A stretch of DNA of 64,000 nucleotides. It comes from Aestuariispira ectoiniformans (lineage in GTDB: Bacteria > Pseudomonadota > Alphaproteobacteria > UBA8366 > Aestuariispiraceae). Positions 1 through 64,000 of the stretch are shown in pieces. The notes under the pieces were generated by a model. That model made no database searches. It was not told where the DNA came from and saw only the letters and a list, made by a program, of their open reading frames with translations. Within the stretch, counting starts at the first letter, position 1; every line of letters starts with the position of its first letter. The translations under genes were made by a program, and so were the position numbers. The stretch covers positions 4,233,588 through 4,297,587 of the forward strand of contig NZ_CP062788.1 in the NCBI RefSeq assembly GCF_025136295.1, in the 5' to 3' direction.

Positions 1-37
1 CTATTCCGAAGCTGCATAACCCAAACCGGCAGAGCTG

Positions 38-1687
38 ATGGATACCCCGGACCAGTCCCCACAGACCGGCAAGACCGCGCCGCAGGCACCCAAGCGCCAC
101 CGGCGTTTACTGTCGCCGCTCACGCGCAAGATCCTTGCGGTGAACTTTGTTGCCCTGGCCATTCCCGTGGCGGGCATGCTGTATCTTGGCCCCTACCGCG
201 ATCAGTTGATTGCCCAGGAAATGGAAGCCCTGCGCACCCATGGGGAAATTTTTTCAGGGGCTTTGGGGGAAGGTGCGATCAGCATCCTGGACAACGGCCA
301 GGAAGTGCTCAGCCTGGTTCCGGCGCGCCACATCGTCCGCCGTCTGTCCAACCCGTCCCGCGTCCGCGCACGCCTGTTCCTGGGCGATGGCAGCCTGGCC
401 GCCGACAGCCGCAGGCTTGGCGGATTCGGGAATGAGGTCACCATCGAAAGCCTGCCGGAAATCAGCGAAGAATCGAAGCTGCTTTCCACCATCCTGGACA
501 TGATGGCGGGCGTCACCGCCATGATGGAAGACCATGCCCATCCGGTCTATCAGGACCGTAACGGCCAGACGGCTGCCGACTTCCCCGAAGTCACCCGGGC
601 CTTGCGCGGTGATATTGCCGGCGTCGTGCGCCAGCGCCGGAACGGCAAGCTGATCCTGTCGGTGGCCCTTCCGGTCCAACGCTATTACCAGGTCATCGGG
701 GCGCTGCTGCTTTCCAAGGAAGGCAATGAGATCGAGGCCGCCATGCGGGAGGTTCGCCTCAACATCCTGTTCGTTTTTGCAGGTGCGCTGGTCATTACAA
801 CGCTGATGTCGCTTTACCTGGCCGGAACAATCGCACGGCCGGTGCATAAACTTGCCGAGGCTGCAGAGCGCGTCCGCCACACGGTCGGTAAAACCGACGA
901 ACAAATCCCGGACTTCTCCGCCCGTAAGGATGAGATCGGCGATCTGTCCGGTGCGCTCAGGGAAATGACCAATGCGCTACGTGCACGCCTTACCGCCATT
1001 GAAAGCTTTGCCGCCGACGTTTCTCACGAGATCAAGAACCCGCTGACCAGCCTGCGCAGTGCGGTTGAAACCGTCGCCCGCGTCAAGGACGAGAAACAAC
1101 GGGAAAAACTGCTGCGTATCATTCAGGACGATGTTTTGCGTCTCGACCGGTTGATCACGGATATTTCCGATGCATCCCGACTGGATGCGGAACTCTCCCG
1201 CGCCGATACGGCGGAAGTCAGCGTTGTGGACCTGATTGGCGCATTGATCGACATGCATAATGCAACCGCGGAAGATCGCGGCATTCCTTCGATCCACCTG
1301 GACTGCCTGGGCGACGGTCCCTTCCTCGTCAATGGTATCGGTGACCGGCTGGTACAGGTGTTCCGCAATCTGGTAGGGAATGCGGTCACCTTCTCACCGA
1401 AAGACGGCCGCATCACCATCCGGGTATGGCGTGAGGGCAATATCATCAATGCGGTTGTAGAAGACGACGGCCCCGGCATTCCAGACAACAAGCTGGAAGC
1501 CATATTCGACCGCTTCTATACCGAACGTCCCGAAGCGGAGAAATTCGGCACCCATTCCGGGCTTGGGCTGGCGATTTCCAAACAGATCATCGAGGCCCAT
1601 AACGGCACGATTCGCGCGGAAAACCGCCGACACGCAAACGGAGATCCGAAAGGGGCCCGCTTCGTGGTCAAACTGCCGGCGGCCTGA
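38..1687 (+). CDS. ChvG/ExoS-like membrane sensor histidine kinase
   Basis: This is a 549-residue two-component sensor kinase. An N-terminal membrane segment (about residues 31-50) and a second one (about 246-268) bracket a roughly 190-residue periplasmic sensor region, followed by HAMP. The H-box reads VSHEIKNPLTSLR with the phospho-accepting His at residue 330. The N-box (RNLVGNAV), G1 (EDDGPGIP) and G2 (SGLGLAISKQI) mark an intact HATPase domain. The length and the long periplasmic sensor domain fit the ChvG/ExoS family, which in rhizobia pairs with ChvI and controls envelope and acid responses. The partner regulator would lie upstream, outside the window. The role is inferred from the family; kinase identity is secure, the ChvG assignment less so. 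Confidence 0.88.
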   Translation: MDTPDQSPQTGKTAPQAPKRHRRLLSPLTRKILAVNFVALAIPVAGMLYLGPYRDQLIAQEMEALRTHGEIFSGALGEGAISILDNGQEVLSLVPARHIVRRLSNPSRVRARLFLGDGSLAADSRRLGGFGNEVTIESLPEISEESKLLSTILDMMAGVTAMMEDHAHPVYQDRNGQTAADFPEVTRALRGDIAGVVRQRRNGKLILSVALPVQRYYQVIGALLLSKEGNEIEAAMREVRLNILFVFAGALVITTLMSLYLAGTIARPVHKLAEAAERVRHTVGKTDEQIPDFSARKDEIGDLSGALREMTNALRARLTAIESFAADVSHEIKNPLTSLRSAVETVARVKDEKQREKLLRIIQDDVLRLDRLITDISDASRLDAELSRADTAEVSVVDLIGALIDMHNATAEDRGIPSIHLDCLGDGPFLVNGIGDRLVQVFRNLVGNAVTFSPKDGRITIRVWREGNIINAVVEDDGPGIPDNKLEAIFDRFYTERPEAEKFGTHSGLGLAISKQIIEAHNGTIRAENRRHANGDPKGARFVVKLPAA

Positions 1688-3253
1688 TCACCACTCACCG
1701 AAGATCACACCTTTTTTCTGCCAGGTATCGGTGCGGGCCTCCACATCTTCGTCAGACAGATTGGCCCGCACATTGCGGCCCGCAGCCAGCCAGTCAAACA
1801 ACGCTTCCTTGAACCCCGCAAGGACATCGGATACGCCCGGATCGTCCGCCAGGTCGTGCAACTCGTCCGGATCGCGTTCCAGGTCAAACAACTGAGGACG
1901 GAAGCCCTGGTAGTAAATGTATTTCCAGCGCGCATCGCGCAGCATCCAACCATGGCAGTCGTTGACGCCAAGGCCCAGCGTCAGCCGCGCGCCGCGATGG
2001 CTGTAATCCAGCTCGGCAATCGCCATCTCCCGCCAGTCCCGAACGGCCTCCCCCTTGAGGAGCGGCATCAATGACCGTCCTTCCAGACGGTGAGAGGGAA
2101 CCTTGCCGCCAACGGCATCAATGAAGGTTGGAATCAGGTCAATCGCCTCGACCGGATGATCGTCGACCGCCCCTTTGCGTCCTTCCGGGTGACTGACAAT
2201 CATGGGCAGTTTGACGGAGCAATCATGGAACAGCTCTTTTTCGCCAAGCCAGTGATCGCCGAGATAATCCCCGTGGTCTGAGGTGAACACGATCAGCGTA
2301 TCGTCGAGACGCCCCATCGCCTCCAGCTCGCCCATCAGGCGGCCGATCTCGTCATCCAGCTGCTTGATCAGCGCCATATAGGCGGGGATCACGGTTTCGC
2401 GGACTTCCTCCCGGGCAAAGTTTTGTCCTTCCGCATGTTTCATAAAGGCCCCGACCACCGGATGGGGCCCCTTCTTTTCCGCATCAATGCGGTTTGCAGG
2501 CAAGACATCCTCTGTCCCGAACATGCTGAAGTAGGGTTCAGGTGCCATATAGGGCCAGTGCGGCTTGATATAGCTGAGGTGCAGGCACCAGGGTGATTCG
2601 CCCTGACGGCGGATATAATCAATAGCCTGGCTGGTCATCCAGGGCGTTTCGGCGTCCTCCGCCTTCACCCGCGCCGGATAGGCGGCGTTGCGCATATACC
2701 AGCCGGACAGAATTTCCCCATCCGGGCCTTGAGCGGCATTCGCCCAGTCATGCCAGGGGTTATCCCCGTCATAGCCCTGCCTGCGCAGATAGTCATTATA
2801 GGCAAGGTCCGGGTTCACCGACTGATCGGGGTGAAGACCATCATCGCGCGGCTGTGCATCGAAACCGCACTGGCTGACCAGCACGCCATCGGGCGAATTC
2901 GGGTCCAGCCCCAGGCGTTTCATACCCGCCTGATCCGAGGCCATATGAGTCTTGCCCGTCAGCGCCACATGCAGGCCGAGCGGGCGCAGGTAATCACCCA
3001 GCGTCCATTCGCCGACACTTAAGGGTACCTGATTCCAGGTTGAACCATGAGAGGTAACATAGCGGCCCGTATAAAAGGACATACGGCTGGGACCGCAAAT
3101 CGCCGACTGTGCATAGGCGTTGGTGAAACGGACCCCGCGGTCCGCCAACGCATCTATATTAGGCGTTTTTAACGACGGGTGCCCGTAGCAGCCAAGATAA
3201 TCCCAGCGCAGTTGGTCCGCCATGATGAAAAGGATGTTGCGCACTTGGCCCAT
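1688..3253 (-). CDS. Sulfatase / phosphonate monoester hydrolase family enzyme
   Basis: This is a 521-residue alkaline-phosphatase-superfamily hydrolase. Asp13 sits in the first metal-binding strand (FIMADQLRWD). The motif CGPSR has Cys53 as the residue that would be converted to formylglycine, followed by TGRYVTSHG. The second metal site is FTSDHGDYLGDH near residue 325. The C-terminal part (KYIYYQGFRPQLFDLERD) is typical of the family. The overall pattern resembles the rhizobial phosphonate monoester hydrolase / arylsulfatase group, so the substrate could be a sulfate ester, phosphonate monoester or phosphodiester. There is no signal peptide, so it is probably cytoplasmic. It is convergent with the kinase gene, with the stop codons directly abutting. 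The exact substrate cannot be read from sequence. Confidence 0.85.
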   Translation of the reverse strand: MGQVRNILFIMADQLRWDYLGCYGHPSLKTPNIDALADRGVRFTNAYAQSAICGPSRMSFYTGRYVTSHGSTWNQVPLSVGEWTLGDYLRPLGLHVALTGKTHMASDQAGMKRLGLDPNSPDGVLVSQCGFDAQPRDDGLHPDQSVNPDLAYNDYLRRQGYDGDNPWHDWANAAQGPDGEILSGWYMRNAAYPARVKAEDAETPWMTSQAIDYIRRQGESPWCLHLSYIKPHWPYMAPEPYFSMFGTEDVLPANRIDAEKKGPHPVVGAFMKHAEGQNFAREEVRETVIPAYMALIKQLDDEIGRLMGELEAMGRLDDTLIVFTSDHGDYLGDHWLGEKELFHDCSVKLPMIVSHPEGRKGAVDDHPVEAIDLIPTFIDAVGGKVPSHRLEGRSLMPLLKGEAVRDWREMAIAELDYSHRGARLTLGLGVNDCHGWMLRDARWKYIYYQGFRPQLFDLERDPDELHDLADDPGVSDVLAGFKEALFDWLAAGRNVRANLSDEDVEARTDTWQKKGVIFGEW

Positions 3254-3501
3254 AATTGACCGGGTCTCCGCCCAAAGCTACTACCAGATACTGAACTGGT
3301 CGCCACTTTAGGACGCCGCATCCGGCGCGGCAATGGCCTGCCCCGGAATAGACCTTTCAACGGCAAGTCCAAATCGTCAAAGGCCAGGGCGGCCCAATCG
3401 ACAGGCTCCACCGGCTCCCAGGCGGCTTTCACCACCTCTTTCGAATTCCACTCACGCACGGCCGGCCCCTTTGGGTTGAACCACGATTTCAACCAGTGCA
3501 T
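3169..3501 (-). CDS. Candidate overlapping reading frame (possible 3' part of the gene above)
   Basis: From an ATG at 3501 this frame encodes a Trp-rich, partly acidic stretch (MHWLKSWFNPKG, then EPVEPVDWAALAFDDLDLPL) with GC-rich third positions, which suggests real coding at least to about 3310. It overlaps the preceding hypothetical gene by 50 bases and then runs 85 bases into the start of the sulfatase gene in another frame, where its sequence turns Ser/Arg-rich and looks non-coding. No ribosome-binding site is clear at its own ATG. I recognise no family. It may be translated only as a frameshift continuation, or may be decayed. Confidence 0.3.
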   Translation of the reverse strand: MHWLKSWFNPKGPAVREWNSKEVVKAAWEPVEPVDWAALAFDDLDLPLKGLFRGRPLPRRMRRPKVATSSVSGSSFGRRPGQLWAKCATSFSSWRTNCAGIILAATGTRR

Positions 3502-3763
3502 CTGTCGGACGTTTTTCACTGGTCTGCGACAGGGCGAGACGGAAAATCGCTGCTGTGCGCTGATCCGGTACTGTAACAACACTGGGCTTGCCTGATGCCG
3601 CCCCGCGCAACACAGGGCCTGTCAGGCAGTCCACCGCGCGGGCAACGATGTCGACGATTTCCGCAACATCGGATGCTTCGGGTATAATGGCGTCATAAGC
3701 CTCTTCGACGCAGCGCGACAAAGGATCCAGAAAATCGGAACGTGTGGTCAATGATGCGGACAT
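3452..3763 (-). CDS. Hypothetical protein, possibly the 5' part of a frameshifted gene
   Basis: This is a 103-residue protein of unknown function with no recognised domain. The start is well supported by GGAGGG a few bases before the ATG. The protein is mildly acidic and helical-looking, with a VVTVPDQRTAAIFRLAL segment. Its 3' end, around the homopolymer-rich CCCAAAGGGGCC at about 3465-3476, overlaps a second open frame that continues to 3169. Removing a single G would join the two into one longer protein. It is therefore either a complete small protein, or the first part of a frameshifted or recoded gene. Confidence 0.5.
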   Translation of the reverse strand: MSASLTTRSDFLDPLSRCVEEAYDAIIPEASDVAEIVDIVARAVDCLTGPVLRGAASGKPSVVTVPDQRTAAIFRLALSQTSEKRPTDALVEIVVQPKGAGRA

Positions 3764-3899
3764 GGCACCCTCCGGTTTACTCCTAATCGTTCATGCTTTA
3801 TCAGGACCGCGTGACAGATGGCGGTCGCTTTGGTGAAAGATTTACGACAACAGCCGGAATCGCGTGCTATCTGGACGCAATCTGATGACAGGAGATCCC

Positions 3900-4283
3900 A
3901 TGCAAGAAATTCGCTTTGCCGTTTGGCAGTTTGTGCGCCTGATGGTGCGCCTGGAAGACAGTGTTAAAACCGAGAAGTCAGATGCCCTGAAAGCCCTTTA
4001 CAACGGTTGGGAAGACATCTGGGTCGATCTGGATGCGCAGCTTGTGGACCTGTCGAAACAGGACCCGGATGCCTTCGCGGATTTGATGATGGATCAGGAA
4101 GTTATCTGTGACGACGTCAGCAAGGAAGAATGTCTGCTGGTCGCCGGAGAGTTGAACAAGGTCATCACCGAAATCAAGGGGCTGCTGGCCAAGACCGAAG
4201 ACGACGAAATGGTCGAAGACCTGTCCTTCGAGCGTGACGAGCTGATCGAACTGGAACGCGAAATCCGCAAGATGGCGGCCTGA
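3900..4283 (+). CDS. Hypothetical acidic helical protein
   Basis: This is a 127-residue protein when read from the ATG at 3900, chosen because AGGAGA lies about 6 bases upstream; an earlier in-frame ATG at 3864 would add 12 residues but has no such site. The protein is rich in Glu, Asp and Leu and has no Pro- or Gly-rich breaks, so it is probably all-helical and cytoplasmic. The C-terminal third (LAKTEDDEMVEDLSFERDEL) could form a coiled coil. I do not recognise a family. It stands alone between a divergent hypothetical gene and phbB, with no terminator visible before phbB. Confidence 0.65.
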   Translation: MQEIRFAVWQFVRLMVRLEDSVKTEKSDALKALYNGWEDIWVDLDAQLVDLSKQDPDAFADLMMDQEVICDDVSKEECLLVAGELNKVITEIKGLLAKTEDDEMVEDLSFERDELIELEREIRKMAA

Positions 4284-4430
4284 CTCCGGTCAGGCCCCGC
4301 CGCCACAATGCCGGTTATGTCCCTGCCGTTACAACACTGTCCAAAAACTGACGCAGGACTTTAATCTGTTGTTCTCGGAACTGATTCCGTGTTTTCATAT
4401 AGGTTGTTTCCTAAAGAACTAGACTACAAC

Positions 4431-4458
4431 TTGTGGTTTATGTTTAAAAAAATAATAA
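4431..4458 (+). promoter_or_regulatory. Candidate phbB promoter
   Basis: TTGTGG and TAATAA are separated by 16 bases inside a very AT-rich stretch, about 70 bases before the phbB start. GTTTAT and ATAAAC form imperfect inverted arms (4436-4460) over the same region and could be an operator. The rest of the 240-base gap (4284-4525) holds nothing else I can identify. Confidence 0.4.
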
Positions 4459-4525
4459 ACTAGAAAAACGGTAACAAAGCCGCGGGTTAGTCCTTGGCAA
4501 CACAGTTCAAAGGGAGTCCGTTCCT

Positions 4526-5248
4526 ATGGGTAGAGTAGCAGTAGTCACCGGTGGTACACGCGGTATCGGCGCAGCCATTTCCATTGCCTTGAAAGAGGCC
4601 GGTTACAAAGTTGCAGCCAACTATGGCGGTAACGACGAAGCCGCCAATCAGTTCAAGGCGGAAACCGGTATCAGCGTCTTCAAGTTCGACGTCTCCGACT
4701 TTCAGTCCTGTGCGAGCGGCATCGAGGCGATCGAAACAGAACTCGGGCCGGTGGAAGTTTTGGTTAACAATGCGGGCATCACCCGCGACGGCACAATTCA
4801 CAGGATGAGCCCGGAAGACTGGCAGAAGGTGATCGACACCAACCTGGGATCCTGCTTCAACATGTGCCGGAACGTCATCGAAGGCATGCGGGAACGCAGC
4901 TTTGGCCGGATCGTCAATATCGGGTCCATCAACGGTCAGGCCGGTCAATACGGCCAGGTAAACTATGCCGCCGCCAAGTCCGGCATTCACGGTTTCACCA
5001 AGGCCCTGGCGCAGGAAGGTGCCGCCAAAGGCATCACGGTCAATGCCATCGCACCGGGCTATATCGACACGGATATGGTCCGCGCCGTACCCGCGAATGT
5101 GCTGGAGAAAATCGTCGCCAAGGTTCCGGTTGGACGGTTGGGCCGGGCCGATGAAATCGCACGCGGCGTGTTGTTTCTGGTCGCAGACGAAGGCGGCTTC
5201 ATTACCGGTTCGACCTTGTCGATCAACGGCGGACAGCATATGTACTAA
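4526..5248 (+). CDS. phbB: Acetoacetyl-CoA reductase (NADPH), PHB synthesis
   Basis: This is a 240-residue short-chain dehydrogenase that reduces acetoacetyl-CoA to (R)-3-hydroxybutyryl-CoA, the second step of polyhydroxybutyrate synthesis. The cofactor motif TGGTRGIG is at residues 8-15, then NNAG near 90. The catalytic Ser (NIGSINGQAGQ) and YAAAK follow near 140-155, and the C-terminus has GFITGSTLSINGGQHMY. The GQAGQ stretch and the C-terminal NGGQHM are typical of PhbB rather than of FabG. AAAGGGAG precedes the ATG. The gene has its own promoter candidate and terminator, so it is likely monocistronic; phbA and phbC are not in the window. Confidence 0.92.
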   Translation: MGRVAVVTGGTRGIGAAISIALKEAGYKVAANYGGNDEAANQFKAETGISVFKFDVSDFQSCASGIEAIETELGPVEVLVNNAGITRDGTIHRMSPEDWQKVIDTNLGSCFNMCRNVIEGMRERSFGRIVNIGSINGQAGQYGQVNYAAAKSGIHGFTKALAQEGAAKGITVNAIAPGYIDTDMVRAVPANVLEKIVAKVPVGRLGRADEIARGVLFLVADEGGFITGSTLSINGGQHMY

Positions 5249-5274
5249 CACCGGTATCAAGCCTTATTCCATTG

Positions 5275-5303
5275 ACGGGGCGGGCACACCGCCCCGTTTT
5301 TTT
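5275..5303 (+). terminator. Rho-independent terminator after phbB
   Basis: The stem CGGGGCGG / CCGCCCCG with a short CACA-type loop is followed by seven T residues, 27 bases after the phbB stop. It also lies just ahead of the Nudix gene, so that gene needs its own promoter or read-through. Confidence 0.85.
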
Positions 5304-5320
5304 GTCGGAAGGACCTTCCT

Positions 5321-5758
5321 ATGGGCACACCCATGATGCGGCCGGTGATCGGTGTCGGTGTCGTCGTCCTGAAAGACGACCATGTCCTGCTGATCAAACG
5401 CGGCAAGGCCCCGGAGAAAGGCAAATGGAGCCTGCCCGGCGGCCGCCAGGAACTGGCGGAACCGATCCGCCATACCGCCCGCCGTGAGGTCCGTGAAGAA
5501 ACATCGGTGGAGATCACCGACCCGCAATTGCTGGACGTGGTCGATTCCATCCATGCCCTGCCCGACGGTGAGATCGAATTCCAATATACCCTGGTCGATT
5601 TCTGGGCCGAATGGCTGGATGGCACCCCTGTCGCCGGAGACGACGCCGTGGATGCCCAATGGTTTCCCCTGGACGAAGTCGGCTTTCTGGGGCTGTGGGA
5701 GGAGACACAGCGGGTGATCTTCCTGGCCGTGGAAAAGCGCAACAAACAATCGGTTTAA
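5321..5758 (+). CDS. Nudix hydrolase
   Basis: This is a 145-residue Nudix pyrophosphohydrolase. The Nudix box is GRQELAE, seven residues, then REVREETSVEI. It matches GX5EX7REUXEEXGU except that the last glycine is a serine. The metal-binding glutamates of REVREE are intact, so catalysis is plausible. The N-terminal VGVVVLKDDHVLLIKRGKAP and the size fit the ADP-ribose pyrophosphatase / MutT-like group, but the nucleotide substrate cannot be deduced. GGAAGGACC precedes the ATG at 5321; MM at residues 5-6 gives alternative starts. The HAD gene begins 10 bases after the stop, suggesting co-transcription. Confidence 0.88.
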   Translation: MGTPMMRPVIGVGVVVLKDDHVLLIKRGKAPEKGKWSLPGGRQELAEPIRHTARREVREETSVEITDPQLLDVVDSIHALPDGEIEFQYTLVDFWAEWLDGTPVAGDDAVDAQWFPLDEVGFLGLWEETQRVIFLAVEKRNKQSV

Positions 5759-5768
5759 AGGCTGTGTA

Positions 5769-6431
5769 ATGAGTAAATTCGATCTGGTGATTTTTGACTG
5801 CGACGGTGTTCTGGTAGACAGCGAGGCCCTTTCAACCAAGGTCTGGGTTCAGTTCCTTGCCGATCACGGACTGCCCTACGGGACAGAGGATATCGCCGCG
5901 CATGCCGGACTGACCGACCGGGCGCTTCGCAATCTGATCTCTGAGGAAACGGGCTATGAACTGCCCGACGACACGCCACAGCAAATCGAGGAGCGGGCCA
6001 CGTCCTTATTCGATAATGAACTGAACGCCCTTCCCGGTGTTCTGGACGCTGTCAGCAGGCTCACCTTGCCTAAATGTGTTTGTTCCAACAGCGGCATGGC
6101 GCGGCTTCACCGCTCACTTCGCACCGTCGGCCTGTTCGATCATTTCGGGCCGGACCGTATTTATCATGCATCCCTTGTGGGCAAGCCCAAACCCGCACCG
6201 GACCTCCATTTACATGCGTTGGAACGAATGGGGGCCACCGCTGAACATGCCGTCGTCATTGAAGACAGCGTCACCGGCGTCACCGCCGCCCGCGCCGCCG
6301 GGATCACGGTCTTTGGTTATACCGCAGCCTCCCACCTTGGAGAGGATCAGGCAGACAAGCTGCGCGCCGCAGGGGCGAGCCTGGTGTTTAATGACATGAA
6401 CGAGCTGGATCGCCTGCTGAATGTGGCCTAG
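5769..6431 (+). CDS. HAD-superfamily phosphatase (phosphoglycolate phosphatase / beta-PGM type)
   Basis: This 220-residue protein starts with FDLVIFDCDGVLVDSE: Asp10 is the nucleophile and Asp12 the general acid of the HAD fold. The helical cap spans about residues 18-85. Motif II is VCSNSG, motif III is the Lys of GKPKPAPD, and motif IV is VIEDSVTGV. This DCDGVLVDSE pattern marks the subgroup with 6-phosphogluconate phosphatase YieH, GS1-like and beta-phosphoglucomutase enzymes. The substrate is probably a small sugar phosphate but is not determinable. The stop TAG overlaps by three bases the stop of the convergent LysR gene. Confidence 0.88.
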   Translation: MSKFDLVIFDCDGVLVDSEALSTKVWVQFLADHGLPYGTEDIAAHAGLTDRALRNLISEETGYELPDDTPQQIEERATSLFDNELNALPGVLDAVSRLTLPKCVCSNSGMARLHRSLRTVGLFDHFGPDRIYHASLVGKPKPAPDLHLHALERMGATAEHAVVIEDSVTGVTAARAAGITVFGYTAASHLGEDQADKLRAAGASLVFNDMNELDRLLNVA

Positions 6432-7327
6432 GCCGCTTCTGCCGCCGCCGCCTCATTGAACAGCCAGTCCCGGAAGACCTTCACCTTCGGACGGTCGAAA
6501 GACTGTTCCGGGCAAACGAAGTGATAGGCGAATTCCCCCGGCAGCGACAGGTCGAAAGGCCGCACCAGCAACCCCATCTGCAGGGCATCGCGTGCCAGGA
6601 AGCTGCGCCCCAGCGCCACCCCCTGCCCGTCGACAGCAGCCTGCAGCACCATATCGGAAAAGTTAAAGCTGACGCCGCGATTGGGGTCCACGCCCTTCAC
6701 ATTCGCCGCGATCAGCCATGTCCGCCAGTCCGTCTCCATCTCATCATGCAGCAATGTGTGATATTTCAGGTCACCCGGCTCTTTCAGCGGATGTTCCGAA
6801 TCCTCCAGAAGTTTCGGACTGCAGACCGGAAAGATGTCCTCCGTCATGAAGCGGACCGAGGCCAGCCCCGGATAATTCCCACGCCCCCAGCGGATCGCCA
6901 CATCCACCGTATCGCGGTCGAAATCAACCGGCTCAAAAGATGCCGAAATCCGCAGGTCGATATCGGGATAGGTGCTGTGGAACTTGCCCAGCCTGGGCAC
7001 CAGCCAGGAGGCGGCAAAAGACGGCATCACACTCACAGTCAGCGCACCGCTTGTCTCCTGCTCCCTCAGCTTGTCCACGCCCGCCATCAGGGTGCGCAGG
7101 GCGTCCCGCACCGCAGGCAGGAAGACCTGCCCTTCCTCCGTCAGCATCAATGCCCGGTTCAGGCGCTTGAACAACTGAACCCCCAAGGCGGTTTCCAGTG
7201 TCTTGATCTGGTGACTGATGGCGGCCTGGGTCACGAATAATTCATCCGCAGCACGGGTGAAGGACAAATGCCGGGCCGCGGCCTCAAAAGCGCGCAATGT
7301 ATTCAAAGGCGGCAAACGACGGGACAT
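6428..7327 (-). CDS. LysR-type transcriptional regulator, GcvA-like
   Basis: This is a 299-residue regulator when started at MSRRLPPLNTLRAFEAAARH; the open frame extends upstream to 7426 but this start is standard for the family. The winged HTH spans residues 8-66 (LSFTRAADELFVTQAAISHQIKTLE), followed by a linker helix and a periplasmic-binding-like effector domain. The LPPLNTLRAFEAAARHLSFT signature is typical of the GcvA subgroup. It is divergent from the DUF1127 gene; the 206-base region between them holds a perfect inverted repeat (7372-7392) that is a candidate binding site. Target and ligand are unknown. Confidence 0.9.
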   Translation of the reverse strand: MSRRLPPLNTLRAFEAAARHLSFTRAADELFVTQAAISHQIKTLETALGVQLFKRLNRALMLTEEGQVFLPAVRDALRTLMAGVDKLREQETSGALTVSVMPSFAASWLVPRLGKFHSTYPDIDLRISASFEPVDFDRDTVDVAIRWGRGNYPGLASVRFMTEDIFPVCSPKLLEDSEHPLKEPGDLKYHTLLHDEMETDWRTWLIAANVKGVDPNRGVSFNFSDMVLQAAVDGQGVALGRSFLARDALQMGLLVRPFDLSLPGEFAYHFVCPEQSFDRPKVKVFRDWLFNEAAAAEAA

Positions 7328-7371
7328 GGAACAGGTTCTCGCGATTTGATTTGTGAAAATTATGTGAATTT

Positions 7372-7392
7372 CGGATAAAAATATCTTATCCG
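7372..7392. promoter_or_regulatory. Inverted repeat, candidate LysR operator
   Basis: The arms CGGATAA and TTATCCG are perfect and separated by 7 bases (AAATATC). The repeat lies 45 bases before the LysR start and 142 bases before the DUF1127 start. It contains the ATC-N-GAT-like spacing often seen at LysR sites. The neighbourhood supports self-regulation; no direct evidence. Confidence 0.45.
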
Positions 7393-7533
7393 GTAAATGA
7401 AAATTTGTCCATTGTGTGCAGTGCAAAAAGTCCCTATTTAAGCGCCAGACAGACGAACAAAACGGTTTCGCGGGCAGATCGCAGAAACCAAAAGAAACAA
7501 AATTACATAAAGATTTTGATTAGGAGAAGAATC

Positions 7534-7800
7534 ATGGCGACCAAGATGGATATGCATTACGAAGCTCCCTTCGTCAGCGTTATGACCTCCACCAGCGAAC
7601 TGCTGGTCCGCGCGATCAGCGACGCGGTAGACGGCCTGAACAGCCTGGCCGACAAAGCATTCGAACTGGTGACCGTTTGGCAGTCCCGCAACGCACAGCG
7701 CCATCACCTGATGGAACTGGACGATCGCCTGCTGCACGACCTGGGCATGACCCGCGCCGACGCTATCGTTGAGGCCCGTAAACCTTTCTGGCGTGCATAA
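7534..7800 (+). CDS. DUF1127 (YjiS-like) small protein
   Basis: This is an 88-residue protein whose C-terminal 40 residues form a DUF1127 domain: HLMELDDRLLHDLGMTRADAI, ending with KPFWRA. The start ATG at 7534 is preceded by AGGAGA; upstream in-frame extension to 7405 is not supported. The N-terminal half is helical. In alphaproteobacteria DUF1127 proteins have been linked to RNA-binding and phosphate/carbon responses, but the role of this one is not known. The 5' leader contains a hairpin (GGTTTC ... GAAACC, 7464-7489) that could matter for translation or RNA stability. Two hairpins follow the gene. Confidence 0.85.
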   Translation: MATKMDMHYEAPFVSVMTSTSELLVRAISDAVDGLNSLADKAFELVTVWQSRNAQRHHLMELDDRLLHDLGMTRADAIVEARKPFWRA

Positions 7801-7874
7801 CGCCTGATTTAGCCGGAAACTTCGTCTTCCCTCGGACGAATTGAACATACCCCTATATGTTTCGGCTAGTTCAA

Positions 7875-7895
7875 GGCGGGTCCCCCCGACCCGCC
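7875..7895 (+). terminator. Stem-loop after DUF1127 gene
   Basis: An 8-base-pair perfect stem GGCGGGTC / GACCCGCC with a C5 loop sits 75 bases after the DUF1127 stop. No T-run follows, so it may stabilise the mRNA 3' end rather than terminate by itself. Confidence 0.5.
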
Positions 7896-7907
7896 TTCCC
7901 TGACAGA

Positions 7908-7943
7908 AAACGCGGCGCCCACCATCCCGGGCGCCGCGTTTCC
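7908..7943. terminator. Strong bidirectional hairpin between convergent genes
   Basis: The 13-base-pair perfect stem AAACGCGGCGCCC / GGGCGCCGCGTTT with an 8-base loop lies between the DUF1127 gene and the oppositely oriented methyltransferase gene. The A- and T-ended arms allow termination in either direction. Confidence 0.75.
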
Positions 7944-7971
7944 TATTGGATCATTATCAGGCCTAATGCGC

Positions 7972-9207
7972 CTACGGCAGTTTCAAGAACAGCTTCCCGA
8001 ACCCGTGCAGGCCGTTGAATGTCTGCTGAAAAACAGTTGAAAACTGAAACCAGTCCGGCGAACCGGGCATCATGGAATGGATCTGTTCCAGGCTGCGGCG
8101 ACCGTCAATTGCCCGCAAAACCATCGCCGCCTGTGGCGGGAGCGTTAGCGGAAATTTGATGCCGTCCAGCTCCAGCCGGGGCTGCGCGCCCGGCGGCATC
8201 GCCCGAAAGCTCCTCTGGGTGACCTCATCACGATAGACGGGAATGGCCTTCGCATTTGTACAGGAGGCAACGGTTTCCTCGTCACGGTCCGCATGGGTCA
8301 GATAGACGATATGCTTTTTCAAATTCCCCGCCAGCAGTTCCGCAAACCGGGCCTGTTCCACCAGATCGGCATCTTTTAGCCGGGCCAGAATATCCTGATC
8401 CTGCAGATAGCTTTCCGGCCGGTAACAGGCCGGGTCAATGAAGCTGACGATCCTCAAGCCTGCCTCCGACACTTCCTGAGCCAGCTCAGGGACGGTATAG
8501 GAGCGGTCCTGCGAATGCAGCAACAGGTCGAACAGAGCGGCGTCGGAAACATTATGGTCTTCAATCTGCGCATTGCGCCGCAGCCAGTTGGTTTCCGGCA
8601 AGTCGGACAACAGCGACCGCGCCGTATCAATCCGCGACTGGGCGGAACCGTCCGCCGCCACCATCCGCAACATCTCCTGCATGGGATAGACACCGGTGCG
8701 GCCCAAGGTGCCATAGACCATAATACCCATGCCACCTTCGGGCGTGAGGGCCCCCTTCAGCGCCCGGAACCCTTCCTGCGGATTGGGGAGGTGATGCAAC
8801 ACGCCGCAACTGTCGATATAGTCGAATTCTCCCAATTTGGCTGCATCCAGCAATGAGCCGCTGTGAAAGGTAATATTCAGCCCGCGTCGGCGGGCGCGTT
8901 CTTCGGCGATCTTTCGCGAGGCCGACGACAGGTCGATATAATGGATATCCGCGTCGGCTCCTTCATCAGCCAGATGCTGCGCCAACATAATTAGGGCATC
9001 CCCCGTACCGCCCCCGGCCACAAGCACCCTGAAGGGCCGCCCGGCGGGTAACGCCCCCTTGAACAGGTGATGGCGAAGCTCCCTCAAGTGACTGGGAGAA
9101 CCGGTCACAAGCCGCTTTTTCTCATCCTTCGGGTCACGATGCGGATAGGGCAGTTCTTCATATTGTGCTTGCACGCGGTCTTTGCGCTTTACCGATTTTT
9201 TGGCCAT
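7972..9207 (-). CDS. Class I SAM-dependent methyltransferase with C-terminal winged-helix-like extension
   Basis: This is a 411-residue protein. A short basic N-terminus precedes YEELPYPHRDPKD, a motif found before the SAM-binding domain of a group of uncharacterised methyltransferases. The SAM site is VLVAGGGTGDAL (about 61-72), with the acidic loop HYIDLSSAS and motif IV/V CGVLHHLPNP. Residues about 210-320 form a substrate-binding region. The last 70 residues (RRSLEQIHSMMPGS ... FQQTFNGLHGFGKLFLK) look like a small winged-helix domain. The substrate is unknown. It follows the asparaginase gene by 39 bases on the same strand, so the two may be co-transcribed. Confidence 0.8.
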   Translation of the reverse strand: MAKKSVKRKDRVQAQYEELPYPHRDPKDEKKRLVTGSPSHLRELRHHLFKGALPAGRPFRVLVAGGGTGDALIMLAQHLADEGADADIHYIDLSSASRKIAEERARRRGLNITFHSGSLLDAAKLGEFDYIDSCGVLHHLPNPQEGFRALKGALTPEGGMGIMVYGTLGRTGVYPMQEMLRMVAADGSAQSRIDTARSLLSDLPETNWLRRNAQIEDHNVSDAALFDLLLHSQDRSYTVPELAQEVSEAGLRIVSFIDPACYRPESYLQDQDILARLKDADLVEQARFAELLAGNLKKHIVYLTHADRDEETVASCTNAKAIPVYRDEVTQRSFRAMPPGAQPRLELDGIKFPLTLPPQAAMVLRAIDGRRSLEQIHSMMPGSPDWFQFSTVFQQTFNGLHGFGKLFLKLP

Positions 9208-9246
9208 CGACGGTCCGCTTTCAGGATTGGATATTCAGGTATTGGA

Positions 9247-10305
9247 TCAGAAGGAAAATTCGGATGATGCCGGACGGATCACCCCGATTTTAAACGCACG
9301 ACGGTTCAGCAGCGGCACTTCGAGATATTTCTCCAGCCTCTTTAAGTCCGCATCCTCGATCACCCCGATCTGGCGCAGGACCGCCGTCGTCATGGCCTCT
9401 GCCGCGCGGGTCGCCCCATCGTCGCATTTGACTGCAACTCCCAGGCCATAGTCAGGCAGGGCCACGCAGAAGACACCTTCCGCGCCGGTTTTGACAAAGG
9501 CCCGACGGCCAAGGACTTCCATCACCTCGGTGCAATAGCGGTCTCGTCCCGCGACCATATACGGATTTTCGGCCACGGCTTCGGCGATTCGACGACAGGC
9601 GTCGGCGCGCGCTTCCGCCAGGTCACCGGGGGCCGCAAAACGGGCAAAACCATAGGCGATGTTCTCCAGAGGCATGGCCCAGGTCGGCACGGAGCAACCG
9701 TCTTTTTCGCGCGGTGCATCCCGCAACTCTACACCGCACATGGCCTCCATGGTGCCGAGGATACGCTGTTGGACCGGATGCGTGACATCCACATAGCCTT
9801 TCACAGGCGCGCCCAGCTTCTTCGCCAGCGCCAGCATGCCGACATGCTTGCCCGAACAGTTGTTGTGCCGCTGGTCCGGCACGCCACCGCTGGCCGCCAT
9901 TTCCCGGGCCACTTCCGCATTCAGGGACCAATGCGCGCCACATTCCAGATCGGCTTCGGACAATCCCAATTTGTCCAGCATCCCGCCTGCCAGTTCCGCA
10001 TGAACAGCCTCACCATTGTGGGACGCGCAGGCAAGCGCGATTTCCGCCGGTGTAAAACCATATTCGTCCGCCGCCCCGGTCTCGACCAGAGGCAGCGCCT
10101 GGAATGCCTTGATCGCAGAACGGGGATAGACCACCTGCTTGATATCGCCCCAGGACGCCTGGACCTGGCCACGGCTGTCAACAACAGCCACCGCACCACG
10201 ATGGCGGCTTTCCACGATCGGGCCGCGCGTCACCTCAATCAGTACCGGGTTTGCCCCCGGTTCTCCCATGGTTATTTTCGTTTTTGTTTCCGCAGCATCC
10301 GACAT
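9247..10305 (-). CDS. Asparaginase, Rhizobium etli ReAV (class 3) type
   Basis: This 352-residue protein belongs to the asparaginase family typified by Rhizobium etli ReAV, which hydrolyses L-asparagine to aspartate and ammonia and is structurally unrelated to E. coli AnsA/AnsB. The family's catalytic and zinc-linked residues are visible: the SxxK pair Ser63 and Lys66 (YPRSAIKAFQ), a second Ser in ASHNGE, the Cys/Lys pair in NNCSGKHVGML and the later Cys in DGCSVPTWAMPL. The first 13 residues are extra and poorly conserved; the start could be Met13. No signal peptide is visible, so it is cytoplasmic. It is divergent from the TrmH-family gene. Confidence 0.88.
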   Translation of the reverse strand: MSDAAETKTKITMGEPGANPVLIEVTRGPIVESRHRGAVAVVDSRGQVQASWGDIKQVVYPRSAIKAFQALPLVETGAADEYGFTPAEIALACASHNGEAVHAELAGGMLDKLGLSEADLECGAHWSLNAEVAREMAASGGVPDQRHNNCSGKHVGMLALAKKLGAPVKGYVDVTHPVQQRILGTMEAMCGVELRDAPREKDGCSVPTWAMPLENIAYGFARFAAPGDLAEARADACRRIAEAVAENPYMVAGRDRYCTEVMEVLGRRAFVKTGAEGVFCVALPDYGLGVAVKCDDGATRAAEAMTTAVLRQIGVIEDADLKRLEKYLEVPLLNRRAFKIGVIRPASSEFSF

Positions 10306-10342
10306 AACTGCTGTTGTCCCTCAAAAGCGGTGATTTAGTATT

Positions 10343-10366
10343 GTTTATTAACCGGAAGTAATAAAC
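10343..10366. promoter_or_regulatory. Inverted repeat in the asparaginase/RNA methylase intergenic region
   Basis: Arms GTTTATT and AATAAAC are perfect with a 10-base spacer, 38 bases before the asparaginase start. A similar pair of arms lies upstream of phbB. It may be an operator; AT-richness makes coincidence possible. Confidence 0.3.
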
Positions 10367-10460
10367 TTGCCTTGCGGGGCGGAAGGATGCAAGTTCTGCC
10401 GCACCGGATTATACCGACCAATTTAGAGACTATACAGTAAGACAGTAAGGACTGGACCCG

Positions 10461-11000
10461 ATGCGTGGATTTTTTGGCCTGGGTGTGGAAGGGATTTCCA
10501 AGCCCCGCAATGCCGGTGCGCTTTTCCGCACGGCACACGCCTTTGACGCAAGCTTTGTTTTTGCCGTGGCCCCTGCCGTCAATGTGCGCGAAATTCATTC
10601 CACGGATACCTCCGCCTCCACCAACCACCTGCCCTTATACGAATTCGGTTCCATTGATGAGATGGTGTTGCCGAAGGGATGCCGCCTGGTCGGGATCGAG
10701 CTGACGGACGATTCTATCGAACTGCCAAGCTTTAAACATCCGGACCGCTGCGCCTATGTCCTGGGTCCGGAGCGCGGGTCCCTGTCGCCTGCAATGCAGG
10801 AACGTTGTGACTTCATCGTAAAGATTCCGACCAAGTTTTGCGTTAATGTAAGCGTCGCCGGGGCCATCGTTCTTTACGACCGGATCATCAGCAAGGGCCG
10901 TTGGGCCGACCGCCCGGTCATGTCGGGCGGACCGAAAGCCCCCCTTGAAAAACATGTTCACGGTCCGCAAATCATCCGTACCAAACCCACAGACAAGTAG
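10461..11000 (+). CDS. TrmH/SpoU-family RNA methyltransferase
   Basis: This is a 179-residue SPOUT methyltransferase. Motif 1 is KPRNAGALFRTAHAFDA (Asn/Arg essential in the family), motif 2 is YVLGPERGSLSP (residues about 97-109), and motif 3 is IPTKFCVNVSVAGAIVLYDR, which forms the deep trefoil knot that binds SAM. It lacks an extra N-terminal RNA-binding domain, as in TrmL-like or short alphaproteobacterial versions. The canonical motif 3 Asn-Leu-Ser is Asn-Val-Ser here. The likely target is a 2'-O-ribose in tRNA or rRNA; which one is unknown. Confidence 0.88.
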   Translation: MRGFFGLGVEGISKPRNAGALFRTAHAFDASFVFAVAPAVNVREIHSTDTSASTNHLPLYEFGSIDEMVLPKGCRLVGIELTDDSIELPSFKHPDRCAYVLGPERGSLSPAMQERCDFIVKIPTKFCVNVSVAGAIVLYDRIISKGRWADRPVMSGGPKAPLEKHVHGPQIIRTKPTDK

Positions 11001-11151
11001 CTCGGAAATTTGGTTATTTTCGAAAACTCGCCCAGAAAACTGGAAAATACCGTCCGGATTTTGCCATAATCCCCCGGTAAGTGAGTCGACAAGCTAAACC
11101 AAACGCGAAGCCCCTTGGGCAATCAAGACGATCAAGGAGACAGACGAAACC

Positions 11152-11688
11152 ATGACCGGCAAGCGCGCTTACTCCCTGAAATCACTGGGCCTGATTACCG
11201 TTGCCGCCGCAACGCTGATTGCGGGCACAGCCCAGGCAGACGACGCGAATGTAGACCTCGGCCTTTACAACAAATGGCAGGCGCATTCCTATAAGGAGGC
11301 CGGTGCGAAGGTCTGTAATATGTGGTCGCAGCCGACCAAGCATGAAGAAGGCGGCAAACCGCGTGGCGAGATGTATGCCTTCGTTACCCACCGCACATCG
11401 TCCAAGCGCTTCCACGAAGTCAGCTTTGACATGGGCTATCCGCTCAAGGACAAGAGCGAGGTTACACTGACCATCGGCTCGAAAAAATTCAAACTGTTCA
11501 CCCACGGCTCTTCCGCCTTTTCCTTCAAGGACAAAGACAAAGCCATCGTCGGGGCCATGCGCCGGGGTACGAATATGATTGTGGAAGGCGTATCCACCCG
11601 CGGAACCAAAACGCGCGACGTCTACTCGCTCAGCGGCTTCACCAAGGCCCACAAGGCAATCAACAAGGCCTGTAAAGCATCCTTCTGA
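11152..11688 (+). CDS. Invasion-associated locus B (IalB) family exported protein
   Basis: This is a 178-residue protein with a clear Sec signal peptide (LITVAAATLIAGTAQA, cleavage near residue 29). The mature part has the IalB-family layout: Cys near 54 (AKVCNMWSQP), then SFDMGYPLKDKSEVTLTIGSKKF, and a C-terminal TRDVYSLSGFTKAHKAINKAC that brings a second Cys. The two cysteines may form a disulfide. IalB proteins are periplasmic or outer-membrane associated and common in free-living alphaproteobacteria, so the name does not imply virulence. AAGGAG precedes the start and a terminator follows, so it is probably transcribed alone. Confidence 0.85.
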   Translation: MTGKRAYSLKSLGLITVAAATLIAGTAQADDANVDLGLYNKWQAHSYKEAGAKVCNMWSQPTKHEEGGKPRGEMYAFVTHRTSSKRFHEVSFDMGYPLKDKSEVTLTIGSKKFKLFTHGSSAFSFKDKDKAIVGAMRRGTNMIVEGVSTRGTKTRDVYSLSGFTKAHKAINKACKASF

Positions 11689-11708
11689 CGGCCGAGCGAA
11701 CCGGAATT

Positions 11709-11748
11709 CAAAACGGCGCAGCCCTTATGGGATGCGCCGTTTTCTATT
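11709..11748 (+). terminator. Terminator after the IalB-like gene
   Basis: The stem AAAACGGCGCA / TGCGCCGTTTT, extended by GCCC/GGG(A) around a TTAT loop, ends in a T-rich tract. It lies 20 bases after the stop. Confidence 0.85.
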
Positions 11749-11834
11749 TTGTTGGCCCCGACACTGGATTCGCATTTTGCAAAGACCCCGTCTTCCTATA
11801 AATTGAGGGGAGTTGGCTGCAGGTAAAAGTGTTG

Positions 11835-13307
11835 ATGTCCCAAGACCCCCTTATTCTGCTCATTGAAGATACCCCATCTCTGGCGATGCTGTATCGGCAG
11901 TATCTTGCCGAAGAGCCGGTGCAGGTCGTCAGTGCGACCACCGGCGCGGAAGGTCTGGATGTAATCCGGAACACCCCACCCGCAGTTGTTCTGCTCGACC
12001 TGGAACTGCCGGATATGAACGGGCTGGAAATCCTGAAATATATCCAGGCCAACCAGTTGCCAAGTTCCGTAGTAGTCATCACCGCCCACGGTTCCGTCAA
12101 TATCGCCGTGGAAGCCATGCGCACGGGGGCCTATGATTTCATCGTCAAACCCTTCAACGCGAACCGCCTGAGGGTTACGGTGAATAACGCCCTGGAACGT
12201 CAGAAGCTGTCCCAGATGGTGATGGATATCCAGGCCGGGGCCCGCGAAAGCTATGCCGGTTTCATCGGCAAGTCCCTTGCCATGCAGGCAATCTATCGGA
12301 TTATCGAATCCGCCGCCAACTCCAAGGCCACCGTATTCATCACGGGAGAATCCGGCACCGGTAAGGAAGTCTGTGCCCAGGCCATCCACAAACAGAGCGA
12401 ACGCAGCACCGCCCCCTTCGTTGCCATCAACTGTGGCGCGATCCCTCGAGAGTTGATGGAATCGGAAATCTTCGGCCATCGGAAAGGGGCCTTCACGGGT
12501 GCGACCTCAGACCGTGACGGGGCAGCCACGGCGGCTGATGGCGGCACGCTTTTCCTGGACGAGATCGGTGAAATGCCGATGGACCTGCAGACCAAACTTC
12601 TGCGCTTTATCCAGACCGGCACCTTCCAGAAAGTGGGCGCAACGAAGACGGAAAAGGTCGATGTGCGGTTTGTCTGCGCCACCAACCGGGATGTCCTGCG
12701 CGAGGTGGAACGGGGCAACTTCCGTGAAGACCTCTATTACCGGCTGCATGTGATCCCGATTGCCATGCCGCCGCTGCGCGAACGCGACGATGATGTGCTG
12801 CATATCGCGCGTGAACTGCTGCGTGAAATTTCAGAGGAAGAAGGACGAGGCTTCCAGGGGTTTTCCGCCGAGGTGGAACAGATTTTCCTGAATTATAGCT
12901 GGCCCGGCAACGTGCGTGAATTGCAGAATGTCCTGCGCAATGTGGTGGTCTTGAATACCGGCACGGTGGTGACCGCAGAGATGCTCCCCACGCCCATGCC
13001 CCGCGTCCTTCATCAGACAGCGCCAGGCCGACCCGCAATAACGGGTGAATTGCCCGCCGCAACGGCACAGGCATCGCACGCCTATGACAATCTGACCGGG
13101 CGCACAGGCACTGCATCCGGGCAGGCCGACCCCACGCCGTCTTCAGGCGAGGCAACAATCCTGCCGCTGTGGCAGGTGGAACGGAAGGCAATAGAGAACG
13201 CGATCAGGCAATGCGACGGCAATATCCCAAAGGCAGCCAAGCTGTTGGACGTGGCTCCCTCCACCATCTATCGCAAGAAAGTTGCCTGGGAAGGCAAAGG
13301 CCGCTAG
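11835..13307 (+). CDS. LuxO-like sigma-54-dependent response regulator
   Basis: This is a 490-residue NtrC-class activator when started at the ATG at 11835; in-frame GTG (11829) and TTG precede it. The receiver domain carries LLIEDTPSLAMLYRQYL and the phospho-acceptor Asp in VVLLDLELPDMNG (residue 55 from this start). The AAA+ domain has Walker A GESGTGKEVCA (about 171-178), the sigma-54 contact loop GAFTGA (about 218) and Walker B GGTLFLDEIGEMP. The C-terminal Fis-type HTH reads NIPKAAKLLDVAPSTIYRKKVAW. The receiver start, the LLRFIQTGTFQKVG stretch and the C-terminus closely resemble Vibrio LuxO. Its targets are unknown, and no cognate kinase or HPt gene is adjacent. Confidence 0.88.
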   Translation: MSQDPLILLIEDTPSLAMLYRQYLAEEPVQVVSATTGAEGLDVIRNTPPAVVLLDLELPDMNGLEILKYIQANQLPSSVVVITAHGSVNIAVEAMRTGAYDFIVKPFNANRLRVTVNNALERQKLSQMVMDIQAGARESYAGFIGKSLAMQAIYRIIESAANSKATVFITGESGTGKEVCAQAIHKQSERSTAPFVAINCGAIPRELMESEIFGHRKGAFTGATSDRDGAATAADGGTLFLDEIGEMPMDLQTKLLRFIQTGTFQKVGATKTEKVDVRFVCATNRDVLREVERGNFREDLYYRLHVIPIAMPPLRERDDDVLHIARELLREISEEEGRGFQGFSAEVEQIFLNYSWPGNVRELQNVLRNVVVLNTGTVVTAEMLPTPMPRVLHQTAPGRPAITGELPAATAQASHAYDNLTGRTGTASGQADPTPSSGEATILPLWQVERKAIENAIRQCDGNIPKAAKLLDVAPSTIYRKKVAWEGKGR

Positions 13308-13323
13308 GGACGGCCAACCCAGC

Positions 13324-14622
13324 TTACAGCCGTTTCAAACGCGCCGCGAAGAAACCGTCCATGCCGCCCTTTTCTTCCCAGAAACAGGGGAGACAGCGCA
13401 GGAAACCATCTGCAGTAACGGCCTCCGGCAGACCGGGCACATCCGCCTCGGTTACCGGCACCAGTTCCACATCGCTCCGGCGAGACAGAAGGGAGCGAAT
13501 TTGCGCCTCCCCTTCCTCCGGCTGCAGGGAGCAGGTCGCATAAACCACAAGACCACCCGGCATCACCATATCCATGGCACTGTCCAGTAACCGGGCCTGC
13601 AGATCGGTCAAAGCCTGCGTATCCTCGGGCTTGCGGATGAAGGGCAGTTCCGGATGACGGCGGATCGTTCCCGTCGCGCTGCAAGGTGCATCCAGCAGGA
13701 CAGCATCCGCAGGCTTGCCAGACCATGTCAGGGCGTCTCCCGCCACCACCATGGCCTCCAATTCCGTCCGCTTCAGGTTCTCGCGCAGGCGGTCGAGACG
13801 TTTGTTGGACTTGTCCAATGCGGTCACTTTCGCCCCGGCAGCGGCCAGTTGCAGGGTCTTACCGCCCGGCGCGGCGCAGATATCGATCACGCGCTTGCCC
13901 GACACATCCCCCAGAAGCCGCACGGGCAGGACCGCCGCCGCGTCCTGAACCCACCACGTACCCTCATCGAAACCGGGCAGTTGATCGACGGCCGCCCCCG
14001 GAGCCAGGCGCAGGCTACCGGTCGGCAGAAGCTCCGCCCCGAGTGTTTTCGCCCAGCCTTCCGGGTCACTTTTGACCGTAATGTCCAGCGGTGCTTCCTG
14101 GGCGTTGGCCCGCACGATTTCGGCTGCGCGCGCCTCGCCATAGGCCGCCGCCCAACCTTTCCAGAGCCAACCACGGTGACGCAACGTCGCGATATCAAGC
14201 GCGTCAATCATCGCCGCCCCTTCGCGGTCGATCCGGCGCAACACAGCATTCACCAATCCCTTGAAGCGGACCAGCTTCCGGTCTTCCGCCGCAAGTGCCA
14301 CCGTCGCGCCCACCGCCGCATGCGGCGGTGTGCCGAGGCAGATCAACTGTGTCACGCCAAGGCGCAGGATATGGCGGACCTTGCCGCCATCGCCTTTGAC
14401 TGGCTTGTCCAGACATTGCTCTATCAGCGCATCAATCACCGGCAACTGGCGGCAACAGCTCAGCACCAGCAAGCGGGCGAAAGAGCGGTCGCGCGGTTCC
14501 AGCACAGCCAGGAATGGATTGCGGGCGCAGGCCTCGTCCAGGCTCTGCCGCTCGTCCAATACGGAACGCAGCAAGTGCATGGCAACCTTGCGCGGGTCTT
14601 GAAGGGTCGGTTTCATGTTCAT
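13324..14622 (-). CDS. rsmB: 16S rRNA (cytosine-967-C5)-methyltransferase RsmB
   Basis: This 432-residue enzyme methylates C967 of 16S rRNA. The N-terminal NusB-like RNA-binding domain spans about residues 8-135. The SAM-binding Rossmann core starts at VIDICAAPGGKTLQLAAAG. The two essential cysteines lie in LLDAPCSATGTIRRHPE and VYATCSLQPEEGE. The C-terminus (GFLRCLPCFWEEKGGMDGFFAARLKR) is typical of RsmB. Convergent with the LuxO-like gene (16 bases between stops) and 42 bases after htpX on the same strand, so htpX-rsmB may be one transcript. Confidence 0.93.
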   Translation of the reverse strand: MNMKPTLQDPRKVAMHLLRSVLDERQSLDEACARNPFLAVLEPRDRSFARLLVLSCCRQLPVIDALIEQCLDKPVKGDGGKVRHILRLGVTQLICLGTPPHAAVGATVALAAEDRKLVRFKGLVNAVLRRIDREGAAMIDALDIATLRHRGWLWKGWAAAYGEARAAEIVRANAQEAPLDITVKSDPEGWAKTLGAELLPTGSLRLAPGAAVDQLPGFDEGTWWVQDAAAVLPVRLLGDVSGKRVIDICAAPGGKTLQLAAAGAKVTALDKSNKRLDRLRENLKRTELEAMVVAGDALTWSGKPADAVLLDAPCSATGTIRRHPELPFIRKPEDTQALTDLQARLLDSAMDMVMPGGLVVYATCSLQPEEGEAQIRSLLSRRSDVELVPVTEADVPGLPEAVTADGFLRCLPCFWEEKGGMDGFFAARLKRL

Positions 14623-14664
14623 AATCGCCGTTATGCAGGGCTTGGCGGCATAAGAAAAGCGGAA

Positions 14665-15528
14665 TCACCCCCAGGGAGACACGATCCCGGCCATCTCCTT
14701 GAGTTTGGCGACACGATTGGCCGTACTGGGATGGGTCGAAAACAGGCTGTCCATGCTGCGCGCGTGCAACGGGTTCACGATGAACATATGTGCAGTCGCC
14801 GGGTTTTCTTCTGCTGCCGCGTTATCAATCCCGCGTGCGCCCTGGTCCAGTTTCTGCAGTGCAGACGCCAGCCACATCGGGTCGCCGCAGATTTCCGCGC
14901 CAATCCGGTCCGCCTCATACTCACGGGTCCGGCTGATTGCCATCTGCACCAGCATCGCAGCGACGGGCGCCAGCAGGGCAACCAGCAGCGCCCCGAACGG
15001 GCCCAGCGGATTGTTGCGATTACCGCCGCCAAAGGCCATGGCAAACATCACCCAGTTGGCCAACATACCAAGCGCACCGGCGACGGTCGCCGTGATCGTC
15101 ATGGTCAGCGTATCACGGTTGCGCACATGGGCCAGTTCGTGGGCCATAACGCCCGCGACCTCATTGCTGTTCAGAATTTTCAACAGGCCGGTTGTCGCCG
15201 CAACGGCGGCATTCTGCGGATTACGCCCCGTCGCAAAAGCGTTCGGCTGCGGGTTGTCGATGATATAAACGCGCGGCATGGGGATGCCTGCACGACGGGC
15301 CAGTTGTTTGACGATTCCATGAAAACCGGGGGATTCCCGTTCACTGACTTCACGGGCACGATAGAGGCGCAGGACAAGTTGGTCCGCATTCCAATAGGCG
15401 TAAAGATTGGTGGCACAGGCAAAGGCCAGCGCCAGGAACATACCTCCAGTTCCACCGACCAGATAGCCAACCGCCAGAAACAGGGCCGTCAGCCCCGCCA
15501 ACAGAATGGCCGTCTTCGTCATATTCAT
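14665..15528 (-). CDS. htpX: Membrane zinc protease HtpX
   Basis: This is a 287-residue M48-family metalloprotease of the inner membrane that degrades misfolded membrane proteins. Two N-terminal membrane segments ([19 protein letters not shown] and [17 protein letters not shown]) precede the zinc motif [12 protein letters not shown] (about residue 130). Two further hydrophobic segments follow, then the third ligand in [12 protein letters not shown]. The start [10 protein letters not shown] at 15528 is preceded by ACGGGA; an in-frame extension to 15612 is not supported. The length matches HtpX proteins. Confidence 0.93.
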
Positions 15529-15659
15529 TCCCGTTAAATCCTTCCATAGAGCCAAAAACATGGAACAGACTATAGATATGTACGGGCCGCCCCCGTTCAA
15601 GATCAGCACCAAACGATCGGAGACTTGGCAAAAGGCTTTTGGCGGACCATATTCGGGTC

Positions 15660-15944
15660 ATGAGCAAATTGACCGATTTCTTCAAATCCGCCGTCGCCCC
15701 GACGGAAAAGAAACCTGCCCCGGCCCCACAGGCCGACGACGGGCAGGGCAGCCTTACCGACCCGGAAGTCCAGGGCACGGATTCGCGCCGACTGGCCGAG
15801 ATCAAAGCCGAGGAAGCCGGGCGCAAATGGCGGCAGGAGGCTGAGGCCAAAGGCGAGATTGAAAAGGAAGTCGGCGGCCCCAAGGGCCTGGAGCCCACCC
15901 GTTACGGTGACTGGGAAAAAGCCGGGCGCTGCTACGACTTCTGA
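15660..15944 (+). CDS. DUF1674 protein, SDHAF4-like succinate dehydrogenase assembly factor
   Basis: This 94-residue protein ends in GGPKGLEPTRYGDWEKAGRCYDF, the DUF1674 signature shared with the mitochondrial succinate dehydrogenase assembly factor SDHAF4/Sdh8, which binds flavinylated SdhA. The N-terminal half is low in complexity, with Ala, Pro, Glu and Lys. ATG at 15660 is chosen; an upstream in-frame TTG at 15639 is less likely. It is divergent from htpX. The role in SdhA maturation is inferred from the family. Confidence 0.85.
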   Translation: MSKLTDFFKSAVAPTEKKPAPAPQADDGQGSLTDPEVQGTDSRRLAEIKAEEAGRKWRQEAEAKGEIEKEVGGPKGLEPTRYGDWEKAGRCYDF

Positions 15945-15977
15945 CAAAGAACTTTCGTTAACAGCGCCACCGAAAAC

Positions 15978-16271
15978 CTACCCCGCCGCCTTATCGATAA
16001 ACTTCGCCATTTTCACGTCCAGTTCCGACAGGCCGTTGCAGTCGTGGGTGGACAGCGTGATGTCGACGCGGTTGTAGACATTGAACCATTCGGGATGATG
16101 GTTCATCTGTTCCGCCTTCAGGGCAACGCGGCTCATGAAGCCGAAGGCTTCGTTGAAGTTCCGGAAGGTGACTTCACGGCGGATGGCATTGCGGCCCTCA
16201 ACCTCGTCCCATTCCCCCAGTTCGGTCAGCGCGTTTGTGCGTTCTTCGGCGGTCAGTTTGACGGGCGGCAT
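15978..16271 (-). CDS. phhB: Pterin-4a-carbinolamine dehydratase
   Basis: This is a 97-residue protein with the catalytic family motif [16 protein letters not shown] (His pair and following Trp), and C-terminal [17 protein letters not shown]. It dehydrates 4a-hydroxytetrahydropterin in tetrahydropterin recycling, normally serving phenylalanine hydroxylase. No phhA is in the window. Length is normal for the family. It is convergent with the DUF1674 gene and divergent from the metallopeptidase gene, whose start lies 52 bases away. Confidence 0.93.
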
Positions 16272-16323
16272 TTTTGATCTCCCTCATCTGGTATGTTTTT
16301 CTAACCCGCCTTATATCAAAGAG

Positions 16324-16722
16324 ATGATGGAAATGACACTCCCCAGCAGGGCCCGGATCGAACAAATGGCAACCGAAGCTTTCGCCGCCATTCCAGAAGA
16401 GTTGCGCGCGCCCTTGGGCGACATCGTCTTTCGGGTGGAGGAGCTTCCCGATGCGCAGACCTGCGCGGCCCTTGACCTGACCAGCCCCTATAATCTTCTG
16501 GGTCTTTATCACGGCATAGACCTGTTGCGGAAATCGGCCTTCCAGATCAATCAGGACCTGGATCAGATCTTCCTCTACCGCCAGCCGATTCTTGCCTTTT
16601 GCCAACAGACCGGCGAGCCCCTAGAAGACGTCGTCACCCATGTCCTGATCCATGAGATCGGCCATCATTACGGGTATTCAGACGACGATATGGACCGCCT
16701 GCAGAGCGACAACGCTATATAA
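16324..16722 (+). CDS. Small zincin-like metallopeptidase (DUF1025-type)
   Basis: This 132-residue protein ends with VLIHEIGHHYGYSDDDMDRL, a zincin HExxH motif with the extended Gly-Tyr-Ser-Asp-Asp-Asp pattern of the bacterial metallopeptidase family formerly called DUF1025. The upstream sequence IVFRVEELP ... SPYNLLGLYHGIDL is also characteristic. Three candidate ATGs (16324, 16327, 16333) occur; the frame open back to 16135 overlaps phhB and is rejected. The substrate is unknown. The stop overlaps the convergent recX stop by eight bases. Confidence 0.85.
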   Translation: MMEMTLPSRARIEQMATEAFAAIPEELRAPLGDIVFRVEELPDAQTCAALDLTSPYNLLGLYHGIDLLRKSAFQINQDLDQIFLYRQPILAFCQQTGEPLEDVVTHVLIHEIGHHYGYSDDDMDRLQSDNAI

Positions 16723-17305
16723 GCTCTTCCAGTTCCTGCGGGTCATCGGCGTCCAGAACCTTGCGGGCCAGATCGAAGGAAAACCCCTGCCGGGCGAGTG
16801 CAGCCATATCCCGGTCGCGGTAATCCTCGCGCGCCTTCACCCGATAGGGACCAATCCTGCGCCGACGGACATAGGCAATAGCCGCAATCAGGTCGGTGTC
16901 TATATCATTGTCGTCCCTCACGGCCTGCAGCACGTCGTCGATCAGGCTTGCCTGCACCCCTTTTGCAGCCAATTTCATCCGGATGGCCTTGATCGACGTT
17001 CCCCGGCGCAGCAGGCTTGCCACCCGGCTTTCGGCATAGGCCTTGTCGTCAAGCAGCCCGGCATGCTGAAACCGTTCCACCAGGTCATCCACCAGCCGCG
17101 TACCTTCATCGCGGTCGGTCCCGTATTCCCGGACACTGCGTTCAACCCGGCGCATGAGCACCTTGCGCAGGTTGGCACTGCTGGAGGCATAGCGTTCCAG
17201 GTAGAACAGGGCCCCCTTGTGCAGGCGCTCTGCGGTAACCGGTTTGGCCTTGCGGCGGCCGGACGACCTGTCCTGCGGTGTTTTTTTCTTTTCATCCTGC
17301 GCCAT
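16715..17305 (-). CDS. recX: Regulatory protein RecX
   Basis: This 196-residue protein has the RecX three-helix repeats: ERYASSSANLRKVLMRRVER, then LVERFQHAGLLDDKAYAES with RRGTSIKAIRMKLAAKGV, and a C-terminal repeat with ALARQGFSFDLARKVLDAD. RecX inhibits RecA filament extension. The N-terminus is basic and lysine-rich (MAQDEKKKTPQDRSSGRRKAK). The start at 17305 is chosen on protein grounds; an in-frame start at 17368 would add 21 residues. recA is not adjacent. Confidence 0.88.
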   Translation of the reverse strand: MAQDEKKKTPQDRSSGRRKAKPVTAERLHKGALFYLERYASSSANLRKVLMRRVERSVREYGTDRDEGTRLVDDLVERFQHAGLLDDKAYAESRVASLLRRGTSIKAIRMKLAAKGVQASLIDDVLQAVRDDNDIDTDLIAAIAYVRRRRIGPYRVKAREDYRDRDMAALARQGFSFDLARKVLDADDPQELEELI

Positions 17306-17427
17306 TCGATGGCCCCGACCTGTCGTGAAATGCAGCGCCAGCCTAGCAATCCCGCGACCGAAGACCAAGGCCTCAGAATATTTGAAGCCTCTTATAAATA
17401 AAAAAATTTGCTAAAATTTTATCTTGC

Positions 17428-17470
17428 TGTGATGGCCGTCACAGTGTGATCACAATCAGCGCGCTATAAC
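17428..17470 (+). promoter_or_regulatory. CRP/FNR-type palindromes with class II promoter geometry
   Basis: TGTGATGGCCGTCACA (17428-17443) matches the TGTGA-N6-TCACA consensus of CRP-like regulators. A second perfect short palindrome TGTGATCACA follows at 17445-17454. TATAAC (17465-17470) is a -10 box 21 bases after the first site, which puts that site at about -41.5 from a start near 17477, the standard class II position. The next gene on this strand begins only at 17709, so the promoter most likely serves the small RNA described below. Confidence 0.6.
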
Positions 17471-17476
17471 AGGCTT

Positions 17477-17612
17477 ACAAACGAACTGCCGGTCAGCCGG
17501 TAGCGAGATTGTTCCTAAACGGTCGGTGTTATTTCCTGCCCCTCCCATCCAACACCGATCGTCCGGGATCCCAAAATGGCAGTGTCCGGTCTCCGGGCAC
17601 TGCCATTTTTTT
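17477..17612 (+). ncRNA. Candidate trans-acting small RNA with anti-Shine-Dalgarno loop
   Basis: The 402-base gap between recX and the next gene contains no credible protein gene but holds three consecutive hairpins. Hairpin 1 (17486-17503) has stem CTGCCGG / CCGGTAG. Hairpin 2 (17520-17561) has an 11-pair stem CGGTCGGTGTT / AACACCGATCG whose 20-base loop carries CCTGCCCCTCCC, complementary to ribosome-binding sites. Hairpin 3 (17573-17609) is a 17-pair terminator followed by seven T residues. A -10 box and CRP-type site sit just upstream. Three hairpins with a CCUCC-type loop is the layout of known rhizobial trans-acting sRNAs. Ends are predicted, not measured. Confidence 0.6.
17573..17612 (+). 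terminator. Strong intrinsic terminator of the candidate small RNA
   Basis: AAAATGGCAGTG pairs with CACTGCCATTTT, extended by a T-G pair and CCGG/CCGG around a TCT loop, and is followed by T7. No protein gene upstream on this strand needs it, which supports an independent short transcript. Confidence 0.88.
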
Positions 17613-17708
17613 GTGCCCGGGCATTTGCCCCCAAGCAACAGTATGTCGTTGTTTTGCGGAAAATATGATAGCCTTCTAACAAACAAGAAATAAAATCAGG
17701 CCAGGCCT

Positions 17709-19022
17709 ATGCAGGCAAAACAGAATTTCGAAGACCGTGGCGTCTATGTCGGTCTTCGGGCGAAGGGACTGGAAACGGTACGTTGCCGTAAAGCCAAAGC
17801 GGCGAATGGCGTATTCGAAGCCCTGGTCGTCAACTGGAGCGGCGATACAAATCAGAAATCCGCCGGTGACCTCGTGATGCCGTTTCGCGACCTGCCACAT
17901 TGGCGCCCGCTTATCCCTTTTGACGACCATCTTTTCCATTCGGTTCAGGACTATGGAACCAGGTCTTCCGGCTATATGGACCCGATTGTCATGCGCGAGT
18001 TGCGCCTGAAGACGATTCTGAGGTTCGGCCACGTGTTTGAAGCCTGCAAAGCCGAAAGGACGCTTGCCGGGGAAGGAACGGAATTGCAGGAAACCTTCCT
18101 GGAAATCCTGTGCCTGTTTTCCCGCAAATACGGCCGCACAATCGGCGACCGTGACCTGCAATTCGTCACGCGGGACGTGCTGCACCGCCTGATTGCCGAG
18201 GATATGGGGGAACTTACCCGGCTGGCCCGGCGTCTGGCCCACGCGGTCGCGGACCTTATCGGCATGGATGGCAATGTGCTGGCCCGGCGCATTGAATTCT
18301 ACAGCGAGTTCGGCGCGCCGATCTGTTCCCTGCTGGCCGAGGATAAAACGCGGGCCATCGGCTATCTCAGCCGTCAGTTGGGGGACCTGGAGCATCTGGT
18401 CATGGAAATCCAGGAGTACGGCCTGGACAAGAAGGGCGAACTGGCCGTCTTCATCGACCGCATTCTGGACAATGCCCTGAAGTTCATCAGTTTCACCCTG
18501 GCCAAGGCGACCCAGATTCATGACATGATGCTGGACAACCGCGCCTATATCAACGAACAGAAATTCAAGGAACTGCGCCGGGAACTGACGGCCAACCGGC
18601 TTTATATTTCCTTTGCGCTGGACGGCTGGGGAAGCCACGGGAAGAATTGGGAACTTGCAAAACTGGAAGGCCCGGAAGCCTGCCGGGATTTCATCATTTC
18701 CCTATACCGCACCATGCCACACCCGACAAAAGAGCTGGAAAACACGCTGGCAAGCATCGGCTATGACATGCGCCATGCGGGCCTGCGGGCAGGCCTTGTC
18801 AGGGTTCTGCATTCCTGGGATGACGAGACCCTCGACCAGGAACTGGCAAAGCGGGTTGAGGAAGGCCGACAACGACAGGAAAGCCGCACGGAGGAGCAAC
18901 ACCCCAAAAAGAAGAAAGCCGCGGCCCCTCCCCCGGAAATCGAGAAGGAGGAACTGGGGGATGTCATGGATTACCTGTCCGATGCCATGGCAAATGAAAC
19001 GGACACCGACAAAAAGCATTAG
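17709..19022 (+). CDS. Uncharacterised 437-residue protein
   Basis: I do not recognise this protein. It has no signal peptide or membrane segment. Residues 1-110 contain a beta-rich start (RGVYVGLRAKGLETVRCRKA) that could be a small barrel, then PFDDHLFHSVQDYG. Residues about 110-330 look mainly helical (LGDLEHLVMEIQEYGLDKKGELAVF, FKELRRELTANRLYISFALDGW). The last 70 residues are charged, with a KKKKAAAPPP stretch and an acidic end. Codon use looks like its neighbours. A role in regulation or signalling is possible, but nothing visible proves it. Two ABC-2 permease genes follow on the same strand after 157 bases. Confidence 0.75.
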   Translation: MQAKQNFEDRGVYVGLRAKGLETVRCRKAKAANGVFEALVVNWSGDTNQKSAGDLVMPFRDLPHWRPLIPFDDHLFHSVQDYGTRSSGYMDPIVMRELRLKTILRFGHVFEACKAERTLAGEGTELQETFLEILCLFSRKYGRTIGDRDLQFVTRDVLHRLIAEDMGELTRLARRLAHAVADLIGMDGNVLARRIEFYSEFGAPICSLLAEDKTRAIGYLSRQLGDLEHLVMEIQEYGLDKKGELAVFIDRILDNALKFISFTLAKATQIHDMMLDNRAYINEQKFKELRRELTANRLYISFALDGWGSHGKNWELAKLEGPEACRDFIISLYRTMPHPTKELENTLASIGYDMRHAGLRAGLVRVLHSWDDETLDQELAKRVEEGRQRQESRTEEQHPKKKKAAAPPPEIEKEELGDVMDYLSDAMANETDTDKKH

Positions 19023-19179
19023 ACAGCGCCGACCTAATTCCCCCTCGTCCGGCAGGGGTTTTATCGTCAAAGCGACGACTAACATTTCCCGTCAGGAAAA
19101 AGTCTTTAGGCCTGTACCCCTTGTTCTTCGGCATTCCGCTCACTAAGTTGCCTTCATGTCTTTCAAGGGGAATTCTACG

Positions 19180-19977
19180 ATGGCGGAAGTTACCGCACCG
19201 AAAAGCTATGGCTTGGTTAACTGGGTTGGCCTTTGGTACCTGTATCTGAAGGAAGTCCGGCGTTTTCTGAATGTCTTCACCCAGACCATCGCCGCACCAG
19301 TTGTGACAACCCTGCTGTTCCTGGCGATTTTCACCCTGGCCCTGGGCCGGGCGGTTGAAGTTGTGCATGGTGTGCCCTTCCCGACCTTCCTGGCGCCGGG
19401 CCTGATCATCATGGCAATGGCGCAGAACTCCTTTGCCAATACATCCTCTTCCATCGTGATTTCGAAGGTACAGGGCAATATTGTCGACGTCCTGATGCCG
19501 CCGATCAGCCCCGGTGAATTTGTCACCGCCTATGCGCTGGGCGGGGTGACCCGTGGCGTGACCGTCGGGTTGGCCACGGGCATTGTCATGGCCTTCTTCG
19601 TAGACCTGCCCCTTAACCACCCGGGCTTTGTCGTCTTCCACGCCGTTGCGTCTTCCATGATGCTGGGGCTGTTGGGACTGATTGGTGGCATCTGGTCGGA
19701 AAAATTCGACCATATCGCGGCTTTCACCAATTTCGTGATCATGCCGTTTTCCTTCCTGAGCGGCACTTTCTATTCGATCACCCGCCTGCCGGAACCCTTC
19801 TATACCGCAGCCCATTTCAACCCGTTTTTCTACATGATCGACGGATTCCGTTACGGCTTTATCGGTCAATCCGACGCCAATCCCTATCTGGGGATGGCCG
19901 TCATGGTCGGGGTCAATACATTCCTGTGGCTGGTCGCGTGGCGCATGGCCAAATCCGGCTATAAGCTGAAAGCCTAA
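19180..19977 (+). CDS. ABC-2 type transporter permease (first of tandem pair)
   Basis: This is a 265-residue integral membrane protein with six predicted hydrophobic segments and the ABC-2 signature region GTFYSITRLPEPFYTAAHFNPFFYMIDGFRYGFIGQSD near residues 195-230. ATG at 19180 is preceded by AAGGGGA; the upstream ATG at 19156 would add eight residues. It is of the NodJ/KpsM/YadH-like exporter permease class. The following gene is a paralogue and both end in YKLKA. No ATP-binding subunit is adjacent, so the energising partner must be encoded elsewhere. Confidence 0.88.
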   Translation: MAEVTAPKSYGLVNWVGLWYLYLKEVRRFLNVFTQTIAAPVVTTLLFLAIFTLALGRAVEVVHGVPFPTFLAPGLIIMAMAQNSFANTSSSIVISKVQGNIVDVLMPPISPGEFVTAYALGGVTRGVTVGLATGIVMAFFVDLPLNHPGFVVFHAVASSMMLGLLGLIGGIWSEKFDHIAAFTNFVIMPFSFLSGTFYSITRLPEPFYTAAHFNPFFYMIDGFRYGFIGQSDANPYLGMAVMVGVNTFLWLVAWRMAKSGYKLKA

Positions 19978-19993
19978 GGGAGCAAGACAGCGG

Positions 19994-20788
19994 ATGATAC
20001 AGGCGCCCAGGACATATGGCTGGCTGAATGGCCTGGGCCTGATCACCATGATCCGGCGGGAACTGGTCCGTGAGTGGCGCTTTTTCCAATATACGGTTTT
20101 CGGACCCGCCCTGCAGGCCAGCCTCTTCACCCTGATTTTCCTGCTCAGCACCGATCGGGGCGACCTTTCCGTCGGCGCTTTGTCTTTCATTGAATTCCTC
20201 TGCCCCGGTCTGGTCCTGTCCGCAATATTACAGCGATCCTTTGAATCCGCCGGCTATTCGCTGATGGATGACAAATTGAGCGACCGCCTGCAGGATATCC
20301 TCGGTATTCCGCTGACATGTCTGGAATTGATTCTGGCCTATTGCCTGTCCGGCCTGTTGGTGTCGCTGGCAATCGGCGCCACGGTCTGGATTGCCCTGGC
20401 ATTGATCGCAGGGCCGGTCGCCCCGCAGAGCATCATTCTGCTGCTGTCCTACGCGATCCTGGGCAGCGTCATCTTTTCCTCTTTCGGTACATTGGCAGCA
20501 CTGTTCTCCCCGAAGTGGGACAGTATCGCAGGCAAGGAAACCTTCATCCTGATGCCCGCCCTTTTCCTGTCCGGGACCTTCTTTCCGCTTTCTGCCGTGC
20601 CCGAGGCCTTTCAGGGAATACTCAGGCTCAACCCGGTCTTCTATCTGATGGACGGGTTCCGCTATGCCATGACCGGCTATAACGACGCCGACCCGGCGCT
20701 TGGCATGGGCATTGTCGTTGCAACGGCCCTCGCCCTCTGGTCGCTTTCCCTGATCCTGCTGGCCCGCGGCTACAAATTAAAAGCCTAG
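19994..20788 (+). CDS. ABC-2 type transporter permease (second of tandem pair)
   Basis: This 264-residue protein has the same plan as the preceding gene: an N-terminal TYGWLNGLGLITMIRRELVREWRFF, six hydrophobic segments, and GTFFPLSAVPEAFQGILRLNPVFYLMDGFRYAMTGYND, ending YKLKA. It starts 16 bases after the first permease, so they are co-transcribed. The two probably arose by duplication and may form a heterodimeric channel. A bidirectional terminator follows. The substrate is unknown. Confidence 0.88.
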   Translation: MIQAPRTYGWLNGLGLITMIRRELVREWRFFQYTVFGPALQASLFTLIFLLSTDRGDLSVGALSFIEFLCPGLVLSAILQRSFESAGYSLMDDKLSDRLQDILGIPLTCLELILAYCLSGLLVSLAIGATVWIALALIAGPVAPQSIILLLSYAILGSVIFSSFGTLAALFSPKWDSIAGKETFILMPALFLSGTFFPLSAVPEAFQGILRLNPVFYLMDGFRYAMTGYNDADPALGMGIVVATALALWSLSLILLARGYKLKA

Positions 20789-20811
20789 CCATCCGTCAGG
20801 GACACAAAGAA

Positions 20812-20841
20812 AAAGCCCCCCGCAGCGGCAGGGGGCTTTCC
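20812..20841. terminator. Bidirectional terminator
   Basis: AAAGCCCCC pairs with GGGGGCTTT around a CGCAGCGGCA loop, flanked by A-rich and T-rich sides. It separates the permease pair from the convergent DUF3012 lipoprotein gene. Confidence 0.8.
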
Positions 20842-20867
20842 AACTCTATACTGGAAAAGCTGCGCTC

Positions 20868-21038
20868 TTAGAAAACGCAGTGCTTGGCATAATCAGACGC
20901 CTCATTAGCGGTCCAGTCGCCCTTGGGCTTTTCCTTCAGTTCTTTGCACCATTCCTCACTGCCCACCTCCGGTGAACAGGCGGAAAGTCCCAGCGTCAAA
21001 ATAACAGCGGCAATGGGAAGCCAGAAAAAACTACGCAT
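20868..21038 (-). CDS. DUF3012 small lipoprotein
   Basis: This short gene encodes 56 residues: MRSFFWLPIAAVILTLG then the lipobox LSAC with Cys21, and a mature 36-residue peptide containing SPEVGSEEWCKELKEKPKG and WTANEASDYAKHCVF. The mature part matches the DUF3012 family, with two Cys that may pair after export. It is expected to be lipid-anchored in the envelope. Function is unknown. Confidence 0.85.
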   Translation of the reverse strand: MRSFFWLPIAAVILTLGLSACSPEVGSEEWCKELKEKPKGDWTANEASDYAKHCVF

Positions 21039-21213
21039 GGATTTAAGACCTCTGTACTAAATAACCCCTCAAGCGGGCATTCTAAGCCTTTTTTCTGCTT
21101 AAGGAAAACATTGGACAAAAATAAGGCAAAAGGTCCTACTTCCGTTGACAGGCGATGAAAAGACCGTCATTTGTCGCTCTTTCCTCTTAACAACAAACGA
21201 GAGTTTTCGACCA

Positions 21214-22416
21214 ATGTCTTCGAACGACATCACCCGGCAGCAATCCGCTGTCATGAACACCTACGCACGGTTCCCTGAAACCATGGTGCGGGGCGAAGGG
21301 GTGTATCTCTTCGACGACAAGGAGCGACGATATCTCGATTTTGCCGCCGGCATTGCCGTGAACTCGCTGGGGCATTGCCACCCGCATCTGGTGAAAGTAT
21401 TGCAGGACCAGGCCGCCACTTTGTGGCACACCTCCAATATCTTCCAGAACCCCGGCCAGGAAAAGCTGGCGAAACGCCTGACGCAGAGCAGTTTCGCGGA
21501 TGTTGCCTTTTTCTGTAACTCCGGCGTGGAGGCCCTGGAAGGGCTGATCAAGCTGGCGCGGCGCTATCACCATGCCAATGGCAATCCGAAACGCTGGAAA
21601 ATCCTGACGGTTCAGGGGGCCTTCCATGGCCGGTCCCTGGCGACCATCGCGGCGGCGAACAACCCGAAATACCTGGAGGGCTTCGGCCCGAAGGTCGAGG
21701 GCTTCGACAATGTGCCGCTCGGCAACCTGAACGAGTTGCGCGCCAGCATTTCGGAAGAAACCGCGGCGATCCTGCTGGAACCGATCCAGGGCGAAGGCGG
21801 CATCCGTGAGGCCGATCTGGATTATATGCGCGGTCTGCGCGCGGCAGCCGATGAATTCGGCCTGCTGCTGATCCTGGACGAGGTCCAAAGCGGCAATGGC
21901 CGGACCGGCAAGATGTGGGCCCATGAATGGGCGGGCATCACACCGGATGCCATCGCAACTGCAAAAGGCCTCGGCGGCGGGTTTCCCGTCGGCGCCATCC
22001 TCGCGACCGATGAGGCCGCGAAAGGCATGGTGCCCGGTGTTCACGGCACCACCTTTGGCGGCAACCAGTTGGCCATGGCCGCTGCCAATGCGGTGATGGA
22101 CATCATGGAAGAAGACGGTTTCATGGACCGGGTTTGCGAAATCTCCACCACCCTGCGCAAGGGGTTGGGTGAACTGGTTGATGCAAAGCCGTCCGTCTTC
22201 GAAGCCGTACGCGGAGCGGGTCTTATGCTGGGCCTGAAAGTGAAAGAGGGCGTCGTGAATGTGGACGTGATCAACAAGGCACGTGAATTCGGCCTTGTGA
22301 CCGTCGGCGCATCGGAAAATGTGATCCGACTGCTGCCGCCGCTGACGATCGAAGAAACCCACGTGGCGGAAGCCATCGACGCCTTGAAAAAAGCCGCTGA
22401 TGCGGTTGCATCCTGA
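21214..22416 (+). CDS. argD: Acetylornithine aminotransferase
   Basis: This 400-residue class III PLP aminotransferase converts N-acetylglutamate semialdehyde to N-acetylornithine in arginine synthesis. Landmarks are [46 protein letters not shown], the Asp of [15 protein letters not shown], and the PLP lysine in [14 protein letters not shown]. The ATG at 21214 (MSSNDITRQ) is preferred over the upstream 21145 start. A TTGACA at 21145-21150 could be its -35 box. argF follows after 16 bases. Confidence 0.92.
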
Positions 22417-22432
22417 GACAGGGATTGGAAAA

Positions 22433-23347
22433 ATGACTGCTATTAAACATTTTCTGGATATCGACAAATTCGACGAAGCAACCCTCCGGTCCATGCTGGA
22501 CGCAGGCAACGCCTTCCGCAAAGATGGCAGCCGCGCGACGGAAAAACCGCTGCAGGACAAGCTTCTGGCGCTGATCTTCGAAAAACCCAGCACCCGTACC
22601 CGCGTCAGCTTTGACGCCGGCATGAAGCAGCTTGGCGGCGACGTCGTCGTCCTCACACCGTCTGAAACGCAGCTTGGCCGCGGCGAAACCATCGCCGACA
22701 CCGCCCGCGTGCTGAGCGGTTATGTGGATGCGATCATGATCCGCACCACCGAAGAGGAAAAACTGCTGGAACTGGCGGAATATGCCTCTGTGCCCGTGAT
22801 CAACGGCCTGACGGACCGCACCCATCCCTGTCAGTTGATGGCTGACGTGATGACCTATGAACAGCATCGCGGTTCCATCAAAGGCAAGACCGTTGCCTGG
22901 TCCGGGGATGGCAACAACATGGCGACAAGCTGGATTCACACCGCCGTGCGTTTTGGCTTCAACCTGAACCTGGCTGTGCCGAAAGAACTGCCGGTACCGC
23001 AGGATGTAATCGACTGGGCCAATGCGAATGGCGGCAATGTCCAGGTCTTCCACGAGCCTGAACCGGCCGTGGACGGCGTCGACTGTATCGTCACCGATGT
23101 CTGGGTTTCCATGGGTGACGCGGATGCGCCGGTGCGCCATAACCTGCTGCAGCCGTTCCAGGTCAACCAGCGCCTTATGGACATTGCCGACAAAGACGCC
23201 ATATTCATGCATTGTCTGCCCGCCCATCGCGGTGAGGAAGTGACCGCCGATGTGATCGACGGCGCACAGTCCGTGGTTTGGGACGAGGCGGAAAACCGCA
23301 TGCATGCCCAGAAGGGTATTCTGGCCTGGTGCCTGGGCGCGGTTTGA
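22433..23347 (+). CDS. argF: Ornithine carbamoyltransferase
   Basis: This 304-residue enzyme makes citrulline from ornithine and carbamoyl phosphate. The carbamoyl-phosphate site is [12 protein letters not shown], with [11 protein letters not shown] in the middle and the ornithine/Cys loop [12 protein letters not shown] near the C-terminus. The start [11 protein letters not shown] at 22433 is preferred; the frame is open upstream to 22400, overlapping argD. Part of argD-argF-hslO. Confidence 0.94.
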
Positions 23348-23384
23348 TCGCCATTTTGTAAGAAAGCGAGTATAGTTTAGAGGC

Positions 23385-24299
23385 ATGACCGATAATACGG
23401 TAACCCTGACTGACGACCTCGTTCAGCCCTTCATGATCGAGACCAGCGGCCTGAGTGGCCGTCTGGTCCGGTTGGGTACGACGGTCGACACAATTTTGAA
23501 CCGGCATGACATTGTCGAGCCGGTCAAGGTGTTGCTCGGCAAAGTGCTGGCGCTTGGTGCCGGGCTTGCCACAGCGTTGAAATACGACGGCATCTTTACC
23601 ATCCAGATCAAAGGCGACGGCCCGGTTTCCCTGATCGTGGCCGATGTCACCTCTGCCGGGGATGTGCGCGGCTATGCCCAGGTAAGCGGCGAGCTGCCGC
23701 CGGACGAGGAAGCCCTCGACGCCCCGGTGGAAAAACTGCTGGGCAAGGGCTATCTCGCCTTTACCGTGGACCAGGGTCCTGAGATGGAACGCTATCAGGG
23801 TATTGTCGAACTGAAGGGCAAAAACCTGGAAGACAGCATCGACTATTACTTCGAGCAGTCCGAACAGTTCGCCTCCAAGGCGCATCTGGCAGCCGGGAAA
23901 ACCCCGGAAGGCCAGTGGCGCGCCACCTGCATCATCCTGCAACGCCTGCCGGAAGAAGGTGGCAGCGGCAAAGCCCGCCTGGACGGCGACGAAGACTGGA
24001 CCCGCGCCTGTACTTTCATGAAAAGCGCGACCGATCAGGAAATGCTGGACAGTCGCCTGTCCGCCAATGACCTGCTGTTCCGCCTGTTCCATGAGGATGG
24101 CGTACGCGTTTTCGACCCCAAACCGCTGGATGTCGGGTGCCGCTGTTCACGGGAAAAAATCAGCACGGTTCTTACCAAGCTGCCCGATGAGGACCTTGAG
24201 CATGCCCTCGAGGATGGTAAGGTCTCCGTCACCTGTGAGTTCTGCAATATCACCTTTGATTTCGACCGGGAACAGATTGACGAGCTTCGCCAGTCCTGA
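23385..24299 (+). CDS. hslO: Redox-regulated chaperone Hsp33
   Basis: This 304-residue protein has the Hsp33 zinc/redox switch at its C-terminus: CRCSREK followed 31 residues later by CEFC, four cysteines that release zinc and form disulfides under oxidative stress. The N-terminal domain starts FMIETSGLSGRLVRLG. A long linker separates the two. It follows argF by 37 bases, an arrangement common in alphaproteobacteria, and ends with a terminator hairpin. Confidence 0.93.
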   Translation: MTDNTVTLTDDLVQPFMIETSGLSGRLVRLGTTVDTILNRHDIVEPVKVLLGKVLALGAGLATALKYDGIFTIQIKGDGPVSLIVADVTSAGDVRGYAQVSGELPPDEEALDAPVEKLLGKGYLAFTVDQGPEMERYQGIVELKGKNLEDSIDYYFEQSEQFASKAHLAAGKTPEGQWRATCIILQRLPEEGGSGKARLDGDEDWTRACTFMKSATDQEMLDSRLSANDLLFRLFHEDGVRVFDPKPLDVGCRCSREKISTVLTKLPDEDLEHALEDGKVSVTCEFCNITFDFDREQIDELRQS

Positions 24300-24330
24300 C
24301 ACCCGTCCGTGTCGGAATGTTGGATTTAGT

Positions 24331-24368
24331 GAGAGGCGTTCAGGTCATCCCGGACGCCTCTTTCTTTT
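24331..24368 (+). terminator. Terminator after argD-argF-hslO
   Basis: GAGAGGCGT pairs with ACGCCTCTTTC around a 14-base loop, followed by a T-rich tract, 31 bases after the hslO stop. The remaining part of the gap to 24521 shows nothing further. Confidence 0.75.
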
Positions 24369-24521
24369 CACGCCCGAAGCCATCGGGCATGCCGCCATCA
24401 CAGTTTTGACAAACTCCGCCTTTAGTGTCCGTCCCTCGGTTGACGAGACAGTTCTTCTGCTCGCATTATCCGACAAACCAGTGATGGGAACGGCACATAA
24501 AACACCCAGGGGGTCCAGACC

Positions 24522-25106
24522 ATGAAACGCCTTGTTGTTCTGCTTTTTGGCCTGCTCGCGCTTAGCGCCTGCGAAACGCAAATCGAACGGCCTACCTATG
24601 CAGAGCTGACCTTTACCCATAAGGAACCGATCTATCTGGACGTGGCCCGGATTGATATCGTGAAGGCCTATCAGCCCACCAGTGCCGCCCCGCATGTGGA
24701 AATGGAATTTCCGGTCAGCCCGCTGGACACCGCTGCCCGCTGGGCACAGGACCGGTTGAAGGCCGTCGGCACGTCAGGCACGGCAACGGTTACCATTACC
24801 GAAGCCTCCGCAGTTGAAACGGAACTGGCGCAGGAAGGCGGCCTGACCGGTGCTTTCACGACCGAACAGTCTGAACGCTATGACGGTACACTCGCCATGG
24901 CCGTAGAGGTTTTCGATCCCAACGGCAGCAACGGAAATACATTCGCGGAAGTCAAACGCAGCATCACCGTCCCGGAAGACGCCAGCCTGAACGATCGGGA
25001 ACGCACCTGGTATAGCCTGACGGAAAAACTGGCCCGGGATCTCGACAAACGGATGAGCGAGAATATCCGCAATCACCTGTCGCTATTCGTGCGCCCCGGC
25101 TCCTGA
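24522..25106 (+). CDS. Hypothetical lipoprotein
   Basis: This 194-residue protein begins with a lipoprotein signal, LLFGLLALSAC, with Cys17 as the predicted lipidated residue. The mature part has no family I recognise: a beta-rich core (SGTATVTITEASAVE, GTLAMAVEVFDP) and a C-terminal helix (TWYSLTEKLARDLDKRMSENI). It may be a small envelope factor. It is convergent with gpsA, with 30 bases between the stops. Confidence 0.75.
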   Translation: MKRLVVLLFGLLALSACETQIERPTYAELTFTHKEPIYLDVARIDIVKAYQPTSAAPHVEMEFPVSPLDTAARWAQDRLKAVGTSGTATVTITEASAVETELAQEGGLTGAFTTEQSERYDGTLAMAVEVFDPNGSNGNTFAEVKRSITVPEDASLNDRERTWYSLTEKLARDLDKRMSENIRNHLSLFVRPGS

Positions 25107-25136
25107 TTGAGGGGACAAACACCGGATGGATCGTGC

Positions 25137-26147
25137 TTACGCCCCTTCAGCCCTGAAGGGGCGATTCAGCAGGGTCTGGATGGTCGCGTCGATATCGGCA
25201 TTGCCGGTAACGATCGCGTTGACCGCCTCGCAAATCGGCATCTCGACCCCGTGCTTACGCGCAAGAGCCGTCACCGACTCCGCAGACCAGACGCCTTCCG
25301 TCACGGCACGGCGTTCATCCAGGATTTCCTGGACGCTGCGGCCCCGGCCCAACTCGATCCCGAAGGACATATTGCGTGACTGCGGGCTGTTGCAGGTCAG
25401 GGTCAGGTCACCCATCCCGCTCAACCCCATGATCGTCTCGGCGCGCCCACCAAGCTTTTCGGCCAGACGCATCACCTCTGCCAGACCACGGGTCACCAGT
25501 GCCGCCCGGGCGTTTTCACCCAATTCCCGTCCGGTAACGATACCGCAGGCAATTGCCAGCACGTTTTTTACAGCCCCCCCGACTTCCGCACCGATCACAT
25601 CATCGGTCACATAGGGACGGAAGGTGGGCAGGCCGACGGCCTTCAAAACCGCATCCTGAACCCAGGTTTTCTCTGCCGCCAGCGTGACCGCCGTCGGCAG
25701 TCCCAAGGCCACTTCACGGGCAAAGGTCGGCCCGGAAAGCACCGCGACCTCAGCATCCGGCAGGCAGGCCTCTGCAACCTCGCTCATCAGCATACCCGTG
25801 CTGCGTTCCACGCCTTTGGAACACAATGCCACCGGTCTGCCTGCACAGAAGTCCGCAACAGGAGCGATCACATCCCGCATACGCTGGGACGGCACCACCA
25901 GCAGGATAGCAAAGGCGTCTTCCAAGGCCTCCGCCATATTGGTGGTGGCGCGGATACCGGCGTCCAACGCCACATCCGGCAGGTAAAGCGGATTACCGAT
26001 ACCGTTGTTGATGTCGTCCACGACCTGGGCATTGCGGGCCCAGAGCACCACGTCATTGCCCGCCCGACGGGCCGCACAGGCCAAAGCCGTACCCCAGGCA
26101 CCACCGCCGATTACCGCAACATGTTCAGGAATAACTTCTGTCGACAT
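25137..26147 (-). CDS. gpsA: Glycerol-3-phosphate dehydrogenase [NAD(P)+]
   Basis: This 336-residue enzyme reduces dihydroxyacetone phosphate to sn-glycerol-3-phosphate for phospholipid synthesis. The nucleotide-binding loop is VIGGGAWGTALA (residues 12-23). The catalytic lysine is in the family motif VGGAVKNVLAIACGI. The substrate-binding region includes GLSGMGDLTLTC, and NMSFGIELGRG follows. It starts seven bases after tsaD, an operon order conserved in alphaproteobacteria. Confidence 0.94.
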   Translation of the reverse strand: MSTEVIPEHVAVIGGGAWGTALACAARRAGNDVVLWARNAQVVDDINNGIGNPLYLPDVALDAGIRATTNMAEALEDAFAILLVVPSQRMRDVIAPVADFCAGRPVALCSKGVERSTGMLMSEVAEACLPDAEVAVLSGPTFAREVALGLPTAVTLAAEKTWVQDAVLKAVGLPTFRPYVTDDVIGAEVGGAVKNVLAIACGIVTGRELGENARAALVTRGLAEVMRLAEKLGGRAETIMGLSGMGDLTLTCNSPQSRNMSFGIELGRGRSVQEILDERRAVTEGVWSAESVTALARKHGVEMPICEAVNAIVTGNADIDATIQTLLNRPFRAEGA

Positions 26148-26154
26148 GATTTTA

Positions 26155-27195
26155 TTATGCAGAGGGGATGGTCATGCTGTCCAGCGGCCAACGCGGACGC
26201 GGTGCAAATTCAAGCGTATCGGTCAGACCAAGACGCAGCCGTTCCAGTCCCGCCCATGCGATCATCGCCGCGTTGTCGGTGCAAAGGTTGATCGGCGGCG
26301 CGGCAAATTGCATCCCTGCCTTCTTGCAGGTCTCCGTCAGAACGCCCCGAATATGAACATTCGCGGCAACGCCCCCGCCGACCACCAGCGTGTGGCCCGT
26401 GCCATGCTCTTCCGCAAAGCGTTTCATGGCCCGGCTGCAACGATCCGCCAGAACATCACCCACCGCCTCCTGGAAGGCCGCACAGATATCCGCGCGCTCC
26501 TGCTCGTTGGGCATGCCTTCGGGCAGTTTCTGGATAATCTGGCGCACAGCCGTCTTCAGGCCGGAGAAGGAAAAATCACAATCGGGCCGCCCGACCATGG
26601 GCCGCGGCAGCTTGAAACGGCTTGCATCGCCGGACCGGGCTGCAATCTCAACATTAGGGCCACCTGGATAAGGCAGGCCCAGCATCTTGGCCGTCTTGTC
26701 GAAGGCCTCGCCCACCGCATCGTCCACCGTGCGGCCATAAAGCGTATAACGCCCGACCCCTTCTACGGACAGCAACTGACAATGCCCGCCGGAGACCAGC
26801 AACAGAAGATAGGGAAACTCAACCTGTTCAGTCAGCCGCGCCGTCAGGGCATGGCCTTCCAGATGGTTCACCGCCACGAAGGGCTTGCCTGCCGCGGAGG
26901 CAATGGCCTTTGCCGTCATCACGCCAACGATCACACCGCCGATCAGGCCCGGGCCGCTGGTGGCCGCCACGGCGTCCAGATCGTCATAGGAGACACCGGC
27001 GTCTGTCATCGCCTGACGAACCAGATCATCGATGTGATCCAGATGGCTGCGCGCGGCAATTTCCGGCACAACGCCGCCATAGGGGCGGTGCTCGTCCAGT
27101 TGCGACAGAACCACGTTGGACAGGACCGTGCCGTCCGCTTTCAGCACAGCCGCCGCAGTTTCGTCACAGGATGTCTCTATTCCCAGTACAATCAT
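26155..27195 (-). CDS. tsaD: tRNA N6-threonylcarbamoyladenosine synthesis protein TsaD
   Basis: This 346-residue ASKHA-fold protein transfers the threonylcarbamoyl group to A37 of ANN-decoding tRNAs, together with TsaB and TsaE. Landmarks are [13 protein letters not shown] at the N-terminus, the metal ligands in [13 protein letters not shown], the loop [27 protein letters not shown] with two His, and the [14 protein letters not shown] region. It is divergent from hemC; 69 bases separate the starts, so promoters face away from each other in a short space. Confidence 0.94.
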
Positions 27196-27264
27196 GCGCT
27201 TGGGTGTAGCCTATTAGCGCCGAATGCGCTACAGATTGCTGAAGAAAAACCGCAAAAAGTGATC

Positions 27265-28179
27265 ATGACAAAAATCCTTAAAATCGGCACCCGTGGGTCC
27301 CCTCTGGCCCTCGCCCAAGCCTACGAAACACGCGACCGCCTTGTTGGGGCCCATCCCGGCCTGCAGGTTGAGATCGTCGACTTCAAAACCACCGGCGACA
27401 AGATCCTGGATCGCCCGCTGTCGCAAGTTGGCGGCAAGGGGCTTTTCACCAAGGAACTGGACGAAGCCCTGACCGATGGCCGCACGGATATTGCCGTCCA
27501 TTCCATGAAGGACCTGGAAACCCAGGTTCCGGACGATCAGGTCATCGGCGCGGTCCTGCCACGCGAAGACGTCCGCGACGCCTTCATCAGCCCCAAGGCG
27601 AAAACCATCGCCGATCTGCCGCAAGGCGCCGTCGTCGGCACCTCCTCACTGCGTCGTCAGGCACAGGTTCTGGCGCTGCGCCCGGATGTGAAGGTCATCA
27701 CCTTCCGGGGCAATGTTCAGACCCGCCTGCGTAAATTGGAAGAAGGCATCGCCGATGCAACCCTTCTTGCCATGGCAGGGCTGAACCGCCTGTCCAAAAC
27801 CGATGTGGTCACCAGCGCGCTTGAGCCGGAAGACCTGCTGCCCGCCGTCGCCCAGGGCGCAATCGCCATCACATTGCGCAAGGACGATCCGGAAACGCTG
27901 GACCTGCTGAAGCCGCTGAATGATGAAACCAGTGCCATCCGTGTTACAGCGGAACGCGCCATGCTTGCAACGCTCGACGGGTCCTGCCGCACACCGATCG
28001 GCGGGCTGGCCGAATTCCAGGATGACGGGCGGCTGCGCCTGCGCGGGCTTCTGGCCAGCGAGGACGGCAAACAGGTCTATCGCGTGGAAGTCTTCGGCGA
28101 TCCGGAAAATGCCGTCGCCCTTGGCAAGGAAGCAGGTGAAAAACTTCTGGCCCTGAGGGGGGAAAGCACTGGTGGCTAA
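27265..28179 (+). CDS. hemC: Hydroxymethylbilane synthase (porphobilinogen deaminase)
   Basis: This 304-residue enzyme condenses four porphobilinogens into hydroxymethylbilane. It has the N-terminal IGTRGSPLALAQA, the SMKDLETQVP region, TSSLRRQAQVLALRPDV, and the dipyrromethane-cofactor cysteine in LDGSCRTPIGGLA. ATG at 27265 is chosen; the open frame upstream is antisense to tsaD and not real. It overlaps the next gene by eight bases, so translation is coupled. Confidence 0.95.
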   Translation: MTKILKIGTRGSPLALAQAYETRDRLVGAHPGLQVEIVDFKTTGDKILDRPLSQVGGKGLFTKELDEALTDGRTDIAVHSMKDLETQVPDDQVIGAVLPREDVRDAFISPKAKTIADLPQGAVVGTSSLRRQAQVLALRPDVKVITFRGNVQTRLRKLEEGIADATLLAMAGLNRLSKTDVVTSALEPEDLLPAVAQGAIAITLRKDDPETLDLLKPLNDETSAIRVTAERAMLATLDGSCRTPIGGLAEFQDDGRLRLRGLLASEDGKQVYRVEVFGDPENAVALGKEAGEKLLALRGESTGG

Positions 28180-30523
28180 GCCCGTCCTAATCACGCGCCC
28201 GGAACAGGATGCCGCCCCGCTTGCAAGCCGGGTGGCCTATCTGGGCGGTGATCCGGTGCTATGCCCCCTGCTGACCATCCGCTATCTGGATGCGGAAATC
28301 GACCTGAAGGGTGTTCAGGGCCTGCTCTTCACCTCCGCCAATGGCGTTCGGGCCTTTGCGCGGTTGTGCGAGGAACGCAGCCTGCCGGTCTACGCCGTCG
28401 GCAACGCAACTGCGACCGAAGCGGAAAAAGAAGGCTTTCAGGACATCAAGGCAGCGGCCGGAGACGTGCACGCGCTGGCCCGCCTTGTCGCAGACAACTG
28501 CAGCCCGGGAAATGGCGAGTTCTTTCACGCCGCTGGCAGCAAACTCGCGGGAGACTTGTCCGGCCTGTTGGGCGCATCCGGTTTTGTAACCCGCCGCGCC
28601 ACACTCTATGAAGCAGACAAGGCGACAAACCTCCCGGACAACGCCGCCGGTATTTTGCGTTCCGGCCAGCAGGCGATTGCGCTTTTCTATTCGCCGCGCA
28701 CCGCCCGGGCCTTTGTCGAACTGGCTGAACAGGCCGGGTTGGACAGTAATCTGGGATCGGTTACGGCCCTTTGCCTGAGCCACGCCGTGGCGGAAAAAAT
28801 TTCATCTTATCAATGGGCAAAGGTTGTCGTCGCAGACAAACCGGAACAAGATAGCCTACTGGGGCAACTGCAAGAGATTTTGGCAAACGACATGGCTGAC
28901 GAAAAGAACCAAGACTCCCAGGGACAGGACCACGAACAGGAAGAACACCTGACTGACGCCGTCGATGCGGAGGCCCTGATTGAGGCCTTTGGCGGCATCC
29001 GGCCGATGGCGAACAAACTGGACGTTGCCGTCAGCACGGTTCAGGGCTGGAAGCTGCGCAACCATATCCCGCCCGCCCGTTTGGAAGAGGTGGAAAAAGC
29101 CGCGCAGGAAAACGATATCGACCTGTCGGAAATCATCCATAAACCCGAAGAGTCGGGTGATACGTCCAAAGCCGCGGAAGCCGCGGATGCGGAACCTGTG
29201 CAGTCTGCCGAAAAACACGGCAAGCCCGACGAAGAAACCAAGGTGGAAACCACACCTGTGACCGAGAAACCTGCGACACAAACCACCACGCCAAGCCCCG
29301 CTCCGGCAAAAGGCAGCAACAAACTCGCCTGGACTGCGTTGCTGGCATCCCTGGCGGTTGGCACCGCCCTTGTTCTGCAGCCCTACTGGGCGCCAAGCGT
29401 GAATACAAAGCTGCAACCCGTGCTTGAGAAAGCCGCGCCCAATGTTTTCAAGGCCCGCTCACCCCAGACGGCGGGGAGCGCCCCCGGCCAGGAGGTCACG
29501 GCACTGAAGGGCGAATTTGATGCGCAACTCAGCGCCCTGACCCGCCAGATGGACGGCCTTGCCAGCGCCATTTCCGCCCTCGAAGGCCAGGAAACCGTCA
29601 TGGCCGCAGACGGGAACACCGACATCCTCAAGGATCGGCTGCAAGCGATGCAGGATCGCCTCACGGCCCTGGAGGAAGTTGGCGGCGGTGCGGCCAGTGC
29701 CCCTGCGGCAGATGTCGCGGCCCTGAAATCGCAACTGGCACAGCTTGAGGCCGACAAGGACGCCGCCATTACAGAGGCTGCCTCTGCACGTGAGGCACTG
29801 CAAAATGCGCTGGATGCCCAGGGACGGCAGGCTGGTACTCTTGCCAGCCGGGTCACCGAACTTGCATCGCGCCTTCAGTCGGTTGAAACGGTGCTCGACG
29901 CCATGGCGACAGAGCCCGCGGTCAGAAACCAGCAGGAAATTGCCCTGGTCGTGGCCGCCGGCCAGTTGGAAGTCCAGGCCCTGGAGGGGCGGAAATACGC
30001 AGACGCCCTGACCACCCTTGAGGCCCTGACCAAGGATATGCCGGAACTGCACCCGGCGATTGCCGCCCTGAAGGAGGGTGCATCGACGGGTGTCGCCACA
30101 CGAACGGGCCTGTTGCAGTCTTTCCAGGTCATGGCCGCCAGAATCGACACGCCGATCAAGGATGCCGACCAGACCAACTGGGTCGATGCAACGCTTGCCA
30201 ACATCTCCGGACTGGTATCGGTCCGGCGCACGGGTGCGGAACCGGACATGCCCCCGATGAGCCGCGCCGAAGCAGCCTTGCATCAGGATGACCTTGCCGG
30301 TGCAATCGATGCGCTGACGCCCCTTGCCGACAGCCGACCGGACGTCGCCGACTGGCTGAAAGCCGCCCGTCAGCGCCTTGCCGTGGAAGAGGCGATCGGT
30401 ACACTCCGGGCGGAAGCCGCCAAGCGCCTCAGCCTTGCTTCGGTCACGCCGGACAACACGATCTCACGGGCTGCGCAGAAAAACCTCACCGACGACACCG
30501 CCAAGGATGAGGCCAGCCAATGA
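28172..30523 (+). CDS. Fusion: uroporphyrinogen-III synthase (HemD) + HTH + Mic60/mitofilin-like membrane protein
   Basis: One uninterrupted 783-residue frame starts at GTG. Residues 1-240 are a HemD domain (VLITRPEQDAAPLASRVAYLG, LLFTSANGVRAFARLC, IALFYSPRTARAFVEL) that would cyclise hydroxymethylbilane. Residues 265-322 form a small helix-turn-helix-like domain (IEAFGGIRPMANKLDVAVS, then VQGWKLRNHIPPARL). A Pro/Thr/Glu-rich linker follows, one membrane segment (about 384-404, LAWTALLASLAVGTALVL), a long Ala/Gln-rich coiled coil (about 440-590) and a C-terminal mitofilin-like (COG4223) helical domain. HemD is normally a separate protein of about 240 residues; Met241 is exactly where a separate second protein would begin. 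Overlaps hemC by eight bases and hemY by four. Confidence 0.85.
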   Translation: MAKPVLITRPEQDAAPLASRVAYLGGDPVLCPLLTIRYLDAEIDLKGVQGLLFTSANGVRAFARLCEERSLPVYAVGNATATEAEKEGFQDIKAAAGDVHALARLVADNCSPGNGEFFHAAGSKLAGDLSGLLGASGFVTRRATLYEADKATNLPDNAAGILRSGQQAIALFYSPRTARAFVELAEQAGLDSNLGSVTALCLSHAVAEKISSYQWAKVVVADKPEQDSLLGQLQEILANDMADEKNQDSQGQDHEQEEHLTDAVDAEALIEAFGGIRPMANKLDVAVSTVQGWKLRNHIPPARLEEVEKAAQENDIDLSEIIHKPEESGDTSKAAEAADAEPVQSAEKHGKPDEETKVETTPVTEKPATQTTTPSPAPAKGSNKLAWTALLASLAVGTALVLQPYWAPSVNTKLQPVLEKAAPNVFKARSPQTAGSAPGQEVTALKGEFDAQLSALTRQMDGLASAISALEGQETVMAADGNTDILKDRLQAMQDRLTALEEVGGGAASAPAADVAALKSQLAQLEADKDAAITEAASAREALQNALDAQGRQAGTLASRVTELASRLQSVETVLDAMATEPAVRNQQEIALVVAAGQLEVQALEGRKYADALTTLEALTKDMPELHPAIAALKEGASTGVATRTGLLQSFQVMAARIDTPIKDADQTNWVDATLANISGLVSVRRTGAEPDMPPMSRAEAALHQDDLAGAIDALTPLADSRPDVADWLKAARQRLAVEEAIGTLRAEAAKRLSLASVTPDNTISRAAQKNLTDDTAKDEASQ

Positions 30524-31713
30524 CCCGTGGATTACTGCTTCTTATCAAGGTTCTGGTCCTTGCGGGTGCGGCCTTCTGGTTGGCGGAGCAACCCGGCCAG
30601 GTGACGTTGGAATGGCAGGGATGGCGGCTGGATACCACGGTCGGTATCTTCCTGCTGGCCACGGTTCTCTTCGGCCTGTCGCTTGCCTTCCTGATCTGGC
30701 TTTTCCGGTCAGTCTGGGGTGCGCCAAAAGCCTACAGCCGTTTTCGCAGCCAATCCCGCCGGGAGCGCGGCTATCGCGCCCTGACGCAGGGCCTGGTTGC
30801 CGTTGCCGCCGGCGACAAATACGAGGCCGCCCGCCAGTCCCGCCGCGCCAATGCACTGTTGAATGATCCGCCGCTGACCATGCTGTTGTCGGCCCAGTCC
30901 GCACAGCTTGCAGGCGACGACAAGGCCGCAACAGACTATTTCAAATCCATGCTGGACCAGCCGGACGCCGCCTTTCTGGGTGTGCGCGGGCTGATGATGC
31001 AGGCCATCAAATCCGGCGACAAGGCAGAGGCCCTGCGCCTTGCCAAAAAGGCCAATGAGTTGCGTCCGGACACACCCTGGGTACTGAAAGAACTGATGGA
31101 GCTGCAACTGGCCGCCGGTGATGTGGACAATGCGATTGCAACCTTGGATCGCGCAGTGAAGGTGAAGGCCATCAGCGCGGAACAGGGAACGAAACGCAAG
31201 GCTGACCTGCTGATGGCAAAAAGCCGTCAGGCCCGCGAGGAACATGATGCGGACCGCGCCCTGAAATTTGCAGGCCAGGCCCAGAAACTGGACCCGCAGT
31301 CGGTGGAGGCCATCACTATTCAGGCACGCCTTCTGATCCAGCAGGGCAAAAGCCGAAAGGCCGAACGCCTGATCGAAGAAGCCTGGAAAACGGTTCCCTG
31401 TGCGGCGCTTGCCAATGCCTATCGCGATGCCAGCACCGAAACGGATATGCTGTATCAGGTCAAACGCTTTGAAGGCCTGCTCGCGCAAAATCCGGATCAT
31501 GCGGAAAGCCACATTGCGCTGGCCCGCATTTCACTCGACGCCAAGCTTTGGGGCGAGGCCCGCAGCCATCTGAAGAAACTGGACGACAGCGACGTTACCC
31601 CGCGCGTCTGCCGCATGATGGCCGAACTGGAAGAGGCGGAGCACGGCGATCTGGATGCAGCGCGCCGCTGGCTGGAACGCGCCTCTGCCGACGAACAGAA
31701 CGGCGAAATCTAG
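30520..31713 (+). CDS. hemY: HemY-like inner-membrane TPR protein
   Basis: This 397-residue protein has two N-terminal membrane segments (LLLLIKVLVLAGAAFWLA and TVGIFLLATVLFGLSLAFLIWLF) followed by the HemY N-terminal signature FRSQSRRERGYRALTQGLVAVAAGD and tetratricopeptide-like helical repeats to the end. HemY proteins accompany the late uroporphyrinogen genes in proteobacteria; their biochemical role in haem synthesis is not settled. The ATGA overlap with the fusion gene shows translational coupling. It should not be confused with Bacillus HemY, an unrelated oxidase. Confidence 0.9.
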   Translation: MTRGLLLLIKVLVLAGAAFWLAEQPGQVTLEWQGWRLDTTVGIFLLATVLFGLSLAFLIWLFRSVWGAPKAYSRFRSQSRRERGYRALTQGLVAVAAGDKYEAARQSRRANALLNDPPLTMLLSAQSAQLAGDDKAATDYFKSMLDQPDAAFLGVRGLMMQAIKSGDKAEALRLAKKANELRPDTPWVLKELMELQLAAGDVDNAIATLDRAVKVKAISAEQGTKRKADLLMAKSRQAREEHDADRALKFAGQAQKLDPQSVEAITIQARLLIQQGKSRKAERLIEEAWKTVPCAALANAYRDASTETDMLYQVKRFEGLLAQNPDHAESHIALARISLDAKLWGEARSHLKKLDDSDVTPRVCRMMAELEEAEHGDLDAARRWLERASADEQNGEI

Positions 31714-31732
31714 GGTTCCCCCGCCATTAGCA

Positions 31733-31762
31733 CAAAAAAAATGCCGGTTAAAAAACCGGCAG
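31733..31762 (-). terminator. Minus-strand intrinsic terminator
   Basis: Read on the minus strand, TGCCGGTT and AACCGGCA pair around TTTT and are followed by TTTTTTTT. On the plus strand it lies 28 bases after hemY but has no T-run there, so termination of hemY here is doubtful. Confidence 0.7.
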
Positions 31763-31823
31763 GTGCAAGTCAGGGGATCTAGGGAGGGAGACTATGTTGG
31801 GAAAAACCCTTTCAAATCTCTAT
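31733..31823 (-). ncRNA. Candidate small RNA (minus strand) with anti-SD stretch
   Basis: On the minus strand a CRP-like palindrome (31873-31858), a TATATA -10 box (31835-31830), a C-rich stretch TCTCCCTCCCT (31791-31781) and a hairpin TGCCGGTT / AACCGGCA followed by eight T residues line up in the order of a short transcript of about 90 bases. The upstream geometry matches the stronger candidate at 17477. The opposing reading is a 17-codon peptide frame on the plus strand (31794-31847) with a strong ribosome-binding site, to which the C-rich stretch is simply the complement. I favour the RNA because the T-run lies on the minus strand. Confidence 0.4.
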
Positions 31824-31847
31824 ACTCCCTATATAGGCACGACCTGA
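31794..31847 (+). CDS. Possible 17-residue peptide frame (alternative to the minus-strand RNA)
   Basis: AGGGAGGGAG lies three bases before an ATG that opens a 17-codon frame (MLGKTLSNLYTPYIGTT). The ribosome-binding site is unusually strong. There is no recognised family and the frame crosses the proposed minus-strand -10 box. It is reported as a competing explanation for the same bases, with low confidence. Confidence 0.2.
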   Translation: MLGKTLSNLYTPYIGTT

Positions 31848-31857
31848 GACGATTTTA

Positions 31858-31873
31858 AGTGATTGCAATCACA
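31858..31873 (-). promoter_or_regulatory. CRP/FNR-type palindrome upstream of minus-strand RNA
   Basis: Minus strand TGTGATTGCAATCACT contains the perfect palindrome GTGATTGCAATCAC. It is 22 bases from a TATATA box on the minus strand, again class II spacing. In the plus direction no -10 box lies at the matching distance. Confidence 0.45.
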
Positions 31874-31896
31874 GGGCGGCAAATTAATTTTCCCGC

Positions 31897-31925
31897 TTGC
31901 CAAACGCGTCACATCGCCTTATGTT
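31897..31925 (+). promoter_or_regulatory. tRNA-Thr promoter
   Basis: TTGCCA and TATGTT are separated by 17 bases, placing the transcription start about 13 bases before the tRNA. This is a good sigma-70 type match. Confidence 0.65.
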
Positions 31926-31944
31926 CCGCGCCGCAAATAATTGC

Positions 31945-32020
<76 letters not shown>

Positions 32021-32026
32021 GCTTTC

Positions 32027-32067
32027 ACAAGGGCCTGGCTGACTTATCAGCCGGGCCCTTGTTTTTT
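32027..32067 (+). terminator. tRNA-Thr terminator
   Basis: CAAGGGCCTGGCTGA pairs with TCAGCCGGGCCCTTG (one T-G pair) around a short loop, followed by T6. It begins seven bases after the tRNA CCA end. Confidence 0.9.
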
Positions 32068-32144
32068 GGCCTGTGACGCTCTGCCCCACAAGCCTGGCAA
32101 TATTAGCATTGGCTTCCATAATGACAATTGGCTAACCTGTTGCC

Positions 32145-32627
32145 TTGTATGGAAAAGCTGAGTTCAATGCCCTCGTGAAAGATATCAAATCCGAATACCT
32201 CAGGGATCTTTACCAATACTGGCATGGGAATTGTGCCGGCAAGGCGGTCCTGCCGCGTGACCGGTTCGACCCCGTCGATATCCCCAGGCTTTTAAGCCGC
32301 CTTATCCTGCTGGATGTTATCGACCAGGGGCAGGATTTCCGATACCGGGTTGTGGGCACGGATGTTGTCGGCGCGATCGGTCGGGATTTCACCGGCGAAC
32401 GCCTGACGGACTATCACAAGGGCCATGAGGATATTTCGGTCATTAACGGCTATAAAATCCTGTTGGAAACCGGAGAACCGCAACTGGAAACCCGCAGCCT
32501 GACCAGTGTCGGCCGGGACTATGTCACCTATGAACGGTTGCTTTTGCCTATGGCGAGGAACAGTCAGAAGGTCGATACGATACTGGCGGGATTGGAATTT
32601 CACCTGCCCCGTGACAGGACGCCCTAG
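32145..32627 (+). CDS. PAS-domain protein (PAS_5-type)
   Basis: This protein of up to 160 residues consists of a single PAS-like domain of the alphaproteobacterial PAS_5 type: SEYLRDLYQYWHGNCAGKAVLPRDRFDPVDIPRLLSRLILLDV, then FRYRVVGTDVVGAIGRDFTGERLTDYH and YERLLLPMA. It has no output domain. The ligand is unknown. The start is uncertain: TTG at 32145 or GTG at 32175 (MKDIKSEYLRDL), neither with a convincing ribosome-binding site. It lies alone between the tRNA terminator and a small membrane peptide gene. Confidence 0.78.
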   Translation: MYGKAEFNALVKDIKSEYLRDLYQYWHGNCAGKAVLPRDRFDPVDIPRLLSRLILLDVIDQGQDFRYRVVGTDVVGAIGRDFTGERLTDYHKGHEDISVINGYKILLETGEPQLETRSLTSVGRDYVTYERLLLPMARNSQKVDTILAGLEFHLPRDRTP

Positions 32628-32739
32628 GAGCCATTCGCGAATCGCATAGGGGAATTGCAAGACCAGCGCTCCTAATCCTTTTCGAAAAGGCGCATATGTC
32701 TCTCATCAGGCAATGATGATTTTGGCAAGGAGCAACATC

Positions 32740-32826
32740 ATGGTTTTCGACAACAGCTTCAACTCTTCCGTCTACGCATATGCAGGCGCAATTGTTGCTT
32801 TTGGTCTGCTGGTACTGGCCCTGTAA
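32740..32826 (+). CDS. 28-residue single-pass membrane peptide
   Basis: AAGGAG stands eight bases before an ATG that opens a 28-codon frame. The peptide has a short polar start (MVFDNSFNSSVYAYAG) and a hydrophobic C-terminal helix (AIVAFGLLVLAL). A terminator follows 21 bases after the TAA. The strong ribosome-binding site, the membrane-helix composition and the dedicated terminator make a real small protein likely. I recognise no family; size and polarity resemble regulatory or assembly micro-peptides of membrane complexes. Confidence 0.6.
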   Translation: MVFDNSFNSSVYAYAGAIVAFGLLVLAL

Positions 32827-32847
32827 GACAATGACACATTCCCGATA

Positions 32848-32879
32848 AAAGCCCTGGTTTTCCAAGCCAGGGCTTTTTT
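32848..32879 (+). terminator. Terminator after the 28-residue peptide gene
   Basis: AAAGCCCTGG pairs with CCAGGGCTTT around TTTTCCAAG, then a run of T. Confidence 0.85.
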
Positions 32880-32956
32880 AATGCCCGGCCCTCGCCCAAG
32901 GGCATCTGACATGGTAGTTTTCCCCAACCATGCCAGACAGAACAAACTGGGCCGCC

Positions 32957-33421
32957 ATGACAAAAACTCTCCTGATCGTCGCCCATATCCCCTCTCCCAA
33001 TACCAGGACATTATGTGACGCCGTTGTCCGCGGCGCATCCCACCCGGATATCGACGGGATTGCGGTTGTCGCCAAGACACCGTTCGAGACCACGCCAGAA
33101 GATGTGCTGGCCGCCGACGGGATCATTCTGGGAACGACAGAAAATCTCGGATATATGAGCGGGGCCCTGAAGGATTTTTTCGACCGCTGCTATTATCCGG
33201 TTCTGGAGAAAAAGCAGGGCCTGCCCTATGCGGCCTATATTCGCGCCGGGCATGACGGAACCGGCACCAGACGCGCCATAGAGACAATCGTCACCGGCCT
33301 TCGCTGGCGCGCCATACAGAAGCCCCTGGTCTGCCGTGGGGAATGGGATCCCCAATTCGAAGATCAATGTGAAGAGTTGGGCATGATGATGGCCGCCGGA
33401 CTGGAAAGCGGCGTTTTCTGA
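32957..33421 (+). CDS. Flavodoxin-fold (NAD(P)H-dependent FMN) oxidoreductase
   Basis: This 154-residue protein starts MTKTLLIVAHIPSPNTRTL, with a phosphate-binding loop of the flavodoxin fold (PSPNTRT), followed by DGIILGTTENLGYMSGALKDFFDRCYYP, the second FMN-binding loop typical of NADPH-dependent FMN reductases and WrbA-like proteins. The start at 32957 is chosen over 32930 on protein grounds. Electron partner and substrate are unknown. It is convergent with the nucleotidase gene. Confidence 0.85.
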   Translation: MTKTLLIVAHIPSPNTRTLCDAVVRGASHPDIDGIAVVAKTPFETTPEDVLAADGIILGTTENLGYMSGALKDFFDRCYYPVLEKKQGLPYAAYIRAGHDGTGTRRAIETIVTGLRWRAIQKPLVCRGEWDPQFEDQCEELGMMMAAGLESGVF

Positions 33422-33441
33422 CAGCGCAATAAGGTCTGTCT

Positions 33442-35064
33442 CTATTTCCTTATGACACGCCGCTTGAGGCCCGCTTTCAGCGGGCTGTTCTGTGCAATAT
33501 AACCGGCCAATGCATCTTCCAGACCCGGTCCGTAGTCATAGGCCTCCACCGCCTTGTCGCGCAGCACCTTATAACCGTCGCCACCGCGGCGCATATAGTC
33601 ATTGGCGACAACGTTATAGACCCTGTCCTTGTCGAGTGGCTGGAAGCCGTCAGCCTCACTGCCAACCTCCACGGAAACAACCCGTCTGCCCGGCTCCGCC
33701 TTACCGTCCCAGGTCACGCGCATACCGGCCACCTGCGGGAAGCGCCCGGCCCCTTCCTCCACCTTGGAAAAGCCGTTTTCCAGAGCCGCAATCACCTCAG
33801 CCCCGGTCAGCTTGAAGGTTGCAATCGTGTTCTGGAACGGCAGGACCGTCAGCACCTCACCCATAGTGACGGGGCCGCCGTCGATGGATGCCCGCACGCC
33901 ACCACCGTTTTCGATCGCGATATCCGCCGCACCACCCGTCTGACGGACCTTCCAGAGCATCGCATCGGCAACCAATGTGCCCATCACGCATTCACGACTG
34001 CGGCAATCGTCCCGCGCACCGCCAATCGGCCCGGCCGCCTGACCGATCACCTTGGTCCGCAATGCCTCCAGCGGCGCATTCAATTCCGCAATCCGGTCTT
34101 TCATCGCCTTGTCTTCCGGAAACCCCTGATCCAGCAGGACTGTATCCCCCTTGTAACCGGTCACTTTCCCCTGATCATTGAAGGTCACTTCAATCTCGCC
34201 CAGATATTTCGAATGGGCATAGGCTTGGACAATGGGGGTATCTCTGCCATCGGCTGACTTCACCACCACCGGATACGGACCTGCGGCCCCGTCATTCCCA
34301 TTGGACAGCAAGCTGTGGCTGTGCCCGCCTACAACCAGGTCGACACCGCGCAACCGGGCAACGACTTCTTTATCCCGCGGCAGCCCCAGATGAGTGAGAA
34401 GGATTATCTTGTTGATGCCGTCTGCCTCCAGGCGGTCGATAAGGGGTTGAATCGCGGTCGGCGTATCCTGAAACGCAATATTATCACCCGGACTGGAGGT
34501 TTCATCGGTATCCTCGGCCAGCGCCCCGATCACGGCGATCTTCTCTCCGCCCTTGGTGAAGATGGCATGGGTAGGATATTTTTCATGCAGAATGGAATCC
34601 CGGTCGGCGACGGTGTTCGCGCTGACCACAGGGAATTCCACCTTGTTCAGGAATTTCAAAAGGTTTTGCGGGCCGTCGTCGAATTCGTGATTGCCGATGG
34701 TCATGACATCAAACCCCGTCATATTCATCAGTTCGGCCGCAGCGGCACCTTTGTAATGCGTATAGAATAAAGACCCCTGGAATTCGTCACCCGCATCCAT
34801 GACCAGCACATGGCCGCCCGCTCCTTCAATGGCGGCCCTGCGGTCGTTCAGCGCCTTGGCGACGCGGGCAAAGCCACCGAAACATTTCTTGGCCTGCAAG
34901 TCTTTTACACTGCAGGTCGAATCATATTTGTTGATTGGCAGAACACGGGAATGCATGTCGTTGACATGCAGGACGGTCAATTTGAAATCGGCCTCCGCAG
35001 AGGCCACAGACCCGGCGAAAACCACCGCCCCCAGTAACAGACATTTGAACAGCTTCACCGACAT
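33442..35064 (-). CDS. Periplasmic 5'-nucleotidase / UDP-sugar hydrolase family
   Basis: This 540-residue exported enzyme has a Sec signal peptide (LLLGAVVFAGSVASA). The metallophosphatase domain carries LHVNDMHSR, DAGDEFQGSLFY, GNHEFDDGP and VGGHSHSLL, which supply the dimetal site. The C-terminal 5'-nucleotidase domain has AIENGGGVRASIDGG, LPFQNTIATFKLTG and YNVVANDYMRRGGDGY. It would release nucleosides and phosphate from nucleotides in the periplasm. The ATG at 35064 is preferred because GGGGGA lies at good distance; ATG 35073 is an alternative. Confidence 0.93.
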   Translation of the reverse strand: MSVKLFKCLLLGAVVFAGSVASAEADFKLTVLHVNDMHSRVLPINKYDSTCSVKDLQAKKCFGGFARVAKALNDRRAAIEGAGGHVLVMDAGDEFQGSLFYTHYKGAAAAELMNMTGFDVMTIGNHEFDDGPQNLLKFLNKVEFPVVSANTVADRDSILHEKYPTHAIFTKGGEKIAVIGALAEDTDETSSPGDNIAFQDTPTAIQPLIDRLEADGINKIILLTHLGLPRDKEVVARLRGVDLVVGGHSHSLLSNGNDGAAGPYPVVVKSADGRDTPIVQAYAHSKYLGEIEVTFNDQGKVTGYKGDTVLLDQGFPEDKAMKDRIAELNAPLEALRTKVIGQAAGPIGGARDDCRSRECVMGTLVADAMLWKVRQTGGAADIAIENGGGVRASIDGGPVTMGEVLTVLPFQNTIATFKLTGAEVIAALENGFSKVEEGAGRFPQVAGMRVTWDGKAEPGRRVVSVEVGSEADGFQPLDKDRVYNVVANDYMRRGGDGYKVLRDKAVEAYDYGPGLEDALAGYIAQNSPLKAGLKRRVIRK

Positions 35065-35216
35065 ATCCGGCATCCCCCAAAATCCTGGAAATCATCTCCT
35101 TGCGCGGTAGTAAGTTATGCGGCTTTGCAACCATCGTCCACGACGAATCGACTTACACGCCCCCGGAAGGAAAATCTTGTGGTAGGATAGGGCTTTGATA
35201 TGAAAGGCGAATGCAA

Positions 35217-35423
35217 ATGTCTGACCATGTTTACAAGAAAGTGGAACTTGTCGGCAGTTCCTCGTCCAGCATTGAAGACGCGATCCAGAACGCGGTTTCC
35301 AGGGCCTCCCAGACCATGAAAAACCTGGACTGGTTCGAGGTGGTCGAAACCCGCGGACATATCGATAACGGGACCATTGCCCACTATCAGGTAGTGCTAA
35401 AGGTCGGATTCCGGATCGAGTAG
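35217..35423 (+). CDS. Dodecin family flavin-binding protein
   Basis: This 68-residue protein ([22 protein letters not shown], then [12 protein letters not shown] and [12 protein letters not shown]) has the dodecin pattern, including the flavin-stacking Trp. Dodecins form hollow dodecamers that store riboflavin or FMN. An ATG two codons upstream (35211) is an alternative start. Confidence 0.9.
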
Positions 35424-35440
35424 AGATCAGGCATAGCGCA

Positions 35441-35482
35441 AAAAAATGGCGACCCCATACTTTAAGAGGTCGCCGCATTTTG
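35441..35482. terminator. Bidirectional terminator between dodecin and VOC genes
   Basis: GGCGACC pairs with GGTCGCC, flanked by A7 on the left and GCATTTT on the right. It can serve the dodecin gene and the convergent VOC gene. Confidence 0.7.
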
Positions 35483-35511
35483 CAGACCGACAGCAGTCGG
35501 TGCGTTCCTGC

Positions 35512-35892
35512 TTATTTTTTCAAATCCGGGGACAGGGAGAAAACGCGCAGGCGATGACCATCCGGGTCCAGCGCCACGAAACTATGGCCAAAATCCATGT
35601 CGGTCGGCACCTGAGCAACGGTGATCTTCTTCTCAACCCAGGCATCGTAGGTCTTGTCGACTTCCTCGGCGTCAGTCATCGAAAACGCCACTTCCATTCC
35701 CCCCGTCATTCCGGTGGTCGCCGGCTCCACCGTATGCTTTGACCAAAGGCCCAGCATCAGCCCCGGCCCCATGGGAAACAGTGCGAAAGTCGCGGATTTC
35801 TCGACCGGCTCCCGGCCCAGCAGGTCAGCATAGAAATCGGCGCTGCTCTGCGGATTGTTGACGTAAAGAATGATGTAATGGGTGTCGGTCAT
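35512..35892 (-). CDS. VOC-superfamily (glyoxalase-like) protein
   Basis: This 126-residue protein has two beta-alpha-beta-beta-beta modules: MTDTHYIILYVNNPQSSADFYADLLG and a second module ending FVALDPDGHRLRVFSLSPDLKK. The start MTDTHY at 35892 is preferred to 35940. Metal-ligand positions are only partly canonical, so the activity (isomerase, dioxygenase or binding/resistance) is open. A YafY-type regulator gene lies 81 bases upstream on the same strand; this gene pair is frequently seen together. Confidence 0.85.
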   Translation of the reverse strand: MTDTHYIILYVNNPQSSADFYADLLGREPVEKSATFALFPMGPGLMLGLWSKHTVEPATTGMTGGMEVAFSMTDAEEVDKTYDAWVEKKITVAQVPTDMDFGHSFVALDPDGHRLRVFSLSPDLKK

Positions 35893-35973
35893 TTCTTGGC
35901 TCCACGAGAATGTTGGATTGTCTTTCCGACGGGCCGTCACCCGTCAGTGAGGGCAAGTTAACCGACCATGCTG

Positions 35974-36687
35974 TCAATTTTTGTCAGCATTGAATGCATT
36001 ACGGATTTTTATGCCATTTTCCTCCTGCCAGTCTTTCAGAAGCGCCTGACGCCTGCGCGGATAGCGCACGTCCTGGATCTCGAAATCCGCAATGCGATCC
36101 GCCCTGAAATGCCGCAGCCCCTGACGCAATTCACACCAGGCCAGCAGAACACGCACCTTTTGGAAAAAGCCAAGGGCAAAGGGCCAGATGATGCGGGTGC
36201 TATCCCGGCCTTCCTGGTCGCGATAGGTAAGATTGACCTTCCGTTCCTTGCGAATAGCCTCGCGTATCAGGGAGAGATCAACAGGGCCGACCGCCATCTC
36301 CGGGCCCGGCCCCACCAGCAGGGAGTTCCCTTCCACCTTGTCCCGCAGATCATCCGGCAGGATAGCGGCGACCTTGGCCAGGAGATTGTCTGCTGCCGCC
36401 CCCAACTGTCGGTCCCCCTGCCTGGCCACCCAACGCGCACCGAGGGTCAGCGCCTCTATTTCCTCTTCGGACAGCATCAGGGGCGGCAGCATGAAACCGG
36501 GGCGCAGGACATATCCCAGTCCGGGTTCCCCTTCGATCTCCGCCCCCTGCTGTTGGAGGGTTGCGATGTCCCGATAGAGGGTCCGCAAGCTGACCCCCAG
36601 TTCCGATGCGAGTGTCGCCCCGCTTACCGGATATCTGTGACGGCGGAGAATCTGGAGAAGATCGAAGAGGCGCTGTGTCCGCGACAT
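35974..36687 (-). CDS. YafY-like HTH-WYL transcriptional regulator
   Basis: This 237-residue regulator has an N-terminal winged HTH (MSRTQRLFDLLQILRRHRYPV, LASELGVSLRTLYRDIATLQ) and a C-terminal WYL-type ligand-sensing domain (RKVNLTYRDQEGRDSTRIIWPFALGFF ... LLAWCELRQGLRHFRADRI). The Trp-Tyr-Leu signature is degenerate here (LLAWCELR). It probably controls the downstream VOC gene. The ligand is unknown. Confidence 0.88.
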   Translation of the reverse strand: MSRTQRLFDLLQILRRHRYPVSGATLASELGVSLRTLYRDIATLQQQGAEIEGEPGLGYVLRPGFMLPPLMLSEEEIEALTLGARWVARQGDRQLGAAADNLLAKVAAILPDDLRDKVEGNSLLVGPGPEMAVGPVDLSLIREAIRKERKVNLTYRDQEGRDSTRIIWPFALGFFQKVRVLLAWCELRQGLRHFRADRIADFEIQDVRYPRRRQALLKDWQEENGIKIRNAFNADKN

Positions 36688-36766
36688 GGCGGGTTATCCG
36701 AAAAGTTTCTGACTAGTCGCAGACACTGCCATATTTTGTCAGCAAGCAAAACCGGCGTCTGCCCCT

Positions 36767-37126
36767 TCAGCAGGCTTTGCCATAACCACTGCGCATTTCG
36801 ATCCAGCTAATATCCATGTCTTCCGCCAGATAAGTCATACGCTCCGCAAGGAAGGCCCGGATATAGGGCTGTTCAAGATGCCTTTCCAAGTCTCCCACGG
36901 TCCGCCAGGCCTCATAGAAGACAAAGCAATCCGGGTCCTGACGATCACGGTGGACGTGATATTCAAGGGCCCCCTCTTCCGCCCTTGTCGGGGCAACCAG
37001 GGATAACAGCCTCGCCTCCAAGGCATCCGCCTGACCGGGTTTTGCCCGCGCACGCCCGACCAGCGTATAGGGCGCCTGTTCATCTTCTCCCGGTGCCGGC
37101 AATCGGATTCCAACAGTAGTCGACAT
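36767..37126 (-). CDS. Antibiotic biosynthesis monooxygenase (ABM) domain protein
   Basis: This 119-residue protein contains one ABM ferredoxin-like domain: YTLVGRARAKPGQADALEARLL, GALEYHVHRDRQDPDCFVFYEAWRTVGDLERHLEQPY. Such cofactor-free proteins act as quinol monooxygenases or as haem- or quinone-linked stress factors. It is divergent from an ArsR-type regulator, and the 82 bases between them hold two matching inverted repeats, so it is likely repressed by that regulator. Confidence 0.88.
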   Translation of the reverse strand: MSTTVGIRLPAPGEDEQAPYTLVGRARAKPGQADALEARLLSLVAPTRAEEGALEYHVHRDRQDPDCFVFYEAWRTVGDLERHLEQPYIRAFLAERMTYLAEDMDISWIEMRSGYGKAC

Positions 37127-37138
37127 TCACTTTCTCCT

Positions 37139-37162
37139 AAGGTATGACAATTTCCATACCTT
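37139..37162. promoter_or_regulatory. Operator repeat 1 between ABM and ArsR genes
   Basis: Arms AAGGTATG and CATACCTT with an 8-base spacer. The core GGTA-N12-TACC is shared with the second repeat. It lies 13 bases upstream of the ABM start, overlapping where its promoter or leader must be. Confidence 0.6.
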
Positions 37163-37176
37163 ATAGAGAGAAAAGG

Positions 37177-37198
37177 AGGTACGAGTCAAATCGTACCT
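37177..37198. promoter_or_regulatory. Operator repeat 2 between ABM and ArsR genes
   Basis: Arms AGGTACGA and TCGTACCT with a 6-base spacer; perfect. The same GGTA-N12-TACC core as repeat 1. It lies 10 bases upstream of the ArsR start, in position for autoregulation. Confidence 0.6.
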
Positions 37199-37208
37199 AT
37201 AGATTTTT

Positions 37209-37517
37209 ATGCCTGACAATGAAGGACATCCCGATCCGGATGAAATGACCCTGGCCGCCATACTGAATGCCTTGAACGACCCACACCGGCGCCGTGTGAT
37301 CCGGGAACTGGCACAGGCCGAGGATGGCGAGGAACGGACCTGCGCCTCCTTTGATCTGCCGGTCAGCAAGGCCACCCTCACCCATCACTTCAGGGTTTTG
37401 CGGGAGTCCGGCCTCATCAGGCAGGTCAACCGTGGTAACAGCCGGGCGGCCCAATTGCGGCGCGCCGACATCGACGCGCGGTTTCCGGGCCTGCTCGACC
37501 TTCTCTCCGAAGAATGA
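37209..37517 (+). CDS. ArsR-family winged-helix regulator
   Basis: This 102-residue protein has an ArsR-type HTH: LNDPHRRRVIRELAQAE, then SKATLTHHFRVLRESGLIRQVNRGNSRAAQLRRADID. The SKATLTHHF recognition helix is typical. It has a single Cys (RTCASFDLP), so metal sensing through a Cys pair is unlikely; a redox or organic signal is more plausible. It is divergent from the ABM gene and flanked by the two operator repeats. Confidence 0.88.
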   Translation: MPDNEGHPDPDEMTLAAILNALNDPHRRRVIRELAQAEDGEERTCASFDLPVSKATLTHHFRVLRESGLIRQVNRGNSRAAQLRRADIDARFPGLLDLLSEE

Positions 37518-37584
37518 CCCCAACATCGACGCAGTCGATTTCTGAAATCAGAATGATCAATTTCACAAATACATAATAACCATA

Positions 37585-37598
37585 TTAGAATGATTCTA
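37585..37598. promoter_or_regulatory. Irr/Fur-family type palindrome upstream of catalase
   Basis: TAGAATGATTCTA (37586-37598) is a perfect palindrome about its central G. In its context it resembles the iron-control element of Irr and PerR-like Fur-family proteins (TTTRGAAYNRTTCYAAA). It lies 40 bases before the catalase start. A second dyad, GATTTC-T-GAAATC, lies at 37537-37549. Confidence 0.45.
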
Positions 37599-37638
37599 CT
37601 TTGCTGGCACGAGAGACGGCGAAACAAGGAGAATCATT

Positions 37639-39075
37639 ATGAGTGATCAAAAGAGACTGACCACCGCTTCCGGCGCACCGATCGCCGACAACCAGAACAG
37701 CCTGACCGCCGGACCGCGTGGCCCCTTGCTGGCCCAGGACTGGCAGTTGTTTGAGAAGCACGCCCATTTCAACCGGGAGCGCATCCCCGAGAGGGTCGTG
37801 CATGCCAAAGGCTCCGCCGCCTATGGCAAACTGACGGTCACCAACGATATCAGCCAATATTCCAGCGCGAAAATCTTCTCCAAAATCGGCGAAGAGACCG
37901 AGGCCTTCCTGCGGTTCTCGACCGTGGCCGGTGAGAAGGGTGCCGCAGACGCCGAACGCGATGTGCGCGGCTGGGCGCTGCGTTTTTACACCGAAGAGGG
38001 CAATTGGGATATCGTCGGCAACAACACGCCGGTCTTCTTCGTCCGCGACCCGTATAAATTCCCGGATTTCATTCACACGCAAAAGCGCGATCCGCGCACC
38101 AATCTGCGTAACAGCACCGCCATGTGGGACTTCTGGTCACTGAGCCCGGAAAGCCTGCATCAGGTCACCATCCTGTTTTCCGACCGGGGCCTGCCGCGCA
38201 GCTACCGGCATATGAACGGCTATGGCTCCCATACCTACAGCTTCATCAACGCCGACGGAGAACGTTTCTGGGCCAAATTCCACTTCAAAACCAAACAGGG
38301 TATTGAAAACATCAGCGACGCGAAGGCGGCGGAAATCGTTGGGCAGGATCGCGAAAGCCACCAGCGTGACCTTTATGAGGCAATCGAAGGCGGAGACTAT
38401 CCGCAATGGCGTTTCTGCATTCAGGTCATGCCGGAGGCCGACGCCGAAAACCTGCCCTACAACCCCTTCGACCTGACCAAAGTCTGGCCGCATGCGGATT
38501 ATCCGCTGATTGAGGTGGGTACGCTGGAGCTTAACCGGAACCCGGACAACTACCATGCAGAGGTCGAACAGGCTGCCTTCAGCCCGGCCAATGTGGTTCC
38601 CGGCATCGGGCACAGCCCGGACAAGATGCTGCAGTTCCGCATTTTCTCTTACGCGGACGCCCACCGCCATCGCGTCGGCATCAATGCAGACGCCCTGCCG
38701 GTGAACAAGCCGCGTTGCCCGGTTCACAACTACTATCGCGACGGGGCCATGCGCTTTGACGGCAATGCCGGTGGTGCGGTCAATTATGAACCGAACAGCT
38801 TCAACGGTCCCGCCGAAGACCCGCATGCGAAGGAACCGCCGCTCGCGCTGTCTGGCGCTGTGGACCGGTATGACCATAGGGCAGGTAACGATGACTATAC
38901 CCAGGCCGGGAACCTGTTCCGCCTGATGTCTCAAGAAGAAAAAGAGCGGTTGATGGATGCCATCGCCGGGGCCATGCAGGGCGTGCCGGTCGACATCCAG
39001 AAACGTCAGATTGCCCACTTTGAAAAGGCCGACCCTGCTTATGGCAGCGGCGTTGCGAAACGGCTTGGCCTGTAA
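37639..39075 (+). CDS. katA: Monofunctional haem catalase (small-subunit, clade 3)
   Basis: This 478-residue catalase decomposes hydrogen peroxide. The distal His is in [20 protein letters not shown], the distal Asn region in [15 protein letters not shown], and the proximal haem ligand Tyr in [17 protein letters not shown]. The length matches small-subunit clade 3 enzymes. GGAGAATC precedes the ATG. No oxyR or ankyrin partner gene is adjacent. The upstream Fur-family-like palindrome suggests iron- or peroxide-linked control. Confidence 0.95.
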
Positions 39076-39122
39076 CCAGTAATCTCTTCTGCTTCCTCCA
39101 GGTTACCTTTCGGCAGAAGAAA

Positions 39123-39152
39123 CCGGCCCGGGTGTCCCCTCTCCCGGGCCGG
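39123..39152. terminator. Hairpin between catalase and EVE-domain genes
   Basis: CCGGCCCGGG pairs perfectly with CCCGGGCCGG around a 10-base loop. There is no T-run, but it sits between convergent genes and is the only candidate terminator. Confidence 0.55.
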
Positions 39153-39175
39153 ACCTATTCATCGGACCGCTGTTT

Positions 39176-39595
39176 TCAAGGCTCTGTCCGGCCCATCTGA
39201 CAGATCAGTTTCCAGGAGACATCGTCAATCGGCATGACCGACAGCCGCGACTGCTTCAACAGGGCCAGGTCCGCAAGCCGGGGCTCTGCCTTGATATCAT
39301 CCAATGAGACCGGCTGGTTAAAAGGTCGAACCGCTTTTACGTCCACCATGCCGAAACGCCCTTTCGGGTCGGTGTGGTCGGGATAATATTCCTTGATGAC
39401 CTCAACGATGCCGACAATCCGCTTTTCCTTGACGGAATGATAGAAAAAGCAGCGGTCGCCCAACTTCATGGCCTTCATATTGTTGGAGGCCTGATAATTG
39501 CGCACACCGTCCCAATGTTCCCCCCTGTCAGCCGCCTTGACCTGATCGTTCCAGGACCACGTACCCGGTTCGGTTTTCATGAGCCAGTAATTCAT
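39176..39595 (-). CDS. EVE-domain protein
   Basis: This 139-residue protein is a single EVE domain (PUA-like fold): MNYWLMKTEPGTWSWNDQ, WDGVRNYQASNNMKAMKLGDRCFFYHS, IVGIVEVIKEYYPDHTD. EVE domains bind modified bases in nucleic acids; this stand-alone thymocyte-nuclear-protein-1-like form is common in proteobacteria and its role is not established. Confidence 0.92.
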   Translation of the reverse strand: MNYWLMKTEPGTWSWNDQVKAADRGEHWDGVRNYQASNNMKAMKLGDRCFFYHSVKEKRIVGIVEVIKEYYPDHTDPKGRFGMVDVKAVRPFNQPVSLDDIKAEPRLADLALLKQSRLSVMPIDDVSWKLICQMGRTEP

Positions 39596-39617
39596 ACCCT
39601 ATCCCCCTTGTCTTCGA

Positions 39618-39971
39618 TTATGACGCGCGATCCGCGCAATGGATGCAGGTCGGCACAGCCGGGTCCAGCGCCAGCCGTTTTTGTGAGATTTCCTCATCGC
39701 AGGACACGCAATAACCGTAGTCACCGCTTTCCATGCGCGCCAGCGCCGCATCAATTCGTGTCAGTTCCGCCTGACGCCTACGGGCAGTCTCCAGCGCCAT
39801 TGCCTGACCTTGCATGGCATCCATCCGGGAAAGACGCCCCTGGGTCGTCTGGTCAAGCTCCACCGGCGCCCGCGCATCCGAGGCACTTTCGGACAGCGCC
39901 TGCAATTCCAGTTTCCGGTCCAGCAAGCGTTGCCTGAACAGCTCAACATTGATGGTGTCGTCTTCGCTCAT
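39618..39971 (-). CDS. DksA/TraR C4-type zinc finger protein
   Basis: This 117-residue protein (start MSEDDTINVELFRQRLL at 39971) has a helical coiled-coil part followed by a C4 zinc finger: YCVSCDEEISQKRLALDPAVPTCIHC. The sequence MESGDYGYC is typical of DksA/TraR-family proteins, which act on RNA polymerase through its secondary channel. It is shorter than DksA and may be one of several paralogues. It follows the EVE gene on the same strand with 22 bases between them. Confidence 0.85.
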   Translation of the reverse strand: MSEDDTINVELFRQRLLDRKLELQALSESASDARAPVELDQTTQGRLSRMDAMQGQAMALETARRRQAELTRIDAALARMESGDYGYCVSCDEEISQKRLALDPAVPTCIHCADRAS

Positions 39972-40022
39972 CCGCCCATTCTGCGACAGGATCATGGGCG
40001 GGGCCAAGCCCTGAAGGGGAAA

Positions 40023-41378
40023 TTATCCCTTTTCCTCGGCACCGGCCTCAACCGGTCCCCCTTCATCCGGTTCGTCCACCTCCTCATCAGGGGAAGTAAA
40101 CTCCTCGAACAATTCCTCGACCGTATCCGGCTGATCCTCGGCTTCGGGATCCCAGTCCTCCCAGTCGACCTCCGGGTTGATGGCCGCCGCGTTGGGGACC
40201 GGGGCCATGACCACGTAATCGCTCTGTTCCGCCAGCGGTAGGGACGCACGGCGTGTCATACGCCAGATCGCAAAGATGCCGATCAGGCCAAAGCATATGC
40301 TTGATGTCAGCATCAGCGCCGTCGTGCCAATCAGCTCCATCGCGGCAGAGGCGATCAACGGGCCGATCAGCGCCCCGACCCCGCCGATGAGAACCATCGT
40401 GCCGCTGGCGGCAACCATCTGCTGTGGGTTCAGATAGTCGTTGGTATGGGCGAGGCAGAGGGAATAAACCGGCTGGATCAGGCCGCCGAAGATAAGGAAC
40501 ATGACAAACAGTTTCCAATCCGCGGCCACCAGCAGTGACAACAGGCCGCCAGCCGCCGCAGACAGGAAGCAGATAATCATGATGACAAAACGCCGGTCCA
40601 TACGGTCGGACAGTTGGCCGACCGGCCATTGCAGCAGGATGCCACCCACATATTGCATCAGCATGAGCAGCGAAATCTGCGATATCTTTAACCCCAGTTC
40701 GGACGCATAGACCGCCCCCAGGTTAAAGACCATTGCCTGCCCCATCATGGCAAAGAACAACCCGACAACCCCGAGCGGGCTGACCGAGTAGAGCGTACGG
40801 ACAGAGACATTTTCCGGTGCATCAAAGGCCGGTGCCGGACTGACCGAGACCAGGATCGGCACCACGGCCACACTGACCAGAATGGAAATCAGGGTAAACA
40901 GCTCAAACCCGCCGGGGTCCGCCACATTCAACAGAAGCTGACTGATACACATCGCCCCCAGGATCACGAGCATATAGACGCTCAGCATCTGCCCCCGGTT
41001 TTCATTGGTGGAGGCGTCGTTGATCCAGCTTTCACAGATGATATAGAGACCGGCATAGGAAAAGCCGGTAATGATCCGCATCGTGCCCCAGACCCAGGGA
41101 TCGACAAACACCGGGTGGAGAAGAATGGACGTCGAGGCCAGCGCTGCCATCGCCCCGAAGGAGCGGATATGACCGACCCGGTTCACCATCTTGGGGATGA
41201 TAACCGACCCCGCCAGGAAGCCGACGTAATAACCGGACATCACAATACCGGTTGCGAAATTGGCAAACCCTTCCAATTCCGCACGCACACCCAGCAACGT
41301 GCTTTGCAGGCCGTTGCCGAGCATCATTATCCCCAGCCCGAGGAAAAGCGCCCAGCACCCTTTCACCGCAGAAAACAT
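40023..41378 (-). CDS. Major facilitator superfamily transporter (YcaD-like) with acidic C-terminal tail
   Basis: This 451-residue membrane protein starts MFSAVKGCWALFLGLGIMMLGNGLQSTLLGVR and has about 12 membrane segments. The loop QLSDRMDRRFVI in the middle is the MFS 2-3-type motif of the second half. The last 50 residues form a strongly acidic cytoplasmic tail (EDWDPEAEDQPD, EEVDEPDEGG). The start at 41378 has AGGACG upstream; the in-frame frame to 41477 is not needed. The layout fits the YcaD/UMF family with unknown substrate. A palindrome at 41431 lies upstream. Confidence 0.87.
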   Translation of the reverse strand: MFSAVKGCWALFLGLGIMMLGNGLQSTLLGVRAELEGFANFATGIVMSGYYVGFLAGSVIIPKMVNRVGHIRSFGAMAALASTSILLHPVFVDPWVWGTMRIITGFSYAGLYIICESWINDASTNENRGQMLSVYMLVILGAMCISQLLLNVADPGGFELFTLISILVSVAVVPILVSVSPAPAFDAPENVSVRTLYSVSPLGVVGLFFAMMGQAMVFNLGAVYASELGLKISQISLLMLMQYVGGILLQWPVGQLSDRMDRRFVIMIICFLSAAAGGLLSLLVAADWKLFVMFLIFGGLIQPVYSLCLAHTNDYLNPQQMVAASGTMVLIGGVGALIGPLIASAAMELIGTTALMLTSSICFGLIGIFAIWRMTRRASLPLAEQSDYVVMAPVPNAAAINPEVDWEDWDPEAEDQPDTVEELFEEFTSPDEEVDEPDEGGPVEAGAEEKG

Positions 41379-41430
41379 CCGTCTCGTCCTTCCGTCCAAC
41401 AGCCCGGCTTCCCTGACCGGTGTGGTTCCA

Positions 41431-41449
41431 ATAAGCAGGCGCTGCTTAT
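41431..41449. promoter_or_regulatory. Perfect palindrome upstream of MFS gene
   Basis: ATAAGCAGGCGCTGCTTAT has 8-base perfect arms around GCG and lies 53 bases upstream of the MFS start. It may be an operator; as RNA it would also form a small hairpin. Confidence 0.4.
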
Positions 41450-41544
41450 GCCCCGCTACCTCCTTGAGCAACCACAAAAAAACGCCGTATCACATCCTAA
41501 TCGCGACGGCTATCCATACTGCGTGAAAAAACTCAATCCAGATA

Positions 41545-41576
41545 GCAAAAAACGCCCCGGCGAACCGGGGCGTTTC
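41545..41576 (-). terminator. Terminator after the Bax-inhibitor-1 gene
   Basis: AAACGCCCCGG pairs with CCGGGGCGTTT around CGAA; on the minus strand a T-run follows. It lies 24 bases beyond the stop of the minus-strand gene. Confidence 0.85.
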
Positions 41577-41599
41577 GAAATCCGGCGATGAAGCCTGAT

Positions 41600-42337
41600 T
41601 TAGTTATTACGCATGATGCCCAGGATATTCAGAATGTGGATGAACATCACGACAAAGCTGCCATAGAGCGTGAAGGCCCCGAAAATGGCCATGCGGGTTA
41701 CCACATTGCTGGACCCGGCGCTGTAATACATATTCTTGATCGCCTGCGTTTCCCAGGCCGTAATACCGGCAAACAACAGAACTGCACCAAAGGACGTCAC
41801 GAGGCTGAAGGCCGTGCTTGCAACGAAAATGTTAATCACCATTGCAATCAGCAAGCCGATGGAAGCCATGACGAAGAAACGCCCCAAACCGGACAGATCT
41901 TTTTTCGTCGTGTAGCCAAAGATGCTGGTACCGGCAAACATGCCTGCGGTGATGAAGAAAGCGCGGGCAACGTCCATCGTTCCTGCAGTGGTCTGCAGGA
42001 AGTAGGCGACCATCGGCGAAATCATCACGCCCCAAAGACCAGCGTAAACCCAGTAGAACGCATGCGCAGCCGCAGTGCTTTGCATGGTCATGATCCGGTT
42101 GGAGAACCAACCCATACCAAGAACTGCGAAGAACAGCACCCATTTGACCGGCCCAACCGCCAAGGTCACCATCAAATTCGGATTGGCCGACATGAACAGG
42201 ACAACCGCGCCGGTGAAAGCCACACCGAGAGCCATATAGTTGTAAACCCGCAGCATGTATGACCGCAGGCCCGCGTCGATATCGGCGCGCGCGCCGACAT
42301 GATCCATGACCGTGGACTGACGACGATTTGTTTCCAT
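41600..42337 (-). CDS. Bax inhibitor-1 / YccA family membrane protein
   Basis: This 245-residue protein has seven hydrophobic segments and the family signatures LRVYNYMALGVAFTGAV, TSIFGYTTKKDLSGLGRFFVMASIGL and a C-terminal FGAFTLYGSFVVMFIHILNILG. Bacterial homologues modulate membrane proteolysis or calcium leak; the role here is inferred only. A TTGAAA-N17-CATATT promoter candidate lies upstream on the minus strand (about 42370-42420). Confidence 0.93.
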   Translation of the reverse strand: METNRRQSTVMDHVGARADIDAGLRSYMLRVYNYMALGVAFTGAVVLFMSANPNLMVTLAVGPVKWVLFFAVLGMGWFSNRIMTMQSTAAAHAFYWVYAGLWGVMISPMVAYFLQTTAGTMDVARAFFITAGMFAGTSIFGYTTKKDLSGLGRFFVMASIGLLIAMVINIFVASTAFSLVTSFGAVLLFAGITAWETQAIKNMYYSAGSSNVVTRMAIFGAFTLYGSFVVMFIHILNILGIMRNN

Positions 42338-42446
42338 AATAGTTCAACCCCTCAATGGTTTATGGCCGCCATTACCCGGCAGCAAAGGTTCCGCCGCTAA
42401 TATGGGGCTCCCGTTTTTGAATTTCAACGGCTTTTGGCGTCAAAAT

Positions 42447-44984
42447 TCAATCATTTCGCAAGAAGGGCGCGGCCTTTCTACCCAGGGCATTCCACGCCCC
42501 GGCACCGCCCAATCCCGCCGTCAGTGAAATGGCGAGAGCCAGCGTGACGATCAATGTCCTCATGTCGAAGGACCAGGGCGCATCCATGATCCCGGAGATC
42601 ACCACATAGGCAGCCGCCGTTCCGATTCCAGCCGCCACCACCGCGGTGACAAGGCCGAGCAGCAGATATTCAAGCAGGAAGGCCAGCATGACATCCCATC
42701 GCGTGGCCCCCAGCACCTTGAGAACAACGGAATCGTATATCCGGCGGTGATGTCCCGCCGCAATCGCCCCCGCCAGCACCAGAACACCGGCCAGGATCGC
42801 AACCGATGCAATCACCCGCACGGCAACGCTCAGATTGCCAAGGATCTGTGCGACACCATCCAATATCTCTTTCACGCGAATGCTGGAAACATTGGGGAAG
42901 GCATCGGTTACCTTCCGCTCCAGGGCAACCTCCCGGTCTTCGTCCAGACGGGCGGTCGCAATATAGCTTTGCGGCGCGCTTTCCAGCATGCCGGGGGAAA
43001 AGACCATCACGAAATTGATCCCGAGCGATGTCCAGTCGATCTTGCGCAGGTTGGCGATTTCCGCCGTCACCTCACGCCCCAGGATGTTGACCGTCAACGT
43101 GTCCCCCACCTTCAGGCCAAAGGCCTGCGCCGCCTCCACATCGAAGGAAACCAGCAGTGGCCCGCTGTAGTCCTGCTGCCACCACTTTCCGGCCACCAGT
43201 TCACTGCCTTGGGAGGGGAAGGTCCGGGACCAGGTAACACCACGGTCGCCCCGCAAAATCCAGGCAAATTCCGGCGGCGGCGTAATCTCGGACACCGAGA
43301 CACCATTCATCGCAACGATCCGCCCGCGCAGCATTGGCACGTCCTGGCTTTCCGTCACCGTCGGGAAACCCGACACCATCTCGCGGAAGGGGCCGATCTG
43401 GTCCGGCTGAATGTCGATAAAATAGAAACCGGGTGCTTCCCCGCGCAGGGTATCCGTCACCTCCCGGTTCAAATTCGCCTCCACCAGGGATACGGCTGAA
43501 AGCACCGTCAGCCCCAGCCCCATGGAAAGCACCACACTGGCCGTCGGCGCGCCCGGGCGATGAATATTGGTCAGCGCCATGCGCAACCGCATGGATTTCG
43601 GATGCGGCAGGCTTTTCGCCGCCTTCGTCACCAGCCAGGCCGCCCCGCGGAACAATAGCAAAGTTCCCAGTGCACCGATCACGAAATAGGAGGCGAGCCG
43701 CGGGTTATCCGCCGAGAGAATGGCAATGCCCGCCATTACCGCGCCCAAAGCGGCAATAACCACAATAATCCGGCGTCCGGGCCATCCCTTCGACGGATCA
43801 ACCATGTCGCGGAACAGGGCCGCCGCCCGCACCTCACGCGCCCGCGACAAGGGCCAAAGGCTGAAGATCAACGTCGTCAGCACACCGAACAGGACGGCAA
43901 GCATCAACGGCTCCAGATAAAAGGCTGCCCGGGCAGCCACCGGCAGTTCGTCCGCAAGGATCGGCGCAACCGCAAAGGGCACGAGCGATCCAAGCAAGGC
44001 GCCGATCACCGATCCGACCAGCCCCAACCCCAGAAGCTGCAGCAGATAGGTTGTGAAAATCAGCCGTGACGGCGCGCCCACGCCCTTCAGGATCGCAATG
44101 GTGCCGGTACGCTCCGCCAGATATGCCTTGGCCGCATTGCCGACACCGACACCGCCGACCAGCAGGGCCGTCAGCCCCACCAAGGTCAGGAAGGTCTTCA
44201 TACGATCCACGAAACGCTGGATATTGGGTGCGGCATTTTCCAGATCGCGCACCCGCCAACCGGCGCCAGGGAAGGCGTCTGCCAGTTGCTGTTTCCATGT
44301 ATCCACCGCCACGGTGTCGGGCAGGTCCACACGATAGTGATAGCGGATCAGGCTGCCCGGCTGCACAAGTCCGGTCTCCGGCAACATTGCATTGGCGATG
44401 ATCACACGGGGGCCCAGTTCGAAAGCTCGGGTGCTTTTATCCGGTTCGTCTCCAATGACCCCGGCGACACGAGCCACCGCGTCGCCCAACCGAAAACGGT
44501 CACCGACTTTCAGGTGCAGCCTTTCAAGCAGGTTTTCACCAACCACCGCGCCCCAGGCGTCGCCCTGTTTGGTCAAAAGCGGCTGCAGCGCCCCACCGTC
44601 CCGCAGAGTGAACTGCCCGAACAATGGATAGGCGCCGTCAACGGCCTTGACCTCGACCAGACGGCGGTCCGCACCGTCCTCCCGAATTGCCATGGCGCGC
44701 ATCTGGGCCGCCATGGACAGGCGGTCCGAATGCTGTGTCAGCCAGTCCAACTGTTCTGCCGTGGCCTCGCGATGGGTCAAGCGCAGGTCGACCTCGCCGC
44801 CCAGCAGGCTGCGGGCATCGGCACGCACCCCTGCCTCGATTGCATCGGACAGCGCGCCGACGCCGGCAATTGCCGCCACGCCCAGCGCCAGGCAGGCCAT
44901 AAAGACACGAAAGCCTTTCAGGCCGCCGCGCATCTCACGCAAGGCAAGCCGAAGAGCCAGTCCGGGCATGGAATATCCGCTCAT
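42447..44984 (-). CDS. YbbP-like ABC transporter permease (FtsX domains)
   Basis: This 845-residue membrane protein has one N-terminal membrane segment, a periplasmic MacB-like region, three FtsX-type segments near 260-400, further segments near 400-470, a second periplasmic domain and three final segments (about 725-835). This double-FtsX plan is that of YbbP. It overlaps the ATPase gene by four bases. With the adjacent esterase it repeats the classic tesA-ybbA-ybbP neighbourhood. The complex probably handles lipids or lipoproteins at the inner membrane, by analogy. Confidence 0.9.
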   Translation of the reverse strand: MSGYSMPGLALRLALREMRGGLKGFRVFMACLALGVAAIAGVGALSDAIEAGVRADARSLLGGEVDLRLTHREATAEQLDWLTQHSDRLSMAAQMRAMAIREDGADRRLVEVKAVDGAYPLFGQFTLRDGGALQPLLTKQGDAWGAVVGENLLERLHLKVGDRFRLGDAVARVAGVIGDEPDKSTRAFELGPRVIIANAMLPETGLVQPGSLIRYHYRVDLPDTVAVDTWKQQLADAFPGAGWRVRDLENAAPNIQRFVDRMKTFLTLVGLTALLVGGVGVGNAAKAYLAERTGTIAILKGVGAPSRLIFTTYLLQLLGLGLVGSVIGALLGSLVPFAVAPILADELPVAARAAFYLEPLMLAVLFGVLTTLIFSLWPLSRAREVRAAALFRDMVDPSKGWPGRRIIVVIAALGAVMAGIAILSADNPRLASYFVIGALGTLLLFRGAAWLVTKAAKSLPHPKSMRLRMALTNIHRPGAPTASVVLSMGLGLTVLSAVSLVEANLNREVTDTLRGEAPGFYFIDIQPDQIGPFREMVSGFPTVTESQDVPMLRGRIVAMNGVSVSEITPPPEFAWILRGDRGVTWSRTFPSQGSELVAGKWWQQDYSGPLLVSFDVEAAQAFGLKVGDTLTVNILGREVTAEIANLRKIDWTSLGINFVMVFSPGMLESAPQSYIATARLDEDREVALERKVTDAFPNVSSIRVKEILDGVAQILGNLSVAVRVIASVAILAGVLVLAGAIAAGHHRRIYDSVVLKVLGATRWDVMLAFLLEYLLLGLVTAVVAAGIGTAAAYVVISGIMDAPWSFDMRTLIVTLALAISLTAGLGGAGAWNALGRKAAPFLRND

Positions 44985-45718
44985 AGAGCCGCCGCCGGTT
45001 CAACGGGGTTCTCCACGCTGTCCACCAGCTGCCCGTCGGCCATATGGACACTGCGCCCGCAGCGTTCCGCCAACGCTGGGTCGTGCGTGATCAACAGAAG
45101 CGTTGTGTCATGTTCAGCGGTCAACCCGAACATCAGGTCGATGATCTGCTGACCGGTCTTGCCATCCAGGTTCCCGGTCGGTTCATCCGCCAGCAGCAAC
45201 CTGGGCCGGATGCCAAAAGCCCGCGCCAGGGCCACGCGTTGTTGTTCGCCGCCGGAGAGCTGCCCCGGATAATGGCCCAGACGATGACCGAGTCCTACCG
45301 CCTCCAGGCTGGCCGCAGCCGCCTCAAAGGCATTTCGCCGCCCGGACAGTTCCAGGGGAATGGCCACATTTTCCAATGCCGTCATGGTCGGGATCAGGTG
45401 AAACCCCTGAAAGACGATACCGACATTGTCGCGGCGAAACAGGGCCAGCTTGTCCTCGCTCATCCGGCGGAGGTCTTCACCGCAGACATTCACACGGCCG
45501 CCAGAGGCTGCTTCCAGGCCGGCAATGACCATCAGCATGGATGTCTTTCCCGATCCGCTGGGCCCGACCACGCTGACGGCCTCACCCGGGTTCACCTGCA
45601 AGGAAATGCCGCGCAGGATGTTGACCTCACCCGATGAGGCACCCAATGTTAGGGTAACGTCGTTGATATCTATTACAGGTTGGACGGCCCCGGTCGTCGA
45701 TACAGAATTTCTAGGCAT
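44981..45718 (-). CDS. YbbA-like ABC transporter ATP-binding protein
   Basis: This 245-residue ATPase of the LolD/MacB class has Walker [10 protein letters not shown], the Q-loop [18 protein letters not shown], the signature [15 protein letters not shown], Walker [13 protein letters not shown] and the switch His in [13 protein letters not shown]. The start [10 protein letters not shown] at 45718 is preferred on length; the frame is open to 45898, inside the divergent esterase gene. Its partner permease follows with a four-base overlap. Confidence 0.92.
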
Positions 45719-45722
45719 GTGA

Positions 45723-46448
45723 ATGGCAAACCCCGATTTATCCAGTGCTCTTCCGGCGACCTCCGTTGTCACGTTCAAAGCAAGACACAGGTTAGCATAT
45801 GGCGTGACCTCGAGGCTTTTCAACGGCTTCGCCCTATTTATGCTGATCGCGGCACTTGCATTTCCCGGCGCATCACAGGCAGCCGAGGATGGCGACAAGC
45901 TGATCCTTGCCTTGGGGGACAGCCTGACAGCAGGCTATGGCCTGCCGAAAGATGACAGCTTCCCTGTCCAGCTACAGCAGGCCCTGTCCGATAAGGGACA
46001 CAAGGTGCGCGTCGTCAATGCGGGTGTTTCCGGCGACACATCGGCGGGCGGGCTGTCCCGGCTTGAATGGCTGCTTACGGAAAAGCCGGATTTGCTGTTG
46101 CTGGAGCTGGGGGCGAATGACGGATTGCGCGCCCTTGCCCCGGACGACACCAAGACGAACCTCGCCACGATCATCGAAAAAGCGAAGGCCGCGGAAATTC
46201 CGGTTCTTCTGACCGGGATGCTGGCGCCCCCCAATATGGGACGCGACTACGGCCAGGCCTTCAACGCGATTTATCCCGACCTCGCCAAGAAATATGATAT
46301 TGTTTTCTATCCGTTTTTTCTCGATGGTGTGGCGGGAGACCCAAGCTTGAACCAAGGTGATGGAATGCATCCGACAGCCGAAGGCGTATCCATTATCGTG
46401 GACCGGCTGCTTCCCTTTGTGGAAAAGGCCCTCAACCGGAAAGGCTAG
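45723..46448 (+). CDS. SGNH-family arylesterase / thioesterase I (TesA-like)
   Basis: This protein of up to 241 residues is an exported SGNH hydrolase: ILALGDSLTAGYGLP (nucleophile Ser), GVSGDTSAGGL, LELGANDGLR and DGMHPTAEG with the catalytic Asp and His. A signal peptide lies at FALFMLIAALAFPGASQA. From ATG 45723 the n-region is unusually long (35 residues); GTG at 45804 would give a normal signal peptide and more room for promoters. It is divergent from ybbA-like gene, as in many proteobacteria, and directly followed by the FIST gene. Confidence 0.9.
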   Translation: MANPDLSSALPATSVVTFKARHRLAYGVTSRLFNGFALFMLIAALAFPGASQAAEDGDKLILALGDSLTAGYGLPKDDSFPVQLQQALSDKGHKVRVVNAGVSGDTSAGGLSRLEWLLTEKPDLLLLELGANDGLRALAPDDTKTNLATIIEKAKAAEIPVLLTGMLAPPNMGRDYGQAFNAIYPDLAKKYDIVFYPFFLDGVAGDPSLNQGDGMHPTAEGVSIIVDRLLPFVEKALNRKG

Positions 46449-46450
46449 CC

Positions 46451-47587
46451 ATGACGTCCTCTGCACGATCCGACTTCCGTGCCGCCGCCGCCAGTGCCGG
46501 GACCTGGCAGGAAACCGCCGCACAGCTTTTGCAGAAACTGGGCCAGGCCACCGCCAATCATCGGTTGGGTATTTTCTACGTCACGCCCGACTTTGCCGAC
46601 AATCTGATTGATATCGAGATTTTCATGCGCCAGACCACCGGCGTTCCGCATTGGGTCGGCACAGTCGGCGCGGGTGTCTGCAGTACCGGGACGGAATATC
46701 TCGAAACCCCGGCGATTGCGGCCATGCTGCTGTCCCTGCCCGAACATGCCTTCCATCTTCTGAACGGCATTCATGAAGAAACGGAGGAAGCGATCGGCGA
46801 AAGCGCCTCCTGGCTGGGACAATGCGGCGTACCCCTGATTCTGACCCATGGCGATCCGTCCAACCCCCTGGTCATCGGCCTGATTGAGGACCTTGCGCTG
46901 GAAAGTGGCGGTTTCCTTGTAGGCGGCCTGTCGGCGGCCATGGGGCGGGGATCGCAAATCGCGGGTTCCGTCGACGGCGGCGGGCTGTCGGGCGTCATGT
47001 TCTCCGACCAGCACGCGCCCGTCGTTACCAGCCTGACCCAGGGCTGCACGCCGATCGGGCCGCCCCACCGCGTGACGGATTGTCACGAAGATATCATCAT
47101 CAGCATCGACGACCGCCCCGCACTTGATGTTTTCAAGGAGGAAATCGGTGATCTCCTCACACGGGATCTGGAAAAGGTTGCGGGCTATATCTATGCCGCC
47201 CTGCCTGTCACCGGCGGCGAACGGCCCGACTATATGGTCCGTAACCTGACCGGCATCGACCCGCAGCACGGCGCCATGGCAATTGCCGCCGAATTTGAAC
47301 CGGGCGACCTGGTCATGTTCTGCCGCCGAGATCACGATGCCGCCGTCTCGGACATGAACCGCATGCTGCAGGATCTGGAAAAGCGTGTGGGCGACCGGGC
47401 GATCAAGGGAGGCATCTATGTGACCTGTTCCGGGCGCGGCGCAAACCAGTTCGGGCCGGATTCCGAAGAGCTGAAATTGATATCGGAAAAACTGGGGGAC
47501 TTCCCCCTGGTCGGCTTTTTCGCCAACGGGGAAATCAACCGCGATCGCCTCTACAGCTTTACCGGAATTCTGACCCTGTTCGTCTGA
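46451..47587 (+). CDS. FIST-domain sensory protein
   Basis: This 378-residue protein carries FIST_N (about 30-225; GVPHWVGTVGAGVCSTG, GGFLVGGLSAAMGRGSQIAG) and FIST_C (about 225-360; RPALDVFKEEIG, LVMFCRRDHDAAVSDM, GGIYVTCSGRG, PLVGFFANGEI) domains, with no kinase or cyclase output. FIST domains are thought to bind small ligands such as amino acids. It starts two bases after the esterase stop, so the genes are co-transcribed. Confidence 0.9.
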   Translation: MTSSARSDFRAAAASAGTWQETAAQLLQKLGQATANHRLGIFYVTPDFADNLIDIEIFMRQTTGVPHWVGTVGAGVCSTGTEYLETPAIAAMLLSLPEHAFHLLNGIHEETEEAIGESASWLGQCGVPLILTHGDPSNPLVIGLIEDLALESGGFLVGGLSAAMGRGSQIAGSVDGGGLSGVMFSDQHAPVVTSLTQGCTPIGPPHRVTDCHEDIIISIDDRPALDVFKEEIGDLLTRDLEKVAGYIYAALPVTGGERPDYMVRNLTGIDPQHGAMAIAAEFEPGDLVMFCRRDHDAAVSDMNRMLQDLEKRVGDRAIKGGIYVTCSGRGANQFGPDSEELKLISEKLGDFPLVGFFANGEINRDRLYSFTGILTLFV

Positions 47588-47675
47588 CCGGCATCATCTG
47601 ATGTCATTCTTGAAATCCCCCTGAAAACGCTTATCTAGTTGGGAAACTTCCTAAAAAAATCAGGGGTCACAAGAC

Positions 47676-48740
47676 ATGCAATATCGTCGGTTAGGAAACA
47701 CTGACCTGGACGTCAGTGTTATTTGCCTGGGCACCATGACCTGGGGCGAACAGAACAGCGAGGCCGAAGGCCACGAACAATTGGACTATGCGCTGGATCA
47801 CGGCGTCAATTTCATCGATACCGCAGAGATGTATTCCGTGCCGCCGCGCAAGGAAACCTATGGCAGCACCGAATCGATCATCGGTTCCTGGTTGAAAAAG
47901 AACCCGGGACGTCGGGGCGACTTCATACTTGCCTCCAAGGTCGTCGCCCGGGCGGAACGTTTCTCCTATGTCCGACCGGAGCTCAACCCGGACGGTATCA
48001 CCAAACTGGACCGGAAAAACATACTCGCCGCCTGCGACGCCAGCCTGCAGCGATTAAATACGGACTATATTGACCTCTACCAACTACATTGGCCCGACCG
48101 GGAAACCAATTTCTTCGGCCAATTGGGATATGTCCACAACGCAGACGACAATTCCGTTCCTATGGAAGAAACCTTCGAGGCGCTGGCGGAACTGGTCAAG
48201 GCGGGCAAGGTCCGCACGGTGGGCCTGTCCAACGAAACGCCCTGGGGCATGCTGGAAAGCCTGCGTATGGCGGAACTGAAAGGCCTGCCACGGGTGCAGA
48301 GCATCCAGAACCCCTATAACCTGCTCAAGCGGGATTTCGAGATCGGCTGCGCGGAAATCGCCATCCGGGAGAAGGTTGGCCTGCTGGCCTATTCCCCGCT
48401 CGCCATGGGCGTGCTGAGTGGGAAATACCTCGACGGTAAGATGCCCGAGGGTTCCCGTATGGCTCTCTTCGGACAGTATTTCCCCCGTTATCTGCGTTCC
48501 AAACCCGTCGAAGAGACCGCAAAATACGTCAAACTGGCGCGCGACTCGGGGTTGGATCCGGCGCTGATGGCCCATGCCTTTGTCAATCAACAGCCCTTCG
48601 TGACGTCCAATATCATCGGGGCCCGGACCATGGATCAGTTGGAAATCGCCATTGAATCCGGGGACTTCACCCTGCCCGACGCCGTCACGGCAGCAATCGA
48701 GGAAATCCATCAGCGCACGCCCTTCCCCGTGTCCCATTAA
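47676..48740 (+). CDS. NADP(H)-dependent aldo/keto reductase (Tas-like)
   Basis: This 354-residue AKR-fold enzyme has the catalytic Asp/Tyr in FIDTAEMYSVPP, the Lys in FILASKVVAR, and the His in YIDLYQLHWPDRETNFFG. The HWPDR and the AKR motif GLSNETPWGM are typical of the Tas group. The NADP-binding end reads NIIGARTMDQLE. The physiological substrate is unknown. A large hairpin follows the stop. Confidence 0.92.
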   Translation: MQYRRLGNTDLDVSVICLGTMTWGEQNSEAEGHEQLDYALDHGVNFIDTAEMYSVPPRKETYGSTESIIGSWLKKNPGRRGDFILASKVVARAERFSYVRPELNPDGITKLDRKNILAACDASLQRLNTDYIDLYQLHWPDRETNFFGQLGYVHNADDNSVPMEETFEALAELVKAGKVRTVGLSNETPWGMLESLRMAELKGLPRVQSIQNPYNLLKRDFEIGCAEIAIREKVGLLAYSPLAMGVLSGKYLDGKMPEGSRMALFGQYFPRYLRSKPVEETAKYVKLARDSGLDPALMAHAFVNQQPFVTSNIIGARTMDQLEIAIESGDFTLPDAVTAAIEEIHQRTPFPVSH

Positions 48741-48761
48741 CTGATATACTAACCTTACCAG

Positions 48762-48792
48762 TCGGGGGGAAATCCCTTAGGGGTTCTCCCCG
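48762..48792. terminator. Long hairpin between AKR and thpR genes
   Basis: TCGGGGGG pairs with CTCCCCGA and, past one bulged A, the stem continues with AATCCC and GGGGTT around a TTA loop, about 14 pairs in all. No T-run follows. It may end the AKR message, or shape the thpR 5' leader, whose ribosome-binding site lies 12 bases downstream. Confidence 0.5.
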
Positions 48793-48816
48793 ATCCCTCT
48801 AGGACAGGAGGCCAGT

Positions 48817-49386
48817 ATGATACGTCTATTTGTCGCGATCCCCATGCCGCAGCAAATTACAGAGGCACTTCAGTCCATTGCCCACGGCCTCCACGGGGTG
48901 CGCTGGGTACCACCGGAAAACTACCACCTGACACTCCGTTTTATCGGGGAAGTACATAACGGCGATGCCGATGACTATGATGCGGCCCTGTCGCAGGTCA
49001 ACGCACCACCGGTGGAAATCAACAGCGAGGGCCTCGGCTTTTTCGACAAGAAGGGCAAGGTTCACACCCTGCATATGAAGGTGGCCAAAACCGAAAGCCT
49101 GGTCCATCTGCAAAAAAAGGTCGAATCAGCTCTCGTCCGGGCAGGGCTTTCGCCGGAACCGCGCAAATTCTCACCTCATATCACACTGGCGAGGATGAAA
49201 CCGAAACCCGTGGAACCGGTGCAGAAATACTGTGCGGAACGCACCCATCATCTGCCCAAGGACATGGCCTTCCACGCGACCCATTTCTCGCTTTATTCCA
49301 GCCTGCTGACCCATAACGGGTCAATCTATACGCAGGAAGTGGATTACCCCCTTATGGGCAGTGTTGCGGAAATGATGCACGCATGA
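48817..49386 (+). CDS. thpR: RNA 2',3'-cyclic phosphodiesterase ThpR
   Basis: This 189-residue 2H-phosphoesterase has the two catalytic His-x-Thr motifs HLTLRFIG (about residue 37) and HITLARMK (about 122), and the family ends YSSLLTHNGSIYTQEVDYPL. It opens 2',3'-cyclic phosphates on RNA to 2'-phosphates. AGGAGG precedes the ATG. The gene overlaps xerC by four bases (ATGA). Confidence 0.92.
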   Translation: MIRLFVAIPMPQQITEALQSIAHGLHGVRWVPPENYHLTLRFIGEVHNGDADDYDAALSQVNAPPVEINSEGLGFFDKKGKVHTLHMKVAKTESLVHLQKKVESALVRAGLSPEPRKFSPHITLARMKPKPVEPVQKYCAERTHHLPKDMAFHATHFSLYSSLLTHNGSIYTQEVDYPLMGSVAEMMHA

Positions 49387-50342
49387 CGCAACAAGCCACC
49401 TGGGAACTTGGTCTGGACCCCACCGCCGGGGACAGTACCGTTGCCCGTTGCTACCGGGACTTCCTCTATTACCTGCGGGTAGAAAAACGCTACAGCCCCA
49501 ACACGCTGGACGCTTATGCGCGCGACCTCAGCCATTTCCTGCACTTCATGGCAAACCATATGGATGGCCTGCCTGACCTGAAGTCGCTGGAAAGATTGCG
49601 CACGGGCGACTTCCGCGCCTGGCTTGCCGCACGGCTTCGCAACGAATTATCGGCCACGTCAAATGCGCGTGCCTTGTCTGCCGTACGCAGTTTTTTTCGC
49701 TGGATGCAGAAAAACGGCTTTGCTTCCAATGCAGCCATCGGCAGCGTCCGCACGCCGAAGACCCCCAAGGCCGTGCCCAAACCATTGCAGGAAAGCGATG
49801 CCAGGGAGGCCCTTCGCATCGCAGGCGATTGGGCCAGTGAAGGCTGGGCAGGCAAACGCGATATTGCCCTGCTGACGCTGTTATACGGCTGCGGCCTGCG
49901 TATTTCGGAGGCACTGAACCTCAATATGAGTGACTGGCCGAAAGAAGACAGCCTGCGCGTTCTGGGCAAGGGCAACAAGGAACGGATCGTCCCGATCCTG
50001 CCGCTGGTCCGCAAGGCCATGGAAGACTATTTCGCGGCCAGCCCCTTTGCGCCGGAGGACGATGCCCCCATCTTCCGGGGTGTCCGAGGCGGCCGGTTGG
50101 ACCGGGGAGCGGCGGCCAAGCTGATGCGGCAAATCCGCAGTGTGCTGGGCCTGCCCGACAGCGCCACGCCGCATGCCCTGCGCCACAGTTTTGCAACTCA
50201 TCTGCTGACAGGCGGCGGTGACCTGCGCGCCATCCAGGAATTGCTGGGCCATGCCAGCCTCAGCACAACCCAACGCTATACAGATGTGGATACCGAACGC
50301 CTGATGAGCGCCTATAACAAGGCGCATCCAAGAGCGCGTTAA
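49383..50342 (+). CDS. xerC: Tyrosine recombinase XerC
   Basis: This 319-residue protein has the N-terminal SAM-like DNA-binding domain (YLRVEKRYSPNTLDAYARDLSHFL) and the catalytic domain with Arg in YGCGLRISEALNL, Lys in GKGNKERIVP, His/Arg in HALRHSFATHLL, His in LLGHASLSTTQ and nucleophile Tyr in RYTDVDTE. It resolves chromosome dimers at dif with XerD. It is full length and located among housekeeping genes, so it is XerC rather than an integrase. Confidence 0.92.
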   Translation: MTQQATWELGLDPTAGDSTVARCYRDFLYYLRVEKRYSPNTLDAYARDLSHFLHFMANHMDGLPDLKSLERLRTGDFRAWLAARLRNELSATSNARALSAVRSFFRWMQKNGFASNAAIGSVRTPKTPKAVPKPLQESDAREALRIAGDWASEGWAGKRDIALLTLLYGCGLRISEALNLNMSDWPKEDSLRVLGKGNKERIVPILPLVRKAMEDYFAASPFAPEDDAPIFRGVRGGRLDRGAAAKLMRQIRSVLGLPDSATPHALRHSFATHLLTGGGDLRAIQELLGHASLSTTQRYTDVDTERLMSAYNKAHPRAR

Positions 50343-50345
50343 CGC

Positions 50346-51125
50346 CTATTCCGGTTTTTCCGCATAGACCAGATAGTTGACCGCCAGATCCTTGGCGTCG
50401 AGCGACCATGTATCCTTGATCGGGTTGAAGACGACGCCTTGCAGGTCGGCAACCGTGATGCCGTGGCGGCGCAGGACAGAGGCCAGTTCGGACGGTTTCA
50501 GGAACTTCTTCCACTCGTGGGTGCCACGCGGCAGCCAGCGCAGGACATATTCCGCGCCGACAATGGCAAAGGCGTAGGATTTCATGGTCCGGTTCAGGGT
50601 CGCCAGGAACATCACGCCGCCCGGTTTGACCAGGGCCGCACTGGCGCCGATGAAGGCCTCCACGTCGGCCACATGCTCGACCACTTCCATATTGAGGACC
50701 ACGTCGAACTGCTCACCCTCATCCACCAGTTGTTCGGCGGAGGCAAAGCGATAGTCGATCTCCAACCCCATCTGTTCGGCATGGGCCTCGGCGATACGGA
50801 CGGATTTTTCCGTGGCATCGACACCGATGATCGTCGCACCGAGACGCGCCATTGGCTCACAAAGCAACCCCCCGCCACTGCCGATGTCCAGGATACGCAG
50901 CCCCTCAAGCGGGCGAACCTTCATCGGATCGCGGTCGAAATGCGCGCAGATTTTATCGCGGATATAGCCGACACGGGTTGGGTTAAACTTATGAAGCGGC
51001 TTGAATTTTCCATCCGGGTCCCACCATTCCTCGGCCATGGCGGCGAATTTTTCGATCTCTTCCGCATCCACAGTCTGACCCAAAGGCCGGAGACTTTCCT
51101 TGTCCATTGCCGTCGACTTACCCAT
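50346..51125 (-). CDS. ubiG: Ubiquinone biosynthesis O-methyltransferase
   Basis: This 259-residue enzyme carries out both O-methylations in ubiquinone synthesis. Landmarks are [25 protein letters not shown] at the N-terminus, the SAM motif [33 protein letters not shown], and [19 protein letters not shown] at the C-terminus. It is divergent from lysC, an arrangement common in alphaproteobacteria. The 218-base region between the two starts contains no further feature I can identify. Confidence 0.95.
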
Positions 51126-51343
51126 GGCAGGCGTCCTTTTGGTAAGAATAGTTCAAACATTCAGAAATTCGCGCAATTTCGCCGCTCCGCTCTTGAACGG
51201 TGTGCGCGCACAGAGTATGGATACGCGGCCCCGTTGGGGCAAGCCCCCAACGTGACGCATATCTGTCTAACTGCTGACATATTGACGGGCTAGCTTCACC
51301 GGCGCATCGCGCGATGATATTGGCAAAGAGGCTTGAGAACGAA

Positions 51344-52564
51344 ATGGCGCGCATTGTCATGAAATTTGGCGGCACCTCGGTGGCGGATCTGGACCGCATC
51401 GCCAACGCCGCAAACCGGGTCAAACGGGAAGTCGACGCCGGCAACGAAGTCGCCGTCGTGGTTTCCGCCATGGCCGGCGTTACCAACCAGTTGGTTTCCT
51501 ACGTAGATCAGACCAGCAAGGTCTACGACACTCGCGAGTATGACAGCATCGTCGCCTCCGGCGAACAGGTGACTGCCGGTCTGATGGCGTTGCGCCTGCA
51601 GGAAATGGGCGTCAATGCCCGCTCCTGGCTGGGCTGGCAAATTCCGATCCATACCAACGATGTCCACGGCAAGGCCCGCATTACCGACATCGACACCGAC
51701 GACATGGTAAAGCGCTTTGAAGAAGGCCAGGTCGCCGTTATTGCCGGTTTCCAGGGGATCAGCCCGCTGAAGCGGATCGCGACACTGGGCCGTGGTGGAT
51801 CGGATACCACCGCCGTGGCCCTTGCCGCCGCCATGAATGCCGACCGTTGCGATATCTATACCGACGTGGACGGGGTCTACACCACAGACCCGCGCATCGT
51901 GTCCAAGGCACGCAAGATCGAAAAGATCAGCCATGAAGAAATGCTGGAAATGGCGTCGCAGGGGGCAAAAGTCCTGCAGACCCGTTCCGTTGAAATGGCC
52001 ATGAATCACGGCGTACGCCTGCAGGTGTTGTCCAGCTTCGAAGACAAACCCGGTACGCTCGTTGTAGCAGAGGATGAAATCGTGGAAGAACAAGTTGTCA
52101 GCGGCATCGCCTACAGCCGTGATGAGGCGAAAATCACCCTGGTGAAAGTGGCCGACAAGCCGGGCATCGCAGCCCATATCTTCGGCCCGCTGGCCGATGC
52201 ATCGGTCAATGTGGACATGATCGTCCAGAGCGTATCCGCCGACGGGCAGCAGACCGACCTGACCTTCACTGTCGGCAAGACCGATGTGGAACGCGCCGTC
52301 CAGGTCCTGAAGGACAATCACGACGAAATCGAATATCACGACCTGCTCGCGGATTCGGACGTGGTGAAGATTTCCGTCATCGGCGTCGGCATGCGCTCTC
52401 ACGCGGGTGTCGCCCAGACCATGTTCCAGACCCTGGCCGAAAAAGGGATCAATATTCAGGTGATCTCCACCAGCGAGATCAAGATCAGCACGCTGGTCGC
52501 CGAAGAATATACCGAACTGGCCCTGCGAGCCCTTCACACGGCTTACGGACTGGACGCGGAGTAA
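51344..52564 (+). CDS. lysC: Aspartate kinase
   Basis: This 406-residue enzyme phosphorylates aspartate, the first step to lysine, threonine and methionine. The start MARIVMKFGGTSVADLDRIA is standard. Kinase landmarks include GRGGSDTTAVALAAAMNAD and YTDVDGVYTTDPRIV. Two ACT domains at the C-terminus (about 270-406; KPGIAAHIFGPLADASVNVDMIVQ, GMRSHAGVAQTMFQTLAEKGINIQ) indicate feedback control. It is followed by ptsP. Confidence 0.95.
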   Translation: MARIVMKFGGTSVADLDRIANAANRVKREVDAGNEVAVVVSAMAGVTNQLVSYVDQTSKVYDTREYDSIVASGEQVTAGLMALRLQEMGVNARSWLGWQIPIHTNDVHGKARITDIDTDDMVKRFEEGQVAVIAGFQGISPLKRIATLGRGGSDTTAVALAAAMNADRCDIYTDVDGVYTTDPRIVSKARKIEKISHEEMLEMASQGAKVLQTRSVEMAMNHGVRLQVLSSFEDKPGTLVVAEDEIVEEQVVSGIAYSRDEAKITLVKVADKPGIAAHIFGPLADASVNVDMIVQSVSADGQQTDLTFTVGKTDVERAVQVLKDNHDEIEYHDLLADSDVVKISVIGVGMRSHAGVAQTMFQTLAEKGINIQVISTSEIKISTLVAEEYTELALRALHTAYGLDAE

Positions 52565-52684
52565 CTTCGCCCCCATATCGCTATCTGATAGCCAAAAATA
52601 ATTTGTGATCATCCGTGGACGGCAATAGCTGTTTCGCGATAAACAATTGAAAGCAAAGTCAGGCTCGTGACAGCGGGGGAAGAC

Positions 52685-54994
52685 GTGGAGCAGAAAGACA
52701 GGATAGAGAGCAGCGACAAAGCCAGCCCCAAATGGGGTGGCTCGCGGCAACTCCTGCGACGTCTTCGAGATATCATGGCCACCGGCGAAGGCGCCCAGGA
52801 GCGCCTCAACCGGATTGTGGCGATCATTGCCCATGAAATGAACGCCGCCGTCTGCTCCATCTATATCCGCCGTGCGGGCGACGTGTTGGAGCTTTTCGCC
52901 ACAGAGGGTCTGAAGCTGGACGCTGTCCACCGGACCCGCCTGCGGATGGGCGAAGGTATTGTCGGTGACATCGCCGCCTATGCCCGTCCCTTTGCACTTG
53001 CCGACGCACAAAAGCATCCCAACTTCGCCTATCGCCCGGAAACCGGTGAGGAACTGTTCCATTCCCTGCTCGGTGTGCCAATCCTGCGTGGCGGTCGCGT
53101 CATGGGCGTGCTGGTAATCCAGAACAAGGAACCCTGCAACTACAGCGACGAACAGGTCGAGCTGATGGAAACCATCGGCATGGTCGTCGCGGAACTGATC
53201 GCCGCAGGCGGCGTCGTCCGGCGTCGGGAACAGGCCCCGATGGACGGGCTGGCGCTCAAGCCGCTCAGGATCGACGGGGTACAGCTCAGCTCCGGACTGG
53301 CAATGGGACGTGCGGTGCTGCACCGTCCCCATGTTCCCATCGGCAAAATGGTTGCCGAGGACGAGGGAAAAGAGATCGACCGGCTTGAAGCCGCGCTCTC
53401 CGCCATGCACAGCAAGCTGGACCATATGGTGAAAACCGTCGATGACGACGGCGACGGCGGCGACCATGTGGACATCCTGAAGACCTATCGGATGATCGCG
53501 GAAGACCGCGGATGGATCAAACGCATCCGGGAGGCGATCACCTCCGGCCTGACGGCGGAAGCCGCGGTCGTGCGTGTACAGAACGAAACCCGCGCCCGCA
53601 TGGCCAAGGTGCAGGATGTCTATCTGCGCGAACGCCTGCTGGACCTGGAAGACGTTGCCTATCGCCTGCTGCAGCATCTGACCGAATCCAACGGCAACGG
53701 CACGGCAACCCAGGAAGACCTGCCCGACGAAATGATCGTCATCGCCCGTAACATGGGCCCGGCGGAATTGCTGGATTATGACCGTGAGCGCCTCAAAGGC
53801 GTGGTTCTGGAGGAAGGTTCCTCCACCGCCCATGTGGCGATTGTCGCCCGCGCCCTCGACATTCCGGTGATCGGTCGCGTCAGCCGTATCCTGAGCCGCG
53901 TGGAGCCCTTTGACCGGATTATTGTCGACGGCAACAACGCAACCTGCTTTGTCCGTCCGGGCGAGGAATTCAGGCGTGTTTTCCAGACGTCCATGGAATT
54001 GCACGCGCAACAGCGCGCCGCCTATGCCCGGGACAAGGACTTGCCCGCCGTCACGACCGATGGCGTGGAAATCGGTGTCCATATGAATGCGGGCCTGCTC
54101 ATCGACCTGCCGCATCTGCATGAGACCGGGGCCGCCGGGATTGGCCTCTATCGGACCGAGGTTCCCTTCATGGTCCGTTCCGATTATCCGGGTGTGGACA
54201 CCCAGGCGGATATTTACGGCAAGGTCTACGACCAGGCGGATGACAAGCCTGTCATCTTCCGCACCCTGGACATCGGTGGCGACAAGGTCCTTCCCTATTT
54301 CCAGGATATGGCCGAGGAAAACCCGGCAATGGGCTGGCGCGCCATTCGCGTGGCCCTCGACCGGCCCGCCATGCTGCGCCAACAGCTTCGCGCCATGATC
54401 CTCGCCGCCGACGGACGCCCGTTGAATGTCATGTTCCCCATGATCGCGGATACCAGTGAGTTTCTGAAAGCCCGCGACGCCCTGAACAAGGAACTGGCGC
54501 GTGCCCGTGCGCGCAACCAGGTAGTGCCGTCAGAAATGCGCGTCGGGATCATGTTCGAAGTCCCCTCGCTGGCTTTCCAGCTCCCCTCTTTGTTGCAGCA
54601 TGTGGACTTCGTTTCCATCGGCTCGAACGATCTGCTACAGTTTTTCTTTGCCAGCGACCGTGGCAACCCGCGTCTCGACAAACGCTATGACGCCATGTCG
54701 CCGGGCTTCCTGACGCTGATCAAACATATTGCCGATCAGTGCCATGCTGCCAATGTGACGGTCAGCGTCTGTGGCGAGATCGCGGGCAACCCGCTTTGCG
54801 CGATGGCGCTGATCGGGGTTGGTATTCGCAACCTGTCGATGTCGCCCTGGTCCGTGGGACCGGTGCGCAGCACAGTCCGGTCGATCCAGATGGCCTCGCT
54901 GGCGGATTATATGGCCTCACAACTGAATTCCCCGGATCACAGTCTGAGGAGCCAATTGCTCGCCTATGCAAAAGACCACAAAGTAATTCTGTAG
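52685..54994 (+). CDS. ptsP: PTS-Ntr phosphoenolpyruvate-protein phosphotransferase (EI-Ntr)
   Basis: This 769-residue enzyme starts the nitrogen PTS. A GAF domain (about 25-165) precedes the EI N-terminal domain, with the phospho-His in EGSSTAHVAIVARALDIPVIG. The PEP-binding barrel has LYRTEVPFMVR, IFRTLDIGGDKVLPYF, FEVPSLAFQLP, SIGSNDLLQFFF and VSVCGEIAGNPL with the catalytic Cys. The GTG at 52685 is preferred because GGGGGAAG precedes it; GTG 52667 would add six residues. lysC-ptsP order is conserved in alphaproteobacteria. Confidence 0.94.
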   Translation: MEQKDRIESSDKASPKWGGSRQLLRRLRDIMATGEGAQERLNRIVAIIAHEMNAAVCSIYIRRAGDVLELFATEGLKLDAVHRTRLRMGEGIVGDIAAYARPFALADAQKHPNFAYRPETGEELFHSLLGVPILRGGRVMGVLVIQNKEPCNYSDEQVELMETIGMVVAELIAAGGVVRRREQAPMDGLALKPLRIDGVQLSSGLAMGRAVLHRPHVPIGKMVAEDEGKEIDRLEAALSAMHSKLDHMVKTVDDDGDGGDHVDILKTYRMIAEDRGWIKRIREAITSGLTAEAAVVRVQNETRARMAKVQDVYLRERLLDLEDVAYRLLQHLTESNGNGTATQEDLPDEMIVIARNMGPAELLDYDRERLKGVVLEEGSSTAHVAIVARALDIPVIGRVSRILSRVEPFDRIIVDGNNATCFVRPGEEFRRVFQTSMELHAQQRAAYARDKDLPAVTTDGVEIGVHMNAGLLIDLPHLHETGAAGIGLYRTEVPFMVRSDYPGVDTQADIYGKVYDQADDKPVIFRTLDIGGDKVLPYFQDMAEENPAMGWRAIRVALDRPAMLRQQLRAMILAADGRPLNVMFPMIADTSEFLKARDALNKELARARARNQVVPSEMRVGIMFEVPSLAFQLPSLLQHVDFVSIGSNDLLQFFFASDRGNPRLDKRYDAMSPGFLTLIKHIADQCHAANVTVSVCGEIAGNPLCAMALIGVGIRNLSMSPWSVGPVRSTVRSIQMASLADYMASQLNSPDHSLRSQLLAYAKDHKVIL

Positions 54995-55136
54995 TCGGAC
55001 GCAGGCCGGTTTTCTTCCATTTACGAATACTTTGCTTTTTCTATTCTCTTCTTCATAATGCGGCAGCATCGCATTCTCGCGGGCAGGGGTAGTGGAACGA
55101 AAGGGAGTCCGCCGGATCAGTCCGGCGAGTTAGCGC

Positions 55137-56435
55137 ATGGCAGAAGAAAGTAGAATGCAAAACACGGATGCGGAACAAACACAGGAACGCCGGCGACGGG
55201 TGGGTGATATCCTGCGGGGCGAACGACTGGCCCGCGACCTGGATTTGAACCAGGTTGCCGAACAGCTTTGTATCCGTCGCGCTTTTCTGGAAGCTATCGA
55301 AAACAGCCGCTATCAGGATTTGCCGGGTACGACCTACGCCTTGGGTTTTGTGCGCACCTATGCCGAACACCTGAAGCTGGACGCAAAATCCCTTGTCGAA
55401 CAATACAAGGTCGAAGCGGACGAACTGGAGCAACAGACCAAGCTTCATTTCCCGGAACCTCTCCCCGCCAAAAGCCTGCCGGGTGGCGCCCTGGTCTTTA
55501 TCGGCCTGCTGCTGCTGGCTGTTTTCTACGGCATCTGGTGGTACCTCAACAATCAGGGGAAATCGGTCACCGACCTGATCCCCGCCGTGCCGGAGCAATT
55601 CTCGGAACTTCTGGAAGACGGTGAAGCGGAGCCGACGACCGGCGACGTGGCGGAAAGCCCTGCGCCGGCAACCTCCGAAATGGCCACGACGGCGGCACCT
55701 TCCGATATGTCCGGCGATGCTGCGGAAATGACCAGTCAGACATCCGACGCCGCTGCTGACACAGCATCAGCAACAGCCGAAATGGCAGCAGAAGCCCCTG
55801 CGACTGACGAAACAGCATCCGCAACCAGCGGAAGCGCGGAAGTCATCGTAGAAAACGCGCAGGATACTGCTACCACCGCTGCAGACCAGGCGACCACGAC
55901 TGTCGAAACTCAGGCAGCAGGAGCAGCCGAAACCGCACAGGAAGCAACGGCTGAAACGCAGGAGACTGTGGCAGCCGAAGAGCAGGCACCGACGGCAGCC
56001 GACAACCAGGAAGCCGTAGCGACACCGACGCAGGATCAGGTGCAAGAGGCAACTGCGGCAGCAGAAGAAACCGCAGCGGCGCAAGCCGACACACCGACGC
56101 AGGCGGCCACCGCTTCCCCCGCACCCCAGCCACAGCCCGGCACCAACAACAAGGTGTTTGGCGAAGATAATGCCGATGCCCGCGTGGTCATCACGGCTAA
56201 ATCCACCGCCTGGGTGGAAATCACCGGACCGGACGGCAAACGCCTGCTGACCCGCCTGATGAACAAGGGCGACCAGTATCGCGTTCCCAATATGCAAGGG
56301 GTCACCCTGGTGACCGGCAATGCAGGCGCCCTGGAGATTTCTGTCGACGGAAAAGACGCCCGGCCACTTGGTCCGGTCGGGGCCGTTCGCAGGGACGTAT
56401 CGCTCAACCCTGAGGCAATTCTCGCCAACCAGTAA
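55137..56435 (+). CDS. rodZ: RodZ-like cytoskeletal/HTH membrane protein
   Basis: This 432-residue protein has an N-terminal Cro-like HTH (VGDILRGERLARDLDLNQVAEQLCI, then RRAFLEAIENSRYQDLPGTTYALGFVRTYAEHL), one membrane segment (about 117-136, GALVFIGLLLLAVFYGIWWYL), a periplasmic low-complexity linker of about 190 residues rich in Ala, Thr, Glu and Gln, and a C-terminal DUF4115 beta domain (STAWVEITGPDGKRLLTRLMNKGD). RodZ links MreB to the membrane and shapes rods. It lies immediately upstream of ispG, a common order. Confidence 0.9.
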   Translation: MAEESRMQNTDAEQTQERRRRVGDILRGERLARDLDLNQVAEQLCIRRAFLEAIENSRYQDLPGTTYALGFVRTYAEHLKLDAKSLVEQYKVEADELEQQTKLHFPEPLPAKSLPGGALVFIGLLLLAVFYGIWWYLNNQGKSVTDLIPAVPEQFSELLEDGEAEPTTGDVAESPAPATSEMATTAAPSDMSGDAAEMTSQTSDAAADTASATAEMAAEAPATDETASATSGSAEVIVENAQDTATTAADQATTTVETQAAGAAETAQEATAETQETVAAEEQAPTAADNQEAVATPTQDQVQEATAAAEETAAAQADTPTQAATASPAPQPQPGTNNKVFGEDNADARVVITAKSTAWVEITGPDGKRLLTRLMNKGDQYRVPNMQGVTLVTGNAGALEISVDGKDARPLGPVGAVRRDVSLNPEAILANQ

Positions 56436-56563
56436 ACGGCCAGAAACCGCACATGTGGATAAACCGGGTCAGTTTGCCGCCTTGGGCTTGAAATTTCCGG
56501 TTTTCCGACGCATGTTGCGGGCGCGGAGCATGGGCTCCGCCTAGGTACGGAGTTGGAAGGCCC

Positions 56564-57685
56564 ATGAGTGTTCGGCCCTATCGCGATATTTATCGCCGTC
56601 AGTCCCGTCAGGTAATGGTTGGCGACGTCGCTGTCGGCGGCGGCGCACCGATTTCGGTGCAGACCATGACCAATACCCTGACCTCGGATGCGGATGCCAC
56701 TATTCGTCAGGTTCAGGCGGCTGCAGAGGCCGGGGCCGATATTGTGCGCGTCTCCTGTCCGGATGAGGAATCCACCGCCGCCCTCAAGACCATTGTAAAG
56801 TCGGTGGATGTTCCCATCGTCGCCGACATCCACTTCCACTATCGCCGTGGTATCGAAGCGGCAGAGGCCGGGGCGGCCTGCCTGCGTATCAATCCCGGCA
56901 ATATCGGCTCTCCGGAACGTGTCCGTGAGGTGGTCCAGGCCGCCAAGGATCATGGCTGTTCCATGCGCATCGGCGTCAATGCCGGATCGCTGGAAAAGCA
57001 TCTTCTGGAAAAATACGGCGAGCCCTGCCCGGAAGCCATGGTGGAAAGCGGGCTGGAACATGCCCGCATCCTGGAAGACAACGACTTTTACAACTTCAAG
57101 ATCAGCGTGAAGGCCTCGGATGTCTTCCTCGCGGTTGCCGCCTATCACGGCCTGGCCGAAGCCTGTAATTACCCGCTGCACCTTGGCATCACCGAGGCCG
57201 GGGGCCTGCGTGGCGGTACGGTCAAATCCGCCATCGGCATCGGTAACCTGCTCTGGGCCGGGATTGGTGACACGATCCGTGTGTCCCTGTCCGCAGACCC
57301 GGTTGAGGAAGTCAAAGTCGGTTATGACATTCTGAAATCGCTGAACCTGCGCCATCGCGGGGTCAATGTGATTTCCTGTCCCTCCTGCGCCCGCCAGCAA
57401 TTCGACGTGATTGCAACCGTGAAAGTATTGGAAGAACGTCTGGCCCATATCACTACCCCGCTGACCGTGTCGGTAATTGGCTGTGTCGTGAACGGACCGG
57501 GCGAGGCCCGTGAGACCGATATCGGGTTTACCGGCGGCGGCAAAGGCACCCATCAGGTCTATATCGGCGGCCTGCCCCATCATCGTCTGCAGGACGAGAA
57601 TGTGGTCGACCATCTGGTCAAACTGGTCGAAGATAAAGCGGCTGAAATCGAAGCCGAAAAAGACGCGGCAAACGCCGCAGAATAG
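56564..57685 (+). CDS. ispG: 4-hydroxy-3-methylbut-2-enyl-diphosphate synthase
   Basis: This 373-residue iron-sulfur enzyme of the MEP isoprenoid pathway has the TIM-barrel start [21 protein letters not shown] and [11 protein letters not shown]. The [4Fe-4S] cysteines are in [14 protein letters not shown] and the region [13 protein letters not shown]. It is the two-domain bacterial form, without the extra insert of plant or chlamydial enzymes. hisS follows after 27 bases. Confidence 0.95.
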
Positions 57686-57712
57686 CAACTCACAAGAAGA
57701 AAGGACGTCACC

Positions 57713-58957
57713 ATGGCGGATCTACAACCCGTCCGCGGAACCCATGACCTGCTGCCGGAGGATATGCGTGGCCATCGACACGTAACCGATACGGCGCGGC
57801 ATGTGGCTTTGCGCTATGGGTTTGAGGAAATGGCGACGCCGATCTTCGAATTCACCAATGTGTTTGCGCGCACCCTCGGTGACACGTCCGACGTGGTAAC
57901 AAAGGAAATGTACACCTTTGAGGACCGTGGCGGCGATTCCATCACCCTGCGCCCGGAAAACACCGCCGGTGTGGCCCGCGCCTATATGTCCAACGGACTG
58001 GCGCAACATGCCCCCTGCAAGTTTTTCTACAACGGCCCGATGTTCCGCTACGAACGTCCGCAAAAAGGCCGCCTGCGCCAGTTCCACCAGATCGGCGTGG
58101 AACTGATCGGCCCGGCACAGCCCCAGGCGGATGTAGAGGTAATCGCCTGCGGCGTGGCTATCCTGAAAGGCCTGGACCTGTATAAGGAAACCACGCTTGA
58201 GCTGAACACGCTGGGTGATCCGGAAAGCCGCGACGCCTATCGCACGGTGCTGGTCGATTATTTCAGCGGCCATAAGGACAAGCTGTCGGAAGATTCGCTC
58301 AATCGTCTGGAACGTAACCCGCTGCGCATCTTGGATTCCAAGGATGAAGGCGACCGCGAACTGGTCAAGAACGCACCGGTCTTCTCCGACTATCTCAATG
58401 AAGCCAGCCGCGATTTCTTCAAGGCGCTGACCGACGGGCTGACCGCCCTCGACATCGCCTACGAATGGAACCCGCGTCTGGTGCGTGGCCTGGACTATTA
58501 CTGCCATACGGCCTTTGAGTTCACGACCACCGCGCTGGGGGCCCAGGGCACGGTCATGGCCGGTGGCCGTTATGACGGGTTGATCGGCCAAATGGGCGGA
58601 CAGCCAACCCCCGGCGTAGGCTGGGCGGCAGGTATCGAACGTCTGTCCATGTTGGCCGGCAACGCACCTGCGGCCAAACGCCCGGTGGTTATCGTCCCCA
58701 TGGGCGGCGAGGCAGAGGTCAAAGCCCTGCGCATCGCAGAGGATCTTCGTGCAGAAGACCTTCGGGTGGAAATGGCCTATTCCGGCAATATGAAAAAGCG
58801 CATGAAACATGCCAACAAAGTCAACGCCCGTTTCGCCGTCGTGCTGGGCGATGACGAGCTCGCCAAAGGCGTTGCAGGCCTGAAAGACCTGGACAGTGGC
58901 AAACAGCAGGAAGTGCCGCTCGCCAATCTGGCACAGGTACTGGCAGAGAACGCCTGA
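57713..58957 (+). CDS. hisS: Histidyl-tRNA synthetase
   Basis: This 414-residue class II synthetase has motif 1 ([23 protein letters not shown]), motif 2 ([26 protein letters not shown]), the histidine-specific [15 protein letters not shown] and the [13 protein letters not shown] motif, followed by an anticodon-binding domain ([22 protein letters not shown]). It has normal length. It starts 27 bases after ispG and hemA starts 14 bases after it, so ispG-hisS-hemA-prfA-prmC looks like one transcript. Confidence 0.95.
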
Positions 58958-58971
58958 TCGGAGAGAAATCC

Positions 58972-60273
58972 ATGCAGTCCACGCGGCCCATCATCGTCGG
59001 GGCGAGTTTCAGAACCGCCCAGGCGGGGCTGCGTGAACGGCTGTATCTGGACCAGGCCTCCCGCCAGGAAGCTTATCGCAAGCTTGCAGAACTGGGTCTG
59101 TCCCAGGCGGTTATCCTGTCTACCTGCGACCGGGTCGAAATCATCGCCTGCACCGACGACGAGGAAGGCGCCCTCCGGCAGTTGGAGACATTCCTTGCTG
59201 CACGCACGGAAATGCCTCCCAAACAGGTAACAGAACAGCTTTTCCGATATTGCGATGAAGAGGCAGTTCAGCATCTCTTCCAAGTCATCTCCGCCTTGGA
59301 CAGTCAGATGATCGGCGAGGCTCAGATTTTAGGCCAGATCAAGGAAGCCGTCGCCGAGGCTGCCGCAGCCGATATGATCGGGTCCGAACTGGACGAGTTG
59401 CTGCAGGCAGGTTTCAACCTTGCCAAACGTGTGCGCAGCCAGACCAAAATCGGTGAAGGGGCTGTTTCGGTGGCCTCTGCGGCGATCCGCTTTGCCCGCG
59501 ACCTGCATGGCGATCTGTCCAACTGCCGCGGCCTGTTGATCGGCCTCGGCGAAACCGGCCTCCTGATGCATGAACAATTCAGCCATGCCGGGCTGGAACA
59601 ATGGATGCTGACCGGCAGCGCCCGGCGAACGGAACGTGTGGCGGGAAGACTGAACTGTCACTATCTGCCGTGGGAAAATCTGGCGACCGGCATTGCCCGC
59701 GCGGATGTGATCGTCACCGCCTCTGGAAGTGGCCGATTTCTCGTTACCCTGCCGCAAATCCGGCAGGCCTTGAAAGAACGGCGGCATAAACCAATCTTTT
59801 TGCTGGATACAGGAATTCCCGCCGATATCGACCCCGCGCTGGAGGAAGAGCGCGACGCCTTTCTCTATACGCTGGAAGATATTGAACGTCTGGCGGAACG
59901 TGGCCAGCGAGACCGGCAGGACGCCGCCGACGAGGCCCGGCGCATTGTCCGGGAAACTGTCGCGGAATATCGACACGCACAGGCAGAAAAAGAAGGTGTT
60001 CCGGCCCTCGTTGGTTTGCGGGCTCTTTTCAACCAGACCCGTGATGGTGTATTGGCCGATCATCCCAACGCGGATGCATCCGAGGCCACACGCCTGCTGG
60101 TCAACCGTCTGTTGCACCGGCCCAGCGAGGCCCTGCGCGGCATGGCGGGCGAAGGCGACGCGGCGGACTTCCGCGACACAATTACCGTCAACCGCATCCT
60201 GGAGCGCATGTTCGGTATCAGTGATATCAACGCGCCCAAGGCGGATAGAGATGGCGAAGGAGAAAATGAATGA
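58972..60273 (+). CDS. hemA: Glutamyl-tRNA reductase (C5 tetrapyrrole pathway)
   Basis: This 433-residue protein reduces glutamyl-tRNA(Glu) to glutamate-1-semialdehyde. The catalytic Cys52 lies in LSTCDRVEI (family usually STCNR). Further landmarks are [24 protein letters not shown], the NADPH site [22 protein letters not shown], and [15 protein letters not shown]. The C-terminal dimerisation helix follows. It is divergent from E. coli HemA but all core motifs are present. Most alphaproteobacteria make aminolevulinate with an unrelated HemA (ALA synthase), so this gene is notable. It overlaps prfA by four bases, as hemA-prfA-prmC does in gammaproteobacteria. Confidence 0.9.
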
Positions 60274-61355
60274 GCTGGACTGATCGGCTGGACCGTGTGC
60301 TGGCACGCCATCAGGAACTATCGGACACCATGGCTTCCGGTCAGGTGGAATCAGACGACTTCACCAAACTGTCCAAGGAGTTTGCCGAACTTTCCCCGAT
60401 CGTGGAGAAGGTGAACGAATTCAAGGCGGCCCAGCAGGAATTCGCCGACCTGGAAGAAATGATGAACGACCCGGATGCCGACGCCGATATGCGTGATATG
60501 GCATCCGAGGAATTCTATGCCCTGAAAGAGCGCATGCCGGAGCTGGAAAAGGAAACCCAGCTTGCGATGCTGCCGCAGGACGAGGCGGATTCACGCAACG
60601 CCATTATCGAGATCCGAGCCGGGACCGGTGGTGACGAAGCCGCCCTTTTCGCAGGTGACCTGTTCCGCATGTATCAGCGCTACGCCGCCCAACAGGGCTG
60701 GCGTGTTGAGATCATCGAGGAAAGTGAAAGCGAAGTCGGCGGCTACAGTCAGGTTGTTGCCTCCATTTCCGGCAACGACGTTTTCAAACGCCTGAAGTTT
60801 GAATCCGGTGTCCACCGCGTGCAACGTGTGCCTGTCACAGAAAGCGGCGGGCGCATTCATACCTCCGCCGCCACGGTTGCCGTATTGCCGGAGGCCGAAG
60901 AGGTGGATATCGAAGTCAATGAAGGCGACCTGCGCATCGACACCTACCGCGCCCAGGGCGCCGGCGGTCAGCATGTGAACACGACCGATAGCGCCGTGCG
61001 CATCACCCACCTGCCCACCGGTGTTGTAGTTCAGTGTCAGGATGAAAAATCCCAGCATAAGAACAAGGCCAAGGCCATGAAGGTCCTGCGCGCGCGCCTT
61101 TATGAATTTGAACGCGAACGCATTGCCAGTGAGCGCGCCGAAGACCGCAAGAGCCAGGTCGGCTCCGGCGACCGTTCGGAACGCATTCGCACCTATAACT
61201 TCCCGCAGGGCCGCGTGACCGATCACCGCATCAACCTGACCCTCTACAAGTTGGACAAGATCATCGTCGGCGAAGGTCTGGACGAGATCATCGACGCCCT
61301 GATCCTGGAGGACCAGATGCAACGTCTGGCCGCCATGGCGGAAGGCGTTCATTGA
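60270..61355 (+). CDS. prfA: Peptide chain release factor 1
   Basis: This 361-residue factor recognises UAA and UAG. The GGQ peptidyl-hydrolysis motif is in [26 protein letters not shown]. The stop-codon recognition region follows [26 protein letters not shown], whose domain contains the P-x-T (PVTE) anticodon-like tripeptide typical of RF1. ATGA overlap with hemA and TTGA-type overlap with prmC indicate coupled translation. Confidence 0.95.
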
Positions 61356-62206
61356 CGTCGATGACAAAACCGCGCGCGGACAACCTGCTGGCCTGGGCGG
61401 CGGAACAACTCACCGCCGCCGGGATAGACAATCCTCGGCGTGAGGCGCGGCTGCTGCTGGCCCATCACATGGGCCGTACACCGGAACAGGTAATCGCCTT
61501 TCCGGAATATCCAGTATCGGATGCCGATCAATTCCGGTCCCTGATCGAACGGCGAAAGAACCGGGAACCACTGTCCCACATCACCGGACGACGTGAGTTC
61601 TGGAGCATGGACTTTGAAGTCTGCCGTGATGTTCTCGACCCCCGCCCGGACAGCGAAACCCTTGTCGAGGCAGTCCTGAATGCCCTCCCGGAGAAGGCCG
61701 CAGCGCTCAGGCTGGTGGACTTCGGAACCGGTAGTGGCTGCCTGCTCCTGGCGTTGCTCAGCGAATTGCCAAACGCAACCGGCGTTGGTGTGGACATGTC
61801 GGAGAAAGCTTTGGCCATCGCCCGGCGCAATGCGAAGCGGCTGGGACTGGCGACTCGATGCAGCTTCATACAATCGGACTGGGCGGAAAAGCTGGAGGGA
61901 CAATTCAATATCGTCCTGTCAAATCCCCCATACATTGAAACAGCCGATATCGACGGATTGGAACCGGAAGTCGCGAAACATGAGCCCCGGCTTGCCCTGG
62001 ACGGCGGACCGGATGGCCTCGCCCCCTATCGAATCATCATCCCAGAGGCGAAAAACATTCTTGTTTCAGAAGGGCTTATCGCCCTTGAATTCGGCAAGGG
62101 GCAGGATCTCGCGGTAACCGGCATCCTCGACAAGGCGGGCTTTGCTAATATTACCCCGCATCAGGACCTCACAGGCACCATACGTTGTTTGACCGCAAAA
62201 GCGTGA
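61352..62206 (+). CDS. prmC: Release factor glutamine methyltransferase PrmC
   Basis: This 284-residue SAM enzyme methylates the Gln of the GGQ motif in release factors. It has an N-terminal helical domain ([34 protein letters not shown]), [13 protein letters not shown], the SAM motif [20 protein letters not shown] and the active-site NPPY in [21 protein letters not shown]. The start may be TTG at 61352, which has GGAAGG at good spacing, or ATG at 61361. Confidence 0.94.
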
Positions 62207-62432
62207 GTCAGATTAAAAAAACTGTGGAAAACTGCAAAAAAGGCTTGAAAAGACGCCTCCGATCGATAGGGTGAAACATGTCGATACGGCGCTGAAACGC
62301 GCGTCTGCTGGTTTGAAAGCCAGCCGAAACGAATTTAATCGACTTCCCGCTACACCAAAGAATAGTACCCGTGGGTTTTGACCACGGACTGAGCGAGTAG
62401 CGTATTTCCACCAGGCAACTGCGTGAAAGAAT
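62207..62432 (+). other. Leader region before the DUF4167 gene
   Basis: These 226 bases separate prmC from the DUF4167 gene and contain no open frame of interest. Two hairpins are visible: CTGGTTT / AAGCCAG (about 62309-62324) and CGTGG / CCACG (about 62371-62387). The region may carry a promoter and a structured 5' leader. I see no clear -35/-10 pair. Confidence 0.35.
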
Positions 62433-63068
62433 ATGAGACAAAACAACAACAACAATAAGAACCGCCGCAACAATAATAATCGTGGTGGCGGAAACCGGCG
62501 CCCCTCTGCACGTCAGAACTTTGACTCCAATGGTCCGAGCGTGCGTATCCGGGGGACGGCTACGCAAGTTTACGACAAATATGTGGCCCTTGCGCGGGAT
62601 GCAACCGCTTCCGGTGACCGGGTATTGGCGGAAAACCTGCTGCAGCATGCCGATCATTATTTCCGGATTCTGAACGCCGATAACGAGGCACGCCAACGCC
62701 GCCAGCAACAGCAGGCAGCGGAACAGCAAGCCGCTGCCGAAGCAAAAAGCGATAACGCCGACACGCAAGTCGACGCCGAAGCCTCCGAAGCCAACATTGC
62801 TGTCGCCGCGGACGAAAGCCGCAACGACGAAAAGGTAGAGGAAAAGCCGAAAGCGCGTCGCCCCCGCAAACCTGCGGCGGCAAAGACAAGCGAAGGCGAA
62901 GGCAACGACGCAGCGCCTGCAGAGGCATCCGAGGCGGAGGAAAAACCCAAACCCCGCCGCCGCAAGGCTGCTGCCAAGAAAACGCGCGCGAAAAAGGCTG
63001 AACCGGCAGAGGCCGACGCAGCCAATGACAGCGACAGCGACCTGACGACACCCGCCGTTGCCGAATAA
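62433..63068 (+). CDS. DUF4167 RNA-binding-like protein
   Basis: This 211-residue protein opens with an Asn/Arg/Gly-rich tract, then the DUF4167 core (SARQNFDSNGPSVRIRGTATQVYDKYVALARDA and NLLQHADHYFRILN) at about residues 25-82. The rest is disordered: a Gln/Ala-rich part and a Lys/Ala/Pro/Glu-rich tail (KPRRRKAAAKKTRAKKAEP). The family is confined to alphaproteobacteria and sits downstream of prmC. The RGG/Asn-rich start and basic tail suggest RNA or ribosome association, but function is not established. Confidence 0.9.
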   Translation: MRQNNNNNKNRRNNNNRGGGNRRPSARQNFDSNGPSVRIRGTATQVYDKYVALARDATASGDRVLAENLLQHADHYFRILNADNEARQRRQQQQAAEQQAAAEAKSDNADTQVDAEASEANIAVAADESRNDEKVEEKPKARRPRKPAAAKTSEGEGNDAAPAEASEAEEKPKPRRRKAAAKKTRAKKAEPAEADAANDSDSDLTTPAVAE

Positions 63069-63094
63069 TTGGCGGTATCAGGGTCGAGACGATT

Positions 63095-63131
63095 GAAGGG
63101 GCGGCTGTAAAGCCGCCCCTTCTGCTTTTCT
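63095..63131 (+). terminator. Terminator after DUF4167 gene
   Basis: GAAGGGGCGGCT pairs perfectly with AGCCGCCCCTTC around GTAA, followed by TGCTTTTCT. It also lies just past the stop of the convergent hydrolase gene. Confidence 0.85.
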
Positions 63132-63966
63132 AATCTCCCAGAAAATCCAGCAGGGCCTGCGCCACCTCCGCAGGCCTTTCCAGCGCCAGCATATGCGAGG
63201 CCCCGGCAACCTCCCTATATGTGGCATTGGGCATCCGCCCTGCCATTTCACGCATCATCGCCGGTGTTGCCGACCGATCGAACTCGGCCGCCAAAAGCAG
63301 ACTGGGACAGGTGATTTCCGGAAGATCAGACCAGGTATCCACGCCAGCCAGCGCCCGCCAGGCAAAGGCCCAGTCCTCCGGAAAGGCCCGTAAAATACTT
63401 TCACGGGCATAGCGTACCGGCCATTCATTGGCGGCCAGGGTTTCCGGCAGGAACCAACGGGTCAGGCTTGGTACGATCTGCGCTTCCATCCCCTCTTCCA
63501 GTCCCGCACGCGCACGTATCTCGAAGGCATCCTGGGCCTTGGCCATCGTGCAGATCAGGGCAAGTTTGCACAGGCGCTGGGGATAGGATCGTGCGAAGAC
63601 CTGCGCTACTACCCCGCCCAGCGCCAGCCCGGCAATATGCGCCTGCTCCAGCCCCAGGACGTCCATCAGGTCTTTCAAATCATCGGCCATATCCTGCAAG
63701 GTGAAAAGCGCATCCATACCGGCGGCATGTCCATGCCCCCGGAAATCGTAGGCAATAACCCGATAGCGCCGCGCCAACAGGGCGGTCGCCCGCTGCCACA
63801 TACGTCGGTCAACACCCAGCGCATGGGTCAGGATCAGGGGCTCCCCCTCGCCGCCGCTGTCCGACACCAGGGTCTCGCGCCCGTTAAGGGTAACAACACG
63901 CTCACTGGCAATCGGCTCCACATTCATTTCCGCCAGCGTGTCCCGCGTTTTGAACAGCATATTCAA
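63130..63966 (-). CDS. Alpha/beta hydrolase-fold protein lacking the nucleophile serine
   Basis: This 278-residue protein resembles 3-oxoadipate enol-lactonase-type hydrolases: ILTHALGVDRRMWQRATALLARRYRVIAYDFRGHG, then HIAGLALGGVVAQVFA at the nucleophile elbow, CPSLLLAAEFDRSATP and the His in VAGASHMLALERPAEVAQ. The elbow normally reads G-x-S-x-G, but the codon here is GCG (Ala), so the usual nucleophile is absent. Acid and His remain. It is either a non-hydrolytic fold member or an inactive paralogue. The start may be the Met at residue 14. Nothing recognisable lies between 63967 and the window end. Confidence 0.8.
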   Translation of the reverse strand: MNMLFKTRDTLAEMNVEPIASERVVTLNGRETLVSDSGGEGEPLILTHALGVDRRMWQRATALLARRYRVIAYDFRGHGHAAGMDALFTLQDMADDLKDLMDVLGLEQAHIAGLALGGVVAQVFARSYPQRLCKLALICTMAKAQDAFEIRARAGLEEGMEAQIVPSLTRWFLPETLAANEWPVRYARESILRAFPEDWAFAWRALAGVDTWSDLPEITCPSLLLAAEFDRSATPAMMREMAGRMPNATYREVAGASHMLALERPAEVAQALLDFLGD

Positions 63967-64000
63967 GGCACGCGGATAACCGGCGTAGACACTGACATGT

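Follow-up and report, generated by a model that had tools for sequence, protein, structure and literature searches.

A candidate small RNA gene diverges from recX

The window analyzed here is a 64,000-nt stretch of the Aestuariispira ectoiniformans genome (G000; contig C1, 4233588 to 4297587). Within it, a 340-nt gap between recX (positions 16715 to 17368, minus strand) and a gene for a 437-amino-acid protein (17709 to 19022, plus strand) contains a candidate small RNA (sRNA) gene on the plus strand. The recX open reading frame, a diverging neighbor that lies outside the RNA, was assigned by a Pfam match (RecX_HTH2, E = 5.4e-10), with scores against the NCBIfam RecX models all under their cut-offs; its linkage to the RNA is conserved. 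The 437-amino-acid protein matched no Pfam or NCBIfam model.

A CRP-type operator (TGTGATGGCCGTCACA, 17428 to 17443, plus strand) is followed 21 nt downstream by a −10 box, TATAAC (17465 to 17470, plus strand), so that the TGTGA-N6-TCACA site and the TATAAC box named in a preliminary description of this DNA were borne out. With its 5′ end placed from the −10 box and its 3′ end from the terminator, the sRNA gene would span 17477 to 17612 (about 136 nt, plus strand), and the operator would be centered about 41.5 bp upstream of the inferred start, in the class II position.

The segment from 17470 to 17612 folds into three hairpins at −63.8 kcal/mol (z score, −6.97), a value that none of 200 shuffled sequences equaled. 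Hairpin 1 has 7 bp (core, 17486 to 17503). Hairpin 2 (17519 to 17562), the presenting hairpin, has 12 bp and a 20-nt loop (17531 to 17550) in which a 12-nt motif, CCTGCCCCTCCC (RNA, CCUGCCCCUCCC; 17535 to 17546), is exposed with an unpaired probability of 0.87 to 1.0 in this genome; this motif is the presumed seed. The third is a terminator hairpin of 17 bp with a 3-nt loop and a T run (17573 to 17612, stem-loop to 17609). All three lie on the plus strand. The three hairpins and the 20-base middle loop agree with the preliminary description, which had counted 11 rather than 12 pairs in the middle stem. Its "17-pair terminator with T7" was correct as to the stem but counted bases twice, since the 17-bp stem already takes up 4 of the 7 T residues (17606 to 17612), which pair with AAAA, and leaves 3 as a tail. 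The plus-strand hairpin was not flagged by a simple terminator scan.

The predicted RNA defines a family in one order of Alphaproteobacteria

Plain DNA similarity searches of 58 relatives returned one 37-nt match only, covering the loop and the 3′ arm. The loop 12-mer itself was found in 28 of 39 genomes of the order, and many of these sites share one setting, a hairpin around the 12-mer followed by a GC-rich hairpin. A covariance model, R1, was built from 18 sequences with the 12-mer in this setting. Searches with R1 recovered one match per genome in 26 of 43 genomes of the order at E ≤ 2.1e-10; these 26 matches, 18 from the seed and 8 from outside it, are referred to below as strong members. 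The match in this genome scored 75.0 bits (E = 1.0e-13, whole genome), its sequence being part of the 18-sequence seed. Matches at 1e-5 to 1e-6 were found in G014, G019, and G035 (the g8 members), which have a short version of the RNA with the loop CCTGCCCCTTCC, and at a second place in G007. A divergent version recognized by eye in G006, outside R1, has an operator, the 21-nt spacing, and the loop ACCCCTCCC. By the model, 29 of 43 genomes in 13 of 18 genera carry the RNA; adding G006 gives 30 genomes and 14 genera. The tally at E ≤ 0.01 is 34 of 43 genomes, and the 19 places weaker than 1e-5 were excluded from our counts as unsure.

The gap beside recX was examined in 17 genomes, among which R1 matched G014, G019, and G035 only. 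The RNA was absent from this gap in the five f4 genomes G016, G020, G029, G032, and G023 and in G039. The gap was empty in G004, G012, G013, G021, and G030, in which the RNA lies elsewhere. No recX was located in G034, G026, and G018; in G017 and G041 it is at the edge of a contig. Beside recX in G024 and G033 (loci L114 and L115), traces of the RNA (CTCTGCACTTCC and CCCTGCACTTCC) and a damaged operator were visible by eye, and R1 gave no match in these two gaps; the decay there appears to affect promoter and seed jointly. A weak R1 match in G017 (L077, contig C194, 105097 to 105201; E = 2.4e-4) has by eye the same kind of hairpin, the seed CCTGTCCCTCCC, and a best operator with 7 of 10 half-site letters, and this copy is possibly decaying or diverging. 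The changed seed and operator in G017 and the decayed appearance of G024 and G033 suggest that some lineages can do without the RNA.

The second place in G007 (L023, contig C1, approximately 8058 to 8162; E = 1.3e-6) is a hairpin that shares the 12-nt loop and is accompanied by a terminator-like hairpin but lacks a CRP site. By eye it sits at the 3′ end of an apparent chemotaxis receptor gene, with the stop codon in the 5′ arm, and it is possibly a 3′ untranslated region relative of the sRNA.

A scan of named contigs yielded eight loci: six members, from metagenome-assembled genomes labeled Rhodospirillaceae, Alphaproteobacteria, or Proteobacteria (one, L081, additional to our genome set), and two chance matches without an operator. 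At the level of the class, an R1 search of 387 genomes with 10 candidates scored in each gave, among the matches listed, only the host's family (6 genomes), and an exact pattern search of 385 genomes likewise matched the host's family only (5 genomes). No f2, f3, or f4 genome was among the class-level matches listed, and these searches test absence of the RNA outside the order loosely. The gene is usually single copy per genome and would belong to one order of Alphaproteobacteria.

Stems covary around a nearly invariant loop

Covariation was measured on the 29-sequence R1 alignment, which leans towards structure in that 18 of the 29 sequences built the model. Standard pairs fill 87.5% of pair cells. 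The covariation score was 0.481, compared with 0.239 in shuffled alignments (0 of 500 reached 0.481) and at most 0.136 when pairing partners were slid, so the stems covary above both controls, as those of a conserved structured RNA would. The terminator (helix 3) has 11 of 13 pairs changed on both sides and 96.5% of cells paired, helix 2 has 8 of 10 pairs changed on both sides and 81.1% of cells paired, and helix 1 has 70.1% of cells paired. The low pairing in helices 1 and 2 is probably due in part to rows that align one column off. The preliminary description had proposed looking in related genomes for conservation and compensatory change, and both were found, both partners having changed in 22 of 26 pairs.

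The loop 12-mer is constant although the stems vary. CCTGCCCCTCCC is identical in 26 of 26 strong members, which were chosen by the model yet all have the exact 12-mer, and the three g8 members differ from it by one C-to-T change. Over the 29 sequences, 11 of the 12 positions are the same in all and the twelfth in 26, in a comparison whose anchor pattern allowed variation at the twelfth position only; the weak match in G017 differs at another position. The exposed C-rich loop and the sRNA gene of the preliminary description are both supported by this comparison, the gene through its R1 matches, covarying stems, and promoter geometry.

Other parts of the RNA vary. The start-to-loop distance is 21 to 24 nt in G022, G028, G031, G040, G014, G019, and G035, 44 nt in G006, 102 to 103 nt in G002 and G008, and 58 to 71 nt in the remaining members. 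Judged from predicted starts, hairpin 1 is a dispensable part, the RNA being about 40 nt shorter 5′ of the loop in some genera. At the other end, 11 of 30 members have three or fewer T residues in the first 8 nt past the terminator stem, a point against the working proposed below that bears on termination and Hfq binding in those members. In L060 (G022) and L069 (G015), for example, a long GC-rich terminator stem is followed by 3 and 2 T residues in 8 nt, and the 3′ end of such members may be formed by another route.

A CRP-type operator stands at a fixed distance from the −10 box

Taken alone, the CRP site is weak evidence: the window has 22 CRP-like sites with three or fewer mismatches, compared with a shuffle mean of 16.3. 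The operator is one of two window sites with a single mismatch and one of seven perfect TGTGA-N6-TCACA sites in this genome. A simple promoter scan found no sigma-70 promoter at the locus. It is the comparison of genomes that makes the promoter convincing. When the 170 nt 5′ of each loop were scored for the two half-sites only, all 26 strong members, and also G014, G019, G035, and G006, had a CRP-like site that matched 9 to 10 of 10 half-site letters. A NANNNT hexamer, a feature outside the criterion by which operators were selected, lies 21 nt past the operator in 29 of 30 members, and no other spacing between 10 and 33 nt has it in more than 7 of 30; this genome is the sole exception, at the last base (TATAAC). 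Operator and correctly spaced −10 box occur together in 25 of 26 strong members. Among 26,000 single-base shuffles of the upstream sequences, the operator arose 105 times and the operator with the −10 box 7 times. The spacing is kept in the five members away from recX (G004, G012, G013, G021, and G030). We take this geometry to be that of a class II CRP promoter, centered near −41.5, and the CRP-type promoter predicted in the preliminary description gains support from it.

Two further CRP-like sequences were seen in the window. One (TGTGATCACAATCAGC, 17445 to 17460, two mismatches) lies within the spacer between operator and −10 box, and by eye no such sequence occurs in the spacers of other members. 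The other (AGTGATTGCAATCACA, 31858 to 31873) is near consensus and lies about 70 nt upstream of a tRNA at 31945.

A cAMP-type regulator is the probable activator

Nine HTH_Crp_2 proteins scored over the cut-off in this genome. The strongest PF00325 protein, L103, is presumably FnrL-like, with a cysteine cluster. FNR boxes have the form TTGAT-N4-ATCAA, and for that reason we disfavor FnrL as the activator and prefer a cAMP-type CRP, L131 (contig C1, 2831319). This protein has cNMP_binding and HTH_Crp_2 domains and the helix STTRETVAR, and its solved relatives include catabolite gene activator proteins. The same helix was found in 10 of the family's 13 other genomes. Of the remaining three, G001 and G007 matched our patterns in the nucleotide-binding motif alone, and G012 matched none of them at the place examined. 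Main-cluster CRPs bear RE(T/M)VGR, according to the part of the report that deals with them (PMC10127613), and the RETVAR helix of L131 is near, not identical to, that motif. From the operator and the protein motifs, CRP is the probable activator; the nine HTH_Crp_2 proteins of this genome weigh against a firm assignment.

L126 (contig C1, 3930038) is a second cAMP-type candidate. A perfect palindrome, TGTGAACCGGTTCACA, at 3930776 to 3930791 of the same contig lies near the start of this CRP-type regulator gene (distance estimated), which suggests self-regulation.

The RNA resembles known sRNAs in kind but appears to be a new family

Rfam includes the alpha-r families. At the gathering score, its only match in the window was a tRNA, and there was none in the 20 of 26 strong-member loci examined. 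Up to E = 10, the region from 17400 to 17720 gave seven weak matches with no alpha-r family among them; the Rhizobiales family present, Atu_C4, scored 13.4 bits, where its cut-off is 80. The Rfam comparison proposed in the preliminary description thus returned no alpha-r match at either level, and of its "member or analogue" of the alpha-r14/alpha-r15 type, the analogue stands, as regards the anti-Shine-Dalgarno class, while membership does not. In the portions of the reports that describe it, three CCUCCUCCC loops are the defining trait of alpha-r14 (PMC10746234, PMC3927594), and membership is ruled out by the single C-rich loop with CCUGCCCCUCCC and the lack of an Rfam match.

The likenesses drawn below rest on the relevant passages of the reports cited. 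Like the recX-side RNA, alpha-r14/NfeR1 of Sinorhizobium meliloti keeps an ultraconserved C-rich anti-Shine-Dalgarno motif in loops while its stems diverge (PMC10746234, PMC3927594), but it presents three CCUCCUCCC hairpins from a promoter activated by LsrB and repressed by NtrC, in place of one CCUGCCCCUCCC loop and a CRP-type promoter. AbcR1 and AbcR2 (alpha-r15) likewise have anti-Shine-Dalgarno-like motifs, with largely transport and metabolic mRNAs as targets (PMC10746234); they differ in their LsrB-linked control, and the RNA described here has no Rfam match. GsrN of Caulobacter has an exposed C-rich loop that is its most conserved part and pairs with G-rich mRNA (PMC5869019). By binding the 5′ leader of katG it raises KatG. 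It has a general-stress (sigma-EcfG) promoter and usually lies near sigT-phyR; here the conserved promoter feature is a CRP-type site and recX is the neighbor in 21 of 26 strong members.

Two sRNAs provide parallels on the side of control. CyaR (RyeE) of enterobacteria is CRP dependent, with a conserved seed that pairs with the ompX Shine-Dalgarno sequence (PMC11795201), and is counted among sRNAs with a partial anti-Shine-Dalgarno loop (PMC3927594). It belongs to another bacterial class and has a different loop, and the recX-side RNA lacks an Rfam match. On the two points that would make the analogy close, a predicted operator with class II spacing was observed in 25 of 26 strong members, and the loop is complementary to Shine-Dalgarno-like sequence; our pattern searches found no convincing conserved target. 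SMelC181 of S. meliloti has reduced promoter activity without the CRP-like regulator Clr (PMC10127613); the Clr site has the core GTNNCNNNNGNNAC. Because SMelC181 is a CRP-like-dependent sRNA in an alphaproteobacterium, the kind of RNA is already known, whereas the family appears new: we found no description of it among the papers listed from the searchable full-text literature, which leaves out most subscription papers. The operator, promoter spacing, seed loop, terminator, and synteny define an RNA family that can be tested.

The loop most likely pairs with translation starts

Comparison of genomes reveals a conserved gene with a predicted covarying structure, a near-invariant loop, operator-promoter geometry, and independence from the downstream gene; transcription, control by CRP and cAMP, and pairing with mRNA are what we infer. 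We are fairly confident that this is a real, apparently uncatalogued, and probably CRP-activated sRNA family whose action would be trans-antisense. In the working that we propose, a cAMP-receptor-type CRP at −41.5 would activate the predicted class II promoter without need of a −35 box, so that high levels of the CRP ligand, presumably cAMP, would make the RNA accumulate. The presenting hairpin would hold the 12-nt CCUGCCCCUCCC open, and the strong terminator hairpin would end the RNA. The complement of this loop sequence, GGGAGGGGCAGG, resembles an extended Shine-Dalgarno sequence, and the loop would most likely pair with G-rich translation-start regions of several mRNAs, lowering their translation, possibly with help from Hfq. 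Such pairing is the likeliest use because the NfeR1 and CyaR seeds block translation starts and GsrN pairs through a C-rich loop. The family suggests that a circuit from CRP to an anti-Shine-Dalgarno sRNA, like that of CyaR, originated independently in alphaproteobacteria, and cAMP signals could by this means be tied to posttranscriptional control in this group.

Candidate targets were sought with three patterns. Exact complements of the 12-nt loop, examined at 13 loci, included none at a clear ribosome-binding site and by eye fell mostly within coding frames or repeats. The pattern GGAGGGGCA-N1-14-ATG occurred 32 times in six genomes, compared with 6 times for a reversed control, and 30 sites examined in these genomes, after open reading frames of 50 amino acids or fewer were dropped, contained no orthologous pair. 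GGAGGGG-N3-8-ATG occurred 127 times in three genomes, compared with 29 for its control. All 127 sites were examined, with open reading frames under 60 amino acids dropped, and gave one orthologous pair, speD, for S-adenosylmethionine decarboxylase (L197/L235, 75% identity, 7-nt match); two other cross-genome matches, at 23% and 32% identity, were taken for paralogues. Any pattern that resembles a Shine-Dalgarno sequence would be expected to exceed its control in this way. In this genome, the strong matches whose start lies shortly past a stop codon are a DUF2336 protein (L179), a phosphotransferase-family protein (L271), and two ABC transporter permeases (L290 and L273); for two more matches to ABC transporter parts, L295 and L270, 60 nt of upstream sequence was examined. 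Beyond the weak speD pair, this narrow three-pattern search produced no convincing conserved target.

That outcome lends some support to an alternative in which the RNA is real and CRP activated but its loop captures a protein or the ribosome instead of mRNA start sites, whether as a decoy resembling the 16S rRNA anti-Shine-Dalgarno end or as a ligand of a C-rich-RNA-binding protein. The 12 nt of the loop are also more invariant than pairing with many different G-rich start sites seems to need. However, the target search was narrow, the loop is complementary to the Shine-Dalgarno-like GGGAGGGG, in a mode known for NfeR1 and CyaR in the sources cited above, and the g8 C-to-T change preserves G-U pairing with such a target. 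We regard capture as unlikely, its two variants taken jointly. It is similarly doubtful, though conceivable, that one dedicated partner, in place of generic pairing with many start sites, holds the loop invariant across the order, the RNA then acting as a cAMP-controlled global brake or decoy; that partner may be the 30S ribosome through its anti-Shine-Dalgarno site, a protein that binds C-rich RNA, or a single essential mRNA.

The RNA mostly keeps recX as a neighbor while its downstream gene varies

In 21 of 26 strong members, and also in G014, G019, G035, and G006, recX is the divergent neighbor of the RNA, while the gene downstream of the RNA varies between groups; a constant recX and a variable downstream gene argue that the RNA is not a leader. 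With a predicted promoter and terminator of its own and exchangeable neighbors, the gene has the sequence features of a trans-encoded sRNA. A leader or attenuator role for the element, acting on the 437-amino-acid gene, draws on the same-direction placement of that gene here and in G003 and G005. Relatives of the gene occur in 13 of 14 family genomes yet adjoin the RNA only in these three (G000, G003, and G005); none of the other 23 strong members has it downstream (the G031 contig stops too early to tell), it is located elsewhere in the genome in G001, G002, G004, and G009, for example, and about 100 nt separate it from the terminator end. Contradicted in this way by synteny, the leader reading is very improbable.

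The constancy of recX as a neighbor could instead mean that the operator serves recX and that the hairpins are merely an intergenic terminator or repeat. Against this stand the 21-nt distance to a −10 box that faces the RNA, which holds in 29 of 30 members, including the 5 away from recX, and the loop motif and covariation, which would be unexpected of a mere terminator; we give this reading very little credence. Least credible of all, and dropped, is a transcript encoding a small protein: short open frames do cross the loop in many members, but they read it in all three frames, depending on the member (LPLPS, PAPP, and CPSH, for example), with, by eye, no common peptide or start, and whatever the frame, all 29 sequences agree at 11 of the 12 loop positions.

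The surroundings of the 437-amino-acid gene offer a further observation. Two ABC-2 membrane genes come after it in this genome, and in the f4 genomes G029, G032, and G023 what appears by eye to be the same ABC-2 gene directly follows the recX gap.
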